The notes under the pieces: generated by a model
Told to the model about the DNA's origin: nothing
The model's database searches: none
Seen by the model: only the letters and a program-made list of their open reading frames with translations
DNA from: Parerythrobacter lacustris
GTDB taxonomy: Bacteria; Pseudomonadota; Alphaproteobacteria; Sphingomonadales; Sphingomonadaceae
Direction of reading: 5' to 3'
Assembly (NCBI RefSeq): GCF_024626475.1
Contig: NZ_JANKHH010000005.1
Location: 310,001 to 374,000, forward strand
Length of the DNA: 64,000 bases
Translations under genes and position numbers: made by a program
Shown: positions 1 through 64,000 of the stretch, piece after piece
How the letters are laid out: every line of letters starts with the position of its first letter
Position numbering within the stretch: position 1 is the stretch's first letter

Positions 1-365
1 CCGGCTTCGACATGGGCGACCGGGATTTTGCGGTAATAGGCGGCCAGCGCTCCGCACATCGCGGTGGCGGTGTCGCCCTGCACCACCACCCAATCGGGCC
101 GTTCCTCGTCCATCACCGCACCGAGCCCGGTCAGCAACCGCGCTGTCAGCGCATCGAGCGACTGGTCCGGCTGCATGACATCGAGATCGTGATGCGGCAC
201 GATTCCGGCGATTTCCAGAACTTGGTCGAGCATGCCGCGATGCTGGCCGGAAACGCAGATGCGGGACTCGAAGCGCGGATCGGCTTCGAGCGCGTGACAG
301 AGCGGAAAGAGCTTGATCGCTTCGGGGCGGGTGCCGAAAACGGTCAGGATGGTGCGGGTCGACAT
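1..365 (-). CDS. wecB: UDP-N-acetylglucosamine 2-epimerase, N-terminal part (cut by window edge)
   Basis: Cytoplasmic enzyme that interconverts UDP-GlcNAc and UDP-ManNAc for surface polysaccharide synthesis. About 121 N-terminal residues are present; the rest lies beyond base 1. Translation of the complement gives MSTRTILTVFGTRPEAIKL, the family's opening beta strand with the GTRPEAIK motif, then SGQHRGMLDQVL and VVQGDTATAMCGALAAYY, which match the first Rossmann domain of the GT-B-fold epimerases. The start is the ATG read at 365-363. The upstream gene (432-1007) is in the same direction with a 66-bp gap. The non-hydrolysing bacterial type is inferred from these motifs; the active-site part is not visible. 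Confidence 0.9.
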   Translation of the reverse strand, partial: MSTRTILTVFGTRPEAIKLFPLCHALEADPRFESRICVSGQHRGMLDQVLEIAGIVPHHDLDVMQPDQSLDALTARLLTGLGAVMDEERPDWVVVQGDTATAMCGALAAYYRKIPVAHVEA

Positions 366-431
366 GGCCAAGTCCCTAACGCAACGAGGTTAAGGACGCG
401 TTTGCTATCACCCCCACCGAGAGGCTGGGGT

Positions 432-1007
432 TCAGTTTTCGCCCGTCTCAGGTGCCGGCAGAGCTTCCGCCTGCTCGTCGGGAAGCTCGGCTGCGCGCTC
501 GCGCTCGAGCCGCTCCATATATTCGCGTTCGATCTGCTCGACCCGCGCCTGTTCCTCGGCTGCCGTCCCGTCGATTTCCGCCAGCCGATCGGCGCGTGCG
601 GCGGCGATAAGGTCGCTGAAACGAACCTGCTCACCTGTGCGCTTTTCGCCATAGGCACGATTGATCAGGTCCTGCGTGCAGCCGAGAAACCCGCCCGCAC
701 CGGCGGTCGAGCATGACAGCGTCCCGAACCGGCCGATCAACTCGAGCGATTCGACCCGCTGTGCCCATGCGGTGTTGGCGAGGTCTTCGCTGAACCGCAG
801 GCTTTCCGGAATGCGGTAGCGCTCGTTCTCGTCAAGCCGTGCAACGACGACAATCTCCTTGCCGCCGCAATCCGAGGGCACATCGTTGCCGTAAACGATG
901 ACCATGCACACATCGTCGTCGACCACTTCGGTCGCGCCCTGCGCCCACGCGGGGGACGAAAACGAAGCCAGTGCGGCAAGGGTTGCTGCGGCGAGAAGCG
1001 GTTTCAT
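432..1007 (-). CDS. Secreted hypothetical protein
   Basis: A 191-residue protein that I do not recognise by function. It opens with a clear signal peptide (MKPLLAAATLAALASFSSPA, cleavage probably after AWA), so it should be exported to the periplasm. The mature part has paired cysteines (VCMVIVYG, DCGGKE, LSCSTAGAGGFLGC) and a highly charged Glu/Arg-rich C-terminal third that is likely helical. The start at 1007 is chosen because the signal peptide begins there; longer frames upstream add unlikely sequence. It lies between coq7 and wecB on the same strand, with gaps of 99 and 66 bp. Similar small secreted proteins are common in sphingomonads, by inference only. Confidence 0.7.
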   Translation of the reverse strand: MKPLLAAATLAALASFSSPAWAQGATEVVDDDVCMVIVYGNDVPSDCGGKEIVVVARLDENERYRIPESLRFSEDLANTAWAQRVESLELIGRFGTLSCSTAGAGGFLGCTQDLINRAYGEKRTGEQVRFSDLIAAARADRLAEIDGTAAEEQARVEQIEREYMERLERERAAELPDEQAEALPAPETGEN

Positions 1008-1106
1008 GACAGTTTCCATCCGGTTTTGCATCGCAGGCGCGACAATCGCCGTCCCGCCGTGAACTCTATATGAAGCGCACCGCAGCGCAAAACGGTTCCG
1101 CACCGG

Positions 1107-1643
1107 TCACACACGCTCGGCCAGCCGGATCGCCACGCGGCAGCCCAGCCGGATCGCGCCTGACAGCAAAGGATAGGCAGGAGCCCTTTCGGCGCCGGCC
1201 GCGAGCGCTGCATCGCGATGATCTCGTTCGTCCTCGCGGAACTCCTCGATCATCGTGGCGAGCTCGGGATCGCAGCCGTCTTCTGCAAGCTCGTCGAGCT
1301 GGGCGGAATAATGTCGGTCGATTTCCTCCTCAACCGCAGCGGTGCAGGCCATTGCAGCCTCGGGGCCGAGCAAGGCGGTGCCCGCACCAAGAGCGAACCC
1401 GGCAACCGACCATAGCGGCTGCAAAGCGGTGGGCCGTACGCCGCGCCGCGCCATCAGCGCATCGAACTTGGCGCGGTGTACTTTCTCCTGTTCGGCCATA
1501 TGCGCGATTTCGGCCGCCATCGGGTGCCGGTTGCCCATTACCGCCAGTTGCCCGGCGTAGATTCGGGTCGCTCCGAATTCACCGGCCTGATCGACCCGGA
1601 TCATCCGCGCGGTATCGGGCTTACCGGAGGTTCGAGAGATCAT
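1107..1643 (-). CDS. coq7: Demethoxyubiquinone hydroxylase family protein (Coq7-like)
   Basis: Di-iron monooxygenase that hydroxylates the C6 position in ubiquinone synthesis, at the inner membrane face. The 178-residue product has the four-helix-bundle ligand pattern: RVDQAGEFGATRIY near the N terminus, EQEKVHRAKFDAL, EEEIDRHYSAQLDEL and EFREDERDHRDAAL, which give the Glu and ExxH ligands of the Coq7 family at normal spacing. Length matches bacterial Coq7. The ATG at 1643 shares four bases (ATGA) with the stop codon of dsbB, so translation is probably coupled. Confidence 0.92.
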   Translation of the reverse strand: MISRTSGKPDTARMIRVDQAGEFGATRIYAGQLAVMGNRHPMAAEIAHMAEQEKVHRAKFDALMARRGVRPTALQPLWSVAGFALGAGTALLGPEAAMACTAAVEEEIDRHYSAQLDELAEDGCDPELATMIEEFREDERDHRDAALAAGAERAPAYPLLSGAIRLGCRVAIRLAERV

Positions 1644-2116
1644 GCCGTGTGCCTTTTTGCGAGAAGGAATAGAATCAGGAGGCCCGCGAAGGTCGAAACC
1701 AGGAAATTCCATCCGGCCAGGCTGACCCCGAACAGATCCCAAGGCGCCTGATCGCAACGGGTCAGCGGCGCATCGAACACCGCTTTCAACGCATCCCCTC
1801 CATCACCGCCGGCGACCAGAGCGCAATCGGTGATACCCTGCCACCAGCCGTACTCGACCCCCGCATGGAAGCCGCCGATCGCGCCGGACGCGAGGATTGC
1901 GAGCGCGGCCAGCGCCAGCCACAGTCGAACAGGCGGAACGAACAGAGCCGCCAGTCCAAACCCGAGAGCCGCGAAATGCGGATAGCGCTGCCACCAGCAC
2001 ATCTCGCACGGGTAAAGCCCGAAACCGAATTGCGATATGTAGGCGCCGCCCAGCAACAGCGCAGGCACCCCCAATGCGAGGAGGCGCGCAGCCTTCATCG
2101 ATGCGCTGTCGGTCAT
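1640..2116 (-). CDS. dsbB: DsbB-family disulfide bond formation protein
   Basis: Inner-membrane protein that passes electrons from DsbA to quinone. The 158-residue sequence has four predicted membrane segments (about residues 8-27, 43-61, 65-84 and 135-153). The first catalytic pair is CEMC in the context YPCEMCWWQRYPH, typical of DsbB. A second cysteine pair, in ITDCALV and LTRCDQAP, lies in the periplasmic loop before the last helix. It sits 18 bp after the S41 peptidase gene and overlaps coq7 by ATGA. Pairing a quinone-reducing enzyme with a ubiquinone-synthesis gene is suggestive but may be chance. Confidence 0.9.
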   Translation of the reverse strand: MTDSASMKAARLLALGVPALLLGGAYISQFGFGLYPCEMCWWQRYPHFAALGFGLAALFVPPVRLWLALAALAILASGAIGGFHAGVEYGWWQGITDCALVAGGDGGDALKAVFDAPLTRCDQAPWDLFGVSLAGWNFLVSTFAGLLILFLLAKRHTA

Positions 2117-2134
2117 GCCGCCGAAGTAAGCGCC

Positions 2135-3472
2135 TCAGTTCCGCCGCGCAACCGTGTTCGGTGCGGTGCGGCGCAGAGTCTGCAGCGCGTAGTGCAGCTG
2201 GTAATCCTCGATCCCCTGCGCCTTCACCTGCTCGGCGGTGAGCGTGAAGCGTGGGTCCTCGCGCTTGTCGCGTTCGAGCTCTTCATCCTTGAGCGCCGCC
2301 TCGTTGATCAGGTGCCCGCGCAGGTCGCTTTCGCGCAGCTGGAACTTGGCGCGCTTCGCCAGATCTGGATCGGACAGCTGGGGCACGCGGATGTCGGGCT
2401 TGATCCCGCCCTCCTGCACCGAGTGGCCCGACGGGGTGTAATAGCGCGCGGTAGTCAGCTTCAATGCGCTGGTGTTGTCGAGGATGAGCAGCGACTGGAC
2501 GCTGCCCTTGCCGAAGCTGGTTTCGCCCATGACCACCGCACGGCGATGATCCTGCAACGCCCCGGCGACGATTTCCGAAGCCGATGCCGAGCCGGCGTCG
2601 ATCAGAACGACCATCGGGATGCCTTCGGCAATCTGGCCGCGGAAGGCGGTTTCTGCGTCGTAGTAGATCGTCTCGCCCCTTGCGCGTCCGCGCTGCGAAA
2701 CGATGCGGCCCTTGTCGAGGAACAGGTCCGACATGGCGACCGCCTCGTCGAGCGAGCCGCCCGGATTGGAACGCAAGTCGAGCACCAAGCCGTTGATCCG
2801 GCCCGAGGCACCGCGCTGCATTTCCTGCCAGGCGGCAAACACGTCCGCCCCGACATCGCGCGAGAACTCGTTGACCGTGATGATGCCGATGTTTCCCTCG
2901 GCGACTTCGTGGGTCACCGGTTCGAGATCGATCACCCCGCGCGTGACGGTGACATCGAATGGCTCGTCGCGCCCCGAGCGGAAGATAGTCAGGCGGATCG
3001 ATGTTCCGGCCGCGCCGCGCATCTTGCTGACAGCCTCATCCAGATCGCCGCCGTAGATCAGATTGCCGTCGAGATGGGTGATGAAATCTCCCGCCTTGAG
3101 CCCCGCCTCTTCCGCCGGGCTGCCGCGGAACGGCGAGATGATCTTGACCGCGCCGTCTTCCATCACCACCGACAGGCCGAGCCCCGAATAATTCCCGTCG
3201 ATCATCGTCTCGAGCCGCTGGAGATCGGAGCCGTCGAGATAGGCCGAGTGCGGATCGAGCGAGGCGAGCATGCCGTCGATCGCGCCGCGGATCAGCTTCT
3301 CGTCATCGACCGGTTCGACATAGCTTGCCTTGATCCGCTGGTAGGTCGCGAAGAGCTTGGAGAATTCAGGCCCGACCCTGCCATCGACCTGGGCTATGCC
3401 GGCGGTGGTGGCCGGGATAAGCGCGACCGCCGTCACCAAGGCGGCGGAACGGACAAGTTCGGCAAGTTTCAT
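2135..3472 (-). CDS. S41-family carboxy-terminal processing peptidase (CtpA-like)
   Basis: Periplasmic serine protease of the tail-specific protease family, which trims exported proteins and cell-wall hydrolases. The 445 residues show a signal peptide (1-27), the family region NYSGLGLSV, a PDZ domain (about 85-170) and the peptidase core. The catalytic Ser lies in GSASASEIVAGAL (about 297) and the catalytic Lys in GETSFGKGS (about 322), both intact. It follows envC in the same direction after 122 bp. The gene order rlmH-envC-ctpA suggests a shared role in controlling amidase-type wall hydrolysis, since a related peptidase degrades hydrolases in other bacteria; this is inference. Confidence 0.93.
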   Translation of the reverse strand: MKLAELVRSAALVTAVALIPATTAGIAQVDGRVGPEFSKLFATYQRIKASYVEPVDDEKLIRGAIDGMLASLDPHSAYLDGSDLQRLETMIDGNYSGLGLSVVMEDGAVKIISPFRGSPAEEAGLKAGDFITHLDGNLIYGGDLDEAVSKMRGAAGTSIRLTIFRSGRDEPFDVTVTRGVIDLEPVTHEVAEGNIGIITVNEFSRDVGADVFAAWQEMQRGASGRINGLVLDLRSNPGGSLDEAVAMSDLFLDKGRIVSQRGRARGETIYYDAETAFRGQIAEGIPMVVLIDAGSASASEIVAGALQDHRRAVVMGETSFGKGSVQSLLILDNTSALKLTTARYYTPSGHSVQEGGIKPDIRVPQLSDPDLAKRAKFQLRESDLRGHLINEAALKDEELERDKREDPRFTLTAEQVKAQGIEDYQLHYALQTLRRTAPNTVARRN

Positions 3473-3594
3473 CGATTCAGCCTCTCAATCTGCGCACAGC
3501 CTATCGCTTGCGCGGGCTGAACGCCAGATGATGAATGATGCTTCGTCCCGATCCGGATCGGTCGTCGGTCGAATTCTGAACGCGGTTCGCCGGT

Positions 3595-4815
3595 TCAGCG
3601 GATCAGGCCGAGCGGATTGACCGGCTTTCCGCCACGCCGCACTTCGAGCGTGACGCGCGGCCGGCCGATACCGGCAATCCCTAGCGGTGCGCCGGAAACA
3701 AGCTGGTCGCCGACGGCAACGTCGGTCCGGGCAAGCCCGGTAACGAGGCTGGTCAGGCCTCCGTCATGTTCGATGATGACGATGCGGTCGTAACCCCGAT
3801 AAGGCCCGGCGAAGGCGACGCGCCCGGCGGCAGGAGCGATCACCTGCGCCCCGTCGCGTGGTGCGAGCGTCAGGCCCGAGCTGCGCACCCCGCTGCTGCC
3901 CTGCTCGCCAAACCCAGCGACGGTGCTGCCGGACACGGGAAGCTGGAAAGCGATCCGCGCAGTGCGCGATGCGCTGGTGCTGGTGCTGGTCGCAGGAGAC
4001 GTAACGGCAGCAGCATTGCCAGGGTCGCCGGGCCGCATCACCGGGCCGGGCAAACCCGCCAATTCCTTGCGCAAGCTTCCTGCTTCGTCGAGACGTTCGA
4101 CCAGTGCATCGAGATCGCGCGCTTCCTCGGCCAATGCCAGCGCACGCTCTACTTCGCGATCGGCATTGCCGCCTGCGCGGCGCGATTCAAGGCGCTGGCG
4201 GGTCTCGACAGCCGCCAGCCGCTGGCGCCGCTCGGACAATTCGCCCTCGCTCTTGCGCAGCACCGCCAGTGCCTGTTGAGCCTCGCGCTCGAGCGCGCGG
4301 CCACGCTCGATCTCGGCCCTCAATGCAGCGGTGCGGGCGCGGACCTGCGGGATTGTGCTTTCCAGCATCGCGCGCAGATAGACCGTTTCGCGCAACGACC
4401 CTGGCCGCAAGGCGGACAAGGCGAGCGGGCGGCGCGAGAGCTTTTGCAGCGCGCCCGTCAGCTTGACGAGCGGCTCGCGCCGTTCGGCGAGACGCCGGTC
4501 GAGCGCACTACGTTCGCGCGCAATCAACGACATTCGCGCCTCTGCAGCGGCAATCCCCGCTTCGGCCTGCTGGATGCGCGCAGCGAGTGCAGCGGCCTCA
4601 CGCGCAGTCTTGTCCGCCGCTTCGATCGCTACCTTCGCTTCGGCTTCGAGCTGCTTGCTGCGCGCACCGGCGGCCTCGGAATCGCGCTGAGCCTGCTGCA
4701 TCCGGGCGCGAATTTCTGCGGTCCCTTCGGTATCGGAAGCGCGCTGCGCCAGCGCGACAGTAGCCGCCAGCGGCAGGCAAAGGGCAGCAATGCCGATCAG
4801 GGCGCGTTTGGCCAT
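3595..4815 (-). CDS. envC: Murein hydrolase activator, EnvC family
   Basis: Periplasmic regulator that activates N-acetylmuramoyl-L-alanine amidases at division. The 406-residue product has a signal peptide (about 1-24, MAKRALIGIAALCLPLAATV), a long Arg/Glu/Ala-rich coiled coil (about 25-225), a Thr/Ser-rich linker and a C-terminal LytM domain (about 290-406). The LytM metal ligands are lost: where active M23 enzymes have HLHFEVR this protein has RVTLEVRRGG, and the HxxxD site is also absent, as expected for EnvC. The start at 4815 gives the signal peptide. It begins 4 bp after the rlmH stop, so it is very probably co-transcribed. Confidence 0.88.
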   Translation of the reverse strand: MAKRALIGIAALCLPLAATVALAQRASDTEGTAEIRARMQQAQRDSEAAGARSKQLEAEAKVAIEAADKTAREAAALAARIQQAEAGIAAAEARMSLIARERSALDRRLAERREPLVKLTGALQKLSRRPLALSALRPGSLRETVYLRAMLESTIPQVRARTAALRAEIERGRALEREAQQALAVLRKSEGELSERRQRLAAVETRQRLESRRAGGNADREVERALALAEEARDLDALVERLDEAGSLRKELAGLPGPVMRPGDPGNAAAVTSPATSTSTSASRTARIAFQLPVSGSTVAGFGEQGSSGVRSSGLTLAPRDGAQVIAPAAGRVAFAGPYRGYDRIVIIEHDGGLTSLVTGLARTDVAVGDQLVSGAPLGIAGIGRPRVTLEVRRGGKPVNPLGLIR

Positions 4816-4819
4816 CGCG

Positions 4820-5242
4820 CTACCCTGCCCGATGATAGGGGTGCCCGGCAAGGATCGAACTCGCGCGATAGAGCTGTTCCATCAGCATCGCGCGCGCCAA
4901 GAGATGCGGCCAGGTCGCCTTTCCAAACGCGAGCAGCAAGTCCGCTGCTTCGCGGTCGCGGTCCGAATGACCATCGGCTGCGCCGATCACGAAGCGGGTT
5001 TCGCGCACTCCGTCATCGCGCCAGCTTCCAAGAACCTCGGCCAGCCGGTCGGAGGCCAAGTCCCGTCCGCGTTCGTCGAGCAGCACCGTGCGGCAAGGGG
5101 TTAGCGGTTCCGGGATGCGCCCGCCGGCTTCGGGCAATTCGGTCAGTTTGAATGGCCAGGTCAGCCGCTTCTCGTAGCGCGCGACCAGCTCGGCCTCGGG
5201 CGTCCGGGCAATCTTCCCGCGAGCGATCACGTGGAGCAGCAT
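4820..5242 (-). CDS. rlmH: 23S rRNA (pseudouridine1915-N3)-methyltransferase
   Basis: SPOUT-class enzyme that methylates pseudouridine 1915 in helix 69 of 23S rRNA using S-adenosylmethionine. The 140-residue length fits. The cofactor loop FVIGAADGHS and the C-terminal signature EQLYRASSILAGHPYH, which forms the trefoil knot and RNA site, are both present. It lies between rsfS (32 bp upstream) and envC (4 bp downstream). The rsfS-rlmH pair is widely conserved in bacteria and joins two ribosome-maturation functions. Confidence 0.95.
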   Translation of the reverse strand: MLLHVIARGKIARTPEAELVARYEKRLTWPFKLTELPEAGGRIPEPLTPCRTVLLDERGRDLASDRLAEVLGSWRDDGVRETRFVIGAADGHSDRDREAADLLLAFGKATWPHLLARAMLMEQLYRASSILAGHPYHRAG

Positions 5243-5274
5243 CGCTGCGCCTTATACCGCCATCGCGAGCAAAG

Positions 5275-5718
5275 TCAGGCGTTGCCGGCGGCCACCGCCG
5301 GTGCGTCGCCGAAGGACCACATCCGCTCAAGATTGTAGAAGCTGCGCACTTCCGGGCGGAACAGATGGATGACCACGTCACCGGCATCGATCAGTACCCA
5401 GTCGCCTGCGGGCAGGCCTTCCAGCCGGACCGGTCCGAAACCTGCATGCTTGACCTTCTCGGCCAGCTTCTGCGCAATCGACGCGACCTGCCTGGTCGAC
5501 CGCCCCGAAGCGATGATCATGTGATCCGCGATGCTCGACTTGCCTTCGAGCGGGATGGTGACGACATCTTGTGCCTGGTCGTCCTCGAGTTGCTCGAGCA
5601 CGAGCGCAAGCAACGAGCCGGGTTCGGCCACGATGACTGGTGCATCAGGGTTGCCGGTCATGCCTGCGGCATCGTTGGCGGCGAGAGGTGTAGGCGCCTG
5701 GTTCATAGGCGAGGTCAT
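5275..5718 (-). CDS. rsfS: Ribosome silencing factor
   Basis: Binds ribosomal protein uL14 on the free 50S subunit and blocks joining with 30S when nutrients are limited. The 147-residue protein contains the RsfS (DUF143/Iojap) core with SIADHMIIASGRSTRQV, DWVLIDAGDVVIHLF and the ending FYNLERMW. An N-terminal extension of about 30 low-complexity residues precedes the domain. The ATG at 5718 is supported by an AGGAG just upstream, although ATG codons at 5706 and 5661 also lie in frame. It follows nadD after 48 bp; nadD-rsfS-rlmH is a common operon. Confidence 0.93.
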   Translation of the reverse strand: MTSPMNQAPTPLAANDAAGMTGNPDAPVIVAEPGSLLALVLEQLEDDQAQDVVTIPLEGKSSIADHMIIASGRSTRQVASIAQKLAEKVKHAGFGPVRLEGLPAGDWVLIDAGDVVIHLFRPEVRSFYNLERMWSFGDAPAVAAGNA

Positions 5719-5766
5719 TGCTCCTGTGTTGATGGCTGGAAGGCCCGACGCGGACTGTCCGGCAAA

Positions 5767-6414
5767 TCAAGCCGGAGTATCCTGAGCGGGAATGACGAGA
5801 TGACGGGTCACCTGGTCACGCGGCGGGAGGTTCTCCAAGCGCAATGCCCAGTCCGGATCGGATCGACGGATGGCCGTCGCCGAACGCGGGTCGGGATCGA
5901 AACGCAAGGTCACCAGTGTCGGCGCGCTCCATTTGCCCCTTGTGAAGAAGCCGGCAAGAGGAACGCGAAACTTCCTCAACCAGGCCATTGCGGGGCTGGC
6001 AACGGCAGCACTCTCATAGCCGGGTCGGGCAATGACCGCAATCGGCATTGCGCGGGCGATCCCGCGCCAGTCCCGCCATCGGTGGAACTGGGCAAGATTG
6101 TCCGATCCCATCAGCCAGACGAATTCATGCTGCGGATAGCGGCGGCGGATCGCCGCCAGTGTTTCGACAGTGTAAGGCGTGCCGAATTCCGACTCGATAG
6201 CGGTGACCCTAATCGGCGCGCGGCGCGCCTGCGCCATCGCCGATCGAAAGCGCGCGGAGAGAGAGGCCATGCCCTTTGAGGGCTTGAGCGGATTGCCGGG
6301 CGAGACCATCCACCACACTTCGTCGAGGTGTAGCGCCTCGATCGCGAACAGGGTGATTCGCCGATGACCGCCGTGTGCCGGGTTGAAGCTGCCGCCAAGC
6401 AGGCCGATCCGCAT
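5767..6414 (-). CDS. nadD: Nicotinate-nucleotide adenylyltransferase
   Basis: Transfers AMP from ATP to nicotinate mononucleotide in NAD synthesis. The 215-residue product starts MRIGLLGGSFNPAHGGHRRI, which has the nucleotidyltransferase GGSFNPxHxGH motif, and carries FVWLMGSDNLAQFHRWRDW, typical of NadD. The SxTxIR-type C-terminal motif is present as SATAIRRSD. The frame is open to 6537, but the ATG at 6414 is correct because the beta1-loop motif must lie at the N terminus. It probably heads the nadD-rsfS-rlmH-envC-ctpA series and faces away from the M23 gene across a 269-bp gap. Confidence 0.94.
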   Translation of the reverse strand: MRIGLLGGSFNPAHGGHRRITLFAIEALHLDEVWWMVSPGNPLKPSKGMASLSARFRSAMAQARRAPIRVTAIESEFGTPYTVETLAAIRRRYPQHEFVWLMGSDNLAQFHRWRDWRGIARAMPIAVIARPGYESAAVASPAMAWLRKFRVPLAGFFTRGKWSAPTLVTLRFDPDPRSATAIRRSDPDWALRLENLPPRDQVTRHLVIPAQDTPA

Positions 6415-6566
6415 CACCAGGCCGCCTTCATCTTGAATTGAAACGGGAAAATTCTCGCCGCGCTCATGCTTCGCCAGTCCTAGCACGCGGTTTCGGAAAA
6501 GACAGCCGATTGCGGAACAAAACCGAGAGCTGAACATTCAAAGTTAACCGACGAGGCGAGGTAATC

Positions 6567-6664
6567 GACTCGTCGCGCGAGTCCATCGACTCGCCTATTC
6601 GCATGCAAGTCCGATTCGACGCTCCCTGATTCCCGTGCTAGCCGCGCCGCTCAAATCAAGAATC
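6567..6664. promoter_or_regulatory. Cluster of six GANTC sites upstream of the M23-bactofilin operon
   Basis: GANTC occurs at 6567, 6579, 6588, 6613, 6628 and 6660. The first two form an inverted repeat (GACTCG and CGAGTC around TCGCG), and ATCGACTCG is repeated at 6564 and 6585. GANTC is the CcrM methylation target in alphaproteobacteria and can regulate promoters together with GcrA. The cluster lies between divergent nadD and the M23 peptidase, nearer the latter. I do not see a clear -35/-10 pair in the gap. Confidence 0.5.
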
Positions 6665-6683
6665 CGATAATGGCGGGGTCGCT

Positions 6684-7844
6684 TTGCATAATTCACAGAC
6701 ATCGGGCGGTTGGGGGCGCCGCCTGGCGAACTGGTTTCCTGATCGCGAGTTCTTCATGCGATCGCAGGGTCAGGTCCGCTTCATCAAGATTACCTCGCGG
6801 GTACAGATTTTTGCGGCGGCGATAGCTGTGACTGCTCTGCTGGCTTGGGCCATTTCAATGGCCGTCATGGCCTGGTCGCAATATGCCGCAGGTGCCGAAC
6901 GCGCATCGCTGCTCCAGCGCGAAGCGAAGGTCGCCAGCGCCGAGGAGCGCTTCGACGATTATTCGAACGACCTCGGCAAGGTAGTCGAAGATCTCAACGA
7001 GCGTCAGAAGCTGCTCGAAATGGGCACAGAAATGCTGCCCGAAGACATTCGCGACGAGGAAACCGTTTCGGATTCGTCGACCGAAGCTGCGGAAACAGCC
7101 GACAAGGTCAGCGCGCTGTTTCCTGAAGCTCGTGAACTGGCGCAGCTCGAAGCGCGTCAGCTCGCCCTGGCAGAACGTCTCACCCGTTTTGCCGACCGCC
7201 GCTCTGCACAGGCCGCCGAAGCACTGCGCAAACTGGGTCTCGATCCCGCTGCGATGGTGCGCGGTGCCGATCGGACCGCAATGGGTGGCCCGTTCGAGAA
7301 GCTCGCCTCGTCGCGCAATGGCGCGCTCGATCCGCGCTTCGAGCGGCTGGGTCTGAGCTTGTCGCGCATGGCCGCGCTCGAACGCACGCTGGACGGCATT
7401 CCACAGGTCCTGCCCGCCAGCCGGGCATCGATTTCCTCGGGCTTCGGTTATCGTCGTGACCCGTTCAACGGCCATGCCGCGATGCATTCCGGGCTCGATT
7501 TCAAGGGTCCGATCGGCGCTCCGATCTATGCCGCCGCCGACGGCCGCGTCAGTTTTGTCGGCCGCAAGTCCGGATACGGCAACGTCGTCGAGATCAGCCA
7601 TGGCAATGGGCTGATGACCCGGTACGCGCATATGTCGCGGTTCAACGCCAGAGTGGGGCAGGTGGTTGAAGCCGGTCATATCATCGGAGCCATCGGCAAT
7701 ACCGGCCGCTCGACCGGCCCGCACCTGCATTTCGAAGTGCGGGTCAACGATCGCGCGGTCAATCCGCGCCCCTTCCTGGAGAAAGCCCCCAATGTTCTCA
7801 AAGAAGCCCGAACCGCAGGGCCGCGCAAGCAGGCCGGCGCCTAA
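6684..7844 (+). CDS. M23-family (LytM) metallopeptidase, membrane-anchored
   Basis: Zinc endopeptidase expected to cut peptidoglycan cross-links in the periplasm. The 386 residues hold a short cytoplasmic part, one membrane helix (about 42-65), a coiled-coil stalk (about 70-200) and a C-terminal M23 domain. The zinc ligands are intact: HSGLDF for HxxxD and GPHLHFEVR for HxH. The start is a TTG at 6684; an ATG at 6756 would also keep the membrane helix. The last 53 bp overlap the bactofilin gene. M23 peptidase-bactofilin pairs control cell shape in Helicobacter and some alphaproteobacteria, and I infer the same here. Confidence 0.9.
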   Translation: MHNSQTSGGWGRRLANWFPDREFFMRSQGQVRFIKITSRVQIFAAAIAVTALLAWAISMAVMAWSQYAAGAERASLLQREAKVASAEERFDDYSNDLGKVVEDLNERQKLLEMGTEMLPEDIRDEETVSDSSTEAAETADKVSALFPEARELAQLEARQLALAERLTRFADRRSAQAAEALRKLGLDPAAMVRGADRTAMGGPFEKLASSRNGALDPRFERLGLSLSRMAALERTLDGIPQVLPASRASISSGFGYRRDPFNGHAAMHSGLDFKGPIGAPIYAAADGRVSFVGRKSGYGNVVEISHGNGLMTRYAHMSRFNARVGQVVEAGHIIGAIGNTGRSTGPHLHFEVRVNDRAVNPRPFLEKAPNVLKEARTAGPRKQAGA

Positions 7845-8259
7845 GCCGATGGCGAGCAATGGCACCTTCTCGGTGATCGGCACCGACGTGACGATCACCG
7901 GCAATGTCGCTGCTACAACCGAACTGCATGTCGATGGCAAGATTCACGGCGACATCGAGTGTGCGTCGCTGGTTCAGGGCGAATCGAGCATGATCGAAGG
8001 CGCGGTGAAAGCCGAAAGTGCGCGGCTGGCCGGTACGGTCAAGGGATCGATCGCCGCGCGCGAGCTGGTGGTCCTGCGTACCGCACGGATCGAAGGCGAT
8101 GTGCACTACGATTCGATCACCATCGAACAGGGCGCGGAAGTCGATGGTCGCTTCTCGCATCGCGTGCCCGGCCGCAGCGAAGCGATGCCGTCGCCGATGT
8201 CCGGGGCCGCCAGTGACATGGCTTCGGAGCTGGAGCCGAAGCTCACCCTGGCGAGCTGA
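7792..8259 (+). CDS. Bactofilin (polymer-forming cytoskeletal protein)
   Basis: Forms non-polar filaments at the membrane that position cell-wall enzymes. The 155-residue protein has a disordered basic N terminus (MFSKKPEPQGRASRPAPKP) and then a right-handed beta-helix core with the short hydrophobic/Gly periodicity of bactofilins: TVITGNVAATTELHVDG-type turns through GDIECASLVQGE, EGAVKAESARLAG and EGDVHYDSITIEQGAEVDG. The C-terminal tail is Ser/Met/Pro-rich. The start lies inside the M23 gene in another frame, so expression of the two is coupled. A strong hairpin terminator follows. Confidence 0.9.
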   Translation: MFSKKPEPQGRASRPAPKPMASNGTFSVIGTDVTITGNVAATTELHVDGKIHGDIECASLVQGESSMIEGAVKAESARLAGTVKGSIAARELVVLRTARIEGDVHYDSITIEQGAEVDGRFSHRVPGRSEAMPSPMSGAASDMASELEPKLTLAS

Positions 8260-8278
8260 CAGCCTTCGAGGTTGGGAG

Positions 8279-8312
8279 AAAAAGGGGCGTCGCGCGAGCG
8301 GCGCCTTTTTCG
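8279..8312. terminator. Rho-independent terminator between convergent genes
   Basis: A hairpin with stem GGCGTCGC / GCGGCGCC (one G-T pair) and loop GCGA is flanked by an A-run on the left and a T-run on the right. It can therefore stop both the bactofilin operon and the convergent acyl-CoA ligase gene, which ends 5 bp away. Confidence 0.8.
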
Positions 8313-8316
8313 TTGC

Positions 8317-9978
8317 TCAAGCGAACACTTCGGCGCGCAGCGCCTTCCGATCGAGCTTGCCGACCAGCGTCTTGGGCAGCTCGTCGCGAATGACCACACT
8401 TGAAACCCGCTCGTGCTTGCCAAGTCTCGGGTTGACCCAAGCCAGTAGTGCGTCGGCATCTGCCGGCTCGTCGAGGGTCACATAGGCCCGGGGCACTTCT
8501 CCGCGATAGTCGTCGGGTACGCCGATCACCAGGGCTTCCTTGATCGCCGGATGTTCCACCAGCACGGCCTCCACCTGGCTCGGGAAGACCTTGAAGCCGC
8601 CCACGGCAATCATGTCCTTGATCCGATCGACGATGGTGAGAAAGCCGTCCGCGTCCAGCCGCGCGACATCGCCCGTACGCAGCCAGCGTTTGCCGCCGTG
8701 CTCGACAAACACCTCCGCGGTCGCTTCGGGCATGTTCCAGTAACCGCGCATGATCTGCGGGCCATGGATTGCCAGCTCGCCCGGTTCGCCTTCTGCCGCG
8801 AGCTTCGCCGGATCTTCCTTGTCCAGCAACAGGATTTCGGTCCCCGCGACGACCTGCCCGATCGAGCCGGCTCGGCGCTCGCCTTGGTAGGGATTGGCCG
8901 ACACCACGCCCGAGCTTTCGGTCAGGCCATAGCCCTCGACCAGACGCACCCCGGTCAATTGCTCGAACTTCTCCCGCAAGGGGGCCGAGAGCGGCGCACC
9001 CCCCGAAATGCAGACCTTGAGCGAAGACAGGTCGGTCGAAGCCAGCGCCGGGCTATCGACGATCGCCTGGAACATGGTCGGAACCCCGGGGAATCCGGTC
9101 GGGCGGGTCCGTTCGAGCGTCTTCAACACCGCAGCCGTCTCGAAGCGCGGAACCATCGCGATGGCCGCTCCGGTGGCCACCGCGTGATTGAGGACGCAGG
9201 TATTGGCGAACACGTGGAACAGCGGCAGCGCCCCCATGATCACGTCATCTTCGGGGCTGGCAAAGGAATTGATCGCCGCCACCTGCTGTGCATTAGTCGA
9301 AAGGTTGGCGTGGGTGAGCATCGCACCCTTGGGCCGGCCGGTGGTGCCGCCGGTGTATTGCAGCAGCGCGACCTCTTCAGGGTCGAGAACGGGGAAGGCC
9401 GCAGAGGCGCTGTCCGCCAGCCAGCTTTCCCAGTCGCCGACATCGCTCCGCGCCGGGATCACAGCGATGTCACGCCGACGGAGCAACCGGAGCGCTATGC
9501 CCTTCAGGGCTGGAAGTTGCCGCGACAGCCGCACCACCGACAGGTGCTCGAGCGTCGAGGCATCGAGCACCTTGAGTGCTGTCGGCAGCAGCGCGGGCGC
9601 ATCGAGCGTCACCAGCAACCGTGTGCCCGAATCCTCCACCTGATGCGCCAGTTCATCGACCGTATAGAGCGGCGAGAAATTGACCACCGTCGCCCCTGCC
9701 AGCATGGCACCATAATAGGCCGCCACATAGGCCGGGACATTGGGCAGGAAGAGCCCGACCCGATCACCTCGCTCGATTCCCCGTGTCAACAGCCCGCTGG
9801 CAAAACGTCGCGCCTCGTCGAAAAGTGCGGCGTAGGAAAAGCTTCGCCCCATAAACAGGACGAGCGGCTTCGCGCCGCGTCGTGCGGCCGTGCGCGCGAA
9901 CAACTCCGGCAGCGGAATGGCATCAAACCGCGTCGACCATGGAGTGGGGTGATGATAGGGCAAGCTACTGACATCCAT
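8317..9978 (-). CDS. Long-chain fatty acid--CoA ligase
   Basis: ATP-dependent acyl-activating enzyme that forms acyl-AMP and then acyl-CoA, feeding beta-oxidation or lipid synthesis. The 553-residue length is typical of FadD. The AMP-binding P-loop-like motif LLQYTGGTTGRPKGAMLTH is intact, as are VEGYGLTESSGV, the WLRTGDVARLD aspartate motif and the C-terminal catalytic-lysine region ELPKTLVGKLDRKALR. The start at 9978 (MDVSSLPYHHPTPW) is where family similarity begins; the frame is open further upstream but adds Arg-rich sequence. Substrate chain length is not resolved. Confidence 0.92.
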   Translation of the reverse strand: MDVSSLPYHHPTPWSTRFDAIPLPELFARTAARRGAKPLVLFMGRSFSYAALFDEARRFASGLLTRGIERGDRVGLFLPNVPAYVAAYYGAMLAGATVVNFSPLYTVDELAHQVEDSGTRLLVTLDAPALLPTALKVLDASTLEHLSVVRLSRQLPALKGIALRLLRRRDIAVIPARSDVGDWESWLADSASAAFPVLDPEEVALLQYTGGTTGRPKGAMLTHANLSTNAQQVAAINSFASPEDDVIMGALPLFHVFANTCVLNHAVATGAAIAMVPRFETAAVLKTLERTRPTGFPGVPTMFQAIVDSPALASTDLSSLKVCISGGAPLSAPLREKFEQLTGVRLVEGYGLTESSGVVSANPYQGERRAGSIGQVVAGTEILLLDKEDPAKLAAEGEPGELAIHGPQIMRGYWNMPEATAEVFVEHGGKRWLRTGDVARLDADGFLTIVDRIKDMIAVGGFKVFPSQVEAVLVEHPAIKEALVIGVPDDYRGEVPRAYVTLDEPADADALLAWVNPRLGKHERVSSVVIRDELPKTLVGKLDRKALRAEVFA

Positions 9979-10073
9979 GTAAACATGGATGGTCCGGCCA
10001 GCAATCGTGCGCAAGGAAAAAGGCACGGGCGGCCGCGAGTCGCGCGCCCATGCCTGACTGTCTAAACGACGAC

Positions 10074-10781
10074 TCAGGCCTCGGCTTCGCCCGCTTCGTC
10101 TGCCCGCTTGGCTTCGAGCCAAGCGGCGGCTTCGGCTTCCTGCGCGGCATCGGAAGCGGCCTTTTCGTTTGCGTCGCGTTCGGCGCGCAGTTCCTCGATC
10201 AGGCGATCCTTGTCGCTAGCGCGATCCGCCCCGACGGCCTCGCCTTCGGTCACACCGGCCTTCTTGGCCGCCTTGGCGACGACCGCATCAAGCTCACGCT
10301 GCGAGCACAGGCCGAGCGTCACCGGATCCTTGGCGACGATATTCTGGATGTTCCAGTGGCTGCGCTCGCGGATCGCGGTGATCGTGTTGCGCGTAGTGCC
10401 GATCAGCTTGGAAATCTGTGCGTCCGACACTTCGGGGTGGTTGCGCAGGATCCACGCGATGCCGTCGGGCTTGTCCTGCCGCTTCGACACCGGGGTGTAG
10501 CGCGGGCCCTTGGTACGGGTCACCTCGACCGGCGCCTTCTGCATCTGCAGGCTGTAGCCCGGATCGGCCTGGCCCTTGTCGATTTCTGCCTGGGTCAGTT
10601 CGCCCGAGTGGAGCGGATCGCGCCCGGTGTACTTGCTGCTCGCAAGATCGTCCGCCATCGCCTGCACTTCGAGGATATGCAGCCCGCAGAATTCGGCAAT
10701 CTGTTCAAAGCTCAGCGCAGTGTTGTCGACCAGCCAGGTGGCGGTCGCATGCGGCATCAAAGGTTTGGGCTGGTCGGCCAT
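10074..10781 (-). CDS. trcR: DUF1013-family cell cycle transcriptional regulator TrcR
   Basis: Alphaproteobacterial regulator family named after Caulobacter TrcR. The 235 residues start MADQPKPLMPHATATWLVDN, which is the DUF1013 hallmark, followed by SFEQIAEFCGLHILEVQAMAD and a helix-turn-helix-like segment in VSDAQISKLIGTTRNTITAIR. The C-terminal 60 residues are an Ala/Glu/Arg-rich charged helix, probably a coiled coil. It is a single gene with a hairpin terminator directly upstream that belongs to the preceding glycosyltransferase. A role in cell-cycle gene control is known for the family; its targets here are unknown. Confidence 0.88.
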   Translation of the reverse strand: MADQPKPLMPHATATWLVDNTALSFEQIAEFCGLHILEVQAMADDLASSKYTGRDPLHSGELTQAEIDKGQADPGYSLQMQKAPVEVTRTKGPRYTPVSKRQDKPDGIAWILRNHPEVSDAQISKLIGTTRNTITAIRERSHWNIQNIVAKDPVTLGLCSQRELDAVVAKAAKKAGVTEGEAVGADRASDKDRLIEELRAERDANEKAASDAAQEAEAAAWLEAKRADEAGEAEA

Positions 10782-10811
10782 GATGGCGTTTCCTGTCGTT
10801 TGTCCAAAATA

Positions 10812-10840
10812 GAAGGGCCGCCCCTTTCGGAGCGGCCGTG
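10812..10840 (-). terminator. Terminator after the GT4 glycosyltransferase gene
   Basis: Read on the minus strand, GGCCGCTCC - GAAA - GGGGCGGCC forms a stable GNRA-type hairpin followed by a pyrimidine/T-rich tail (CTTCTATTTT). It separates the glycosyltransferase from trcR, so trcR should have its own promoter in the remaining short gap or within the hairpin flank. Confidence 0.75.
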
Positions 10841-10881
10841 CGCCGAGCGATCTAGGCCAACACGCCGCGATGGGCAAGTGT

Positions 10882-11964
10882 TTAGACCGCCAGCTCCGGC
10901 ACAGTGGCTTCGGTAACCAGTCCGGCCAGAAACTGGTCGGTGGCCGCCTCCCAACTGAACTGCGCACCATAGGCGGCACAATCCGCGCGCTCGCAATAGA
11001 GCGCGGCGCAAATCGCGCGGTCGAGGTTTTCGCACAGAGCGCCGGTGGCTTCGGTCACGATGTCCTTCGGACCGGTGACAGGAAACGCGGCGACCGGGGT
11101 TCCGCAGGCGAGCGCTTCGATGACGACCAGCCCGAAAGTGTCGGTCCGGCTCGGAAACACGAACACGTCCGCACCGGCATAGCACCCCGCCAGTTCGCGC
11201 CCGGTGCGTTTGCCAAGAAAATGGGCGTCGGGAAATTTCGTCTTCAGCGCCGCCAGCGCCGGGCCGTCGCCAACCACCACCTTGCTGCCGGGATACTCGC
11301 CGGACAAGAAGGCCTCGATGTTCTTTTCAACCGCGACGCGTCCGACATAGAGCTGGATCGGACGCGGCAGGTCGGCGAATTCGGGCGGTGGTTCGGCATC
11401 CGGGGTAAAGCAATCGAGATCGACCCCCCGGCTCCAGTGGTGAAGACTGGTGATGCGGTGCGCACGAAGTTCCTCGCGAATGCTCTCGGTAGCCACCATC
11501 ACCCGTTCGGCAGGCTGGTGGAACCAGCGGACGTAGCGCCAGAACAGCGCAGGCGGAAGCTTGGTGCGCTTGGCGAGATAGTCCGGAAACTGGGTGTGAT
11601 AGGCGGTGCTGAACGGGAGCCCGCGTGACAAGCAGTGCCGCCGCGCCGCCAGCCCGAGCGGGCCTTCGGTCGCGATGTGGATCGCATCGGGCGCAAGCTC
11701 GGTCAGCATGCGCGAGACCGTGCGCGGCATGGTCATCGCCAGCCGGATTTCGGGATATGTCGGGCAGGGAACCGAGCGAAACTGGTCGGGCGAAACGACA
11801 TCGACCCGGTGGCCCCAGCTACGGAGGATTTCGCAGGTCGTGGTTAGAGTACGTACGACCCCGTTTATCTGCGGGAGCCATGCATCGGTTACGATGGCTA
11901 TCCGTAACGGATCGCGCCGAAATTCGAAGTCCGGTTCGATCGGGAATCCTGCCATCCGGTTCAT
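10882..11964 (-). CDS. Glycosyltransferase family 4 protein
   Basis: GT-B-fold retaining glycosyltransferase. The 360-residue protein has an N-terminal acceptor domain opening with IAIVTDAWLPQINGVVRTL and a C-terminal donor domain with LYVGRVAVEKNIEAFL and the E-x7-E signature in DTFGLVVIEALACGTPVAAF. The opening motif resembles glycolipid-forming transferases of the SQD2/PimB group, so a membrane glycolipid product is plausible but unproven. The start at 11964 overlaps the stop of the LpxH-like gene by ATGA. The tight coupling suggests the two proteins act on one lipid pathway. Confidence 0.87.
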   Translation of the reverse strand: MNRMAGFPIEPDFEFRRDPLRIAIVTDAWLPQINGVVRTLTTTCEILRSWGHRVDVVSPDQFRSVPCPTYPEIRLAMTMPRTVSRMLTELAPDAIHIATEGPLGLAARRHCLSRGLPFSTAYHTQFPDYLAKRTKLPPALFWRYVRWFHQPAERVMVATESIREELRAHRITSLHHWSRGVDLDCFTPDAEPPPEFADLPRPIQLYVGRVAVEKNIEAFLSGEYPGSKVVVGDGPALAALKTKFPDAHFLGKRTGRELAGCYAGADVFVFPSRTDTFGLVVIEALACGTPVAAFPVTGPKDIVTEATGALCENLDRAICAALYCERADCAAYGAQFSWEAATDQFLAGLVTEATVPELAV

Positions 11965-12857
11965 GCAGCTGCCAGTTCGTCGGACGCCGCCTCGTCCTCG
12001 ATCTCCGGCAACGGCTCCCGCCTTGCTACCTCGTCGGGCCAATGGAGCAGTTCCATCCGGCCGTCGAAGTGCTCGACCAGGGCATTGCAGCCTTCGACCC
12101 AATCGCCGTCGTTGTAATATTCGATGCCGTCGAAGTTACGCATGTCAGCGGTGTGGATGTGGCCGCAGACAACCCCGTCGACCCCGCGTTCTGCGGCCGC
12201 TCGCGCGACAACTTCCTCGTACTTCGAAATGAACTCGACGGCGTTCTTGACCTTGTGCTTGGCCGCCTTGGAGATCGACCAATAGGGAAGACCCAGCGAC
12301 TTGCGCGCCCGCGCCACCCAGTTGTTGAGCTTCATCATCAGGTGGTACAGCGCGTCCCCGACAAAGGCGAGCCAGCGATGGGCGAGCATGATGGTATCGA
12401 ATTCGTCTCCGTGCAGCACCATCAGCCTGCGGCCGTCCGCCGTAGTGTGAAAGGCCGCGCGCTCGATTTCGACCCCACCGAAATTCATGCCTGCGAAGGG
12501 TCGGATCATTTCATCGTGATTGCCCGGAATATAGACGATCCGCGTCCCGCGCTTTGCTCGCTTCAGGATACGCCATACGATGTCATTGTGCTCGGGCGGC
12601 CAGTAGAACTTCTTTTTCAGCCGCCACCCGTCGATGATGTCGCCGACGAGGTACATCGTCTCGCTGTCGGTATGATCGAGGAAGTCGATCAGCAATTCGG
12701 CATTGCACCCCTTGGTGCCGAGGTGCACGTCGCTGATCCAGATCGTGCGGTAGCGCCGCCTTTCTTCGAGCACGCGTTCGGGGATTTTCGGTTTGGGTCC
12801 GGGGAAACTGGTGACGTTCCCGAGCGCGGGAAGTACTGGAAAGGGTGCATCTGCCAT
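11961..12857 (-). CDS. LpxH-like UDP-2,3-diacylglucosamine diphosphatase / metallophosphatase
   Basis: Calcineurin-like phosphoesterase. All five metal motifs are visible in 298 residues: WISDVHLGTKG, YLVGDIIDGW, YIPGNHDEM, VLHGDEFD and VVCGHIHTAD. The family is annotated as the lipid A pathway enzyme that releases UMP from UDP-2,3-diacylglucosamine. At 298 residues it is longer than the E. coli enzyme (about 240), so it belongs to the LpxH2-like branch and the exact substrate is less certain. It heads a two-gene unit with the GT4 transferase by ATGA overlap. Neighbouring promoter elements are not obvious in the 108-bp gap upstream. Confidence 0.85.
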   Translation of the reverse strand: MADAPFPVLPALGNVTSFPGPKPKIPERVLEERRRYRTIWISDVHLGTKGCNAELLIDFLDHTDSETMYLVGDIIDGWRLKKKFYWPPEHNDIVWRILKRAKRGTRIVYIPGNHDEMIRPFAGMNFGGVEIERAAFHTTADGRRLMVLHGDEFDTIMLAHRWLAFVGDALYHLMMKLNNWVARARKSLGLPYWSISKAAKHKVKNAVEFISKYEEVVARAAAERGVDGVVCGHIHTADMRNFDGIEYYNDGDWVEGCNALVEHFDGRMELLHWPDEVARREPLPEIEDEAASDELAAA

Positions 12858-12965
12858 CGCGACTGTCCTTGCGAAGCCCTCGCTTCGCCGTCGGCAGATG
12901 ACAGCAATCTATGACGCGCTCGTCACATTTCGGTGACGGTTCGGCGTAAACGGGTCAGTTTCGCG

Positions 12966-13583
12966 TCAATCCATCGCCACATAGCCGGGAAGCGCCGCCA
13001 TCCGGTCGAGCCAGGCACAGACCTGCGGATAGTCGCGCAGCCGGAAACCGCCCGCCTCGCACACATGGGTGTAGGCATAGAGCGCGATGTCGGCGAGCGA
13101 TGCTTCGTCCCCCACGAACCAGCCGCGCGCAGCGAGGTGGTCGTCCATCACGCGCAAGGCTTCCTCGCCCGCGATCCGTTTGGCCATCAGCTGACTGCGC
13201 CGTTCCTCACCGAGATTGGCCTCGCCCACGAAATGGAGCCAGAAGCGCAGAGTGGCGATGTTCGGTTCATGATTGTATTGCTCGAAGAACATCCAGCGAA
13301 GCACGTCGGCACGGGCGAAGCGGTCGTGCGGTATCAGGGCGCTGCCTTCGGCGAGATACCAGCACGCAGCGTTGCTTTCGGGAAGGAAGCGCTGGCCGAT
13401 CTGGAGCACCGGAATGCGCCCATTCGGGTTGATGTTCGCGAGAAAATCGGGGGTGCGGGTTTCGCCCGCCATGATATCGTATTGCTTCGTTTGCAGCGGA
13501 AGGCCGAGCAGCGCGGCGGTCAGCTTGATCTTGTAGCAGTTGCCGCTGCGCGGGTCTTCGTGAAGGACGAGGGACTCAGCCAC
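12966..13583 (-). CDS. Glutathione S-transferase family protein
   Basis: Cytoplasmic GST of about 205 residues. The N-terminal thioredoxin-like domain holds GNCYKIKLTAALLGLPL, the cis-Pro region NPNGRIPVLQIG and the glutathione gamma-Glu binding PESNAACWYLAEG. The all-helical C-terminal domain has SLADIALYAYTHV, the N-capping box/hydrophobic staple of GSTs. The likely start is a GTG at 13583, giving VAESLVLHEDPRSGNCYK; it overlaps the end of the quinone oxidoreductase gene by 8 bp. The frame is open upstream, but that part is the other gene. Detoxification of electrophiles is inferred from family and neighbour. Confidence 0.87.
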   Translation of the reverse strand: MAESLVLHEDPRSGNCYKIKLTAALLGLPLQTKQYDIMAGETRTPDFLANINPNGRIPVLQIGQRFLPESNAACWYLAEGSALIPHDRFARADVLRWMFFEQYNHEPNIATLRFWLHFVGEANLGEERRSQLMAKRIAGEEALRVMDDHLAARGWFVGDEASLADIALYAYTHVCEAGGFRLRDYPQVCAWLDRMAALPGYVAMD

Positions 13584-14586
13584 CGGAAACCTCCAGCACG
13601 ATCTTGCCGATGTGGTCACCCTGTTCCATCCGCTCATGCGCCGCGGCGGCATCGGCGAGTGGGTAAATCCGGTCCATCACCGGCTTGAGCTCGCGATCGA
13701 GGAACAGCGGCCAGGCGTTGGCTTCGATTTCGGCGCAGAGCATCGCCTTGAATGCATCGCTGCGCGGGCGGAGCGTCGATCCGGTCAGCGTTAGCCGCCG
13801 GCTCATGATTGCGGCCATGTTGAGTTCGGCCGACATGCCGCCGAGCACCGCGATCGTGACATGGCGGCCATCTTCCGCGAGGCATTTGAGATTGCGCGGG
13901 ACATAATCGCCCGAGACCATGTCGAGCACGACTTCGACACCCTTGCCGCCAGTGATCTCCTTCACCGCCTCGACGAAATCGGTCTCGCGGTAGTTGATCG
14001 CGTGAGCGGCACCGAAAGTCCTCGCTGCGGCGCATTTTTCCTCGCTGCCGCAGGTCACGATCACCTCGAGCCCGAAAGCCTTACCGAGCATGGTCGCCAT
14101 GGTGCCGATGCCACTGGTGCCGCCGTGGACCAGCAGCCGTTCGCCCTCACGGGCCAAGCCGCGCTCGAACACATTGTGCCACACGGTGAACAGGGTTTCG
14201 GGGATCGCGGCCGCTTCGGCCAGCGGGATTGCGTCGCCGACCGGCAGGCAATGCGCCACAGGAGCGCGGCAATATTGCGCGTAGCCGCCGCCCGGGGTGA
14301 GCGCACAGACGATGCGGTTGAGCCATTCGGGCTCCACCCCTTCGCCCACCGCAACGATCTTGCCCGAAACCTCCAGCCCGAGCAGCGGCGAGGCCCCCGG
14401 TGGCGGCGGGTATAGTCCGCTGCGCTGGATCACATCGGGCCGATTGACCCCGGCATAGGCGACCTCGATCAGCACCTCGCCGGCGCGCGGCAGTTCGACC
14501 CCGATCTCCACACGCTGCAGGACTTCCGGCCCACCGGGAGCGGTGAAATGGATCGCTTGCATCATCGCTGGAATATCGTGCGCCAT
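13576..14586 (-). CDS. NAD(P)H-quinone oxidoreductase (zinc-independent MDR family)
   Basis: Medium-chain dehydrogenase/reductase of the quinone oxidoreductase (QOR/PIG3) type, 336 residues. The N-terminal GroES-like domain has YAGVNRPDVIQRSGLYPPPPG, typical of the zinc-free group. The Rossmann fold carries LLVHGGTSGIGTMATMLGKAFG for NADP(H). No zinc-binding cysteine cluster is seen. The ATG at 14586 gives MAHDIPAMMQAIHFTAPGGP. It overlaps the downstream GST by 8 bp, so both are probably made together, fitting a role in quinone or electrophile defence. It is divergent from the DUF1192 gene. Confidence 0.9.
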   Translation of the reverse strand: MAHDIPAMMQAIHFTAPGGPEVLQRVEIGVELPRAGEVLIEVAYAGVNRPDVIQRSGLYPPPPGASPLLGLEVSGKIVAVGEGVEPEWLNRIVCALTPGGGYAQYCRAPVAHCLPVGDAIPLAEAAAIPETLFTVWHNVFERGLAREGERLLVHGGTSGIGTMATMLGKAFGLEVIVTCGSEEKCAAARTFGAAHAINYRETDFVEAVKEITGGKGVEVVLDMVSGDYVPRNLKCLAEDGRHVTIAVLGGMSAELNMAAIMSRRLTLTGSTLRPRSDAFKAMLCAEIEANAWPLFLDRELKPVMDRIYPLADAAAAHERMEQGDHIGKIVLEVSGG

Positions 14587-14700
14587 TAGCCCTCCCTGAG
14601 CGCAGGCTTGTTGCCCCCGTGCGACAGACTGCGCACGAATGCGTGGGATAGACATGCCGTGCATTGACAGCAAGGCGCTCGGCTTGCGAAATTGCCTGCA

Positions 14701-14904
14701 ATGGATCTCGACGACCTCCCGCGCCCAAGGGGCGATGCTGCAGGCAAGCTGGCGAGTGAGGACCTGTCGCCCTATTCGCAGGAGGAGCTTCACGAACGGA
14801 TCGCACTGCTCGAAGCCGAGATCGACCGGGTCAGGGCGCACCGCGACAAGGTTTCAGCGCATATGGCGGCGGCCGATGCATTGTTCGGCAAGCCTTCAAC
14901 GTGA
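14701..14904 (+). CDS. DUF1192 family small protein
   Basis: A 67-residue protein beginning MDLDDLPRPRGDAAGKLASE, the family hallmark, followed by the amphipathic helix YSQEELHERIALLEAEIDRV and an Ala-rich end with ADALFGK. It is short, acidic and without signal or membrane segment. Its function is unknown. Its own promoter should lie in the 114-bp gap shared with the divergent quinone oxidoreductase gene. ClpA follows after 152 bp, a gap that contains a short TTCCC/GGGAA hairpin. Confidence 0.8.
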   Translation: MDLDDLPRPRGDAAGKLASEDLSPYSQEELHERIALLEAEIDRVRAHRDKVSAHMAAADALFGKPST

Positions 14905-15056
14905 TGCGCGGGGGTCGAAATCATCGTACCCCGTCCTATATTGACAGCATTCGGTGCGGCGCCCCGCAAATTGCGGCGCGTTTGGACTGCGTTAACCATG
15001 TTTCCCTCTATTCCCCGTTCAGGGAATATCCGTCTCCTCCGGCGAAAGACCGTTGA

Positions 15057-17426
<2,370 letters not shown>

Positions 17427-17444
17427 AGGCCTCGACGTCGCAAT

Positions 17445-17517
17445 CCCACCCCGCTGCGACTAGGCAGCAAGCTGCCAAGTCTCGCTGCCCCTCCCTGAAG
17501 GGAGGGGTTGGGGTGGG
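17445..17517. repeat. Compound palindromic element downstream of clpA
   Basis: Three inverted repeats are nested in 73 bp. Outer arms CCCACCCC (17445-17452) and GGGGTGGG (17510-17517) enclose a hairpin GGCAG-CAAG-CTGCC (17463-17476) and a near-perfect palindrome CCCCTCCCT-GA-AGGGAGGGG (17488-17507). It could act as a terminator for clpA, although no T-run follows, or be a dispersed repeat of the genome. Only similarity search can tell. Confidence 0.6.
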
Positions 17518-17565
17518 TGTTCGGCGGTCGTGGAACTCTGTGCCCTCACAGCCCGTTCCTCGCGC

Positions 17566-18585
17566 ATGACCGCGCCCTTTTCCTGGATCAAGCCGGAGCC
17601 GCACGGAATTTATATCCCCCCGGCGGATTGCTGGGTCGACCCCTCGCGCCCGGTTGACCGTGCGCTGGTGACGCACGGCCACGCCGATCATGCGCGCGGG
17701 GGTCACGGCGAGACGGTTGCTACGCCGGAAACGCTCGCGATCATGGAATTGCGCTATCGCACCGGGACCGAGAACGACGCGGGTGAGATTCCGCACAAGG
17801 CCGTCCCGGTCCAATATGGCGAGACGATCCGGCTGCCTGGCGGCGTCGATGCGACCTATGTCCCTGCCGGCCATGTCCTCGGCAGCGCGCAAATCCTGCT
17901 CGAGCATGCGGGCGAGAGGGTCGTCATCACCGGCGACTACAAGCGACGTCATGACCCGACCTGCCCGCCGTTCGAAGTCACTCCGTGCGACATCTTCGTG
18001 ACCGAGGCGACCTTCGGCCTGCCACTGTTCACCCATCCGCCGATCGAGGACGAGATGGCGAAACTGCTTGATCGGCTCGCCGCGCACCCCGATCGATGCG
18101 TTCTGGTTGGCGCCTATGCGCTGGGTAAGGCGCAGCGGGTGATCGCCGAGCTGCGCCGCGCGGGGCATAAGGCACCGATCTACCTCCACGGCGCGATGGA
18201 GCGGATGTGCCGGCTCTATGAGGAATTTGGCGTCGACCTGGGCGAATTGCGGCTGGTGTCGGACCATTCGAAGGACGACATTCGCGGCCACATCGTGATC
18301 TGCCCGCCGAGTGCGCTCAACGACCGCTGGAGCCGCCGCCTGCCCGATCCGATTACCGCCATGGCAAGCGGCTGGATGCGCGTGCGCCAGCGCAATGTCG
18401 AGCTGCCGCTGGTGATTTCCGACCACGCCGACTGGGGCGAACTGACGCGAACGATCAGGGAGGTGGACGCAGCGGAGAACTGGATCACCCACGGTCGCGA
18501 GGACGCGCTGCTGCGCTGGTGCCAGCTCCACCAGCGCCGCGCGCGCGCACTCGCGCTGGTGGGGTACGAGGACGAAGATGATTAG
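17566..18585 (+). CDS. Ligase-associated DNA damage response exonuclease (metallo-beta-lactamase/beta-CASP)
   Basis: A 339-residue nuclease related to mRNA 3'-end processing factors. The metal site THGHADHARGG (HxHxDH), the downstream ligands in VPAGHVLGSAQ and ITGDYKRR, and the beta-CASP region with FVTEATFG and VLVGAYALGKAQR are all present. This family occurs together with an ATP-dependent ligase, an Lhr-like helicase and the PdeM phosphoesterase in a presumed DNA repair set. Here the ligase follows after a 222-bp repeat-filled gap; the helicase and PdeM are not in this stretch. The start at 17566 gives MTAPFSWIKPEPHGIYIP, where family similarity begins. Confidence 0.9.
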   Translation: MTAPFSWIKPEPHGIYIPPADCWVDPSRPVDRALVTHGHADHARGGHGETVATPETLAIMELRYRTGTENDAGEIPHKAVPVQYGETIRLPGGVDATYVPAGHVLGSAQILLEHAGERVVITGDYKRRHDPTCPPFEVTPCDIFVTEATFGLPLFTHPPIEDEMAKLLDRLAAHPDRCVLVGAYALGKAQRVIAELRRAGHKAPIYLHGAMERMCRLYEEFGVDLGELRLVSDHSKDDIRGHIVICPPSALNDRWSRRLPDPITAMASGWMRVRQRNVELPLVISDHADWGELTRTIREVDAAENWITHGREDALLRWCQLHQRRARALALVGYEDEDD

Positions 18586-18789
18586 GATCTCGCGCGGAGA
18601 CGCGGAGACGCGGAGGGGCCGCAACAGCGGCGAAGCCGCAATTCACCATATGTGCTCTCACAGAGACACAAGGGCACAGGGAGGAAGGCACGATCCCTCG
18701 GTGTCCCCGTGTCCCTGTGTACGTCTGCATTTCAGCGCGCCTGCGGCGCGACATTTTCCTCTCCGCGCCTCCGCGCCTCCGCGTGATCC
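18585..18789. repeat. Nested imperfect palindrome between exonuclease and ligase genes
   Basis: Left arm 18585-18616 and right arm 18758-18789 are 32-bp imperfect inverted copies, each built from an 8-bp tandem unit (CGCGGAGA on the left, CTCCGCGC on the right). Inside are a second inverted pair, 18661-18684 with 18696-18720 (CACAGGG/CCCTGTG cores), and two small perfect hairpins, GCGGC-GAA-GCCGC (18627-18639) and CGCGCC-TGC-GGCGCG (within 18735-18750). The element fills nearly the whole 222-bp gap and begins at the last base of the exonuclease stop codon. It carries no coding sequence. Confidence 0.75.
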
Positions 18790-18807
18790 AAAATTGGTAC
18801 GCGGCTG

Positions 18808-20412
18808 ATGGAAGAATTCGCCGCCCTCGTCGACGCGCTGGTCTACACTCGCAGCCGCAACGAGAAGCTGCGGCTGATTGCGGAATACCTACGCGCGACC
18901 CCTGACCCCGATCGCGGCTGGGCACTCGCGGCGCTGAGCGACGGGCTCGATTTCCCGGCGATCAAGAGCTCGACTATCCGCACCATGCTGATGGAACGGG
19001 TCGACCCGGTATTGTGGACGCTGAGCCGCGATTTCGTCGGCGATACGGCGGAAACCGCGAGCCTGCTGTGGCCGGCCCCCGACCATCTACCCTCGCCGCC
19101 GACGGTGAGCGAGGCGGTGGCGCTGCTTGGCGGCATGAATCGCAAGTTCGTGCAAGCCGAACTGCCGCAGCTGCTCGACCGGCTCGATGCCTCGGGCCGC
19201 TACGCGCTGCTCAAGCTCGCCACCGGGGCCATGCGCATCGGCGTGTCCAGCCGCCTCGCCAAGATGGCATTCGCGCAGGCCTTCGACGTTTCGGTCGAGG
19301 AGGTCGAGGAGTATTGGCACGGGCTCGATGCCCCTTATTCCGAGCTGTTCGCATGGGCTGCGCTGGGTGAAGCGCCGCCCGATACCGAGAACCTGCCGAC
19401 CTTCCGCCCCTTCATGCTCGCCCACCCGCTCGAAGAGACGGTGGTCGATCTCGCCGACTATGCCGCCGAATGGAAGTGGGACGGGATCCGCGTGCAGATG
19501 GTGCGCGCCGGGCCCAAAGATAATGAATCGACGCGGATTCATTCGCGCAGCGGTGACGATATTTCCGCGACCTTCCCCGAACTGCTCGACGTCATGCCCT
19601 TCCCCGCCGTGCTCGACGGCGAGCTGCTGGTGCGCGGCGCGCACCAGGGCGGGGAAGCGGGCGGGGCGGCGAGCTTCAACGCGCTGCAGCAGCGACTGGG
19701 GCGCAAGACGGTGAGCAATAAGATGCTGGCCGACTTTCCTGCCTTCGTACGGCTATACGATGCGCTGATCCTCGAAGGGGAAGACCTGCGCGAGCGACCC
19801 TGGACCGAACGCCGTGCGCGGCTCGAGGCGCTGATGCCGCGCCTGCCTGACACGCATTTCGATCTCAGCCAGGTGGTCGAGGCTCACGACTTTGCGCACC
19901 TTGCCGCCATTCGCGACACTGCACGCGACGAGGCGATCGAAGGGCTGATGCTCAAGCGCCGCGACAGCCCCTACATCGCCGGACGCCGGGTCGGCTACTG
20001 GTACAAGTGGAAGCGCGATCCTCTGCTGGTCGACTGCGTGCTGATGTACGCCCAGCGCGGCAGCGGCAGGCGGTCGAGCTTCTATTCCGACTACACTTTC
20101 GGCTGCTGGGACGGCGATCCGGATGCAGGGGCCGAACTGCTGCCGGTGGGCAAGGCCTATTCGGGCTTCACCGACGAGGAACTGAAAAAACTCGACCGCC
20201 ACGTGCGCCAGAACACCGTCAACCGTTTCGGCCCGGTGCGCGAGACCGACAAGAGCCTGGTGTTCGAGGTCGCCTTCGACAGCGTGCACGAGTCCAAGCG
20301 CCACAAATCGGGCCTCGCCATGCGCTTCCCCCGCATCCACCGCATCCGCTGGGACAAGCCGCCGCACGAAGCCGACCGGATCGACGCATTGAAGGCATTG
20401 ATCAGGGATTGA
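18808..20412 (+). CDS. ATP-dependent DNA ligase (damage-response type)
   Basis: Seals nicks using an AMP-lysine intermediate. The 534 residues contain an N-terminal ligase domain (about 1-190) and the adenylation domain with motif I EWKWDGIRVQ (catalytic Lys about 223), VLDGELLVR (motif III), EGLMLKRRDSPY (motif IV) and WYKWKRDPL (motif V), followed by an OB-fold. This is the bacterial ATP ligase family found with the ligase-associated exonuclease, in addition to the NAD-dependent housekeeping LigA, and it has been linked to cisplatin damage response. The partner exonuclease lies upstream across a palindromic repeat. Confidence 0.92.
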   Translation: MEEFAALVDALVYTRSRNEKLRLIAEYLRATPDPDRGWALAALSDGLDFPAIKSSTIRTMLMERVDPVLWTLSRDFVGDTAETASLLWPAPDHLPSPPTVSEAVALLGGMNRKFVQAELPQLLDRLDASGRYALLKLATGAMRIGVSSRLAKMAFAQAFDVSVEEVEEYWHGLDAPYSELFAWAALGEAPPDTENLPTFRPFMLAHPLEETVVDLADYAAEWKWDGIRVQMVRAGPKDNESTRIHSRSGDDISATFPELLDVMPFPAVLDGELLVRGAHQGGEAGGAASFNALQQRLGRKTVSNKMLADFPAFVRLYDALILEGEDLRERPWTERRARLEALMPRLPDTHFDLSQVVEAHDFAHLAAIRDTARDEAIEGLMLKRRDSPYIAGRRVGYWYKWKRDPLLVDCVLMYAQRGSGRRSSFYSDYTFGCWDGDPDAGAELLPVGKAYSGFTDEELKKLDRHVRQNTVNRFGPVRETDKSLVFEVAFDSVHESKRHKSGLAMRFPRIHRIRWDKPPHEADRIDALKALIRD

Positions 20413-20451
20413 GCCGCGCCTACCTCCCACGCATCAATTCGGGAGAGAACA

Positions 20452-20967
20452 ATGTCCTACGCCACCGCAGCGCTCGCCACCTACCAGAACATGCTTGGAA
20501 CGCTTGACCACCTTGTCGGCAAGGCGAGCGAGCATGAAAAGGGCGTCGCCCTGCTGGAGAGCCGCCTGGCCGAGGACATGTATCCCCTCCACACGCAGAT
20601 CCGCTTCACTATCGGCCAGGTCATTGTCGCGCTCGACCGGCTTGGTGCGTTGGGCCTCGAGTCCGATGACAGCGACATCGTCGATTTCACCGATGCCCGC
20701 GCCAGGATCGCCAGAACGAAGGCCCTTGTCGCCAACACCGACGTCGCCAGCTGGCCTGCTTCCGATGCCACGGTCGAGTTTGACCTGCCCAACGGCAAGG
20801 CGTTCGAAATGCAGGCACATGAGTACATCCGCGACTGGGCGATGCCCCAGTTCTACTTCCACCTGATGGCCGCCTACGCGATCCTTCGGAAAGAAGGCCT
20901 GACCATTGGCAAGGCAGACTACGTGCCCTTCATGATGAAGTATCTGAAGTCTCCGGCTAACGCCTAG
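20452..20967 (+). CDS. DUF1993 family protein (DinB-like fold)
   Basis: A 171-residue cytoplasmic protein. The family pattern is clear: an early LEDHLVGKA-type helix, AEDMYPLHTQIRFTIGQVIVAL in the second helix, and the ending MPQFYFHLMAAYAILRKEG with GKADYV. DUF1993 proteins are predicted four-helix bundles related to DinB; a biochemical role is not established. A good ribosome site (GGGAGAG) precedes the ATG. Its TAG stop overlaps the stop of the convergent DUF167 gene within a single CTAG (20964-20967). Confidence 0.82.
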   Translation: MSYATAALATYQNMLGTLDHLVGKASEHEKGVALLESRLAEDMYPLHTQIRFTIGQVIVALDRLGALGLESDDSDIVDFTDARARIARTKALVANTDVASWPASDATVEFDLPNGKAFEMQAHEYIRDWAMPQFYFHLMAAYAILRKEGLTIGKADYVPFMMKYLKSPANA

Positions 20968-21245
20968 AGCAGAATGCGCAGCAGCTTTTCGCGCGAAGTT
21001 GCGCCGCGCAACAGTTCGACTTTCGACGGCGCGAGTTCGAGTGCCAGAGCGACGAGTCGGATGACGGCCTCGTTCGCCGCGCCGTCCTGAGGCTTTGCCC
21101 GGACCTTGATCGAAATCTTGCTGCCCTCGAGTGTTATCGCCTCGACCCGTCCGCCCGGGGTGACGCGGATAGCCAGCCGACCTTCGGGATCGATCAGCGC
21201 GCGCAGCTCGCCCGGATCGGGCAGGTCAGCTTTCGAGCGCTTCAT
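20964..21245 (-). CDS. DUF167 (YggU-like) family protein
   Basis: A 93-residue protein with the DUF167 signature: LAIRVTPGGRVEAI, IKVRAKPQDGAANEAVI and APSKVELLRGATSREKLLRI. The family is universal but poorly understood; the KPxxGxAN region is its conserved core. The ATG at 21245 is preferred because it sits inside the end of the carbonic anhydrase gene (20-bp overlap) and begins just before the domain. The frame is also open to 21281. It is convergent with DUF1993 and shares CTAG as both stop codons. Confidence 0.85.
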   Translation of the reverse strand: MKRSKADLPDPGELRALIDPEGRLAIRVTPGGRVEAITLEGSKISIKVRAKPQDGAANEAVIRLVALALELAPSKVELLRGATSREKLLRILL

Positions 21246-21798
21246 GGACGGCGGCGGCGTGGGCTTTCGCGTTCTCGGCATAATGCGCGACGCCCATTCG
21301 CATGCCGATGATGGCCGCGTCGTCGAGTTCGCGCATCAGCCGCGCCGGTCGGCCGCCCCACAGCTCGCGAGGGCCCATCACCTTGCCCTCGGTCAACATC
21401 GCGCCGGCGGCCAGCATCGCGTCGGAGCCGACCACCGCCTTGTTCATCGCGATCGCGCCGAGCCCGACAAAGCCGCGGTTCTCGATCCGGCAGCCGTGGA
21501 CCATCGCCATGTGCCCGATCAGCACATCGTCGCCGATGATCAGCGGCGAACCCTCCGGGTCGCCCGGACGCTCAGGGTCGCAATGGAGCACGCTGCCGTC
21601 CTGCACGTTGGACCGCTCGCCGATCACGATCCGGCTGACATCGGCGCGCAGCACGCAGTTGTACCAGATCGACGATCCCGCCCCGACGGTCACGTCGCCA
21701 ATGATCGTGCAGCCGGGCGCGATGAATGCGGTATCGTGGATCTGTGGGGTCTTGCCGTGGATCGGGACGATGTTCACACCGGGGCGGTGGATAGTCAT
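21226..21798 (-). CDS. Gamma carbonic anhydrase family protein
   Basis: Left-handed beta-helix trimeric enzyme of 190 residues. Hexapeptide repeats run through GCTIIGDVTVGAGSSIWYN to GAIAMNKAVVGSDAMLAAG. The three zinc-ligand histidines are present in SVLHCD and in IGHMAMVHGC. Members hydrate carbon dioxide or act as uncharacterised acetyltransferase-like proteins, so catalytic activity is probable but not certain. The ATG at 21798 overlaps the stop of the upstream GNAT gene by ATGA. Translation therefore runs coupled through a series of GNAT genes. Confidence 0.9.
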   Translation of the reverse strand: MTIHRPGVNIVPIHGKTPQIHDTAFIAPGCTIIGDVTVGAGSSIWYNCVLRADVSRIVIGERSNVQDGSVLHCDPERPGDPEGSPLIIGDDVLIGHMAMVHGCRIENRGFVGLGAIAMNKAVVGSDAMLAAGAMLTEGKVMGPRELWGGRPARLMRELDDAAIIGMRMGVAHYAENAKAHAAAVHEALES

Positions 21799-22355
21799 GG
21801 GCGGCTCCTGTGCCAGGTCTCGGCGTCGATGCTGTAGAGGATCGTCGTGCGATCCTCCGGCGGATAGGCCGGATCGTCGAAATCGAGATCCACGCGCCGC
21901 CGCATGCCGAGCTTTTCCATCAGTTTCCAGCTCGGCACGTTGGTCTGGCTGGTCAACGCAACGATAAACGGTGCATCGACCCGGCCGAAGCCCCAGTCGA
22001 GCGCCGCGCGCACCGCTTCCTCGGCATAGCCCCTGCGCCAGCGGTCCTCGCGCACCAGCCAGCCGACTTCGTGATCCCCCGGGTTGCGAGCAAGCGGGTT
22101 GTCCACCCGCTTGAGGCCGCAGTGGCCGACCATCTCGCCACTCGCCTTCTCGATCATGAACAGGAAGCTGAAGCCTTCCTGCGCATAGAGCGCCATCGAC
22201 TTCGCGTGCTTGGCTTCGATCTCGTGCAGTTCCTTCACCCCACCGAGACGCGCCATCACTGCCGGGGTGTTGAGCAGACGGTCCTGCTCCACAGCGTCGT
22301 CCGGCTCGATCGTGCGCAGTACCAGCCGCTCGGTCTCGGCGACAATGTCAGCCAT
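21795..22355 (-). CDS. GNAT-family N-acetyltransferase (copy 3 of a tandem trio)
   Basis: RimJ/RimL-type acetyltransferase of 186 residues. It opens with ETERLVLRTIEPDDAVEQDRL, the beta1-alpha1 region, and carries HEVGWLVREDRWRRGYAEEAV, which holds the R/Q-x-x-G-x-A/G acetyl-CoA motif in altered form (RWRRGYAEEA). The end SWKLMEKLGMRRR is the usual C-terminal helix. It shares order and motifs with the two neighbours upstream. Substrate is unknown: ribosomal protein N termini or small amines are both possible. Overlaps: 8 bp with copy 2 and ATGA with the carbonic anhydrase gene. Confidence 0.85.
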   Translation of the reverse strand: MADIVAETERLVLRTIEPDDAVEQDRLLNTPAVMARLGGVKELHEIEAKHAKSMALYAQEGFSFLFMIEKASGEMVGHCGLKRVDNPLARNPGDHEVGWLVREDRWRRGYAEEAVRAALDWGFGRVDAPFIVALTSQTNVPSWKLMEKLGMRRRVDLDFDDPAYPPEDRTTILYSIDAETWHRSRP

Positions 22356-22893
22356 GGTGAACCTCGTAGACGACGTGGCGCTTGAGCGGGCTGCCCGCGG
22401 CCACGCTGGGATGGTCGAAATCCATGTCGGGCCGATAGCGCATGCCCAGCTTTTCCATCAACGCGCGGCTGCGCTCGTTGATTTCGGCGGTGATGGCGAC
22501 GACCGGCTCGGAAGGAAAGTTCTGCTGTGCCCACGCGAGCGAAGCCCGCGCCGCCTCCAGCGCATAGCCCTGCCGCCAGCAATCGCTCGCCAGTCGCCAG
22601 CCGATTTCGAGCGCGCCGACGATCGGTTCCTCATGCCCTCGATCCAGCCCGCAGAACCCGATCACGCGGCGATCCTCGCGCCGCTCGACAGCCCAGTAGG
22701 TAAAGCCGCCATTGCGCCGCGAGCGTTGCTGCAGGTCGGCAATCAGGCCGGTGGTGTAGCCCATCTCCCGCACCGGGCCGAGCGTCGCCATAACTTTCGG
22801 GTCGCAGTGGAGTCGATGAAAGTCCTCCGCATCCTGTTCGCGCCAGTCGCGCAGGATGAGGCGCTCGGTCTCCAAGTGAAATGCATCGGTCAT
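22348..22893 (-). CDS. GNAT-family N-acetyltransferase (copy 2 of a tandem trio)
   Basis: A 181-residue RimJ/RimL-like protein. ETERLILRDWREQDAEDFHRL opens the fold, ALEIGWRLASDCWRQGYALEA carries the acetyl-CoA pyrophosphate loop, and SRALMEKLGMRYRPDMDFDHP closes it. FTYWAVERREDRRVIGFCGL is shared almost word for word with copy 1, which supports gene duplication. The ATG at 22893 overlaps the stop of copy 1 by ATGA. The frame is open to 23133 upstream, but that part belongs to copy 1. Confidence 0.85.
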   Translation of the reverse strand: MTDAFHLETERLILRDWREQDAEDFHRLHCDPKVMATLGPVREMGYTTGLIADLQQRSRRNGGFTYWAVERREDRRVIGFCGLDRGHEEPIVGALEIGWRLASDCWRQGYALEAARASLAWAQQNFPSEPVVAITAEINERSRALMEKLGMRYRPDMDFDHPSVAAGSPLKRHVVYEVHHG

Positions 22894-23444
22894 GGCGCGC
22901 CCCATTCGTCCTTGCCGGTGGAATAGACGATCATCGTCGGATCCTCGGCATCGAAGTCCGCGCTGGCGAAGTCGAGATCTTCGCGCCGCCGCATGCCGAG
23001 GCGTTTCATCAGGCCCCAGCTCGATATATTGCGTCTTACGGTGAAGGCGACCACCTCGTCCGCACCGAACAGTTCGAAGGCGGCATCGAGCGCCGCGGTC
23101 GCAGCCTCTTTCGCGAAGCCCTGGCCCCAACAATCCTCGCGAAATCGCCAGCCGACCTCCATCAGCCCCATCGGTCCGCCGGGCTGGTTGGAGCGCTTGA
23201 GGCCGCAGAAGCCGAGAATCGCGCCGTCGTCCCGGCGCTCGACCGCCCAGAAGCAGAACCTGTTAGCGGCTTGGCACGCCTCCACCCGCGCGCGCTGCTT
23301 CGCCTCGCCGTCTTCGTCGAGCACGCCGCCGAGCCAGCGCATCACCGCCGAGGTGTTGGTGACGCGGAAAAACTCTGGCCAGTCTTCCTCCGACCAATCG
23401 CGCAGCACAAGACGCGCAGTCTCGAGGCGAAACCCGTCGGCCAT
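22890..23444 (-). CDS. GNAT-family N-acetyltransferase (copy 1 of a tandem trio)
   Basis: A 184-residue RimJ/RimL-like acetyltransferase. It begins MADGFRLETARLVLRDWSEE and has FCFWAVERRDDGAILGFCGLKR, MEVGWRFREDCWGQGFAKEA (acetyl-CoA loop QGFAKEA) and SSWGLMKRLGMRRREDLDF. It is the first gene of the trio and starts 3 bp after the hemB stop, so the whole hemB-GNAT-GNAT-GNAT-carbonic anhydrase-DUF167 series is probably one transcript. The pairwise likeness points to local duplication followed by divergence. Confidence 0.86.
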   Translation of the reverse strand: MADGFRLETARLVLRDWSEEDWPEFFRVTNTSAVMRWLGGVLDEDGEAKQRARVEACQAANRFCFWAVERRDDGAILGFCGLKRSNQPGGPMGLMEVGWRFREDCWGQGFAKEAATAALDAAFELFGADEVVAFTVRRNISSWGLMKRLGMRRREDLDFASADFDAEDPTMIVYSTGKDEWGAP

Positions 23445-23447
23445 GGA

Positions 23448-24443
23448 TCACGCGCCCAGAAGCCGCGCGGCAACCGGTGCATGGTAGGTCAACACGCCGC
23501 TCACTCCCGCGCGCTTGAAACCGAGCAGCTTTTCCATCAGCAGCGCATCGCGGTCCGCCACGCCTGCCGCCGCACCCGCTTCGATCAGAGCATATTCTCC
23601 GCTGACCTGGTAGGCGAAGACCGGCACGCCGAACTGCTGCTTGGCACGCCAGATGATGTCGAGATAGGCGAGGCCGGGCTTGACCATCACGCTGTCAGCC
23701 CCTTCGGCAATGTCCAGCGCGATCTCGCGCATGGCTTCGTCGCCGTTTGCCGTATCCATCTGGTAGCTATTCTTGTCCCCCTTGAGCAGGCCCCCGCTGC
23801 CGACCGCATCGCGGAACGGGCCGTAGAAGGCCGAAGCATATTTGGCCGAGTACGCCATGATCTGGACATTGGGATGCCCGTTCATTTCGAGCGCCATGCG
23901 GATCGCGCGCACGCGGCCGTCCATCATGTCCGACGGGGCAATGATGTCTGCCCCGGCATCGGCCTGGTTGACTGCCTGGTCGACCAACACCGCGACCGTA
24001 TCGTCGTTGACGACGTAGCCGCTCGCATCGACTAGCCCGTCCTGCCCGTGGGTGGTGTAGGGATCGAGCGCGACATCGGTCAGGATACCGATATCGCCGC
24101 CGCAGGCATCGCGCACCGCCTTGATCGCGCGGCACATCAGATTGTCCGGATTGAGCGCCTCCTTGCCGTCATCCGAGCGCAGCTCGGGCTGGGTGTTGGG
24201 GAACAGCGCGATGCAGGGAATGCCCAGCGCCGCCGCTTCCTTTGCACGCGCGGCGATCCCGTCGACCGACCAGCGCGAGACCCCGGGCAGGCTGGCGATG
24301 GGCTCTTCCACGCCCGAGCCGCCGGTCACGAACAGCGGCCAGATCAGATCGGCCGGAGTCATCACCGTTTCGCGGTGCATCGCGCGGCTCCATGCGCTGG
24401 CGCGGGTGCGGCGGAGGCGGGTGTTGGGATAGCTGGCGGTCAT
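23448..24443 (-). CDS. hemB: Delta-aminolevulinic acid dehydratase (porphobilinogen synthase)
   Basis: Condenses two 5-aminolevulinate molecules to porphobilinogen, the first common tetrapyrrole step. The 331-residue product has both Schiff-base lysines, K201 in MAYSAKYASAFYGPF and K255 in SVMVKPGLAYLD. The metal loop reads DVALDPYTTHGQDGL, with Asp and no cysteines, so it is the magnesium-type enzyme usual in alphaproteobacteria and Pseudomonas rather than the zinc type. It leads a tightly packed minus-strand series with three GNAT genes and has 49 bp to the M23 gene upstream. Confidence 0.96.
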   Translation of the reverse strand: MTASYPNTRLRRTRASAWSRAMHRETVMTPADLIWPLFVTGGSGVEEPIASLPGVSRWSVDGIAARAKEAAALGIPCIALFPNTQPELRSDDGKEALNPDNLMCRAIKAVRDACGGDIGILTDVALDPYTTHGQDGLVDASGYVVNDDTVAVLVDQAVNQADAGADIIAPSDMMDGRVRAIRMALEMNGHPNVQIMAYSAKYASAFYGPFRDAVGSGGLLKGDKNSYQMDTANGDEAMREIALDIAEGADSVMVKPGLAYLDIIWRAKQQFGVPVFAYQVSGEYALIEAGAAAGVADRDALLMEKLLGFKRAGVSGVLTYHAPVAARLLGA

Positions 24444-24492
24444 GCGGCAGGTGTGTGCCGGAAATGGGGCCGAGGTTCAATCGCCCTTCGGA

Positions 24493-26130
24493 TCAGCCAG
24501 CCTTGCGCGGCCGATCGAGCTTGTCGATTTCGCGCGTCGGCTCTTCCGAGGCAGTCTCGGTCGAGGACTTCTGGAGTTCCGCCAGCGCAGCGCCGGGTTC
24601 GACCGTCCGGAGTCTGGTCAGCGAGTCGCGGAATCGGCGCAGTTCCTCGCCGCTCAGCTGGGCTCGGGTGACGAACTGCACGCTTGCAGGATCGACCGCG
24701 CGGCCATTGCGATACATCTCGTAGTGCAGATGGGCGCCGGTCGAGAGCCCGGTCGAACCGACATAGCCGATTACCTGGCCGCGGCTTACCCGCTGCCCGC
24801 TGCGCACCGCCATCCGGCTCATGTGGCAATAGCGCGTCTGCAACCCGCCGCCATGATCGATCCGGACCGCATTGCCGCATCCGCCCATCCGGCCGGCAGC
24901 ATTCACCGTACCATCGGTCACGGCGACAATTGCGGTGCCGTGTGAGGCCCTGAAATCGAGTCCCGCGTGCATCCTGCGATAACCGAGAATCGGGTGCCGC
25001 CGCATGCCGAAGCGCGAGCTGACCGCCCCGGGTACGGGGCGCATCAGGCCGCTCTTCTGCTCGCCTACTCCGGAAGCTTCGTAAAACTGGCCATCCTTCC
25101 CCCAGCGCATCAGCTGGGTGACCGGCTTTCCGCCGCGCTCGATCCCGGCAAACAGCAATTGGCCGGCCTGGCGCTCGCCGGTGGCGGCGCGGCGATGCGA
25201 CACGATGATGTCGAAAGTGTCGGTCGGGCGGAGTCCGCGGTCCATGTCGATCTGGTCGCCGAGCGTCTTGAGATATTGCTGGACCGCGCTTGCCGGGGCA
25301 CCTGCCGCCCGTGCCGAACGATAGAGGCTGCTCCCGACTGTGCCGCGGATGCGCAGCGGGGTATCATCGACCCGGATCGGGATACGGCGGAGCGCGAGGT
25401 TGCCATCGACCCGTTCGATCGCGAGCTGCAAGTCGAACCGTGCACGGAAAGCCAGCTTGTCGAGCGGTCGCGCCTCGCCCGGCGCGGGGCGGCGGCCCAG
25501 TGTGATGTCCACCTGCGTGCCGGGATCGATATCCCCCAGCGCGACGCTGCGGCCGACGAGTTCGGCGACCCGTGCGGCATCGGCCGCGCCGACGCCCGCG
25601 CGCTGGAGCATCCGGTCGAAACCGTCGCCGCGCGCAAGTGTTGCGAGCAACTGGATTTGCGGACGTTCGGGTGCGCGCTTCAACTCTGCCACCCTCGGTG
25701 TCGCGCCCATGTGTCGGCCGCTGTCTGCCCCGAGCGCGAGCGGGAGGATCATCTGGCTGCGAAATTCATCCTGCGAAGTGCCGTCGATTTCCATCGCGGG
25801 GGCGGCTTCGACCGGCGAGAAATCGGGCCAGAGCGCCAGCGCAAAGGCAGAGAGGCCGAGGAAGGTGCCGAGGCCGCGAAACCATCGGCGGCTGCCGATC
25901 GCTTCGGCAAGATCGGGCGCCAGATCGACCTGAGCCAGTGTCTGCGAGGCGGCAAACCGCCATTCGTCGAATTTTTCCCTGAATCCATCCGCGCGCTGGA
26001 GGGTGCGCGAGCGGGCCTCTTCGACGATCTGCGTATGCGCGAGCGCAACGCTGCGCCACGGCGCATCATCGCCCCGCCCGGCATCCCCGGCTTCGTCGAT
26101 TTCGCGCGACTGGTACAACGCGCCCTCCAT
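24493..26130 (-). CDS. M23-family (LytM) metallopeptidase with large N-terminal region
   Basis: Predicted periplasmic peptidoglycan endopeptidase, about 545 residues. After a cytoplasmic segment there is one membrane helix (FLGLSAFALALWP), then an OapA/LysM-like region (about 120-330) with LVGRSVALGDIDPGTQVDI, and a C-terminal M23 domain. The zinc ligands are intact: HAGLDF and GAHLHYEMY. The downstream tail is charged and disordered. The ATG at 26130 is chosen; a GTG at 26205 is also in frame and no clear ribosome site separates them. It is divergent from the SUV3-like helicase across about 177 bp. Confidence 0.88.
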   Translation of the reverse strand: MEGALYQSREIDEAGDAGRGDDAPWRSVALAHTQIVEEARSRTLQRADGFREKFDEWRFAASQTLAQVDLAPDLAEAIGSRRWFRGLGTFLGLSAFALALWPDFSPVEAAPAMEIDGTSQDEFRSQMILPLALGADSGRHMGATPRVAELKRAPERPQIQLLATLARGDGFDRMLQRAGVGAADAARVAELVGRSVALGDIDPGTQVDITLGRRPAPGEARPLDKLAFRARFDLQLAIERVDGNLALRRIPIRVDDTPLRIRGTVGSSLYRSARAAGAPASAVQQYLKTLGDQIDMDRGLRPTDTFDIIVSHRRAATGERQAGQLLFAGIERGGKPVTQLMRWGKDGQFYEASGVGEQKSGLMRPVPGAVSSRFGMRRHPILGYRRMHAGLDFRASHGTAIVAVTDGTVNAAGRMGGCGNAVRIDHGGGLQTRYCHMSRMAVRSGQRVSRGQVIGYVGSTGLSTGAHLHYEMYRNGRAVDPASVQFVTRAQLSGEELRRFRDSLTRLRTVEPGAALAELQKSSTETASEEPTREIDKLDRPRKAG

Positions 26131-26307
26131 TAAAGGCCGCGTAAACCTGCGACCCGACCCGTTCGGCCCCTGTGCGCGAAACTTGTGAGGATTTAAAGTT
26201 AACACCCGCTAAAGACGCGGTGAGACGACTCCGATTGGCGGCAGAGTGTTGAAGGGCCACCGCTGCCGGTTGCCGCCAGACCGGTACGCTGGCAGGGAGG
26301 CGCAGAA

Positions 26308-28824
26308 ATGTCTCTAGCCAGCCGAACCCCGGTCAAGGCGGTGCTCGGCCCCACCAACACCGGCAAGACCCACCTTGCGATCGAGCGCATGTGCGGCCAT
26401 TCGAGCGGCGCGATCGGCTTCCCGCTGCGTCTGCTGGCGCGCGAAGTCTACGACCGGGTGGTCGCGATCAAGGGCGAGAAGCAGGTCGCGCTGATCACCG
26501 GGGAGGAGCGGATCGAGCCACCCGATGCGCGCTATTTCCTGTGTACCGCCGAAGCCATGCCGAGGGAAGGCGGCGGGCCCAATGGCCCGCTGGCCTTCGT
26601 CGCGCTCGACGAAGCGCAACTCGGGGCCAATCGGGAACGGGGGCATATCTTCACCGACCGGCTGCTCAACACCCGCGGGCGGGAGGAAACCATGCTGCTG
26701 GGCGCGGCGACGCTGGAGCCGGTCATCCGCTCGCTGCTGCCGCATGCCGAAATCATCGGTCGGCCGCGATTCTCGACGCTGCGACATATCGGACCGCGCA
26801 AGCTCTCGCGTCTGCCGCCGCGCAGCGCGATCGTCGCCTTCAGCGCGGAGCAAGTCTATGCGGTGGCCGAAATGCTGCGGCGGTTCCGCGGCGGCTGCGC
26901 GGTGGTGATGGGCGCGCTGAGTCCGGAAACGCGCAACAAGCAGGTCGCCATGTTCCAGGCAGGCGAGGTCGACTACATCGTCGCGACCGATGCGATCGGC
27001 ATGGGCCTCAACCTTGACGTCAACCACGTCGCCTTCGCCTCGCTGGTGAAGTTCGACGGCGTGCGCGAGCGGCGACTTACCCCGGCTGAGATGGCGCAGA
27101 TCGCGGGGCGCGCCGGGCGGCACCAGCGCGACGGGACCTTCGGCACGCTGTCGGGCGCAGGAAAGCACGATGCCGCGCCCGCGGAATTCACCGAAGAAGA
27201 AATCTACGCGATCGAGGAGCATCGCTTCCAGCCGATCACGCAGCTTTACTGGCGCGAACCCGAACCCCGGTTCGACAGCATCGCTGGTCTTATCGCCGAC
27301 CTCGAAACCCCGCCGCTGGAGCCGCAACTGCGGCTTGCCCCCGAGGCGGTCGATCTGGCGGTCCTCAAGCTGCTGGCCGACCAGCCGCTGGCCGACGACA
27401 TCAGGGGCCCGGGCCAGATCAGGCGTTTCTGGGAGGCTTGTTCGCTGCCGGACTTCCGCCAGAGCGGCGCCGAACAGCACACACGCTTCGTCGCACGGCT
27501 GTGGCAGGATCTGCGGCAGGGCTATATCGGCGCGGACTTCGCCGCGGCGCGGATCGCCGAACTCGACAACACGCGCGGCGATATCCATGCCCTGCAGGCG
27601 CGGATCGCGGCGGTGCGTAGCTGGGCCTATATCTGCCAACGCCCCGACTGGGTGCTCGCGCGCGACGAGATGGCCGCACGCGCAAGAGGGGTGGAGGCAA
27701 AGCTGTCCGATGCGCTACACGCCCGCCTCACCGAACGCTTCGTCAACAGAAGGACTGCTCTCCTGATGAAATCGCTGGGCCAGGATGCCGCGATGTTGCC
27801 CGTCACACTCTCGGACGACGGCATTCTGTCGGTCGAGGATGAGCCGATCGGCACAGTCGACGGATTTCGCTTCACGGTTGATCACACCGCAAACCACGCC
27901 GACCGCAAGATGCTGCTCGCTGCTGCGGAAAAAGCGCTCCCGCGCATCCTTGCCGAACGTGCCGGGGCGCTGGTCGACGGCGGCCTCGACGGGATCGAGC
28001 TTTCCGGCGGAGCGATCTGCTGGAACGGGCAGGTATTGGCAAAGCTGGATGTCGCGGGCTCCTCTATCGAACCTAGACTGGAACCCGTGCGGGAGCTTTC
28101 GGCCCTGCCCGAATCGGCTCGATCAAAACTGCTCGGCGCTTTGGGTGAGTGGCTGACCAAGACGCTCTCGCCCCTGGGACCGCTGGCCATGATGGAGTCC
28201 GCAACCAGCGACCCCGAAGCCGGGTCGCGCGCGCGGGCGCTGCTGCTCAACCTCATTGCCGGGCACGGATACGTCAGCCGAGAGAGGGCCGGAATTGAAC
28301 ACTTGCCCAAGGAAATGCGTCCCTTTCTGCGCCGCCTTGGTGTCACGTTCGGCGCGCTCGACATCTTTGCGCCATCCTTGCTCAAGCCCGCGCCGCGCCG
28401 CTTGTTGCATGATCTGGGCGTTGATCGCCGTCCGTTGGAAGCAGCGATGCGCGCCGTCATCGATGGTGGCGGGAAGCTTCCGTCCGGCTATCGTCCGGCG
28501 GGAAGTCAAGCAGTGCGGATCGATGTTGCCGAGAAGATCCTGCGAGCGGCCCACGACGCGCGATCCTCTTCAAAACAACGCCGCTTCGTCGTCGATCCTT
28601 CTCTGGCGATCTCGACCGGACTAACCGCCGACAGCTTCCACCGCCTGCTCGGGGCAGCGGGATTCCGCTATTTCCCGGCACGCAAGCTGAAGGAGGGGCA
28701 ATTAGGCCCGGTCGAGCCCGAGCGCTTCGAATGGCGCCCGTCGCGGCGCAAGGTGGAACGTCAGCAGGCCGTTCGCCCGCCCGAGGGAAGCGCATTCGCC
28801 GGACTAGCGGAGCTGATGCGCTGA
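26308..28824 (+). CDS. SUV3-like DExH-box RNA helicase
   Basis: Superfamily 2 helicase of 838 residues. The ATPase core has Walker A GPTNTGKTHLA, motif II DEAQ in VALDEAQLGANRE, the motif Ia region and the helicase C domain with VDYIVATDAIGMGLNLDV and the arginine finger QIAGRAGRHQ. The remaining 500 residues are family-specific and end in a basic segment. Such proteins are the alphaproteobacterial relatives of mitochondrial SUV3, an RNA-degradosome helicase. A strong ribosome site (GGGAGG) precedes the ATG. The stop overlaps the S4 gene start by one base (TGATG). Confidence 0.88.
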   Translation: MSLASRTPVKAVLGPTNTGKTHLAIERMCGHSSGAIGFPLRLLAREVYDRVVAIKGEKQVALITGEERIEPPDARYFLCTAEAMPREGGGPNGPLAFVALDEAQLGANRERGHIFTDRLLNTRGREETMLLGAATLEPVIRSLLPHAEIIGRPRFSTLRHIGPRKLSRLPPRSAIVAFSAEQVYAVAEMLRRFRGGCAVVMGALSPETRNKQVAMFQAGEVDYIVATDAIGMGLNLDVNHVAFASLVKFDGVRERRLTPAEMAQIAGRAGRHQRDGTFGTLSGAGKHDAAPAEFTEEEIYAIEEHRFQPITQLYWREPEPRFDSIAGLIADLETPPLEPQLRLAPEAVDLAVLKLLADQPLADDIRGPGQIRRFWEACSLPDFRQSGAEQHTRFVARLWQDLRQGYIGADFAAARIAELDNTRGDIHALQARIAAVRSWAYICQRPDWVLARDEMAARARGVEAKLSDALHARLTERFVNRRTALLMKSLGQDAAMLPVTLSDDGILSVEDEPIGTVDGFRFTVDHTANHADRKMLLAAAEKALPRILAERAGALVDGGLDGIELSGGAICWNGQVLAKLDVAGSSIEPRLEPVRELSALPESARSKLLGALGEWLTKTLSPLGPLAMMESATSDPEAGSRARALLLNLIAGHGYVSRERAGIEHLPKEMRPFLRRLGVTFGALDIFAPSLLKPAPRRLLHDLGVDRRPLEAAMRAVIDGGGKLPSGYRPAGSQAVRIDVAEKILRAAHDARSSSKQRRFVVDPSLAISTGLTADSFHRLLGAAGFRYFPARKLKEGQLGPVEPERFEWRPSRRKVERQQAVRPPEGSAFAGLAELMR

Positions 28825-29135
28825 TGCGGATCGACCTGTTGCTCCACCGCTGTCGCTTCACCAAGACGCGCAGCGCAGCGCAGGCATTGATCGCCGAGGG
28901 TCACCTGCGCTGCAACGGGCAACGCATCCTGCGCGCGAGCGCCCCGGTTGCGAGCGGCGACATACTCACCATCCCTGTCGGCAATTCGGTCCGCGTCATC
29001 GAGCTTCTGGCCCTGCCCGATCGGCGCGGACCGGCGAGCGAGGCGGCGACTTGCTATCGGGTGCTTGACCGGCAAGGGGAATCGGCATTAGCAGCGGAGA
29101 TTACGGCACCAGATAAGGGGATTTCGCCACCATGA
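28824..29135 (+). CDS. S4-domain RNA-binding protein (Hsp15-like)
   Basis: A 103-residue protein with an N-terminal S4 fold: [31 protein letters not shown], quoted in parts, gives the RNA-binding helix pair and loop, followed by [20 protein letters not shown]. coli Hsp15 rescues stalled 50S subunits that carry nascent chains, and this protein may do the same. Its start is inside the helicase stop (TGATG) and its stop overlaps fdxA by ATGA. The helicase-S4-ferredoxin unit is therefore fully coupled at translation. Confidence 0.88.
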
Positions 29136-29470
29136 CCTACGTCGTCACCGACGCTTGCATCAAATGCAAATACACCGACTGCGTCGAGGTCTGCCCGGTC
29201 GATTGCTTTTACGAAGGCGAAACGATGCTGGTCATCAACCCTTCCGAATGCATCGATTGCGGCGTGTGCGAACCCGAATGCCCTGCCGAAGCGATCCTGC
29301 CCGATACCGAAGACGGTCTCGAGCAGTGGCTCGAGCTCAATACCAAGTACTCCGCCGAATGGCCAAACATCACGAGCCAGAAGGCGCCGCCCGAGGACGC
29401 CGACGAGCACAAGGGCGAAGACGACAAGTTCGACAAGTATTTCAGCCCCGAGCCTGGCGAAGGCGACTGA
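29132..29470 (+). CDS. fdxA: Ferredoxin FdxA, 7Fe-8S type
   Basis: A 112-residue low-potential electron carrier. The N-terminal half binds one [3Fe-4S] and one [4Fe-4S] cluster through [18 protein letters not shown] and [12 protein letters not shown]. The C-terminal half is the usual acidic helical tail ([15 protein letters not shown]). Family members are seen in oxidative-stress or iron-linked networks in proteobacteria. It overlaps the S4 gene by ATGA and is followed by a 269-bp gap with a strong -10-like TATAAT before carD. Confidence 0.95.
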
Positions 29471-29562
29471 ATTTCCAGTACTTTTTCCTGATCTGATTGA
29501 GATGTACGCTCCCGGAATGGCACAACCTTCGCGGGACTCGCAATTTTGTTGCGAATGTGTTA

Positions 29563-29739
29563 TATAATACGGCAACCGCAACACCGTTGCCGCGAGGCGC
29601 GGCCCCTTGCGGATGAGACAGGAAAGGTCCGGACCACTCGCGACAGCACAATCGGATTGAGACCGCACCCGAATACGGGGCGGCCGCAGGACCGGTTGGC
29701 TGTCGCTAGCGCTGTCCCGACACTTAGAAAGGACTGTGT
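29563..29739 (+). promoter_or_regulatory. Possible carD promoter and structured 5' leader
   Basis: TATAAT occurs at 29563-29568 but I cannot place a convincing -35 at 16-18 bp. From there about 165 nt run to the carD ATG. GCGACAGC (29640-29647) pairs perfectly with GCTGTCGC (29699-29706), enclosing a small CCCG-AATA-CGGG hairpin, and the flank has the palindrome GGTCCGGACC. A 16-codon open frame (29613-29660) also lies inside. This could be a regulated leader or an independent small RNA; I recognise no Rfam family. Confidence 0.35.
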
Positions 29740-30273
29740 ATGGCAGCCAAGGCTCCCGCCTTCGACGTGGGCGATTATGTCGTTTATCCCAAGCATGGGG
29801 TCGGCCGCGTCATCGAACTGCAGAATGAAGAAATCGCCGGCATGCAGCTCGAGCTGTATGTTCTTCGCTTCGAGAAGGAGCGGATGACGCTTCGCGTTCC
29901 GACCAACAAGGTCGAATCGATCGGCATGCGCAAGCTGTCGAGCGACAAGACGCTCAAAGAAGCGATGGAAACCCTGAAGGGCAAGCCCAAGGTCAAGCGC
30001 ACCATGTGGAGCCGGCGCGCGCAGGAATACGAGGCCAAGATCAACTCGGGCGACCTGGTGTCGATCGCCGAAGTGACCCGCGACCTGTTCCGCCCCGAGG
30101 ACCAGCCCGAACAGAGCTATTCGGTACGCCAGATCTTCGAAGCGGCATCGAGCCGTCTCGCGCGCGAACTCGCGGCGATGGAGAAGACCGACGAGCCCGC
30201 AGCGCTGGGCAAGATTCTCGACGTGTTGCGCGAGCATGCGCCGCAGTATTACGAGAACACCGAAGAAGCCTGA
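29740..30273 (+). CDS. carD: CarD-family transcriptional regulator
   Basis: Binds the RNA polymerase beta subunit and stabilises open complexes at promoters. The 177-residue protein has the N-terminal Tudor-like RID domain (FDVGDYVVYPKHGVGRVIEL, then VLRFEKERMTLRVPTNK) and a helical C-terminal DNA-interacting domain (about 70-165, with RRAQEYEAKINSGDL). A ribosome site AAAGGA lies before the ATG. A clean rho-independent terminator follows, so it is probably a single-gene transcript. It appears to be the standard alphaproteobacterial CarD/CdnL type that supports growth-related transcription. Confidence 0.94.
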   Translation: MAAKAPAFDVGDYVVYPKHGVGRVIELQNEEIAGMQLELYVLRFEKERMTLRVPTNKVESIGMRKLSSDKTLKEAMETLKGKPKVKRTMWSRRAQEYEAKINSGDLVSIAEVTRDLFRPEDQPEQSYSVRQIFEAASSRLARELAAMEKTDEPAALGKILDVLREHAPQYYENTEEA

Positions 30274-30300
30274 TCGACCAACAGTCCTCCGGCATCGACA

Positions 30301-30329
30301 GGGGCCGCCCGCAAGGGTGGCCCCTTTTC
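30301..30329 (+). terminator. Rho-independent terminator after carD
   Basis: GGGGCCGCCC - GCAA - GGGTGGCCCC forms a ten-pair stem with one G-T and a GNRA-type loop, directly followed by TTTTCGTT. It separates carD from the DUF2807 genes. Confidence 0.9.
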
Positions 30330-30339
30330 GTTGGCGGGA

Positions 30340-30368
30340 TTGAAGAGGGCCGCATAGTGTATTATATC
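30340..30368 (+). promoter_or_regulatory. Putative sigma-70-type promoter of the DUF2807 operon
   Basis: TTGAAG (30340-30345) and TATATC (30363-30368) are separated by 17 bp. The first gene begins 28 bp downstream, with GGAG at a good distance. Position just after the carD terminator supports it. The match to consensus is moderate. Confidence 0.4.
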
Positions 30369-30396
30369 ACCAATACGCACATGCTGGAGATCCCCC

Positions 30397-31329
30397 ATGC
30401 TGAACGACATCTTCAAATCCCTCGGCCCGATCATCGCTGCGACCGTGGCCGGAAAATTCGACCGTGGCGAGTTCCGTTTCGACAATGGCAAGTTCCAGTT
30501 CGGCGGAGACTGGGAAGGTGTTCCGCTCGATGAGATTGACCTGACGCAAACCGCCCCGGACAAGATTCTCGTCCTTGGACCGGCCGCTGTCAGGATTGCC
30601 AAGGGCGAAACCTTCCGCATCCACGCTGCCGGGGAAGGCGCCGATAGCCTCCGCTTCTCGCTGCGGGACGGCAAGCTGGTCATTGCCCGGCGCGACGCGG
30701 GATCGGATGGAACCGAGACAGCGAAAGTCGATCTCACACTTCCGGCTCCGCGTTCGCTGGCGGTTATGGGATCGGGTTCGCTCGAAGCCGGTTCCCTGAC
30801 AAGCGAGGCGAAGATCAGCGTGGCGGGATCGGGTTCGATCCGGCTCGAAGAAATCGACTGCGAGCGCCTCCGAGTCAATCTCATGGGTTCGGGACACCTG
30901 CAGGCGACTGGCAAGGCCGCGAAACTGAAGCTGGTCTCGGCAGGTTCGGGTGTATCCGACCTGGCCGGGCTGGAGGCAGGCAAGGCGCGGCTCTCCGTCA
31001 CCGGTTCCGGATCGATCCACCTTGCGAGCGACGGCGAAATCGTGGCGAAGATGATGGGTTCGGGCAATATCACGGTCCTTGGCCGCGCACGTTGCCAGGT
31101 TCAGTCAATGGGTTCGGGGAGGTTCAATTGCGTCCCTCGTGACGGAAGCGACGACGAAGGTGAAGCAACCGCTGCCCCTGCGCCTCCCAAACCTCCCAAG
31201 CCTCCCCGATCTCCCAAGTCAGGGAGCAATGCCGCAAAGCCGCGCAAGCCCGCCAAGACCAAGAAGCCGGCCAAGGTTGCGAAGCGGGCGACCAAGTCTC
31301 GAAAGGCAGCGGAGGAGAACGCGAAATGA
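30397..31329 (+). CDS. DUF2807 (GIN domain) protein without signal peptide, basic C-terminal tail
   Basis: A 310-residue protein. Residues about 45-255 form the DUF2807 beta-helix, visible as repeated GSG turns every 20-25 residues (VMGSGSLEAG, VAGSGSIRLE, LMGSGHLQAT, VTGSGSIHLA, MMGSGNITVL). The start MLNDIFKSLGPIIAATVAGKF has no signal peptide cleavage site. The last 55 residues are Pro/Lys/Ala-rich (PKPPKPPRSPKS, then KPRKPAKTKKPAKVAKRA), like a histone H1 tail. Known GIN-domain proteins are mostly exported, so the location of this one is an open question. It overlaps the next DUF2807 gene by ATGA. Confidence 0.82.
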   Translation: MLNDIFKSLGPIIAATVAGKFDRGEFRFDNGKFQFGGDWEGVPLDEIDLTQTAPDKILVLGPAAVRIAKGETFRIHAAGEGADSLRFSLRDGKLVIARRDAGSDGTETAKVDLTLPAPRSLAVMGSGSLEAGSLTSEAKISVAGSGSIRLEEIDCERLRVNLMGSGHLQATGKAAKLKLVSAGSGVSDLAGLEAGKARLSVTGSGSIHLASDGEIVAKMMGSGNITVLGRARCQVQSMGSGRFNCVPRDGSDDEGEATAAPAPPKPPKPPRSPKSGSNAAKPRKPAKTKKPAKVAKRATKSRKAAEENAK

Positions 31330-32093
31330 CAAAGGCTTTCACGAATAGGCAGGCTCGGAAGCCCATCTTGAGCAGACTCGTTGCCCCAGTCGCATTGATC
31401 GGGCTCGCAGGGACGCTCGGCGCATGCGACGGTCACATCACGATCAGTGGCGAGGAAGGCGTGCCTCTTGCCGAGCTCGATACGTCCGGCACTCCGCCAA
31501 CCGGTTTGGCCCTGCTTGGTCCTGACACTGTCATCATCAGCGAAGGCGAAGCACTTGCGATCGAGACTGAGGGTGACAAGGAGGCGGTGGCGGCGCTGCG
31601 CTTCACTCTCGAGGATGGCGAGCTTGGGATTGCACGCGCAAAGGGTAAGGGCAACGGGATCGGTACCGCTATAGTGCGCGTCACCATGCCTGCTCCCGAA
31701 GATCTCGACATGCTCGGCTCGGGCAGGATCGAAGCACCCGCGATGGCGAGCGATGCCAATATCAATATCGGCGGCTCTGGGGCAATCGCAGTCGCGCGGT
31801 TGGTTGCGACCAAGCTCGACCTCGCCATCCTGGGGTCAGGTTCGGTAACGGCGAGCGGCACGGTGGAGGAGCTCAATATCGAGATGGCGGGCTCGGGCAG
31901 CGCAAAGCTCGCGGGGCTCAAGGCCGGCAAGGCAAATGTCGATGTGATCGGCTCGGGCAGTTCGGCATTCGCATCGGACGGATCAGTCGATGCCAATATC
32001 GTTGGTTCTGGCGACGTTGCCGTGACGGGCAGCGCGACGTGCGAAGCCAACAAGGTTGGTTCGGGTACACTTACCTGCACATCCGGCCAATAG
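31326..32093 (+). CDS. DUF2807 (GIN domain) lipoprotein
   Basis: A 255-residue paralogue of the preceding gene. It has a type II signal sequence with lipobox LGAC (LIGLAGTLGAC, Cys about 34), so the mature protein is predicted to be lipid-anchored in the envelope. The body repeats the GSG-turn beta-helix pattern (MLGSGRIEAP, IGGSGAIAVA, ILGSGSVTAS, EMAGSGSAKL, VIGSGSSAFA). It has no basic tail. The start overlaps the stop of the first DUF2807 gene by ATGA. Function is unknown; adhesion or envelope scaffolding are guesses. Confidence 0.83.
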   Translation: MTKAFTNRQARKPILSRLVAPVALIGLAGTLGACDGHITISGEEGVPLAELDTSGTPPTGLALLGPDTVIISEGEALAIETEGDKEAVAALRFTLEDGELGIARAKGKGNGIGTAIVRVTMPAPEDLDMLGSGRIEAPAMASDANINIGGSGAIAVARLVATKLDLAILGSGSVTASGTVEELNIEMAGSGSAKLAGLKAGKANVDVIGSGSSAFASDGSVDANIVGSGDVAVTGSATCEANKVGSGTLTCTSGQ

Positions 32094-32160
32094 AGTCGCG
32101 ACGAATTCAGACCCGGCTCAGGGTCAGATGTGCTATGGCCGCGTGTGGAAGGAGTATTCC

Positions 32161-32499
32161 ATGCGCGGCCTTTCGCTATTCCTAGTGACCGCAACCGTAC
32201 CGCTGCTGGGCGGGTGCCTTGCCAAGGCGGCAGCCGATATCGTTACTGCACCTGTTCGCATTGCGAGCGGCGCGGTCGATCTCGCCACCACCAGCCAGTC
32301 CGAAGCCGACGAGAAGCGCGGACGGGAAATTCGCGAGCGAGAGGAGCGGCTGGGGAAACTCGACCGCCGCTACAGGCAGCTTGACGAAGACTGCACCGAC
32401 GGGGATCGTAGCGCTTGTCTTGAAGCGCGCGAAGTCTGGGACGAGATGGAAGAGCTCAATCGAACCATACCGGCAACGCCGCCACCGCGTGACGATTGA
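32161..32499 (+). CDS. Small lipoprotein with charged coiled-coil region
   Basis: A 112-residue protein opening MRGLSLFLVTATVPLLGGCLA, with lipobox LGGC at about residue 19. The mature part begins with an Ala/Val-rich stretch (AAADIVTAPVRIASGAVDLA) and then a strongly charged helix with EKRGREIREREERLGKLDRRY, plus a cysteine pair in DCTDGDRSAC. The start at 32161 is chosen for the signal peptide and a GGAG site 8 bp upstream. It follows the DUF2807 lipoprotein after 67 bp containing a GACCC/GGGTC hairpin. I do not recognise its function. It is convergent with tsaC, 3 bp away. Confidence 0.75.
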   Translation: MRGLSLFLVTATVPLLGGCLAKAAADIVTAPVRIASGAVDLATTSQSEADEKRGREIREREERLGKLDRRYRQLDEDCTDGDRSACLEAREVWDEMEELNRTIPATPPPRDD

Positions 32500-32502
32500 C
32501 GC

Positions 32503-33465
32503 TCAGCTCGGGGCTGCGGCCCGGCGCAGGCGGTCGTTGATCGCGATTCCGATGCCCTCGTGAGGAATCGGAGCAATCGCAATGACGGGCCTGGTCGATC
32601 GAGCGGCAAAATGGAGACAGTCGTAAAGCCGTGCTGCTGCTTCGTTGAGATCGCCCGTGGCCGATAGCGTGCAATCCCCTGCCACCCCACCGAATCCGAT
32701 CACAAATTCGTCCGCCGAAAAGTTTCCGGCATCGAGCCGGACAGGCTTACCCGGCGAATAGTGGCTGGCGAGCTGGCCCGGGGCTTCAATCCCGCTTGAC
32801 GTCTTGGCGCGATTATAAGGCGTACCCCAATAGTGTTCATGCAGGCGATCAAGATCGACCGGGCCAGTGCGGAGCTCGGCCCAGGTGTCGTCGTGCCGGA
32901 TCGCCACAATGGTCGACTCGATGCCCTCGGAGCACGCGAACCCGGCGTCGAGAATCAGATCGATCCGCCCATCGAGCGTTGCAGCGACATGAGTGGCAGT
33001 CGTCGGGCTGACAAATCCGCTGCGATTGGCCGAAGGGGCCGCCAACGGAAAATCACAGGCGGCCAATAGAGCCTGCATTGCTGTATGGTCAGGGCTGCGC
33101 AGTGCGACAGTGGATAGCCCGGCGGTCACGGCTGGTGCCAGATCGGCGTCCGCCCGCTTCGGCACAACCAGCGTGAGGGGTGCCGGCCAGAACGATTCGG
33201 CCAGGACCCTCGAGGTAGTCGGCAGATCGCCCAAGCGCTCGGCGTGCGCGGCGTCGCGGACGTGCACAATCAGTGGATTGAAGCTTGGCCGCCCCTTCGC
33301 AGCGTAAATCTTCGCCACTGCGTCAGTCCGGTCGGCGCGTGCTGCCAGCCCATAGACCGTCTCGGTGGGAACCGCGACCAGACCGCCACTCTCGAGAATC
33401 GCCGCTGCGCGGGCGATTCCCGCCGCATCGGCCGATAGCGTTTCCGTAGCGTTCTTGCCGCTCAT
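32503..33465 (-). CDS. tsaC: L-threonylcarbamoyladenylate synthase (Sua5/TsaC)
   Basis: Makes threonylcarbamoyl-AMP for the t6A modification of ANN-decoding tRNAs. At 320 residues this is the longer Sua5 form. The YrdC domain (about 10-205) has LVAVPTETVYGLAARA, the KxR motif in KIYAAKGRPSFNPL and the SxN motif in APSANRSG. A Sua5 C-terminal domain follows a linker containing APGQLASHYSP, its conserved mark. It is convergent with the lipoprotein gene and divergent from the acyl-CoA dehydrogenase gene by about 50 bp. Confidence 0.94.
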   Translation of the reverse strand: MSGKNATETLSADAAGIARAAAILESGGLVAVPTETVYGLAARADRTDAVAKIYAAKGRPSFNPLIVHVRDAAHAERLGDLPTTSRVLAESFWPAPLTLVVPKRADADLAPAVTAGLSTVALRSPDHTAMQALLAACDFPLAAPSANRSGFVSPTTATHVAATLDGRIDLILDAGFACSEGIESTIVAIRHDDTWAELRTGPVDLDRLHEHYWGTPYNRAKTSSGIEAPGQLASHYSPGKPVRLDAGNFSADEFVIGFGGVAGDCTLSATGDLNEAAARLYDCLHFAARSTRPVIAIAPIPHEGIGIAINDRLRRAAAPS

Positions 33466-33516
33466 GCCCGCCCGCTATAGGTGATGGGCAGCAATGCCAA
33501 GAGGACTCGACAGCCC

Positions 33517-35259
33517 GTGACACCTTTCGCCCCCGCCACTCAAGACCAGCTGCTCGCCATTCGCGTCAACGCGGGCATTGCAGAACTTGCGCAAAGCGAG
33601 CGCTTCGCCGCCGCCGAGGAGGACATGGTCGAGGCAATCGTCGAAGGTGTCGGCCAGTTTGCAGCCGGCGAGTTCGCGCCATTGAACCGCATCGGCGACC
33701 TCGAAGGGGCTGTGCTCGAAAACGGCGTGGTGCGCCTTCCTGCGGGCTTTGCCGAGGCTTATGCCAGCTATGTCGAGCAGGGCTGGAACGCGATCGCATC
33801 CCCGATGGAATTTGGCGGCCAAGGCCTGCCTTTCACTCTCGCCTGCAATGTGCTCGAGAACCTCGGAACCGCAAACATGGCCTTCAACCTGTTGCCGATG
33901 CTCTCGGTCGGTGCGATCGAGGCGCTGGAGCATCACGGCAGTGCAGCGCTGCAGGCAAAATATCTGCCCAAGCTCGTGAGCGGCGAATGGTCGGGGACGA
34001 TGAACCTGACCGAACCGCAGGCCGGTTCGGACGTTGGCGCGCTGCGCGCTACCGCCGTTCCGATCACCGAGGGCGAGCATGCTGGCAGCTACCGCATAGC
34101 CGGGCAGAAAATCTACATCACCTGGGGTGAGCATGAGCTGGCCGGGAATATCATCCATCTGGTGCTCGCGCGCCTGCCCGACGCACCGGAAGGCAGCGCG
34201 GGTATCTCGTTGTTCGTGGTCCCCAAATACCATGTGAAAGCAGACGGTTCGCTCGGGCCAAGGAACGACCTGCGCTGCGTCAGCCTCGAGCACAAGCTGG
34301 GCATCAATGCCTCGCCGACCTGTGTGATGTCCTACGGGGATAATGGCGAATGCATTGGCGAACTGGTCGGCGCCGAGAATCGCGGTTTGATGGCGATGTT
34401 CACAATGATGAACAATGCGCGGATCAACGTCGGCAACCAGGGAGTCCAGATCGGCGAGCGCGCGCTCCAGCAGGCCATGCATTATGCCCGCGAAAGGGTG
34501 CAATCGGCGCGCGCCGGATCGCCCGACCGCGCTCCGGTCGCGATCATCGAGCATCCGGACGTGCGCCGTATGCTGCTGCGAATGAAAGCGCTGACCGAAG
34601 CGGCGCGCGCCTTGCTGTACTACACTGCAGGCCAGGTCGACCGCGGAACGCTGGGCAACGACACCGCGAAGCGCCGGGGGGATGTGCTGGTGCCGATGGT
34701 CAAGGCCTGGGGCACCGATACGGGCATAGAAATCGCCGGTTTGGGCGTGCAAATCCATGGAGGGATGGGCTTCATCGAAGAGACCGGCGCGGCGCAGCAC
34801 TATCGCGATGCACGGATTGCGCCGATCTATGAAGGCACCAACGGCATCCAGGCGGCCGACCTTGTAACCCGCAAGCTCGGCTACGATGGCGGCGGTATCT
34901 ATGCCGCGCTGATGGCCGACATTGCGCGGGACTGTGTCGAGGAGCCTGCACTGGTCGCCTTGGCGCAGGATTGCACCGCCATCGCTGAATGGATGCGAGA
35001 CACGGCCTCGCTCGATGACCGGCTAGCCGGGAGCGTGGCGTTCTGTACCATGTCGGCGGTGGCTGTCGCGGGATGGCAGATGGTGCTTCAGGCGCGTGCC
35101 GTCGCAGCGGGCAGCGCCCCGGCGCTTGCGGCGACCAAGCCGGTAACCACGCGCTACTTTCTCGACCATGTCGTTCCGGAGACGAGGGGCCAGAAAGCCG
35201 CTGCAACGGGCGGTGCACGGCTCCTCTACGCATTGAGCGCGGAACAATTGGCCAGCTAG
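33517..35259 (+). CDS. Acyl-CoA dehydrogenase (long, AidB/FadE-like form)
   Basis: FAD-dependent enzyme that introduces the 2,3 double bond in acyl-CoA. The 580-residue protein has the three ACAD domains: an N-terminal helical part, the beta domain with MNLTEPQAGSDVGALRA and YRIAGQKIYITWGEHE, and the C-terminal helical domain with LGVQIHGGMGFIEETG and IAPIYEGTNGIQAADL, where the Glu of YEGTN is the catalytic base. A GTG start at 33517 (VTPFAPATQDQLL) matches family N termini; the frame is open to a GTG at 33481. The DUF815 ATPase gene follows after 3 bp. Confidence 0.9.
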   Translation: MTPFAPATQDQLLAIRVNAGIAELAQSERFAAAEEDMVEAIVEGVGQFAAGEFAPLNRIGDLEGAVLENGVVRLPAGFAEAYASYVEQGWNAIASPMEFGGQGLPFTLACNVLENLGTANMAFNLLPMLSVGAIEALEHHGSAALQAKYLPKLVSGEWSGTMNLTEPQAGSDVGALRATAVPITEGEHAGSYRIAGQKIYITWGEHELAGNIIHLVLARLPDAPEGSAGISLFVVPKYHVKADGSLGPRNDLRCVSLEHKLGINASPTCVMSYGDNGECIGELVGAENRGLMAMFTMMNNARINVGNQGVQIGERALQQAMHYARERVQSARAGSPDRAPVAIIEHPDVRRMLLRMKALTEAARALLYYTAGQVDRGTLGNDTAKRRGDVLVPMVKAWGTDTGIEIAGLGVQIHGGMGFIEETGAAQHYRDARIAPIYEGTNGIQAADLVTRKLGYDGGGIYAALMADIARDCVEEPALVALAQDCTAIAEWMRDTASLDDRLAGSVAFCTMSAVAVAGWQMVLQARAVAAGSAPALAATKPVTTRYFLDHVVPETRGQKAAATGGARLLYALSAEQLAS

Positions 35260-35262
35260 CGG

Positions 35263-36030
35263 ATGAATTCGGCTCGCGCTACAGACTGGAGCTCCGCGCC
35301 GGCCTATGTCTGGGACGGCACTGCGGCGCGCTCCATCGACGCGATCATTGCGCCGCCGCTCGAACTGCTGAGCGGGATCGACGCGCAAAAGGAGCGGGTC
35401 CTGGCCAATGTCTCGCGCCATGCGCAGGGGATCGCGGCGCATGACATTTTGCTGTGGGGCAGCCGCGGGATGGGGAAATCCGCGCTGATCCGGTCGGCGG
35501 TAGCGCATCTGGGTGCGGGCAAGCTTGCGCTGGTCCAGCTTTCGGCCGACCGCCTCGAGTCACTCCCCGCCCTCTTTGTCGAGCTGCGGGACATCGATCG
35601 GCGCTTCTGGCTGTTCGTGGACGATCTCGGTTTTGCGCCCGGAGATCTCGCCGGACCGCGCCGTTTGCGCAGCCTGCTCGAAGGCGGGGTCGAAGCGCGA
35701 CCCGAGAATATCCGGCTGGGGGTAACCACCAATCATCGGTCCATTCTGCCACGCGAGCTCGATTCCGGTCATTCGCCGCGCCATGAGCGCGACGCGGCGG
35801 ATGACGAGCTCGCACTGGCCGACCGCTTCGGCCTTGTGCTCGGCTTCCACGCCTGTGACCAGGACACCTATCTCGGGATCGTCGCGGGCTATGCCCAGTA
35901 TTTTGGGCTCGATATCACGCCTGAGGGCGCACTCCTATGGGCGAAACAGCGCGGAGCCCGCTCGGGCAGGGTCGCGTGGCAGTTCATCGTCGAATCCGCC
36001 GGCAGGGAGGGAATGCGCCTTCCCGGCTGA
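35263..36030 (+). CDS. DUF815 AAA-type ATPase
   Basis: A 255-residue P-loop protein. Walker A is GSRGMGKSALIR (about 66-77) and Walker B is WLFVDDLGF. Further DUF815 marks are ENIRLGVTTNHRSILPRE and SGHSPRHERDAADDELALADRFG, which includes the sensor-like region. The C terminus ends WQFIVESAGREGMRLPG. The family resembles DnaC/DnaA-type AAA+ proteins but its role is not established. It begins 3 bp after the acyl-CoA dehydrogenase stop and is convergent with the PQQ-type dehydrogenase, 13 bp away. Confidence 0.85.
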   Translation: MNSARATDWSSAPAYVWDGTAARSIDAIIAPPLELLSGIDAQKERVLANVSRHAQGIAAHDILLWGSRGMGKSALIRSAVAHLGAGKLALVQLSADRLESLPALFVELRDIDRRFWLFVDDLGFAPGDLAGPRRLRSLLEGGVEARPENIRLGVTTNHRSILPRELDSGHSPRHERDAADDELALADRFGLVLGFHACDQDTYLGIVAGYAQYFGLDITPEGALLWAKQRGARSGRVAWQFIVESAGREGMRLPG

Positions 36031-36043
36031 CGGATCGGCAGAC

Positions 36044-37504
36044 TCACTCGATCGGCATGGCCACCGTTCTGGCGAATTCGTCGGTAAAGGCATCGCGCGG
36101 ATCGCCCCTGAGTTCGCTCTGAGGCTTGAGCGGGGTCGACTTCACGCGCACGATCGGCGGTGCAGGTTTCGCCTTGGGATCGACCACCCGCCAGATAATC
36201 CCGGCGGTATCGTCGCTTACCAGCAGCGCGCCGCCCTTGTCCCAGGCGACCCAGGTCGGGCGGCCGCGTGTCTTGCCGTCTCCGGTCAGGAACCCGGTCA
36301 GCACCGGAACCGGCTTGCCCAAGGGATTACCCCGTTCGTCGAAGGCGACGAAAACCACATCGTAGCCCGAAGCCGGGATTCGGTTCCACGAGCCGTGGCG
36401 CGCAATGAAGGCGCCGCGCGCGAAAGGTTCGCCCATCCGGTGCCCTTGTTCGGTAAAAGCGAGGCCCAGCGCGGCAACATGCGGACCAAGCGCGAATTCC
36501 GGCTTTCGCGCATAGCTTGCGACATAGGTCGGGATGGGCCCCGCGACGCGGCGGTCGGCATTGTTGCGCCAGTAGAGCCACGGCCAGCCATATTGCGCGC
36601 CGACCGGTACATTGGTCAGGTAGTCGGGCACCAAATCGGACCCTAGCATGTCGCGCTCGTTTACCGTCGTCCACAGCTCGTCGCTCCACGGGTTCCAGTC
36701 GAGCCCGTTGGCGTTCCGTAGTCCCGCGGCGAAGATACGGCTGGTGCCCTGGTCGACCTTGTATTCGTGGATCGCCGCGCGCCCGACTTCCTTGTCCATG
36801 CCGTTCTCGGCGATATTCGAGGCCGAGCCGACTGCGATATAGAGCTTCTTTCCGGTCGGATCGAAGGCGATATTGCGCATCCAGTGGTTGCCGGCCGCGG
36901 GCAGGTCCATCAGCTTCTTCGGCTTGGCCGTAATCTTCGTTGCGCCCGGCGCGTAGGAGAAAGAAACCAGGCTGTCGTGGTTGGCGACGTAGAGAACACC
37001 GTCCGCCCATGCGATGCCCGATGGCGAAGACAGGTCCGAGGTGAGCACGAAGCGCTGCTCGGCTGCCCCGTCACCGTCGGCGTCGCGGAGCAGCACGAGC
37101 TGGTTGGGCGATGCGCCTCCAGCACCGGCACGCGACATGAGTTTCTCGGCGATCCACGCGGTTATGCCACCGCCATCGCCCTTGGGCCCGCGGGTCAGGG
37201 TTGCGAGGATATCGCCATTGGGCAGCGCGTAGAGGACTCGCGGATGCTCCAGCCCGTCTGCGAAGCGCGTCACGGTCAAGCCTTGTGCGGCTTCGGGCTT
37301 CTCGCCCTTCTTCCAGCCGATCGGTTCGGCAATATTGACGGTCGGAATGATTTCGCTGTTGGGCGATTCGAGCACCGGCTTGGTCCCGGTTACATCCTCG
37401 AGCGCAAGCCCCGCCGTGTCGCCCCGGGTCAGCCACCAGCCGAAGCCGGCGAGGACAAGGACGAAGACCAGCAGGGCGATGAGGAATTTGCGCAGTTTGC
37501 TCAT
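36044..37504 (-). CDS. PQQ-dependent sugar dehydrogenase family protein, membrane-anchored
   Basis: A 486-residue protein with an N-terminal membrane helix (LRKFLIALLVFVLVLAGF) and a six-bladed beta-propeller of the soluble glucose/sorbosone dehydrogenase type. Signature parts are GLEHPRVLYALPNGDILATL, NHWMRNIAFDPTGKKLYIAVG, GLRNANGLDWNPWSDELWTTVNER (quoted in part) and GSWNRIPASGYDVV. Periplasmic oxidation of aldoses with PQQ is the family role; whether this cell makes PQQ cannot be told from the window. The ATG at 37504 gives MSKLRKFLIAL. It is divergent from the GAF-domain gene by about 50 bp. Confidence 0.86.
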   Translation of the reverse strand: MSKLRKFLIALLVFVLVLAGFGWWLTRGDTAGLALEDVTGTKPVLESPNSEIIPTVNIAEPIGWKKGEKPEAAQGLTVTRFADGLEHPRVLYALPNGDILATLTRGPKGDGGGITAWIAEKLMSRAGAGGASPNQLVLLRDADGDGAAEQRFVLTSDLSSPSGIAWADGVLYVANHDSLVSFSYAPGATKITAKPKKLMDLPAAGNHWMRNIAFDPTGKKLYIAVGSASNIAENGMDKEVGRAAIHEYKVDQGTSRIFAAGLRNANGLDWNPWSDELWTTVNERDMLGSDLVPDYLTNVPVGAQYGWPWLYWRNNADRRVAGPIPTYVASYARKPEFALGPHVAALGLAFTEQGHRMGEPFARGAFIARHGSWNRIPASGYDVVFVAFDERGNPLGKPVPVLTGFLTGDGKTRGRPTWVAWDKGGALLVSDDTAGIIWRVVDPKAKPAPPIVRVKSTPLKPQSELRGDPRDAFTDEFARTVAMPIE

Positions 37505-37556
37505 GCAGCCACGAATAGGCGTTGGGAGGGCTTGCGGCAATGGGATGCGCGCCTAG

Positions 37557-38048
37557 ATGTGCCGCATGTTCGAATTTTCCGCCGATCCCGATTTGCCCAA
37601 GCCCGAACGCTATCGCCAGCTAAGCGAGGCCGCATCGGCCCTGATCGAAGGCGAGCCGGATTCGGTCGCCAATATGGCCAATATTGCCGCGCTGATGTGG
37701 GAGTTCTTGCCCGGCATCAACTGGGCCGGTTTCTACCGCATGGTCAATGGCGAGCTCGTGCTGGGCCCGTTTGTCGGCCGCCCGGCCTGCATCCGGATTC
37801 CTCTCGGCCATGGCGTTTGCGGAGCGGCAGCGGCTTCGGGCGCAACACAGCTGGTCGAGGACGTCCACAGTTTCCCCGGACATATCGCCTGCGATGCCGC
37901 CAGCCGGTCCGAACTTGTCGTCCCGGTAAAACGCGATGGCAGGGTCATCGCGGTGATCGATATCGACAGCCCCGAGCTCGCCCGTTTCGATCAGGAAGAT
38001 GCGGCGGGGGTCGAAGCGCTCGCAGTGGCGATCGTCGACTCGATCTGA
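37557..38048 (+). CDS. GAF-domain free methionine-(R)-sulfoxide reductase
   Basis: A 163-residue GAF protein of the fRMsr type, which reduces free methionine-(R)-sulfoxide. The hallmark elements are NWAGFYRMVNGELVLGPFVGRPAC, quoted in parts, IPLGHGVCGAAA and HIACDAASRSELVVPV. The three conserved cysteines (in RPACIRI, HGVCG and IACDA) match the catalytic and resolving set. The C terminus has VIAVIDIDSPELARFD. The start may be the ATG at 37557 or at 37566. A cytosolic antioxidant role is inferred from the family. Confidence 0.9.
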   Translation: MCRMFEFSADPDLPKPERYRQLSEAASALIEGEPDSVANMANIAALMWEFLPGINWAGFYRMVNGELVLGPFVGRPACIRIPLGHGVCGAAAASGATQLVEDVHSFPGHIACDAASRSELVVPVKRDGRVIAVIDIDSPELARFDQEDAAGVEALAVAIVDSI

Positions 38049-38161
38049 CGGTTTCGCCCCGAAACGGGACAACGCAAGCAAGGCCCGCGACCTCAAGCGC
38101 TTGAATGGTATATTTTCCCTTAACGCCGGGAATCTGCCGGGCCGCGCAAGGGGAAGAAACG

Positions 38162-39079
38162 ATGACCAGCCGCCACTTATTCGCTCTGGGGACAGCCGGA
38201 CTGGCAGCCGCCGTCGCTTCGACGGCAGCGGCGCAACCGGCGATGACCTACGAAGGAAGCGGGTACGAATACGCCGTGCCTGTACCCAAGACTGCTCAGC
38301 CGGTGATCTATCAAAGCCAGCCGGTGGTGCAGCCACTTCCCCCTCAGGCCGGATACTCGTGGACCGAAGCGGCCGAGGCCGAAGCCGGGGCAGACTACGA
38401 AGACGGCGCATATCACGACCAGTACTTTGAGGATCGCCATCCTGCTCCACCCCACCACCAGCAGTACTACAACGGGCCTGCCGAACAGACCTATCGTCAC
38501 GCCCCGCCGATGCCGGCTGCGTTCGACCGGGATGCATGGCTCGACGAGTGCCGCGAGGTCTATCGCAGCAGCCAGAGAGGCGGCAGCGGCGGCGCGGGCG
38601 GCGGCATTCTTGGCGCAATTGCCGGGGGCGTGATCGGCAACCGCGTTGCGGACGGGGACCGTCTTGCCGGCACCTTGATCGGGGCTGGCGTCGGCGGACT
38701 GGCCGGGCTCGCGATCGGTTCCGCTATCGATGCGGCGACCCGCAAGGACGACGCGCGCGAGTATTGCGAGTCCTATCTCGACCGGTACTTGGCGGGCGGC
38801 TCCAGCCACCATGGCACCTACCCTGCGGGTGCTTATCCCTATGGGCATGCCTACTATGGCCAGGCTTATTACCCGGTGCCGATGATGTATGTTCAGGTCA
38901 TGGTGCCAGTCGAACGCCGCGCGATTATTCGCGAATACGTTGAGTATGTGGACGAGCCGGTGACGGTTTACGAGGAGGTCGTGGTCGAGGAAGTTCGCGA
39001 GCGCGCGGTCCCCGCACCTTCCAAGGCGATCCCGATCAAACGCGCGCCGGAGCCGACGAAATACATCAAAAACGACTGA
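38162..39079 (+). CDS. Glycine-zipper 2TM-domain envelope protein
   Basis: A 305-residue exported protein. It has a signal peptide ending AAAQPA (about 1-25), a Pro/Gln/Tyr/His-rich variable region, then the glycine zipper GGGILGAIAGGVIGNRVADG and GTLIGAGVGGLAGLAIGSAID (about 140-185), like the Rickettsia 17-kDa antigen family. A C-terminal Tyr/Gly/His-rich stretch and the motif EYVEYVDEPVTVYEEVVVEEV follow. The start at 38162 is chosen for the signal peptide. A promoter-like AT-rich segment lies upstream, with GGTTTCG/CGAAAC hairpin bases at 38050-38070. A strong terminator follows. Confidence 0.8.
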   Translation: MTSRHLFALGTAGLAAAVASTAAAQPAMTYEGSGYEYAVPVPKTAQPVIYQSQPVVQPLPPQAGYSWTEAAEAEAGADYEDGAYHDQYFEDRHPAPPHHQQYYNGPAEQTYRHAPPMPAAFDRDAWLDECREVYRSSQRGGSGGAGGGILGAIAGGVIGNRVADGDRLAGTLIGAGVGGLAGLAIGSAIDAATRKDDAREYCESYLDRYLAGGSSHHGTYPAGAYPYGHAYYGQAYYPVPMMYVQVMVPVERRAIIREYVEYVDEPVTVYEEVVVEEVRERAVPAPSKAIPIKRAPEPTKYIKND

Positions 39080-39107
39080 AAAGTCACGACTATTCCGGGA
39101 ATATAGG

Positions 39108-39146
39108 AAGTTGCGCCGCGCAAGTCCTGCGCGGCGCACTTGATTT
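39108..39146. terminator. Hairpin terminator between convergent glycine-zipper gene and parB
   Basis: AAGTTGCGCCGCGCA - AGTCC - TGCGCGGCGCACTT forms a stem of about 14 pairs with one mismatch, followed by GATTTT. It lies between the end of the glycine-zipper gene (39079) and the end of parB (39194) and may act in both directions. Confidence 0.75.
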
Positions 39147-39193
39147 TGACTGCCGAGTTCGTGGCCTACGTCACTCTCAGCTGCGCAATCTGG

Positions 39194-40162
39194 TCAGATA
39201 TCGCCGCCCGTGAGTCGCTGGCAGATCAAGTCGAGCTGGTCGAGCGTGCGATAGCGGATCGTCACCGCCCCGGTACGCGGGTCGGTATCGGACTTGATTC
39301 GCACCGAAAGCCCGAGGAACTCCTCGAGATGTGCCTGGACCGCGGCGATATCCGCATCCTTGGCCGGATCGCGCGACGACCTGGGGTGCCGCACGCCTTC
39401 CGCAGCCGCGCCGCCTTTGCGAGCAAGCCGCTCGATTTCTCGGACCGAGAGTTTCTTCGTCACCGCAGTTTTTGCTAGCTCCGCCGCATCGTCATGCCCG
39501 ACCAGCGCGCGGGCATGACCCATGCTGAGTGAGCCGGAAACGACCAAATCGAGCACGGCCTCCGGCAGGCCGAGGAGCCGCTGGAGATTGGCCACATGAC
39601 TGCGCGACTTGTCGACCAGCTTGGCGATCTCGGCTTGCGTCATTCCCTCTTCGTCCGCAAGTCTTTGATATGCCTGCGCTTCTTCGATGGGATTGAGGTC
39701 TTCGCGCTGGATGTTCTCGATCAACGCCAGCGCCATAACCTCGCGCTCTTCGAGCTCGCGCACCAATGCGGGAATCTCGTGCAGCCGCGCTTTTTGTGCC
39801 GCACGCCAGCGGCGCTCGCCAGCCACCAACTGGTAGCGCCCATTTGCCAACGGCCTGACGATGACCGGCTGGATCACGCCGCGCGCGGCGATCGATTCCG
39901 CCAGTTCCTCCAACGCTTCCTCGGCAAAATGTCGGCGCGGCTGACCCGGATGCGGCTCGATCGCTGAAACCGGTAGCGAGGCCAGTCCGCTGCTGGGTGT
40001 CGATATCGATCCCGCAACGTTTGACGTGCCGCCTGTGACCAGCGGTTCTTCACGCCGGCTTTCACCCATCAGGGCCCCTAGCCCCTTGCCCAACCGCTTG
40101 GGTTTCTCGCTCTGGTTGCGCAGCGGCACCGAGAAACGGATCGGGTCGGTCGGGTTGCTCAT
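39194..40162 (-). CDS. parB: Chromosome partitioning protein ParB
   Basis: CTP-dependent DNA clamp that loads at parS and spreads along the origin region. The 322 residues show the ParA-interacting N terminus with PKRLGKGLGALMG, the CTPase/ParB domain (about 65-160) with ARGVIQPVIVRPL and GERRWRAAQKARL, ENIQREDLNPIEEAQAYQRL, then a helix-turn-helix with TQAEIAKLVDKSRSHVANLQR and a C-terminal dimerisation domain. The start overlaps the parA stop by ATGA. Two perfect parS sites lie 1-3.5 kb upstream of its start, inside or next to rsmG and mnmG. Confidence 0.97.
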   Translation of the reverse strand: MSNPTDPIRFSVPLRNQSEKPKRLGKGLGALMGESRREEPLVTGGTSNVAGSISTPSSGLASLPVSAIEPHPGQPRRHFAEEALEELAESIAARGVIQPVIVRPLANGRYQLVAGERRWRAAQKARLHEIPALVRELEEREVMALALIENIQREDLNPIEEAQAYQRLADEEGMTQAEIAKLVDKSRSHVANLQRLLGLPEAVLDLVVSGSLSMGHARALVGHDDAAELAKTAVTKKLSVREIERLARKGGAAAEGVRHPRSSRDPAKDADIAAVQAHLEEFLGLSVRIKSDTDPRTGAVTIRYRTLDQLDLICQRLTGGDI

Positions 40163-40935
40163 GCCGCTTTCCTCTGTTCGGGCAGACGTCCGATGAGTTC
40201 GCGGGCCAGCGCGATATAGGCGCGGCTTCCGGTGCAGTTGTGATCGTAGATCAGGGCCGGCAAGCCGTGGCTTGGCGCTTCGGACAGGCGCACATTGCGC
40301 GGGATAACCGATTCGAACACCAGATTGCCGAGGCAATCGCGCACGTCGTCCGCCACCTGGTCGGTCAGCCGGTTGCGACGGTCGAACATGGTCAGAGCGA
40401 TCCCGATTATGCCCAGGTCGGGGTTGAAGCGCTGCTGGACCTGCTCGACCGTTTGCAGCAGCTGGCTAAGACCTTCCAGAGCGAAGAATTCGCATTGGAG
40501 CGGGACCAGCAATGTGTCGGCCGCCCCGAGCGCATTGAGCGTCAGCAACCCGAGAGAAGGGGGACAATCGATAAAGCAGATATCGTGTCCGCGATGCTGC
40601 CTCAGTGCCGAACCCAAACGATGCGTACGGTTTTCAACCGACACGAGCTCGACTTCAGCGCCGCTCAGGTCAACTGTAGCGGGAATGAGGTCGAGCCCGG
40701 GTATCTCGGTCGCATGGATGCAGTCTTGGATGGAGCGTTCGTCAATCAGCACATCATAAGTGGAGCTTTCACGGTGTGCGGCATCGATCCCGAGCCCTGT
40801 GGAGGCATTCCCTTGCGGATCGAGATCGACCAGTAGGGTCCGCCAGCCGGTCGCCGCCATAGCGGTCGCGATATTGATCGCCGTGGTGGTTTTGCCCACC
40901 CCACCCTTCTGATTGGCGATGGCTATGGTGATCAT
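40159..40935 (-). CDS. parA: Chromosome partitioning ATPase ParA
   Basis: Deviant Walker-type ATPase that moves ParB-parS complexes toward the new pole. The 258-residue protein has the deviant P-loop KGGVGKTTTAINIATAMA at the N terminus, DLDPQGNASTGLG, and Walker B DICFIDCPPSLGLLTLNAL. It carries no N-terminal DNA-binding extension, so it is the chromosomal type Ia-short form. Its ATG overlaps the rsmG stop, and its stop overlaps the parB start, both by ATGA. The full order mnmG-rsmG-parA-parB is conserved around bacterial origins. Confidence 0.97.
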   Translation of the reverse strand: MITIAIANQKGGVGKTTTAINIATAMAATGWRTLLVDLDPQGNASTGLGIDAAHRESSTYDVLIDERSIQDCIHATEIPGLDLIPATVDLSGAEVELVSVENRTHRLGSALRQHRGHDICFIDCPPSLGLLTLNALGAADTLLVPLQCEFFALEGLSQLLQTVEQVQQRFNPDLGIIGIALTMFDRRNRLTDQVADDVRDCLGNLVFESVIPRNVRLSEAPSHGLPALIYDHNCTGSRAYIALARELIGRLPEQRKAA

Positions 40936-41594
40936 GCTTTCCCTCCATCAAGCCGGACGAGCGCCGTCTTGGTCAGATGTCCGACGACGATACCTGCCTC
41001 CACATCGGTTACCGACTGTTTCACGTGAAACATCTGCTTGAGCCGCTTCGGCAGTTCCTCGACTTCCTGCGCCGCAGAGCGTCCCTTGGGCAACAGCCAT
41101 AAGGTGTCGGTTGTGGAGAACCTTGCGGACAGATCGAGGATACGGCGCAATGGGGCGAAGGCGCGTGCGCTAATTGTCCCGGCATGAAACGTAGTGACGA
41201 GCTCCAGCTTCGACCCCTCGACCCGGCAATTGACCAGCCCAAGAGCTTCTACCATGGCTCCCAGCCACGCGAATCGCTTGCGGCGCGATTCGACCAGCAC
41301 AACAGGCATATCCGGACGCATTGCTGCAACAACGATACCTGGCATTCCGGGGCCGGAACCGAGATCGAGCCATGGCCCGTCGCCTGCCTTGCCCTCAGGG
41401 GCAAGAGCGAGCAACTGCGCACTATCGGCGATATGCCGTTGCCAAACGATCGCCTCGGTCGGCCTGGATATCAGGTTTTGCCGCGTGTTTTCCTCGAGCA
41501 GAAGAGCAACGAAGCGATCGAGCCGCTCCATCGCCTCGAGATCGCACAAGGATTCGACGTAGCTGCGCGCCGATGTCTCGTCGTATATCTTCAT
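40932..41594 (-). CDS. rsmG: 16S rRNA (guanine527-N7)-methyltransferase
   Basis: Methylates G527 in the 530 loop of 16S rRNA with S-adenosylmethionine. The 220-residue protein has [23 protein letters not shown], the SAM motif [16 protein letters not shown], and [21 protein letters not shown] perfect parS site (41017-41032) lies inside the coding sequence near the C-terminal end. It is coupled to mnmG and parA by ATGA overlaps on both sides. Confidence 0.96.
41017..41032. promoter_or_regulatory. parS site (perfect consensus) inside rsmG
   Basis: TGTTTCACGTGAAACA, identical to the canonical 16-bp palindromic ParB target of bacterial chromosomes. It lies within the 3' half of rsmG, about 80 bp upstream of the parA start. 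Confidence 0.95.
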
Positions 41595-43447
41595 GCTGCC
41601 AACTGTTCACGCCGGCGCGCGTGGACCAGAAGTGCGGAAAGGGCCGCCGGGGTTATGCCGGAAACTCGCCCGGCGGCCGATAGATCCTCCGGCATCGCCT
41701 TGCTCAAGCGCTCGACCATCTCATTCGAAAGGCCCGGGACCTGCGCATAAGGGAAATCAGCCGCCAACTTCACGCCGGTGCTCGATCGCAGGTCACGCAA
41801 CTCGGATTCCTGGCGTTCCAGATAGGGGGCATAGGCAGCGTCTTCAGCCAATTCTTCGGCAATATCCCGTTCCACGTGGAACATTGGCGGGAGCCAGGTC
41901 GACAAGGTGGCGAGGTCGATCCCTCCGTAGCGCAGCCATTCACGCAGTGGACGATGCCCGGCGTCGCGCCGCACTTCCACTCCTTTCCCACCCAGGTCGG
42001 CTGCAGTCACAACCGAACCGAGTGCGTTCGCCATCTCCTCGCGCAAAGCGTCCCGCCGCTCAAACCACGCGTCACGCTCAGACCCGAGGCAACCGGCATC
42101 CCTCGCCATAGAGGTCAGCCGGGTTGTCGCGTTGCTTGCACGCAACCGAAGCCGATACTCGGCACGAGAGGTCAGCATCCGGTAGGGTTCGCTGACCCCG
42201 TGCAGCGTGAGATCATCGACCATCACCGCGATATAGCTATTCGCGCGGTCGAGCGGTGCAGGGTCGCGACCCATGACCGCGGCGGAGGCATGCATTCCCG
42301 CCACCAGCCCTTGGGCCGCAGCTTCTTCGTAACCTGTGGTGCCGTTGATCTGCCCCGCACAATAGAGGCCCGGAATCTCGCGCAACTCGAGACCCTTGGT
42401 GAGCGCGCGCGGATCGATATAATCATACTCGACCGCGTAGCCAGGCACTTCCATTTCCACCCGCTCGAGCCCGTCCATCGTGCGCAGCATAGCAAGCTGG
42501 ACATCGGCCGGCAGCGATGTGCTGATCCCGTTCGGATAGACCATGTGGGTCGACAAGCCTTCTGGCTCGAGAAACACCTGATGCCCGTCGCGATCACCGA
42601 AGCGGTGGATCTTGTCCTCTATCGAAGGACAATAGCGCGGGCCCTGCGCATCGATCGCCCCGCTGAACAGCGGCGACCGATCGAGATTGGCGCGGATGAG
42701 ATCATGGCTCCGGGCGTTGGTGCGGGTTATCGCGCAGAACACCTGCGGGTTGCGCCGCTGTCGCACCATCGGGGACATGGTCCAGTCCTCGCTGTCCGAA
42801 GGCTGCTCCTCAAGCTTCGCCCAGTCGATCGTCCGCCCGTCGAGCCGGGGCGGCGTTCCTGTCTTTAGCCGTGCCATCGGCAGATCGGCTCCTCGCATCT
42901 GTGTCGCGAGCTTTTGTGCGGAGGACTCGCCGATGCGCCCTCCGGTCAGTCGTTCCTCGCCCCGAAACAGTGTGCCGCCGAGGAATGTGCCGGTACAAAG
43001 AACTACCGCTTGAGCGGTTACGCTCGTCCCGTCGGCCAATCGCAAGCCAGCAGCTCTTCCACCATTGAGGAGAAGCTCGGCCACCTCCCCTTCGATCACC
43101 GTAAGGTTCGCCTGAGCGGCAACGATTCGCTGGACCTCAGCCTTGAACAACGACCGGTCGGCCTGCACCCTCGGGCCCCAGACAGCGCTCCCCTTCGAAC
43201 GGTTGAGCATTCGATAATGGATCGCTCCCGCATCCGCAGCGCGAGCAATGACTCCATCGAATGCATCGACCTCTCTGACAAGATGGCCCTTGCCCAACCC
43301 GCCAATCGCCGGATTGCAGCTCATCGCACCAATCGCCGAGGCATCGAATGTCACGAGTCCTACGCGTGCGCCCATCCGGGCCGCCACGCAGGCAGCCTCG
43401 ACCCCGGCATGACCGCCGCCAACAACCAAAATCTCCAAGCTGTGCAT
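41591..43447 (-). CDS. mnmG: tRNA uridine-5-carboxymethylaminomethyl modification enzyme MnmG (GidA)
   Basis: FAD enzyme that, with MnmE, modifies the wobble uridine of several tRNAs. The 618-residue product starts [19 protein letters not shown] (FAD-binding GxGxxG) and has [20 protein letters not shown], the catalytic-cysteine region [15 protein letters not shown] and CPSIEDKI, and [18 protein letters not shown]. The ATG at 43447 is used; a longer frame to 43465 adds six residues. It overlaps rsmG by ATGA. A parS-like site lies within it and another just upstream of its start. MnmE is 103 bp upstream on the same strand. Confidence 0.97.
41868..41883. promoter_or_regulatory. parS-like site inside mnmG
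   Basis: CGTTCCACGTGGAACA. It keeps the CACGTG core and matches the GTTCCACGTGGAAC variant bound by ParB in several bacteria; only the first base departs from TGTTCCACGTGGAACA. It lies in the 3' part of mnmG. Confidence 0.8.
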
Positions 43448-43492
43448 GCGACGGCGCTTAACCAAGAGCGCGATTCAGGTCAAAGCAAAGCA

Positions 43493-43508
43493 TGTTTCAC
43501 GTGAAACA
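43493..43508. promoter_or_regulatory. parS site (perfect consensus) upstream of mnmG
   Basis: TGTTTCACGTGAAACA, an exact copy of the site in rsmG, located in the 102-bp gap between mnmE and mnmG, 46 bp before the mnmG start. Besides centromere function, ParB binding here could influence mnmG transcription. Confidence 0.95.
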
Positions 43509-43530
43509 TGTCGCAGCGCGAGCGAGCAAA

Positions 43531-43546
43531 CGTTCCACCTGAAACA
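43531..43546. promoter_or_regulatory. Degenerate parS-like site
   Basis: CGTTCCACCTGAAACA, 22 bp from the perfect site. The core is CACCTG instead of CACGTG and the outer bases still match. ParB affinity would be expected to be low; it may be a decayed or weak secondary site. Confidence 0.45.
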
Positions 43547-43549
43547 ATC

Positions 43550-44824
43550 CTATTTGCCGATACAAAATCGTCCAAATAATGCGTCGAGCATATCCTCGGT
43601 CGAGGTGCGCCCGATCATGTCATCCAACATCCGCCGGGCGTATCTCAAGTTCTCGCCGATGATCAGAAGATCCTGTGATTCTCCCATCGCCTCCAGCGCG
43701 GAATGGAGTTGGCTCATCAGAGCATGCTGCCGCGCGTTGAGCGCAACGCTGTCGGGCGACGGCATGGCCACGCGCGCATGGTCGATCAACGCGCCCCGCA
43801 GGGCCGCGATACCTTCGCCGCTCACAGCGGAGACATGAAACGCGGCGTTCGGATTGCCATGCCCACCATCGAGATCGTACTTTGTGGCAACTTCCCAAGA
43901 ACCCTGTGGGCCCTCTCCCTCCGCCCCCAGCCACAGCACGCAATCGGCTTGCGCCGCCTGCGCGCGCGCGCGCGCGATCCCGATAGTCTCGATCGCGTCG
44001 TCACTGTCCTCGCGCAAACCGGCTGTATCGACGAAGGTGAACGGCAACCCACCAAGCGATACCGAACGTTCGAGCACATCGCGGGTTGTGCCGGGGATCG
44101 GGGTAGCAATCGCCGCCTCTTCCTCAATCAAGGCATTGAACAGACTTGACTTTCCGGCGTTGGGTGGCCCAGCGAGCACGACCCTGAACCCCTCACGCAG
44201 CTTTTCGGCCCGCGGTTGTTCGAGCCATGAGCCGATTTCACCCGCCAACCGTTCGACCGCATAAACAAATCCGGAATCCAGGCCACCGACATCGCCTTCA
44301 TCGGAGAAGTCGAGCGCGCTCTCGACCTGCGCGGAAAGGCCAAGCACCTCTTCGCGCCATAACTCGACCTGTTGCGAGAGCGCTCCCCCCGCCAGCGCGA
44401 CGGCATGGCGCCGCTGCAGTTCGGTCTCCGCCTCCAGCAGATCGGCCAGACCCTCCGCCTCGGCAAGATCGATCCGACCGTTGGCAAACGCACGACGGGT
44501 AAACTCACCCGGCTCGGCCTTGCGCAATCCCGGCAAGGCACCCAGTGCACGTTCGACTGCCACAACCACCGCAGCTCCGCCGTGGAGGTAGAATTCGGCG
44601 GTGTCTTCTCCAGTCGCACTGTCGGGGCCGGGAAACCAGATAACCATCGCACGATCCAGGACATCGCCGCTCGCATCGCGCAGCACCCTAAGCCTCGCCT
44701 CCCTCAGTCGAGGACGCGAACCGGCGAGTGCTTCGAGCGCGTGACACGCGGCTGGCCCGCATACCCGCACTACGGCAATGGCTGCGGGGGGCCGCCCGCT
44801 CGATAGCGCGAAGATCGTATCCAT
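43550..44824 (-). CDS. mnmE: tRNA uridine-5-carboxymethylaminomethyl modification GTPase MnmE
   Basis: Partner of MnmG. The 424 residues hold the N-terminal folate-binding domain (DTIFALSSGRPPAAIAVVRV, then FYLHGGAAVVVAV), a helical domain and the inserted G domain with GPPNAGKSSLFNALI, PIPGTTRDVLE, DTAGLRE and a G4 motif that reads TKYD in place of NKxD. The C terminus ends DALFGRFCIGK, with the catalytic CxGK motif. It is about 30 residues shorter than the E. coli protein, which is usual for alphaproteobacteria. It lies 22 bp after the DUF6489 gene start side and upstream of mnmG. Confidence 0.96.
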   Translation of the reverse strand: MDTIFALSSGRPPAAIAVVRVCGPAACHALEALAGSRPRLREARLRVLRDASGDVLDRAMVIWFPGPDSATGEDTAEFYLHGGAAVVVAVERALGALPGLRKAEPGEFTRRAFANGRIDLAEAEGLADLLEAETELQRRHAVALAGGALSQQVELWREEVLGLSAQVESALDFSDEGDVGGLDSGFVYAVERLAGEIGSWLEQPRAEKLREGFRVVLAGPPNAGKSSLFNALIEEEAAIATPIPGTTRDVLERSVSLGGLPFTFVDTAGLREDSDDAIETIGIARARAQAAQADCVLWLGAEGEGPQGSWEVATKYDLDGGHGNPNAAFHVSAVSGEGIAALRGALIDHARVAMPSPDSVALNARQHALMSQLHSALEAMGESQDLLIIGENLRYARRMLDDMIGRTSTEDMLDALFGRFCIGK

Positions 44825-44846
44825 AGCCGTCAGCGGGCGGCGCTCA

Positions 44847-45113
44847 TTAGTCCGACTTGCCCTTGCCGCTGCGTGCCGAACCCATGCCGGCCGAAGCCGC
44901 GCCCTCGACGAAATTCTGGAACAGCTTCATTCCGATCTGCCCCATCGGCGCGAGATGCTTGGCATATTCCTGCAACTGGTCGGGGCTCGATACGCCCTTC
45001 ATCGCCTTGGTGATGGTATCGACATAGACCGCATTGGCCCTATCGACATCGGGCAGACCCATGAAGGTCCGGGCCTCTTCAGGCGTACAATCGATCTCGA
45101 TCTGGACCTTCAT
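44847..45113 (-). CDS. DUF6489 family protein
   Basis: An 88-residue cytoplasmic protein that begins MKVQIEIDCTPEEARTFMGLPD, with PEEAR a family mark, continues through ITKAMKGVSSPDQLQEYAKHLAPM and ends in a Gly/Ser/Lys-rich tail. It resembles a polyhydroxyalkanoate-granule/phasin-like small helical protein only loosely, and I do not assign a function. The ATG at 45113 is chosen over that at 45119 because GGGAGG sits at the right distance (about 7 bp) only for the former. It is followed after 22 bp by mnmE. Confidence 0.75.
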   Translation of the reverse strand: MKVQIEIDCTPEEARTFMGLPDVDRANAVYVDTITKAMKGVSSPDQLQEYAKHLAPMGQIGMKLFQNFVEGAASAGMGSARSGKGKSD

Positions 45114-45195
45114 CGTCATTCCTCCCTCGTTCGGCCTACAAGTCGCTATGTGGGTCGCCTGGAGCTGTTCGGCAAGCAACAAGCTCACATTCGCG

Positions 45196-45639
45196 TCAGG
45201 CTGGCTTCGGCGAGAGAAAATAGTCTGGGCGTCCCTGCGGATTGACCGGAACCCCAAGCACAGCGAAAGGCACCTGCAACAGGACCCAAAACGGCAACGC
45301 ACCGGCCGCGATGCCCGCGCCGATCGTCAACCCGGCAATACTCAGCGGCAGGGCAAGAAATCGCAAGACAGCCCGCCGGGCACCATAGCTGAAAGACCAG
45401 CTCGCTTCGACACCGGCCTCGCGCAGCAGTTCGCTGGCCGCAGCATGCTCGCCCGCCGCGACATACAATCGATGGCCCCCGAGTGCGAGCGAATTGACTT
45501 CAACCGAAGCGTGCCAGAAGCCGCCGATATGCACGTGGATGCCATTGGCCTCGATCATTGAAACCAGGACTGCAGCCTCGACTCGCGAAACGACGATTGC
45601 CACCAGCGCCAGGCAATCGTCCGCTGCGCTTCCCGTCAT
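45196..45639 (-). CDS. DUF2007-like membrane protein
   Basis: A 147-residue protein. The N-terminal half has a ferredoxin-like DUF2007 signal-transducing fold (SRVEAAVLVSMIEANGIHVHI, then LYVAAGEHAAASELLREAG). The C-terminal half has one long hydrophobic segment (RFLALPLSIAGLTIGAGIAA followed by LPFWVLLQVPFAVLG), probably a membrane hairpin. Its ATG at 45639 shares one base with the BLUF gene stop (TGATG), so both are translated together. Function unknown. A light-linked role is possible from the context. Confidence 0.75.
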   Translation of the reverse strand: MTGSAADDCLALVAIVVSRVEAAVLVSMIEANGIHVHIGGFWHASVEVNSLALGGHRLYVAAGEHAAASELLREAGVEASWSFSYGARRAVLRFLALPLSIAGLTIGAGIAAGALPFWVLLQVPFAVLGVPVNPQGRPDYFLSPKPA

Positions 45640-46031
45640 CAATTCAGCGCCGCAAAATTCAGCATGATCTCGCGCAAGGCCGGGTCGAGTGCGTCCGGCA
45701 GCTCGCTGTCGAGCGCCGCCCGGCGCTGGTCGAGATCGTCAACCAAGCGGATATGCCGCATCAGCCAGCTTGGGCAGGCCCGCTCGTCGACCGCGCGATC
45801 CGCTAGCCAGCTTACCCCGCTGTGGCGTGGATCGCTGCCGATCTTGCGCATGACCCAGAACAGATCGCTCGCCTCGCCTTCGAGCAATTGCAGAAAGTTG
45901 CGTCCGTTGTAGAGCAGCAGCCCGGTCACATTGCGCACACGGTTGTTGCGCTGGCAGGCCTCGAGGATGTGCTCGATGGCCGCGTTGTCGAGCCCCCCGG
46001 CTGTGCTGATATAGAGATACTGGCGCAGCAT
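45639..46031 (-). CDS. BLUF-domain blue-light photoreceptor
   Basis: A 130-residue protein consisting almost only of a flavin-binding BLUF domain. The photoactive set is complete with the spacing of AppA: Tyr7 in YLYIS, Asn30 in QRNNRV, Gln48 in NFLQLLEG, Trp89 and Met91 in PSWLM. VTGLLLYNGRNF and IGSDPRHSGV are further family marks. There is no effector domain, so it should act through a partner, as short BLUF proteins do. The ATG at 46031 is used; a TTG at 46049 is also in frame. It is coupled to the DUF2007-like membrane protein gene. Confidence 0.93.
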   Translation of the reverse strand: MLRQYLYISTAGGLDNAAIEHILEACQRNNRVRNVTGLLLYNGRNFLQLLEGEASDLFWVMRKIGSDPRHSGVSWLADRAVDERACPSWLMRHIRLVDDLDQRRAALDSELPDALDPALREIMLNFAALN

Positions 46032-46212
46032 GGAGTTCGAATAGCGCAAGTCCGCCGAAACGCAATAAGAGCCATGTTGGCAGCTATTTCAATGCATTGG
46101 CCGGGCAAACCCCGTAGCGAGACGCGGCGAGCCTTCCCGCAGGGGATTCATCCTCTGGACTTGCGCCGACACGTGGTGCCAAGCATGCAGCAACCTTGAG
46201 AGGAGTGATGGA

Positions 46213-46614
46213 ATGAGTGCAAAGATCGGTCTCGCCCGCTGGCACGAAGCGATCAGGTCTGGCAGCGATCCCGCGGCGCTGGCCGCGATAATCCGCGAGG
46301 ATGCCGTGTTCCATTCGCCGGTGGTGCATACCCCGCAGGTCGGTCGCCCGATCGTGGTCGCCTATCTCTCCGCTGCTGGGCAAACGCTCGGTAACGAGAG
46401 CTTCGCCTATGTCCGCGAGCTGGTCGACGGGAATGACGCGATGCTCGAATTCACCACCGAAATGGAGGGCATTCACGTCAACGGCATCGACCTGATCCGG
46501 TTCGACGACGACGGGATGATCGCCGAGTTCAAGGTGATGGTTCGCCCGCTGAAGGCGGTAAACAAGGTATGGGAGATGATGGCCGCGCAACTCGAACAGG
46601 CGAAATCGGCCTAG
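46213..46614 (+). CDS. Nuclear transport factor 2-like (SnoaL-type) protein
   Basis: A 133-residue protein of the NTF2 fold: a helical start (LARWHEAIRSGSDPAALAAI), then IREDAVFHSPVVHTPQVGRPI, LVDGNDAMLEFTTEMEGIHVNG and DLIRFDDDGMIAEFKVMVRP. The family includes isomerases, hydratases and ligand-binding proteins; no catalytic set is convincing here. GAGGAG precedes the ATG. It is the only plus-strand gene between parB and hemE. Its stop shares CTAG (46611-46614) with the convergent 2OG oxygenase gene. Confidence 0.85.
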   Translation: MSAKIGLARWHEAIRSGSDPAALAAIIREDAVFHSPVVHTPQVGRPIVVAYLSAAGQTLGNESFAYVRELVDGNDAMLEFTTEMEGIHVNGIDLIRFDDDGMIAEFKVMVRPLKAVNKVWEMMAAQLEQAKSA

Positions 46615-47567
46615 CGCGCCGTCTCCGGCTCCCACGGGTGGTAACGCCGCTGGCGAATCCACCGAGTCGCGATCCACTTCTCTCCGGCGGTAACCGGCAG
46701 GCCGGCATGCTCACTGGCAGGGTCGGATCGTCCGTCAGGCAGGGTGTTGGCAAACAGCAGCATATCGCCCTCGTTGCCCCGCACTTCGAGCCCAATCTGC
46801 GGAAACGCCGTTTCGCCGCCTTCAAAGCCCTGATTGCAGAACAGGATCGCGGTCAGCTTCCGCTGGTTCGAGACCCCCGGTAAGGCATCGACATGCGCGC
46901 GGTATTGCTGACCCGGCGTGTAGCGCAACACGTGCAGCGGTTCGGCCCATGCATATTCGGTGCCGGTCAGTCTCGCTATGCGCCGGTTGATGCGATTGAT
47001 CACCAGGTTCTCGCCCAGCGGGCCGAAGCTCATCCCGGTCGAGGTGCGCACCGGGTGCGGAATGCGCCGCCCGCTTGCAGGATCGATCACGAATGAAGGT
47101 TCCAGCAAAGGCTCGGCCAGTTCGCGGATCGAACGACTTTCGACCGGAGCCAGCACCCCGCGATAGATCCGAACGAGCGGTGTCTCGGACAAGGTTTCGA
47201 AGCGGATATCCTGCGGTTCGACGACCTGCTCGAGCACCCGCATCTGCGCCTCCGCGAAACCGACGTTGGACCGCAAGCTTTGAAGCAACTCGCGTGCACG
47301 CTCGGGATTCTCCGAACAGCCCGTGCCGGTGGCATAGAACGTGGTCAGCGCCATCGACGCCTGCGCCATTCCTGCCGCCGAAGCGCGCTCGAGCCAGGCA
47401 ACCGCCCCTGCGACATCGAGTGGAACGCCTTGCCCCTGCAGCTTCCATTGCGCGAGGCAGAATTGCGACCACGTATCGCCCCCCGCCGCCTCACGCTCGA
47501 CCAGCGCAACAGCATCGGCCTGCCGGCCGGCCCCGATAAGCGCGCGAACCTGCTGTTCGATCGCCAC
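46611..47567 (-). CDS. 2OG-Fe(II) oxygenase (prolyl 4-hydroxylase-like) with Sel1-like N-terminal repeats
   Basis: A 318-residue protein. Residues about 1-110 have Sel1-like helical repeats (FCLAQWKLQGQGVPLDVAGAV, quoted in part, and FYATGTGCSENPERA). The C-terminal P4Hc domain has the metal ligands HVD (in QYRAHVDALPG) and H of SEHAGLPV, and the 2-oxoglutarate-binding Lys in GEKWIATRW. A protein substrate for hydroxylation is likely, since Sel1 repeats bind proteins. The start codon is GTG at 47567. The rho gene lies 7 bp upstream, so it may read through from rho. Its stop is shared with the NTF2-like gene. Confidence 0.87.
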   Translation of the reverse strand: MAIEQQVRALIGAGRQADAVALVEREAAGGDTWSQFCLAQWKLQGQGVPLDVAGAVAWLERASAAGMAQASMALTTFYATGTGCSENPERARELLQSLRSNVGFAEAQMRVLEQVVEPQDIRFETLSETPLVRIYRGVLAPVESRSIRELAEPLLEPSFVIDPASGRRIPHPVRTSTGMSFGPLGENLVINRINRRIARLTGTEYAWAEPLHVLRYTPGQQYRAHVDALPGVSNQRKLTAILFCNQGFEGGETAFPQIGLEVRGNEGDMLLFANTLPDGRSDPASEHAGLPVTAGEKWIATRWIRQRRYHPWEPETAR

Positions 47568-47574
47568 GCGAGGA

Positions 47575-48840
47575 TTACTGGTTCATGGTAGCGAAGAAGT
47601 CTTCGTTGGTCTTCGAATCCTTCATCTTGTCGAGCAGGAATTCCATCGCATCGATCGTGCCCATCTGCATGAGAATCCGGCGCAGGACCCACATCTTGGA
47701 CAGCTTGTCCTTCTCGACCAGCAGTTCCTCCTTGCGGGTGCCGCTCTTGCCCACATCGAGCGCGGGGAAGATGCGCTTGTCGGCGACCTTGCGGTCGAGC
47801 ACGATTTCCGAGTTACCCGTGCCCTTGAACTCTTCGAAGATGACTTCGTCCATCCGGCTGCCGGTATCGATCAGTGCAGTGGCGATGATCGAAAGCGACC
47901 CGCCTTCTTCGATGTTGCGCGCGGCGCCGAAGAAGCGCTTGGGGCGCTGGAGGGCGTTGGCGTCGACACCGCCGGTCAGCACCTTTCCGCTGCTCGGCAC
48001 CACGGTGTTGTAGGCACGGCCGAGGCGGGTGATCGAATCGAGCAGGATCACGACGTCGCGCTTGTGCTCGACCAGCCGCTTGGCCTTCTCGATCACCATT
48101 TCGGCGACCTGCACGTGGCGCGTGGCAGGCTCGTCGAAGGTCGAGGAGATCACCTCGCCCTTCACGCTGCGCTGCATGTCGGTGACTTCCTCGGGCCGCT
48201 CGTCGACCAACAGCACGAGAAGGAACACTTCGGGATGGTTGTCGGTGATCGCCTTGGCGATGTTCTGCAGCAGGACGGTCTTGCCGGTGCGTGGTGGGGC
48301 GACGATCAGCGCCCGCTGGCCCTTGCCCTGCGGCGAGATGATGTCGATCACCCGCGCGCTCTTGTCTTTCACCGTCGGGTCGAGCGTATCGAGCGAAAGC
48401 TTTTCGTCGGGATAGAGCGGGGTGAGGTTGTCGAAATTGGTCCGCAAGCGCACCTGGTCGGGATCCTCGAAATTGACGCTCGCAAGGCTGGTCAGCGCGA
48501 AATAGCGCTCACCTTCCCGCGGTGCGCGAATCTCGCCTTCGACCGTATCGCCGGTCCGCAGGCCCCATTTGCGGACCTGGTTCGGTGAGACATAGATATC
48601 GTCCGGGCCGGCAAGATAGTTCGCCTCGGGGCTGCGCAGGAAGCCGAAGCCGTCCTGCAGCACCTCGATCGTGCCGATGCCCATGATCTTTTCGTCATAT
48701 TCCTCGTCTTCGGCCAGCTCGCGCAGGATGCTGAACAGCAGATCCTGCCGCCGCATGGTCGAAGCGCCCTCGACGCCGAGTTCTTCGGCCATGCTGACGA
48801 GCTCGGCCGGGGTTTTTGCTTTGAGTTCTTTGAGATGCAT
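47575..48840 (-). CDS. rho: Transcription termination factor Rho
   Basis: Hexameric RNA-dependent ATPase that ends transcription. The 421 residues include the N-terminal Rho domain ([20 protein letters not shown]), a cold-shock RNA-binding domain (about 55-125, with [22 protein letters not shown] quoted in part), Walker [16 protein letters not shown] and Q/R-loop regions with RGVDANALQ-type sequence [16 protein letters not shown]. It is preceded by a 163-bp gap to hemJ, a likely site for autoregulation, though I see no clear element. Its place between hemJ and mnmE is usual around alphaproteobacterial origins. Confidence 0.97.
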
Positions 48841-49003
48841 AATTCGAGTCCAGAATGGAGAATGGCCGGCAGGTCATGGGGCTTGGAGAAAGCAGACCCG
48901 GTTCCGCAGATCGGGAACCTCAGCCGGAGATGGAGCGCAGATACGCCTGCGCCGGTGCCGCGTCAATCAGGCAAAAATCGCTACCGGCTATGCTGTCGTG
49001 CGA

Positions 49004-49447
49004 TCAGAACGGTTTGACGATCACCAGAACGACAACCAGGGCAAGGATAATCGCGGGGAACTCACCCCACAGCCGCAGCTGCCTCTCGCTCAATGGCCGG
49101 TCACCGGCAACCATCTTCTTCGCCTGCACCACCATCCAGCCGTGGTAGCCTGACAGCGCGATCACCAGCAGCAGCTTGGCGTGGAACCACCCCTGGCTGA
49201 AGGCACCAATATGCGATGCGAGCAGCAGGCCAAGCACCCACACCACGACGATGCTGGGGGTGAGGATGATCTTGCGCAACAGACCCATCCGCTTGTCCCA
49301 CATGGCGGCTTCCGCCGATCCTGCCGCGGCCGGGTGCAGATAGAGCATCTGGCGCGGCAGCATGAACAGGCCGGCCATCCAGAACACCATGAAGATGATG
49401 TGGCCCGCCTTGAGCCAGTAGTAGGTCAATGTGAGGAATTCCTGCAT
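49004..49447 (-). CDS. hemJ: Protoporphyrinogen oxidase HemJ
   Basis: Membrane enzyme that oxidises protoporphyrinogen IX to protoporphyrin IX. The 147-residue protein has four predicted membrane segments and the family start LTYYWLKAGHIIFMVFWMAGLFMLPR, quoted in part, with the conserved His of KAGHII. WFHAKLLLVIALSGYHGW and RLWGEFPAIILALVVVLVI follow. The ATG at 49447 is the domain start; the frame is open further upstream. It lies 31 bp after hemE, matching their joint role in haem synthesis. Confidence 0.93.
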   Translation of the reverse strand: MQEFLTLTYYWLKAGHIIFMVFWMAGLFMLPRQMLYLHPAAAGSAEAAMWDKRMGLLRKIILTPSIVVVWVLGLLLASHIGAFSQGWFHAKLLLVIALSGYHGWMVVQAKKMVAGDRPLSERQLRLWGEFPAIILALVVVLVIVKPF

Positions 49448-49478
49448 TGGCGCGGTATAGTCCCGGCTTGGGCCCGCG

Positions 49479-50504
49479 TCACCCCTGCCAACTGCGGACT
49501 TGTGCCACGAGGGCCTCGACATGCTCGATCGGGGTGAACTGGCCGATTCCGTGGCCGAGATTGAATACGTGCGGCCGGTCCGCAAAGGCGCGAAGCACCT
49601 CTTCGACCCGTGCATGAAGTGCGTCGCCACCAGCCAAGAGCAGAAGGGGATCGAGATTGCCCTGCACCGGCATACCTGCGGGCAATTCACGCGCCGCCCA
49701 GTGCGGATCGATCGTTTCGTCGACCCCGACGGCATCCACCCCTGTCTCGCGCGCATAGGCGCTCAACTTCTCCCCCGAACCCTTGGGAAAACCGATCACC
49801 GGGGTTTCGGAGCGCTTCGCTTTGAGCTGTGCGGTGATCCGCGCATTGGGCGCGATCACCCAGCGTTCGTACTGGTCGGGTGCGAGGCTGCCCGCCCAGC
49901 TGTCGAACAGCTGCACCGCTTCCACCCCGGCATCGATCTGCGCGACGAGATAGTCCACCGTCGCAATCTCAATCGCCTCGATCAGCGAAGCGAAAGCAGC
50001 AGGATCGCGATAGGCCAGCGCACGCGTTTCTTCCTGGTTCTTCGAGCCCTGCCCAGCCACCATATAGGTCGCGACGGTCCACGGGCTGCCGGCAAAACCG
50101 AGCATAGTGGTTTCGGGACCGAGCGCCGCGCGCGTCAGGCGCACAGTTTCATAGATCGGATCGAGCCGGTCCATTGCGGTCTCGAGCGCCTGCCATACCG
50201 CGTCCACCAGTGGGGGTGCCAGCCGGGGCCCCTCGCCCGCTTCGAACCACAGATCCTGCCCCATGGCATGCGGAATCACGAGGATGTCCGAAAACAGAAT
50301 CGCCCCATCAAAACCGAACCGGCGGATTGGCTGAAGCGAAATTTCGGCCGCCGCTTCGCTATCGTAGGCAAGCGCCAGGAAACCACCCTTCTCGGCACGC
50401 AGATCGCGGTATTCCGGCAGGTAGCGACCTGCCTGACGCATAAGCCACATCGGAACCTGATCGCCCCGCGAACCGCGCAATGTGTCGAGAAGAATACCGG
50501 GCAT
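49479..50504 (-). CDS. hemE: Uroporphyrinogen decarboxylase
   Basis: Decarboxylates the four acetate side chains of uroporphyrinogen III to coproporphyrinogen III. The 341-residue protein has PMWLMRQAGRYLPEYR near the N terminus, with the catalytic Arg pair, GFDGAILFSDILVIPHAMG with the catalytic Asp, and GFAGSPWTVATYMVAG. It ends FNLGHGIGQFTPIEHV. It points away from the proposed oriC in the gap 50505-50827. In Caulobacter and Rickettsia hemE also flanks the origin. Confidence 0.96.
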   Translation of the reverse strand: MPGILLDTLRGSRGDQVPMWLMRQAGRYLPEYRDLRAEKGGFLALAYDSEAAAEISLQPIRRFGFDGAILFSDILVIPHAMGQDLWFEAGEGPRLAPPLVDAVWQALETAMDRLDPIYETVRLTRAALGPETTMLGFAGSPWTVATYMVAGQGSKNQEETRALAYRDPAAFASLIEAIEIATVDYLVAQIDAGVEAVQLFDSWAGSLAPDQYERWVIAPNARITAQLKAKRSETPVIGFPKGSGEKLSAYARETGVDAVGVDETIDPHWAARELPAGMPVQGNLDPLLLLAGGDALHARVEEVLRAFADRPHVFNLGHGIGQFTPIEHVEALVAQVRSWQG

Positions 50505-50827
50505 CGAGCCTTCCTAACAATAAAATGAAATTTTATAAAAGGGTTGAAGGAGTCTGTTGGCCCTGTGGATTGCGGGGACAAGCGTGCCGTGCCCGAATTC
50601 TCCCGTTTTGAACAGCCGGTCGGCGCTATGCGACTCTGCGGAACGCTTGAGTCAAACACAATGTCTCCCCGCTATCCCCAGCCTGTCGACAACCGGGCGA
50701 GCCTGTCCACAAATTGCCGTGGGCAGGACTCGCAGTGGGCATGGAATCGCGCTCCGAACTTGTCGCCAGGGCTGTGCCATGGTTTATGCCGGGCATTGTC
50801 CACAGCCCGAATGCGATCTCTCGCTGC
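50505..50827. other. oriC: Proposed chromosomal replication origin (oriC)
   Basis: A 323-bp non-coding gap between divergent hemE and PPSR genes. The hemE side has an AT-rich stretch (50511-50546, containing TAAAATGAAATTTTATAAAA) in a very GC-rich genome, suited to DNA unwinding. DnaA-box-like 9-mers compared with TTATCCACA: TTGTCCACA at 50796-50804 (8/9), CTGTCCACA at 50703-50711 (7/9), CTATCCCCA at 50672-50680 (7/9) and TGTGGATTG at 50564-50572 on the opposite strand (7/9). Four GANTC sites lie at 50550, 50632, 50649 and 50727. Genes diverge from here on both sides. A start of the PPSR gene upstream of 50828 would shorten the gap but adds no family-like sequence. Confidence 0.75.
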
Positions 50828-51673
50828 ATGAGCCGCCTGCACCTCCACCTCGTATCCGATTCGACCGGCGAAACGCTGGAGATGGTCGCCAAGGCCGCGC
50901 TCGCCCAGTTCGAGGACGCGGATATCGTGCGCCATTTCTGGCCCATGGTCCGCTCGCGCCAGCACCTCGACCGGATCGTTCCGGAGCTGGCGAGCAATCC
51001 TGGGTTGGTGCTGTTCACTCTGGTCAACCCCGAAACCCGCGCGCGGCTGGAGGAGCATTGCCGCCAGCTCGGCCTGCCCGCAGTTCCGGCGCTCGATGCG
51101 GTGACCGAAGCGCTCGAGGCGCAGCTGGGGCAGGAAGCGCATGGCCGCCCGGGTCGCCAGCATCTGATGGACGATGCCTATTTCAGCCGGGTCGATGCGA
51201 TTCACTATACCATCGCGCATGACGACGGGGTCGGGTGGGAAGACTGGGAGGAAGCCGATATCGTGCTGGCAGGCGTGTCGCGCTGCTCGAAGACGCCGAC
51301 CAGTATCTATCTCGCTAACCGCGGCTACAAGACCGCCAATATCCCGCTGGTGATCGAAAGCCCGCCACCATCGAGCTTGTTCCAGCTCAAAAGGCCGCTG
51401 GTTGTCGGGCTGACCACCGCACCCGAGCGGCTGGTGCAGATCCGCCGCAATCGCCTGCTCAGCCTCAACGAGGGAACCGAGACCTCTTATGTCGACGGCG
51501 AAAAGGTGCGCGACGAGATCCAGTTCGCGCGGCGGATGTTCGCCGACAACGGCTGGCCGGTGATCGACGTCACGCGGCGATCGATCGAGGAAACCGCAGC
51601 CGCCGTCATCCGCCTGCTCGGCGAGCGCGATCGAAGGGCCGACGATCAGTTCGAAGGCAGCAAACCGATATGA
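50828..51673 (+). CDS. Pyruvate, phosphate/water dikinase regulatory protein (PPSR, DUF299)
   Basis: Bifunctional ADP-dependent kinase and Pi-dependent phosphorylase that switches PEP synthase or pyruvate phosphate dikinase. The 281-residue protein starts LHLHLVSDSTGETLEMVAKA and has the nucleotide loop GVSRCSKTPTSIYLANRGYKTAN, quoted in part, and ending VTRRSIEETAAAVIRLL. The ATG at 50828 is set by family N termini. It is the first gene to the right of the proposed origin, as in Rickettsia and Caulobacter. Its stop overlaps maf by ATGA. Confidence 0.93.
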   Translation: MSRLHLHLVSDSTGETLEMVAKAALAQFEDADIVRHFWPMVRSRQHLDRIVPELASNPGLVLFTLVNPETRARLEEHCRQLGLPAVPALDAVTEALEAQLGQEAHGRPGRQHLMDDAYFSRVDAIHYTIAHDDGVGWEDWEEADIVLAGVSRCSKTPTSIYLANRGYKTANIPLVIESPPPSSLFQLKRPLVVGLTTAPERLVQIRRNRLLSLNEGTETSYVDGEKVRDEIQFARRMFADNGWPVIDVTRRSIEETAAAVIRLLGERDRRADDQFEGSKPI

Positions 51674-52281
51674 CCGCGCGCGTTCTTTCGGGCAGCGGTT
51701 TTATCCTCGCTTCGAAAAGCGCCTCGCGCCGGGCGATGCTCGATGCTGCGGGACTGGCGTATGAAGCGATCCCGGCGGGGATCGACGAACGCGCGCTGGA
51801 AATCGAAATGGCGGGTTCTCCGGCCGAAGAAGTGGCGCAGGCGCTGGCGGTGGCCAAGGCAGCTGCGGTTTCTGCCGTTCGGCCGGATGCATGGGTGTTG
51901 GGAAGCGATTCGCTGGTGGCGGTCGAGGGGCGGAGGTTCGACAAGCCTGTGTCGCGCGATGATGCCGCCGATCATTTGCGCGCGTTTTCGGGTAAGGTGA
52001 TCGAACTCCACAGCGCAGCCAGCCTGGTGCGCGGCGGCAAGCCTGCATGGGTCGGGCACGATATTGCGTGCCTCTCCGTGCGCAACCTGAGCGAGGATTT
52101 CATCGCCGAATACCTCGACGCCGAATGGCCCGAGGTATCCCATTGCGTCGGCGTGTTCCGGATCGAGGCGCTGGGTGTGCAATTGTTCGACCGGATCGAC
52201 GGCGACCAGTTCACCGTGCTGGGCATGCCGCTGTTGCAGGTGCTCGGCGCCTTGCGCGAACTGGGAGTGCTGACGACGTGA
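51670..52281 (+). CDS. maf: Maf-like nucleoside triphosphate pyrophosphatase
   Basis: House-cleaning enzyme that hydrolyses non-canonical or modified nucleotides. The 203 residues show the Maf signature FILASKSASRRAMLDAAGL, the base-recognition DSLVAVEGRRFDKPVSRDDA and VGVFRIEALGVQLFDRIDGD (quoted as separate landmarks). The middle EYLDAEWPEVSHCVGV suggests the YceF-like branch more than dTTP-type YhdE; preference for m7GTP is only a guess. Both ends overlap neighbours: ATGA with PPSR and GTGA with aroE. Confidence 0.92.
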   Translation: MTARVLSGSGFILASKSASRRAMLDAAGLAYEAIPAGIDERALEIEMAGSPAEEVAQALAVAKAAAVSAVRPDAWVLGSDSLVAVEGRRFDKPVSRDDAADHLRAFSGKVIELHSAASLVRGGKPAWVGHDIACLSVRNLSEDFIAEYLDAEWPEVSHCVGVFRIEALGVQLFDRIDGDQFTVLGMPLLQVLGALRELGVLTT

Positions 52282-53135
52282 CGCGGCCCTATGCGGAAGT
52301 CATCGGCGATCCGATCGCGCAGTCGAAATCACCGGCGATTCACGGTTTCTGGCTCGACAAGGCCGGGATCGAAGCAGCTTATCGTCGCGAACGCGTGGCA
52401 CACGATGAGCTTCAGAGCTACCTTGCCGCACACAGGTCCGATCCCCTGTGGCGCGGGTGCAATGTTACCATGCCGCATAAACAAGCCATCATGCCTCACC
52501 TCGATCGGCTGGATCCGCTGGCGGTTCGGATTGGAGCAGTGAACACCGTCGTGCGCGGCTCGGATGGACTGCTCACGGGCTTCAACACCGATTGCGCAGG
52601 CTTTTTCGAACCGTTGCAGCCCTACCTTGCAGATCGCCATCTTTTCCGCATGGCGCGCATTCTCGGCACCGGCGGCGCGGCGCGCGCTATCGTCGCGGGG
52701 CTTGCGGACCACGGCTTCACACTGGTGCTGGCCGGGCGCGATCGGTCGAAGGCACAGTCATTGCTCGACGAACTTGCCCCACACGGCGAGCACTATGCGG
52801 TCGACTTGGCGCATTTTGCAGACCCGACCGATTTCGCGTTCGACGATCGCGAAGGGGTGCTGGACCTTGTCGTCAACGCTAGCCCGCTCGGCATGCGCGG
52901 TCAGCCCGCGCTGGCGTTCGACTGGAGCCATGCCCCGCCTTGCAGCATCGCATACGATATCGTGACCGATCCTCTGGAAACGCCCTTCCTCAAGGCGGCG
53001 CGCAGTGCCGGTCACGAGACACTCAACGGCTTGTCGATGCTGGTCGGACAGGCCGACGCCGCATTCGCACTCTTCTTTGGCATCCATCCCCCGCGCGAGC
53101 AGGATGCCGAATTGCGCGAAAGGCTCGTATCATGA
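52278..53135 (+). CDS. aroE: Shikimate dehydrogenase
   Basis: Reduces 3-dehydroshikimate to shikimate with NADPH. The 285-residue product starts at a GTG (VTRPYAEVIGDPIAQSKSPA) that overlaps the maf stop by GTGA. Motifs: SKSPAIHGFW, NVTMPHKQAI with the catalytic Lys, GAVNTVVR, GFNTDCAGFF and the Rossmann loop GTGGAARAIVAGLAD. The end has NGLSMLVGQADAAFALFFG. It also overlaps coaE by ATGA. Gene order maf-aroE-coaE-dnaQ is typical of this origin-flanking region. Confidence 0.94.
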   Translation: MTRPYAEVIGDPIAQSKSPAIHGFWLDKAGIEAAYRRERVAHDELQSYLAAHRSDPLWRGCNVTMPHKQAIMPHLDRLDPLAVRIGAVNTVVRGSDGLLTGFNTDCAGFFEPLQPYLADRHLFRMARILGTGGAARAIVAGLADHGFTLVLAGRDRSKAQSLLDELAPHGEHYAVDLAHFADPTDFAFDDREGVLDLVVNASPLGMRGQPALAFDWSHAPPCSIAYDIVTDPLETPFLKAARSAGHETLNGLSMLVGQADAAFALFFGIHPPREQDAELRERLVS

Positions 53136-53752
53136 CCCGCGCAGTGATCGTCGGTCTCACCGGTTCTATCGGGATGGGCAAATCTACCGTTGCCGCAATG
53201 TTTCATGGCGCGGGTGTTCCGGTGTTCGATGCCGATGCCGAGGTCCGTGCGATGCAGGGCCCGGGGGGCGAACTGTTGCCGGCGATCGAAGCCGAATTCC
53301 CTGGGTCGACCGGCCCCGAAGGTCTCGACCGGGACGCACTCGGGAAGCGGGTGTTCGGCGACCTGGCGGCACTCGCGCGGCTGGAGGCGATTGTCCATCC
53401 TGCCGTTGCCCGCAAGCGCGCGGCCTTCCTGATCGAACATGCGGGCGCGCCGCTGGTGGTGTTCGATATTCCGCTGTTGTTCGAGAAGGGCGGAAACCGC
53501 CAGGTCGATGTCGTCGTCGTCGTGTCGGCCCCCGCCGAAACCCAGCGCCGGAGGGTGCTTGCCCGCCGGGGCATGAGCGAGGACAAGCTCGCCCATATCT
53601 TGTCGCTGCAAGTGCCCGATGCCGAGAAGCGCGCGCTCGCCGACCATGTGATCGACACCGGCACTTCACTTGCGCAAACCGAAGATCAGGTGCTTGCGCT
53701 TATACCGAAGCTGGTTGCCGCGCTCAGCAATGAGGATCGCGCCAAAAATTAG
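53132..53752 (+). CDS. coaE: Dephospho-CoA kinase
   Basis: Phosphorylates the 3'-hydroxyl of dephospho-CoA in the last step of coenzyme A synthesis. The 206-residue protein has the P-loop GLTGSIGMGKSTVAAMF, FDADAEVRAM, the CoA-binding HPAVARKRA and DIPLLFEKG, and the lid-like RRRVLARRGMSEDKL. Its ATG overlaps the aroE stop. A 48-bp gap precedes dnaQ. No unusual features. Confidence 0.95.
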   Translation: MTRAVIVGLTGSIGMGKSTVAAMFHGAGVPVFDADAEVRAMQGPGGELLPAIEAEFPGSTGPEGLDRDALGKRVFGDLAALARLEAIVHPAVARKRAAFLIEHAGAPLVVFDIPLLFEKGGNRQVDVVVVVSAPAETQRRRVLARRGMSEDKLAHILSLQVPDAEKRALADHVIDTGTSLAQTEDQVLALIPKLVAALSNEDRAKN

Positions 53753-53800
53753 CGCCAACACCCCTTGCAGGAGCGGGGCTTCGGGCCGATAGTATGACAG

Positions 53801-54490
53801 ATGCGTGAAATCGTTTTCGACACGGAAACCACCGGACTCGACCCCAGAACGGGTGACCGGATGGTCGAAATCGGGTGCATCGAAATGATCAACCGGGTTC
53901 CAACCGGCGAGACCTTCCACGCGTATTTCAATCCCGAGCGCGATATGCCGGCCGGTGCCGAAGCGGTGCATGGGTTGTCGAGCGCTTTCCTGTCGGACAA
54001 GCCGCTGTTTGCCGAACTGGCTGATGCCTTGCTCGAGTTTCTCGGGGAAGCGCAACTGGTGGCGCATAATGCGGGATTCGACTTCGGTTTTCTCAACAAT
54101 GAACTCGCACTGATTGGGCGGGAACCGGTCTGCCTGACGCGAATGATCGATACGGTCGCCATCGCGCGCAAACGGCATCCCGGTGCCAAGCTTTCGCTCG
54201 ATGCGCTGTGCACCCGTTACGGCGTCGATCGCAGCCATCGTGTGAAGCATGGAGCACTGCTCGATGCCGAACTGCTGTCGCAGGTCTATGTCGAGCTGAC
54301 CGGGGGACGGCAGATCGGCCTCGGGCTCGCCGAAGCCGCGCCCGATACGGCCGCCATCGACACTTTGCACGTGCCCGTATGCGCCGAACGCCAGGTGCGT
54401 GCACCGCGACCGCATTTTGCAAGCGAGGCGGAACTTGTGCGCCATCGCGACTTTATAGGCACGATCGAAACCCCGCTTTGGGGCAGATAG
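53801..54490 (+). CDS. dnaQ: DNA polymerase III epsilon subunit (3'-5' proofreading exonuclease)
   Basis: Proofreading subunit of the replicative polymerase. The 229 residues carry ExoI FDTETTGLDP, ExoII HNAGFDFGFLNNEL and ExoIII-epsilon RVKHGALLDAELL, giving the acidic metal ligands and the catalytic His. The C-terminal part after about 180, including APRPHFASEAE, would bind the alpha subunit. It begins at ATG 53801. Its origin-proximal position is common in alphaproteobacteria. Confidence 0.94.
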   Translation: MREIVFDTETTGLDPRTGDRMVEIGCIEMINRVPTGETFHAYFNPERDMPAGAEAVHGLSSAFLSDKPLFAELADALLEFLGEAQLVAHNAGFDFGFLNNELALIGREPVCLTRMIDTVAIARKRHPGAKLSLDALCTRYGVDRSHRVKHGALLDAELLSQVYVELTGGRQIGLGLAEAAPDTAAIDTLHVPVCAERQVRAPRPHFASEAELVRHRDFIGTIETPLWGR

Positions 54491-54533
54491 CGGGGCCCCC
54501 CCGGTACCTCGCCAACTACGAGAAGGAGCGACG

Positions 54534-55103
54534 ATGGATATCCGCATTTCCGGCCACCAAGTGGAAACCGGCACAGCACTGCAGGATCATGCAACGGACA
54601 GGCTCAACGGAATTGTCGAGAAATACTTCAATCGAGCGCTCTCTTCGCAGGTCACGTTCGGCAAGGCTCCTGGCGGAGCTTTCAGCTGCGACATCGTCAC
54701 CCATGTCATGCAGGGTCTGATCCTCAAGAGCCACGCCGAGGCGCACGATGCCCATCAGGCACTGGACCAGGCTTCGGAAAAGATCGACAAGCAGCTGCGC
54801 CGCTACAAGCGGCGGCTGAAGGATCGCCATGAGCAGACCAATTATGCCGCGCGCGAGGAAGAGGCGGCCTATACCATCTTCGCCTATGACGAACCCGAAG
54901 CGCATGAGGAAGAAGTCGCCGATTCGCCGCCTGTGGTGGCGGAGACCCTGGTCGACATACCTGAGGCGTCGGTTGCGGATGCTGTCATGATGCTCGATCT
55001 GCGCGATACCAACGCGCTGTTCTTCAAAAATGCTGGCACCGGGCGACACAATATGGTTTACCGCCGCCGCGACGGATCGATCGGCTGGGTCGAGCCGCAC
55101 TGA
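54534..55103 (+). CDS. hpf: Ribosome hibernation-promoting factor, long form
   Basis: Dimerises 70S ribosomes into inactive 100S particles in stationary phase. The 189-residue protein has the N-terminal RaiA/HPF fold (MDIRISGHQVETGTALQDHA, KIDKQLRRYKRRLKDRH) and the long-form C-terminal dimerisation domain (MMLDLRDTNALFFKNAG to the end IGWVEPH), joined by an acidic linker. A good ribosome site AGAAGGAG lies upstream. ptsN follows after 116 bp. The hpf-ptsN pair usually lies behind rpoN, which is absent here. Confidence 0.93.
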   Translation: MDIRISGHQVETGTALQDHATDRLNGIVEKYFNRALSSQVTFGKAPGGAFSCDIVTHVMQGLILKSHAEAHDAHQALDQASEKIDKQLRRYKRRLKDRHEQTNYAAREEEAAYTIFAYDEPEAHEEEVADSPPVVAETLVDIPEASVADAVMMLDLRDTNALFFKNAGTGRHNMVYRRRDGSIGWVEPH

Positions 55104-55219
55104 CCTGACAGGCCGACATATCGCCTCGAAGGATCGACCGGATAGCGGGAACTGGTGAATTCAGCGCGTCGGATTTCCCGACCAAGGGTTTGCCCGGGAC
55201 CAATCGAATTTCAGGATCA

Positions 55220-55681
55220 ATGCACGTTCATTTCAAACTTTTGCCAGAGGCCGTGTTCACCGCCGGAGTGGCAGGTAAACAGGCCGTCCTAGAAGCGATC
55301 GCTGATCGGTTCGCTGCCGTGTACAAGGTCGACCGCGAAGTCGTGCTCGAATCCCTGCTTGAGCGCGAGGCGCTCGGCAGCACGGGCTTTGGCCGCGGCG
55401 TCGCCATTCCGCATGCCCGGATTGCCGGCATCTCGCGTCCGGTCGCCGTCCTCCTCCGCCTGGAGGAGCCGATCGACTTTGCAGCGGCTGACGGGATGCC
55501 GGTCGAGCTCGTGTTCGGATTGCTCTCCCCAGAAAATGCGGGCGCCAGTCATCTGCAGGCGCTGGCGGCCATATCGCGGATCGTCCGCGACGAAGCGATG
55601 CACCGTGCTCTGGTCGAATCGGTCGATGGTGAGGCGTTGTTCGCTCTGTTGACCAATCACCTGGACCGTGACGCCGCCTGA
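55220..55681 (+). CDS. ptsN: PTS IIA-like nitrogen regulatory protein PtsN
   Basis: Phosphorylatable IIA domain of the nitrogen-type PTS, which regulates potassium, phosphate or stringent responses. The 153-residue protein has the phospho-His in GVAIPHARIAG within EREALGSTGFGRGVAIPHA (quoted in part), and ELVFGLLSPENAGASHLQALAA. The ATG at 55220 gives MHVHFKLLPEAVF. It lies 116 bp after hpf and overlaps the PaaI-like gene by 14 bp, where translation restarts at a GTG. Confidence 0.92.
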   Translation: MHVHFKLLPEAVFTAGVAGKQAVLEAIADRFAAVYKVDREVVLESLLEREALGSTGFGRGVAIPHARIAGISRPVAVLLRLEEPIDFAAADGMPVELVFGLLSPENAGASHLQALAAISRIVRDEAMHRALVESVDGEALFALLTNHLDRDAA

Positions 55682-56165
55682 CGAACTCGATCGCGATCCG
55701 CTCGGCAGCGATGCCGCCGCAGCGGAAACGCATTACCGGGCGCTTGAGGCGCTCTATGCCTCCGCGCCGGTGAACTCGTTGTTTCAGTCGAAGCTCGAGA
55801 TTGCCGGTCGCGGAAGTTCGCGGCTGGTGTTCGAGGTGACCGAGGAATCGTTCCATGCCGCCGGTGCCGCGCATGGGACGATTTATTTCAAGATGCTCGA
55901 CGATGCGGCGTTCTATGCCGCCAACACGCTCGTCAGCGACCGCTTTCTGCTGACGACCTCGTTCAACCTTCATTTCACCAAGCCCGTGCGGCAGGGCCAG
56001 GTGGTCGCTGAAGGCCGTTGGATCAGCGGACGGCGGCGCGTGTTCGTCGCGGAGTCGCGTCTGATCGATGCCGAAGGCGACGAGATCGGGCGTGGGACCG
56101 GCACTTTCATGCGCTCGCATATCGCGCTGTCGGGCCTGCCTGGCTACCAAGCGCACCGAGGCTGA
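55668..56165 (+). CDS. PaaI-family hotdog-fold thioesterase
   Basis: A 165-residue acyl-CoA thioesterase-like protein. The hotdog helix and strand pattern is seen in HAAGAAHGTIYFKMLDDAAFYAAN, quoted in part, in which HG and D are the usual catalytic positions, followed by TTSFNLHFTKPVRQGQVVAEGRW. The start is a GTG at 55668 that lies inside the end of ptsN; no ATG start is available upstream of the domain. The substrate is unknown. A DUF1491 gene begins 4 bp after its stop. Confidence 0.85.
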   Translation: MTPPDELDRDPLGSDAAAAETHYRALEALYASAPVNSLFQSKLEIAGRGSSRLVFEVTEESFHAAGAAHGTIYFKMLDDAAFYAANTLVSDRFLLTTSFNLHFTKPVRQGQVVAEGRWISGRRRVFVAESRLIDAEGDEIGRGTGTFMRSHIALSGLPGYQAHRG

Positions 56166-56168
56166 GCG

Positions 56169-56504
56169 TTGGACGGTCGTCTTCCGGCGCATGTCGAGGT
56201 CAATGGCCTGATTCGCGCGGTGCAGGCTGCGGGCGGCTTCGCCACCGTGCTGGCCAAGGGGGAGTCCGATGCCGGTACGATCCTGATCGTCGCGGTTGAA
56301 AACGGAACGAACGCAAGGCTTTACGAGCGCATGCCCAAGCTCGACGGCACCCGGGAATTCTCGCTAACCCGGGCGCAAGACTCAAAAAAGCCGTGGGAAT
56401 TCAACGATTACTTAACCAAGCGCCGCCAACAGGACGGCGATATCTGGATCGTCGAGCTGGATATCGCAGATGCGGAACGTTTTGCCGCAATGCAGCATAA
56501 ATAG
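56169..56504 (+). CDS. DUF1491 family protein
   Basis: A 111-residue protein with the family start DGRLPAHVEVNGLIRAVQAAGGF, quoted in part, then ATVLAKGESDAGTILIVAV and ending RRQQDGDIWIVELDIADAERF. The only start codon that keeps the conserved N terminus is a TTG at 56169, 4 bp after the PaaI-like stop, so coupling to the upstream gene is expected. Function is unknown; the family is restricted to alphaproteobacteria. A 204-bp gap without recognisable features follows. Confidence 0.85.
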   Translation: MDGRLPAHVEVNGLIRAVQAAGGFATVLAKGESDAGTILIVAVENGTNARLYERMPKLDGTREFSLTRAQDSKKPWEFNDYLTKRRQQDGDIWIVELDIADAERFAAMQHK

Positions 56505-56708
56505 GTTGACTTGATTTCATCTGAAACTAGTTGACCGCTCGAACTTCCGAGTGCGCAGGCGGCTCGGGTGGCAATTCGGCCATCTGGCAAGCACGCAGAC
56601 GGGGGACAGCCGGCAGGCTGAACAACCGGACCCGCCCTTACAACGCAATCAACGCGAAACAGGTCCCGCCTGCGCCCGAGCTCGTCCACCGCTCATTGAC
56701 GAAAACCA

Positions 56709-57353
56709 ATGCGTTCCAAGACCCGTATGACCGGAACGATCGCGCTTGCCGCGACGATCGTGACCGGATTTGCCAGCGCCGAGATTTCCGGCGCGAACGC
56801 CCAGCAGGGCGTCGAACAGGAAATCGCTGCCGAACCTCTCACCGAAGAGGTCGTGCCCGAATTCGTGGCGGGCGAAGTCGTCCAGCCTCTTCCGGCGCAG
56901 CCCGAAACGCCTGACGTCGAAGCCGCCGTGTCGGCAGGCTCGTTGCGCGAGCTGGTTGCGAACATCGCCACACCCGAAACGCTGTCGCGCGAGATGGAAT
57001 GTCTCGCCGGGGCGGTATATTTCGAGTCGCGCGGCGAACCGCTCGCCGGCCAACTCGCCGTTGCGCAGGTGGTGATCAACCGCAGCGAATCGGACCTTTT
57101 CCCGTCGAGCTATTGCGGCGTGGTCTATCAGCCCGGCCAGTTCTCCTTCGTCCGCGGCGGCTCGATGCCGCGCATCAGCCGCGGCTCTGCGGCGTGGAAC
57201 CAGGCCAAGGCGGTCGCCCGCATCGCGCACGAGGGCCTGTGGGAAAGCGAAGCAAGAGACTCGCTCTATTTTCACGCGCGCTACGTCAGCCCGAAATGGA
57301 GCCGCACCAAAGTGGCGCGGGCAACCATCGACACGCACATTTTCTACCGCTGA
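56709..57353 (+). CDS. SleB/CwlJ-like cell wall hydrolase
   Basis: Predicted periplasmic peptidoglycan hydrolase of 214 residues. It has a signal peptide (about 1-31, ending SGANAQ), a Pro/Glu-rich linker and a SleB domain (about 98-214) starting MECLAGAVYFESRGEPLAGQ, with the catalytic Glu in YFESRGE and VAQVVINRSESD. The end ARYVSPKWSRTKVARATIDTHIFYR (quoted in part) is typical of the proteobacterial members. In Bacillus the family acts in spore germination; here it likely remodels the wall. It is convergent with xth, 63 bp away. Confidence 0.88.
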   Translation: MRSKTRMTGTIALAATIVTGFASAEISGANAQQGVEQEIAAEPLTEEVVPEFVAGEVVQPLPAQPETPDVEAAVSAGSLRELVANIATPETLSREMECLAGAVYFESRGEPLAGQLAVAQVVINRSESDLFPSSYCGVVYQPGQFSFVRGGSMPRISRGSAAWNQAKAVARIAHEGLWESEARDSLYFHARYVSPKWSRTKVARATIDTHIFYR

Positions 57354-57416
57354 GCTAGCCCGCATACAGATGCGAGAAACGACCCTCGTCGCTCCTGCGC
57401 CGGGGGACGTTTCGCA

Positions 57417-58202
57417 TCAGTCGCGCAGTTCGACCCACACCGGGGCGTGATCGCTCGCCTTTTCCCGCGCCCGATGCTCCTTGTCGACGCCCGCAGCCAC
57501 CAAACGGTCCGCCAGCTCGGGCGAAAGCAGCAGGTGGTCGATGCGGAACCCGTGGTCGCGCTGCCATGCACCCGCCTGATAATCCCAATAGGTCCACACC
57601 CCGCCGCGCGGGTTGAACGTATCGATCGCGTCGGTCCACCCGTCGCCGAGAAAGCGCGCATAGGCGTCGCGCGATTGGGGCTGCATCAGCGCATCCGACG
57701 CCATCGCCTTGGGTGACCAGACATCTTTATCTTCCGGGATGACGTTGAAGTCACCCAGCACGATCGCCGGGACCTCCTGCTCCCTGATTTCTGTCATCCG
57801 TTCGCGCAGCTTGGCCATCCACGCGAGCTTGTAGTCGAACTTCGGCCCCGGATGCGGATTGCCGTTGGGGAGGTAGAGATTGCAGACCCGCACACCGCCA
57901 ACCTCCGCCTCGAGATAGCGCGCCTGTTCGCCCTCGCCGTCCTTCGGCCCGTCGATCCCGAGGCCGCGCTGAATTTCAACCGGCTCGATTCCATCGGCGA
58001 GAATGGCGACGCCGTTGAAGCTCTTCTGCCCGTGCCAGATCGCATTGTAGCCGATGGCTGCGAACTCGTCGGCCGGGAAGCCGTCGTCCATCGTCTTGAT
58101 TTCCTGCAGGCAGGCGACGGTGGGGCGGGTTTCCTCGAGCCATTCCTTGAGCCGCGGCAGGCGGGCCTTGATCCCGTTGATATTGAAGCTGGCGATTTTC
58201 AT
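57417..58202 (-). CDS. xth: Exodeoxyribonuclease III
   Basis: AP endonuclease and 3'-5' exonuclease of base-excision repair. The 261-residue protein starts MKIASFNINGIKARLPRLKE, with metal ligand N7, then CLQEIKTMDD (Glu34), YLPNGNPHPGPKFDYKLAWM (quoted in part), GDFNVIPEDKDVW and the catalytic His-Asp in KASDHAPVWVE. All active-site residues are intact. It lies 38 bp after erpA on the same strand. Confidence 0.95.
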   Translation of the reverse strand: MKIASFNINGIKARLPRLKEWLEETRPTVACLQEIKTMDDGFPADEFAAIGYNAIWHGQKSFNGVAILADGIEPVEIQRGLGIDGPKDGEGEQARYLEAEVGGVRVCNLYLPNGNPHPGPKFDYKLAWMAKLRERMTEIREQEVPAIVLGDFNVIPEDKDVWSPKAMASDALMQPQSRDAYARFLGDGWTDAIDTFNPRGGVWTYWDYQAGAWQRDHGFRIDHLLLSPELADRLVAAGVDKEHRAREKASDHAPVWVELRD

Positions 58203-58240
58203 GCCGGGCGTGATGCCCGATCGGTCGCCGCAGGTCTAAT

Positions 58241-58570
58241 CTAAATCCCGAAGCTCGACCCGCAGCCGCAACCGGCCGCGGCCTGCGGGTTCTCGACCCT
58301 GAATGCCGCCCCGCCAAGCGATTCGACGAAATCGACCGTGCTGCCCGACACCAGATCGAGCGACACCGGATCGACCACCAGCCGGACCCCTGCAGTGTCG
58401 CTCACCATATCGTCGTCTTCCGCCGCCTGCGCGAGATCGAATTTGTACTGGAAGCCGGAGCAGCCGCCGCCTTCGACCGACAGGCGCAGGATCGCCGGTT
58501 TGCCCTGCTTCTCGGCGATCAGCGCGATGCGCTTCGCGGCGGCTGGGGTAAGGGTGAGAGCTTCGGCCAT
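58241..58570 (-). CDS. erpA: Iron-sulfur cluster insertion protein ErpA
   Basis: A-type carrier that delivers [4Fe-4S] clusters to apoproteins. The 109 residues have LTPAAAKRIALIAEKQG, LRLSVEGGGCSGFQYKF with the first cysteine, and the C-terminal CGCGSSF pair, giving the three conserved Cys. It lies between the CBS-pair gene (31 bp upstream) and xth on the minus strand. Assignment to ErpA over IscA/SufA rests on overall pattern and the GGGCSGF-AAGCGCGSSF form. Confidence 0.92.
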   Translation of the reverse strand: MAEALTLTPAAAKRIALIAEKQGKPAILRLSVEGGGCSGFQYKFDLAQAAEDDDMVSDTAGVRLVVDPVSLDLVSGSTVDFVESLGGAAFRVENPQAAAGCGCGSSFGI

Positions 58571-58601
58571 TGCAGCGATGTAGTGCGCCCTCGCGGCAGT
58601 C

Positions 58602-59033
58602 TCAAGCGGTCTGGATGTAATCGCGCAGTGCTTCGGCCTCGTGGCTGATCTCGTCCATCCGCGATTTTACGAGATCGCCGATCGAGACGAAGCCGCACAT
58701 ATGCCCATCGTCGACCACCGGCAGGTGGCGAATCCGGCGGCGCGTCATCAGCCCCAGCGCCTCGAGCGTGCTGGTCCGCCGGTCGACCGTGATCGGCGGG
58801 GCCGTCATCACCTGCTCGACCGGCTGGTCGAGACACGCCGCGCCCTGATCCGCCAGGCGGTAGAGCACGTCGCGTTCGGAAAATATTCCGACCACCCTGC
58901 CGCCGTCCATCACCGGGATCGCCCCGATCCGCCGTTCGGCGAGGATGGCCACCACCTGTCTGACCGACATGGCGATGTCGGCGGTGACGATCTCGCTGCT
59001 GGCGCGTCCTGCGATGAGCTGGGCAATCTCCAT
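58602..59033 (-). CDS. CBS-domain pair protein
   Basis: A 143-residue protein made of two CBS domains. The first (about 8-60) has IVTADIAMSVRQVVAILAERRIGA, quoted in part, and VVGIFSERDVLYRLAD; the second (about 75-130) has VMTAPPITVDRRTSTLEALGLM, quoted in part, and HMCGFVSIGDLVK. Such stand-alone CBS pairs bind adenosine nucleotides and sense energy state. The ATG at 59033 is preceded by GGAGG; an upstream open frame adds non-family sequence. Confidence 0.88.
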   Translation of the reverse strand: MEIAQLIAGRASSEIVTADIAMSVRQVVAILAERRIGAIPVMDGGRVVGIFSERDVLYRLADQGAACLDQPVEQVMTAPPITVDRRTSTLEALGLMTRRRIRHLPVVDDGHMCGFVSIGDLVKSRMDEISHEAEALRDYIQTA

Positions 59034-59144
59034 GGCTGGGCCTCCTTGTCCGGCCCGCGATTGTGCCACGAAAGCCCGAATTCGCCAAACGCACCGGTTG
59101 CGAACGGTTGCCAGCGCACGGTGAAGTCCCCATGACGCAAGGCG

Positions 59145-59444
59145 ATGGTCGCCAAATCGCCTCTCGACGATCCGGAAAAGGCCGCTTTCGCCTGGGCGCG
59201 GTACCGCCGGGCGATGCGCATGATGCTGCTGCTGACGATCGGCGTCGTCGCGGTGGCACTCGCGATGCTTTACGATGGAAGCAGCCCGGCGTCGGTGCAT
59301 TATTACATCGCCATTGCCATCGGCGTTGGCTTCACCATGCTGCTGGCAGGTGCGCTGATGGGTCTGGTGTTTCTGTCGAACGGAACCGGACACGATGCTT
59401 CGGTCGACAACCGGCTGCCGGACAATGGCGAAGACGACAACTAG
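59145..59444 (+). CDS. Small two-helix membrane protein
   Basis: A 99-residue protein without a recognised family. Two hydrophobic segments (MMLLLTIGVVAVALAML, about 26-42, and YYIAIAIGVGFTMLLAGALMGLVFL, about 53-77) should span the inner membrane, with a charged N terminus and an acidic tail NGEDDN. Its TAG stop codon at 59442-59444 consists of TA plus the first G of the repeat element that follows, so the present C terminus may have been set by that insertion. Confidence 0.7.
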   Translation: MVAKSPLDDPEKAAFAWARYRRAMRMMLLLTIGVVAVALAMLYDGSSPASVHYYIAIAIGVGFTMLLAGALMGLVFLSNGTGHDASVDNRLPDNGEDDN

Positions 59445-59710
59445 GGTCAGGACCTATTCGTCGCGCAGGCGTGGCGTCAAAATGACGAAAATATCGGGCG
59501 AACTGCCCACCGGGAAGGCTGGTTGCCGTTCCAAGGGCAGTTCCAACTGAGATCGAAGTCATTTTGACGTCCCGAAGGGACTTGACCAATTGGCCCCGGT
59601 GCAGTGTCGCAGAAGCTTGAAAATGCGCCGCATTTCCTGCGCTCCCGCTCCTCGCTACAGGGCCAATTGCTTCAAACCACGCTCTGCGCGACTAATAGGT
59701 CCTGACCCTA
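59442..59710. mobile_element. MITE-like element with 26-bp terminal inverted repeats and TA flanks
   Basis: GGGTCAGGACCTATTCGTCGCGCAG (left, from 59444; 25 of its bases quoted in two parts: GGGTCAGGACCTATT and CGTCGCGCAG) is matched in reverse by CTGCGCGACTAATAGGTCCTGACCC (parts CTGCGCGACTA and ATAGGTCCTGACCC) ending at 59708, with one mismatch. TA lies on both sides, as in IS630/Tc1-type target duplication. Inside are three further inverted pairs: GTCAAAATGAC (59476-59486) with GTCATTTTGAC (59558-59568), GAACTGCCC (59500-59508) with GGGCAGTTC (59535-59543), and CAATTGGCCC (59587-59596) with GGGCCAATTG (59660-59669). There is no transposase frame. Confidence 0.85.
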
Positions 59711-60100
59711 ACTCGCCGCCGGACCGCGCAACCGGAATTCCTCTACCGGCTCACCGCCAATCAGGTGCTGCTGGATAATCCGTTCGAGCACTTCGGGGCA
59801 GCACGAGTGGTACCAGACGTTGTCCGGCCAGACCACAGCAACGGGCCCGGCGGCGCACACTTGCAGGCAATCGGCCTTGGTGCGCTGAACCCCGCCCGTT
59901 CCATCGGTCCTTCTTGGTCCCGCTAGGCCAAGTGCCTTGAGACGGCCTTTTAGATAGGCCCAGGCTTCCTTGCCTTCTTCCCGATTGCAGCATTTCTGCT
60001 TCTCGGAGATCGCGCACAGGAAGATGTGCCGCTCGAGCGTCTCACCGCCGACCGTTTCGAGCGCGCGGCGCGCCTTGCGCAGCTTGCTCTCTCTCGTCAC
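59708..60100 (-). CDS. Thioredoxin-like [2Fe-2S] ferredoxin domain protein
   Basis: A 130-residue protein of the thioredoxin-like ferredoxin fold. Cysteines that can bind a [2Fe-2S] cluster lie in FLCAISEKQKCC and ADCLQVCAAGPVAVV, the family arrangement, followed by WYHSCCPEVLERII. The N terminus is basic. The ATG overlaps nothing upstream except the S9 peptidase stop (ATGA at 60097-60100), so the two are translated together. Its TAG stop is created by the end of the MITE-like element, so the C terminus may be altered. The physiological partner is unknown. Confidence 0.88.
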   Translation of the reverse strand: MTRESKLRKARRALETVGGETLERHIFLCAISEKQKCCNREEGKEAWAYLKGRLKALGLAGPRRTDGTGGVQRTKADCLQVCAAGPVAVVWPDNVWYHSCCPEVLERIIQQHLIGGEPVEEFRLRGPAAS

Positions 60101-62256
60101 TCGGCTTGGGCGTCCCTGGCACCGCCTTCACCCAGCCAGCGGTCGAGCCATGCGAACACGGTATTGTGCCACTGGAGCGAGTTTTTCGGTTTGAGCACCC
60201 AGTGGTTCTCGTCGGGGAAGACCAACAATTGCGACGGGATGCCGCGTTCCTGCAGCACCATGAAACTCTGCAATCCTTGGGTATAGGGAACCCGGAAATC
60301 CTTCTCACCGGTGATGACCAGCATCGGGGTTTGCCATTTGTCGACGTGGTTCACCGGGTTCCACTTTTCGTACAGATCCTTCTGCTCGGCATAGGAACCT
60401 CCGAAATCCCATTTGGGAAACCAGGTTTCCTCCGTCGCGTAGTAGAAGCTGCGCATGTCGAACAGGCCGTCGTGCTGGACCAGGCACTTGAACCGGCCGG
60501 GCCACTGCCCGGCGATCCAGTTCATCATGTAGCCGCCGTAACTCGCGCCCATCGCGCAGGCGTTTGCACCGTCGATCTGCGGATCGAGTTCGAGCGCGGC
60601 CGCCAACCCCTTCTGCAGGTCTTCAAGCGGCTTGCCGCCCCAGTCCCGGTTGATCGCATCTGTGAAGTCCTGCCCGTATCCGGTGCTGCCGTGGAAATCG
60701 ACCGAGATCACCGCGTAGCCCTGGCTCGCGACCACGCGCGGGTTCCACCGGCTTGACCATGCATCGTTGAAGGAACCCTGCGGGCCCCCGTGAACATAGA
60801 GGATCGCAGGCATCGGCCCCTCGTGCCCCTCCAGCTTGGTGATCTGGCCCCACACGGTCTCACCGCCCGCCCCGGCGAAGCTGAAGCGCGTCGTCACCAC
60901 CGATTCGCGCTCGCCTAGGATCGCCGCGCCGACCGAAGTCAGCGGCCGAGCCTGCTTCCAGTCCTGCGCCAGATACAGCTCGGCAGGCGAGCTTATCGCG
61001 TCGCGGGTGAACAGCAGGCGATTGCCCGGCAGCGCCGCGACGCTTCCGATATGCGCTTCGTTGCCGGCCATCAGGTCGAGCTCCTCGACCTTGCCGCTCT
61101 TCGGATCGATCCGGAAGACGGGCGTATCGAGCACATCCTGCGCGGTGGCCAGGATCCACTTCGAATCGGGCGTCCACCACAGCGATCCGAAACTTCGGTC
61201 GAACGCCTGCGTCAGCGCGCGGGTCTCGCCGCTCTTGAGGTCGCGCAGATGGATGACCTGTCGGTCGGCTTCGTAGCCGGGCCGCGCCATCGCGACATAG
61301 GCGAGATAGCGACCGTCGGGCGAGGGCGAGGGCAGCAGGTCGTAACCCCTGTTCGCCGCCGTGGTGTTCACCGGCGCCGCTCCGGACAGGCCGTTCCACC
61401 AGATATTGGTGTCGGTCGAATAGGGCTCTTTCGCATCGGCTTGCCGCGCGACGAACCACAGCCCCGAGGAGTCCGCAGCCCACGCAAGGTCCTCTCCGCC
61501 ACCGAATGGCTTGGTCGGAGTGTCGCCGACCAGCGCGTTCTCGCCGGCTGGCCCATCAAGTGCGACTGGATCACCGGTTGCCGCCCCGTTCTGCAATCCG
61601 AACACAAAAGCGCGGCTGTAGGTGCCCGGCGTCTCCCACTGGTCCCAGTGGCGATAGAATCCGCCGTCGCCCTCGTAGAGCCGCCCGGTGCCCGGCCCCG
61701 GAAGATGCGCCGTGCCGTCTTTGTCGCAGCCGAACGAGGGGCAATCGCGGGCGATTTCCGCCCACACGGCGATCTTCCCGGCATCCGGGGCGAGCTTGTA
61801 TCCGTCGATGCTGCGCTTGGCATCGAGCACCGGCATCGGCCCGGTCACATTTCCATTCGCTTCGAGCGCTGCGCGCCAGACCCGCGAATAACCTTCGGCC
61901 TCTCCACCAAGTGCGCGATCGGACAGGAAATAGAGCCAATTGTCCGAGCCGAAACTGAAGTCCGACGCGCTGCCTCCGAGATCGAGCATCACCGGATCGG
62001 CATTGAGGTCGCCCAGGTCGCGCAGGTAGACTTTCGCCGTCCGCGCATAGGTCTCGGGATCGGTTTCGGTGACGGTATAAACTGCAAACCGCCCGTCCGT
62101 CGTCGTCACCGGCGCACCGAGGCGAGGCATGGTGACGAGGTCCTGCGCGCTCATCGGCGGCTTTGCGCTTTCGGACGCGCTGCGCTGGTCGGCATGGGCG
62201 GGCGCGGCAAGAGCCAGCGCGGCGAAAGAGGCGGTAAGCCCGAGTGTCCTGATCAT
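60097..62256 (-). CDS. S9-family peptidase (prolyl oligopeptidase/acylaminoacyl-peptidase type), secreted
   Basis: Predicted periplasmic serine peptidase that cleaves short peptides. The 719-residue protein has a signal peptide (about 1-23, ending APAHA), a beta-propeller gate domain (about 40-420) and a C-terminal alpha/beta hydrolase domain. The catalytic triad is intact: Ser in AMGASYGGYMMNW, Asp in VITGEKDFRVP and His in FPDENHWV. YVHGGPQGSF is the oxyanion region. The ATG at 62256 gives the signal peptide. The ferredoxin gene follows by ATGA overlap. Confidence 0.92.
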   Translation of the reverse strand: MIRTLGLTASFAALALAAPAHADQRSASESAKPPMSAQDLVTMPRLGAPVTTTDGRFAVYTVTETDPETYARTAKVYLRDLGDLNADPVMLDLGGSASDFSFGSDNWLYFLSDRALGGEAEGYSRVWRAALEANGNVTGPMPVLDAKRSIDGYKLAPDAGKIAVWAEIARDCPSFGCDKDGTAHLPGPGTGRLYEGDGGFYRHWDQWETPGTYSRAFVFGLQNGAATGDPVALDGPAGENALVGDTPTKPFGGGEDLAWAADSSGLWFVARQADAKEPYSTDTNIWWNGLSGAAPVNTTAANRGYDLLPSPSPDGRYLAYVAMARPGYEADRQVIHLRDLKSGETRALTQAFDRSFGSLWWTPDSKWILATAQDVLDTPVFRIDPKSGKVEELDLMAGNEAHIGSVAALPGNRLLFTRDAISSPAELYLAQDWKQARPLTSVGAAILGERESVVTTRFSFAGAGGETVWGQITKLEGHEGPMPAILYVHGGPQGSFNDAWSSRWNPRVVASQGYAVISVDFHGSTGYGQDFTDAINRDWGGKPLEDLQKGLAAALELDPQIDGANACAMGASYGGYMMNWIAGQWPGRFKCLVQHDGLFDMRSFYYATEETWFPKWDFGGSYAEQKDLYEKWNPVNHVDKWQTPMLVITGEKDFRVPYTQGLQSFMVLQERGIPSQLLVFPDENHWVLKPKNSLQWHNTVFAWLDRWLGEGGARDAQAE

Positions 62257-62319
62257 GCGCGGAAGGACTACATCCCCAGCGCCTCGACGCAAGGATTTTG
62301 CCGGTGAACGAGGAGAGAC

Positions 62320-62790
62320 CTAGCCCTTCTTGCCGGCGATGCGGGCAATCTCCGCCCGTACCATGTCCTCGACCATTCCCGGAAGATTGGCATCGAGCCA
62401 CTCGGCCAGCATCGGGCGGAGGAGTTCGCGCGCCAATCCTTCGAGCGAGGTCTCCCCCGAACGGACGATCTGCGGCGGCACGCCGGGTTCGGCCAGCATG
62501 GCAAGTGCGGCGAGATTCTCGCGCATCGCTTTGCGTGCTTCGGCATTGACCAGAGCTTCCATTGTCGAATCGTCATCGTCGACATCTGCTTCGGAAACGA
62601 AGTCGGCGGCGCCCAGATCGAGAATTTCGTCAGCTTCCTCGTCGCTCGCCGGCTCGGGCAAACGCTCGACCACACCTTCGACCTCGCGCCGCTGGCGTAC
62701 AGACGCCGCGCCCGCACGATTGTCGCGCGCGATGACCTTTTTGATCGATTCGAGAATTTCCTCGACCGAAGCCTCGCTGTCCTGACGCAT
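62320..62790 (-). CDS. popZ: PopZ-family polar organising protein (DUF2497)
   Basis: In Caulobacter PopZ forms a polar matrix that anchors the ParB-parS complex and recruits cell-cycle regulators. This 156-residue protein has the same architecture: a short N-terminal helix (SVEEILESIKKVIARDN), an acidic disordered middle (EPASDEEADEILDLG, DVDDDD) and the conserved C-terminal oligomerisation helices (LEGLARELLRPMLAEWLDAN and MVEDMVRAEIARIAG). It is shorter than Caulobacter PopZ, and direct function is not proven here. It lies next to a TolC-family gene, as in other alphaproteobacteria, and about 12 kb from the proposed origin. Confidence 0.83.
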   Translation of the reverse strand: MRQDSEASVEEILESIKKVIARDNRAGAASVRQRREVEGVVERLPEPASDEEADEILDLGAADFVSEADVDDDDSTMEALVNAEARKAMRENLAALAMLAEPGVPPQIVRSGETSLEGLARELLRPMLAEWLDANLPGMVEDMVRAEIARIAGKKG

Positions 62791-62816
62791 CCTATCAAGC
62801 CCCCGCCATGCTCAGC

Positions 62817-64000
62817 CTATTGGCCAGGCAGTGATTCACTCGCAGGGATTTCAGCGGTCGGTGCCGGAATGTCAACGGTCCGCGTGGTCTTGGCGACCGG
62901 GTCGGGATCGCGATCCCAGTCCCAGATGCTACCGTTCACGCGATCGTAGTTGACCACCGGGTCATAAAGAACGCCTTCACCATCCAGCCCCAGATCGCGC
63001 GCCTCTGCGCGGCCCATCGCGGCGAGCAGGCTGAAGCCGGCAACATAGGCGTTGCGCCGTGCGGTCACCAGCTGGACCCGAGCAGAAAGCAGCTCCTGCT
63101 CGGCATTCAGGACATCGAGGATGGTCCGATTGCCGATCGAGTTCTCCGCCCGCACCCCTTCGAGGCTAAGCTCGGCGGCGGATACCGCAGTCTGTGAACT
63201 CTCGACAATCGCCAGCGCCGCCTGCCAGCTTGAATAGGATGCGCGCACCTGAGCGATCACGTCGCGCTCGGCGGCGATGACCTGCTCGAATGCTGCCGAG
63301 GCGCGAGCTTGAGCCTGGCGCTGGAGTGCTGCAGGCCGCCCGCCCTGAAACAGGGGGATGCGGAGCGAAATGCCGGCCTGCGCTGCCGTTGCCGTCTGGT
63401 CGCTTGGAACGAGCGGACTGGTCGGATCGGTCGGGTCAAGCGGCCCGTCGGCGACGCTGCCCAGCGTGTTCTGGTAATCGTAGCCGGCAAAAACCGAAAG
63501 CCGCGGCAATCGTTGCGATCCTGCAACGTCGATATCGTAACCCGCCGCCTGCGCTCGCTCGCGCGCTGCGATGATGTCGGGGTTGTTCTCCAGCGCGTAG
63601 TCGACAGCGTCGTCCGGGCTCGCCGGGAGGCCGGGCAAGGGCGGTGGAGGCTGCAGATCGGCGGGTGCCTTGCCGACCAGCGCGATATAATCCTCGCGCG
63701 CGGCTATCAACGCAGCCTCACTGCTCCGCAGATCGCCTTCAGCCAAGGCAAGCCTGGATTGCGACTGTGCGATGTCGGTCCTGGTCAGATCGCCGATCTC
63801 GAACCGGTCGGAGGTCGCCTCCAGGTTGACGGTCAACACCGATACCTGGTTCTGCGACAAGCCGACCAGCGCCTGCGCGCGCAGGATATCCATATAGGCT
63901 GCGACCACCTGCGTGAAGATCGCGCTTTCGACCCCGCGCAAATCGGCCCGGCCCGCTGCGACACGCTCCTCAGCCGCCTTGACCGAGTTGCGCACGGCAC
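62817..64000 (-). CDS. TolC-family outer-membrane efflux/secretion protein (N terminus outside window)
   Basis: Forms the outer-membrane channel-tunnel of type I secretion and efflux systems. About 394 residues are visible. The coiled-coil TolC repeats appear twice: AERVAAGRADLRGVESAIFTQVVAAYMDIL (quoted as AGRADLRGVESAIF and QVVAAYMDIL) and QARASAAFEQVIAAERDV with QVRASYSSWQAAL. The beta-barrel strands include GYDYQNTLGSVAD and AGISLRIPLFQGGRPAALQ. The start lies beyond base 64000. The PopZ-family gene follows 26 bp downstream. Confidence 0.93.
   Translation of the reverse strand, partial: AVRNSVKAAEERVAAGRADLRGVESAIFTQVVAAYMDILRAQALVGLSQNQVSVLTVNLEATSDRFEIGDLTRTDIAQSQSRLALAEGDLRSSEAALIAAREDYIALVGKAPADLQPPPPLPGLPASPDDAVDYALENNPDIIAARERAQAAGYDIDVAGSQRLPRLSVFAGYDYQNTLGSVADGPLDPTDPTSPLVPSDQTATAAQAGISLRIPLFQGGRPAALQRQAQARASAAFEQVIAAERDVIAQVRASYSSWQAALAIVESSQTAVSAAELSLEGVRAENSIGNRTILDVLNAEQELLSARVQLVTARRNAYVAGFSLLAAMGRAEARDLGLDGEGVLYDPVVNYDRVNGSIWDWDRDPDPVAKTTRTVDIPAPTAEIPASESLPGQ

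Follow-up and report, generated by a model that had tools for sequence, protein, structure and literature searches.

Prediction of a hemE-side chromosomal replication origin with a variant opening tract in Parerythrobacter

The 323-bp gap that separates hemE from the PPSR gene in the genome of a marine Parerythrobacter is, with very little doubt, the chromosomal replication origin (oriC), its role in replication being predicted from comparisons of sequence. It very probably belongs to a kind of origin already published, of which the opening tract is the variant part. An earlier note had proposed positions 50505-50827 as a candidate chromosomal origin, and the proposal is supported here by the architecture shared by 81 gaps, by parS sites, by a switch of GC skew near the gap in three relatives and by the persistence of the arrangement in genomes that do not have PPSR. 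The window, that is, the whole stretch of 64 kb that was analysed, is part of contig 8 (387,719 bp) of a genome of 3.06 Mb in 12 contigs. The host is a Parerythrobacter (Erythrobacteraceae), and its closest named relative by PPSR protein is Parerythrobacter lutipelagi (96%). The divergent genes start at 50504 (hemE) and 50828 (PPSR), and Pfam bore out the identities previously given to both of them. The gap and the genes considered are as follows:

39194-40192, minus strand: parB (Pfam)
40159-40935, minus strand: parA (Pfam)
49479-50504, minus strand: hemE, uroporphyrinogen decarboxylase (URO-D, Pfam PF01208)
50505-50827, no strand: oriC candidate, the entire hemE/PPSR intergenic region (conservation across 81 gaps, Pfam flanks)
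50828-51673, plus strand: PPSR, kinase-pyrophosphorylase (Kinase-PPPase, Pfam PF03618)
51670-52281, plus strand: maf (Pfam PF02545)

By Pfam, the neighbours of the hemE/PPSR pair on the right are maf and a DnaQ-like exonuclease (RNase_T), and to the left of the gap are rho, mnmE, mnmG, rsmG, parA, and parB. The crude gene caller left uncalled stretches longer than the hemE/PPSR gap elsewhere in the window; the longer ones examined contain plausible open reading frames (a hemJ-like one at 49004-49450, a bactofilin, and a cytidylyltransferase-like one at 5767-6537), some of them confirmed by Pfam.

The comparison set consisted of our own gap, those of loci L004 and L005, and 78 more taken from a list of 80 loci in relatives. 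Left out were L006 (the same locus as L004), L038 (no hemE, the available sequence beginning 307 bp before PPSR), our own copies L001 and L003, and the dnaA locus L002. In all 81 gaps (our own and 80 relatives) hemE is divergent to PPSR, and the gap is 315-386 bp long. The elements in our sequence, with their conservation, are listed from the hemE side:

50511-50540, no strand: AT-rich candidate duplex-unwinding element, the 30 bp of highest AT in the window (0.87)
50545-50563, plus strand: strongly conserved non-repetitive element, with a single base reaching 80% or more in 17 of its 19 columns
50564-50572, minus strand: box A, DnaA-box-like, CAATCCACA, at most 2 mismatches in 81/81
50672-50680, plus strand: weak DnaA-box-like site CTATCCCCA, 32/81
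50684-50692, minus strand: weak DnaA-box-like site TTGTCGACA, 39/81
50703-50711, plus strand: weak DnaA-box-like site CTGTCCACA, 15/81
50753-50794, no strand: conserved block ahead of box F (conservation)
50796-50804, plus strand: box F, DnaA-box-like, TTGTCCACA, at most 2 mismatches in 79/81

The AT-rich stretch noted earlier on the hemE side holds as the window's maximum over 30 bp, with the best 40 bp for AT (0.75) beginning at the same base, 50511; in every one of the 81 gaps, the first 60 bp are at least 55% AT. Beside it is the best-conserved block, the 20 columns 50544-50563, with 1.56 bits as compared to 0.94 for the whole gap, and each of the columns 50556-50569 is at least 90% one base. 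Box A is reversed and found 55-66 bases from the start of hemE in 81/81; box F faces it, typically at about base 292 of the gap, and the box-like sites in the middle are variable (13-48 of 81 gaps).

Sites resembling the DnaA box at up to two mismatches are strongly enriched. Our own gap has five, against 0.62 in shuffles, none of 1000 shuffles reaching five, and the 81 gaps together have 365, nearly six times the shuffle mean of 64. Across about 152 kb of our own sequence, 0.14% of gap-sized windows match the gap's count, and the six highest listed all start at 50400-50560; in gap-free samples of G001 (the closest species) and G003, 0.09% and 0.015% of such windows still reach the count of the respective genome's gap. 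Of the 9-mers pointed out earlier, TTGTCCACA at 50796-50804 was found again and the outer two sites proved to be conserved, but boxes with one mismatch are no commoner in the whole window than chance predicts (2 seen, 3.7 expected), and their count was dropped as evidence for an origin. The gap has no perfect DnaA box. In the genome as a whole, TTNTCCACA is not enriched (24 sites versus 31 for a control pattern), and nowhere are two such sites less than 4 kb apart, which was counted as agreeing with oriC.

Since two genes do begin at the gap, and since the block at 50753-50794 before PPSR could be regulatory, possibly with a role in PPSR expression, the conservation might be that of two divergent promoters, unrelated to replication. 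This is very improbable given the excess of DnaA-box-like sites and the relatives' skew and parS, which point to the gap (see below). Moreover, the scan of 50400-50950 found no sigma-70-like promoter or terminator, other promoter types being outside its scope. A search of 49500-52000 against Rfam, with E values up to 1 allowed, was negative; an RNA of the Caulobacter origin, CcnA, is described in PMC8959179.

A natural comparison is offered by the genomes of the order in which PPSR has no match, 12 of 147, all of one genus of the family (12 of the 12 searched from that genus). The surroundings of hemE were viewed in eight of these 12 (L195-L202), where its neighbour is a Maf-like gene (Pfam Maf in 3/3 tested, the rest by eye). 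Between these two genes, all eight genomes have 3-9 GANTC and retain an AT-rich stretch (by eye), and in each of them a box reading TTATCCACA or TTTTCCACA is close to maf; the core of box A is unrecognisable, its best match having 7-10 mismatches of 22. This comparison indicates that origin-like DNA persists without PPSR and that box A is not kept everywhere, and the survival of box, AT-rich stretch, and GANTC in 8/8 is a further argument against a mere pair of promoters.

The arrangement extends well beyond the clade. Divergent hemE and PPSR, with a gap of 290-1067 bp, were seen at 59/59 loci of the order and the class, our own included, all of them best-scoring matches. The class gaps comprise best-scoring matches and, in addition, 40 from a list of about 70 other places, and are not a random draw; hemE is present in 52 of 60 further stretches, and the eight of 40 class stretches without it were dropped. 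The hemE/PPSR pair is not universal, since 43 of the 143 genomes searched in the class yielded no match to PPSR.

The chromosomal position of the gap was evaluated by parS sites, GC skew, the location of dnaA, and the direction of genes. Both parS and parAB are within about 11 kb of the gap, the parS sites being:

41017-41032, no strand: parS, perfect TGTTTCACGTGAAACA, within the rsmG reading frame (pattern search)
43493-43508, no strand: parS, perfect, between mnmG and mnmE (pattern search)

These are the only two parS of our genome at up to two mismatches, 7-10 kb from the gap. The distance is 5.6-10.8 kb in G001, G002, and the four genomes behind named loci; G001 also has one weaker parS (2 mismatches) on another contig. 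Weaker copies with 3 mismatches occur in our window at 41868 and 43531.

GC skew, named earlier as a check on the origin, was sampled in three relatives as 10-kb pieces: 41 in G002 (15% of the genome), 40 in contig 1 of G001, and 40 in G003 (12% of the genome). In G002, the best split is at 455-480 kb and the gap at 507 kb, with none of 2000 permutations as strong and a bootstrap range (5-95%) of -109 to +113 kb; 15 of 21 pieces to the right of the gap are positive and 15 of 20 to the left are negative. In contig 1 of G001, the split is at 1290-1320 kb and the gap at 1250 kb, with 9/10 right pieces positive and 23/30 left pieces negative. In G003, the gap is at 2677 kb and the split at 2780-2860 kb, a distance of 103-183 kb; 64 of 2000 permutations are as strong, and the bootstrap leaves a broad range, from -857 to +203 kb (15/20 and 15/20 pieces by side). 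The relatives therefore show no minimum elsewhere within the sampling resolution (splits 27-183 kb off), but inside the window itself skew does not turn at the gap (-0.015 left, -0.018 right). Because of this, and because our contig stops 27 kb beyond the gap on that right side, the skew of our own genome speaks neither for nor against the origin.

In many bacteria, oriC is located beside dnaA. The true origin might by analogy be at dnaA, with the hemE neighbourhood being merely an inherited gene order, and the earlier observation that the window has no dnaA was confirmed, the genome having its single Bac_DnaA match on contig 1. However, dnaA is 303 kb (G001), 362 kb (G002), and 381 kb (G003) from the gap, in the negative-skew arm of each of these genomes, and in our own genome the 40 kb on either side of this gene are free of TTNTCCACA, leaving an origin at dnaA with hardly any probability. 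An origin on the hemE side is as expected for the class, and it is of use for orienting genomes of the Erythrobacteraceae, for which dnaA is no guide. A search for dif with an E. coli-type 22-mer, allowing 3 mismatches, gave no match in three genomes.

As for the gene directions, all genes to the right of the gap are indeed on the plus strand as previously described, but the left side has one plus-strand exception, 46213-46614 (SnoaL-like). The leading-strand bias read from this pattern did not hold genome-wide in G002, with a plus-strand coding share of 0.43 to the right and 0.42 to the left (crude caller, 41 samples). The local pattern is therefore weak evidence, and gene-strand bias was dropped as an argument for the origin.

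Within the predicted origin, the part that differs from those of many other alphaproteobacteria is the tract separating the AT-rich stretch from the box, which in our own clade is occupied by the conserved non-repetitive element. In many gaps of other orders and families, this tract is a run of TAG, TTG, and TGG. Runs of at least three T-[A/G/T]-G were counted, the count being repeated on all gaps regardless of a recognisable box, in 27 of 60 gaps of other orders, against a shuffle mean of 1.7 (maximum 6), and in 15 of 24 of other families (mean 0.5, maximum 3), and never on the opposite strand; they were not seen in the remaining 33/60 and 9/24. In our own clade, such a run occurs in 1/71 (shuffles: mean 1.9, maximum 9). 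The rule was set after viewing 33 gaps of the class and order; among the gaps fetched afterwards, 13 of 32 from other orders and 13 of 20 from other families have a run (shuffle means 0.85 and 0.47, maximum 4 each).

The tests of periodicity and of the published NAN rule used only gaps with a recognisable box, namely 20 of 60 for the class, 18 of 25 for the order, and 81 of 81 for our own clade. Where the box is clear (36 tracts), G recurs periodically: 164 of 275 are in phase (shuffles: mean 132, maximum 143). With the phase set by G only, T comes first in 0.68 of cases versus 0.35 by chance, and the middle base tracks composition (A 0.35, T 0.41, G 0.24); going by these tracts, the middle base of the trio looks free in other alphaproteobacteria. 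Our own clade has no three-base periodicity, as 213 of 430 G fall in the best phase and shuffles give a mean of 205 with a maximum of 222. The trio rule of PMC8287927 calls for three or more NAN trios no farther than 16 bp from a DnaA box. This is rarer than in shuffles in all three sets (2/19, 4/17, and 12/68); our own sequence fails it, and among the clade's 68 unique tracts 12 pass, compared with a shuffle mean of 28. Canonical DnaA-trios were thus rejected for our own clade, the NAN, periodicity, and T-[A/G/T]-G tests all being negative.

In the basal unwinding system (BUS), the DnaA-trio is described as 3'-GAT-5', with a middle adenine called conserved, and the survey of the same report gives no trios for 15% of origins and suspects deviant ones without that adenine (PMC8287927). 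The T-N-G tracts are a concrete, countable candidate for the latter. In Bacillus subtilis DnaA, Asn187 holds the middle adenine and Arg202 and Glu228 hold the guanine, and in the words of the authors none of these residues is universal, their properties being generally kept (PMC10721633). Our own DnaA was aligned with 8btg, in whose numbering Glu183, Asn187, Ile190, Ile193, Asn196, Arg202, and Glu228 all fall on the right letters; at the positions of Asn187, Arg202, and Glu228 it has Val, Lys, and Glu, and three relatives of the clade have the same Val. Such a Val fits a code in which G is read but the middle base is not. We tentatively propose, giving it somewhat less than an even chance, that the alphaproteobacterial code is 3'-G-N-T-5', with G and T read and the middle free because the DnaA has no Asn to hold the middle adenine, and that the Parerythrobacter clade would use the 19-bp element and another opening rule. 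To link residue 187 to the wider class is a guess, the Val being known from our own DnaA and the three clade relatives only. Among the matches listed, no paper on trios in alphaproteobacterial origins was found; the BUS survey, which covers classes of Proteobacteria, may hold some. The T-[A/G/T]-G tract elsewhere and the conserved non-repetitive element in our own clade may be the new part of this work. Furthermore, the clade offers a natural example of an origin that retains the box, the GC-rich spacer, and the AT-rich stretch but has no repeat, and this, together with the Val at the Asn187 position, provides a direct test of single-strand recognition by DnaA.

The layout suggests how the origin might work. 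DnaA, produced from a distant gene, would bind the weak boxes over about 240 bp between the facing sites at 50564 and 50796, and from box A a DnaA filament would extend toward hemE, over the conserved element 50545-50563. The filament would then open the AT-rich 50511-50540, where the helicase would be loaded. ParB bound to parS, 7-10 kb off, would next separate the new origins.

The oriC of Sphingopyxis, another genus of the same order, is likewise beside hemE; the DnaA boxes in its gap are conserved, and an unwinding element has been proposed there (PMC4741004). The Cori of Caulobacter crescentus is also on the hemE side, with an AT-rich region and mostly weak DnaA boxes (PMC8959179). The BUS has the same order of parts—DnaA box, short GC-rich spacer, and a tract leading into AT-rich DNA (PMC8287927, PMC10721633)—but our own clade is without the trio repeat, and in other alphaproteobacteria the repeat is T-N-G, with a middle base that seems free where the published rule needs an A (PMC8287927).

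The gap is also rich in GANTC, with a density of 4.3 per 325 bp in the gaps compared with 0.59 in the flanks. The sites of our own gap are:

50550-50554, no strand: GANTC inside the conserved element, 61/81
50632-50636, no strand: GANTC, candidate CcrM target, 81/81 (with A at N in 43, C in 38)
50649-50653, no strand: GANTC, 40/81
50727-50731, no strand: GANTC, 31/81
50744-50748, no strand: GANTC, 20/81

In the conserved element 50545-50563, the site reads GAGTC in most gaps. A CcrM-like protein with N6_N4_Mtase and RAMA domains is encoded elsewhere in the genome; among 14 control genomes, the RAMA model matched in Caulobacter only. GANTC sites have been reported in the Caulobacter Cori as well, and in that species initiation control was described as normal without CcrM, which is not required for it (PMC3973325). 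These sites could instead be parts of binding sites for DnaA or another protein and not methylation signals, an explanation we consider plausible, if a little less probable than its opposite. The Caulobacter result fits it, and so does the invariant site at 50632, which takes only A or C at N and is preceded by GC in 64 of 81 gaps, as part of a longer motif would be; in addition, 0.2-0.6% of other gap-sized windows in four genomes have as many GANTC. Against it are the density, the several separate sites that are kept, and the enzyme encoded in the genome. If the sites are methylation signals, they would perhaps be methylated by the CcrM-like enzyme and may mark newly copied origins, with a conceivable bearing on the timing of replication.

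The CtrA box has the motif TTAA-N7-TTAA. It is found in none of the 81 gaps, seven of which have a TTAAC/GTTAA half-site. In contrast, five full CtrA boxes are described for the Caulobacter Cori (PMC8959179).

Clusters of GANTC were also observed at other places. In locus L247 (contig 1 of G003, about 335 kb), a window of about 330 bp from base 8780 has eight GANTC, versus four in the origin of that genome. In our own window, six GANTC are present within 100 bp, at 6567-6664. Immediately after them come the genes of an M23 peptidase (6684-7844) and of the bactofilin, and the segment with the six sites is possibly a promoter controlled by CcrM/GcrA.
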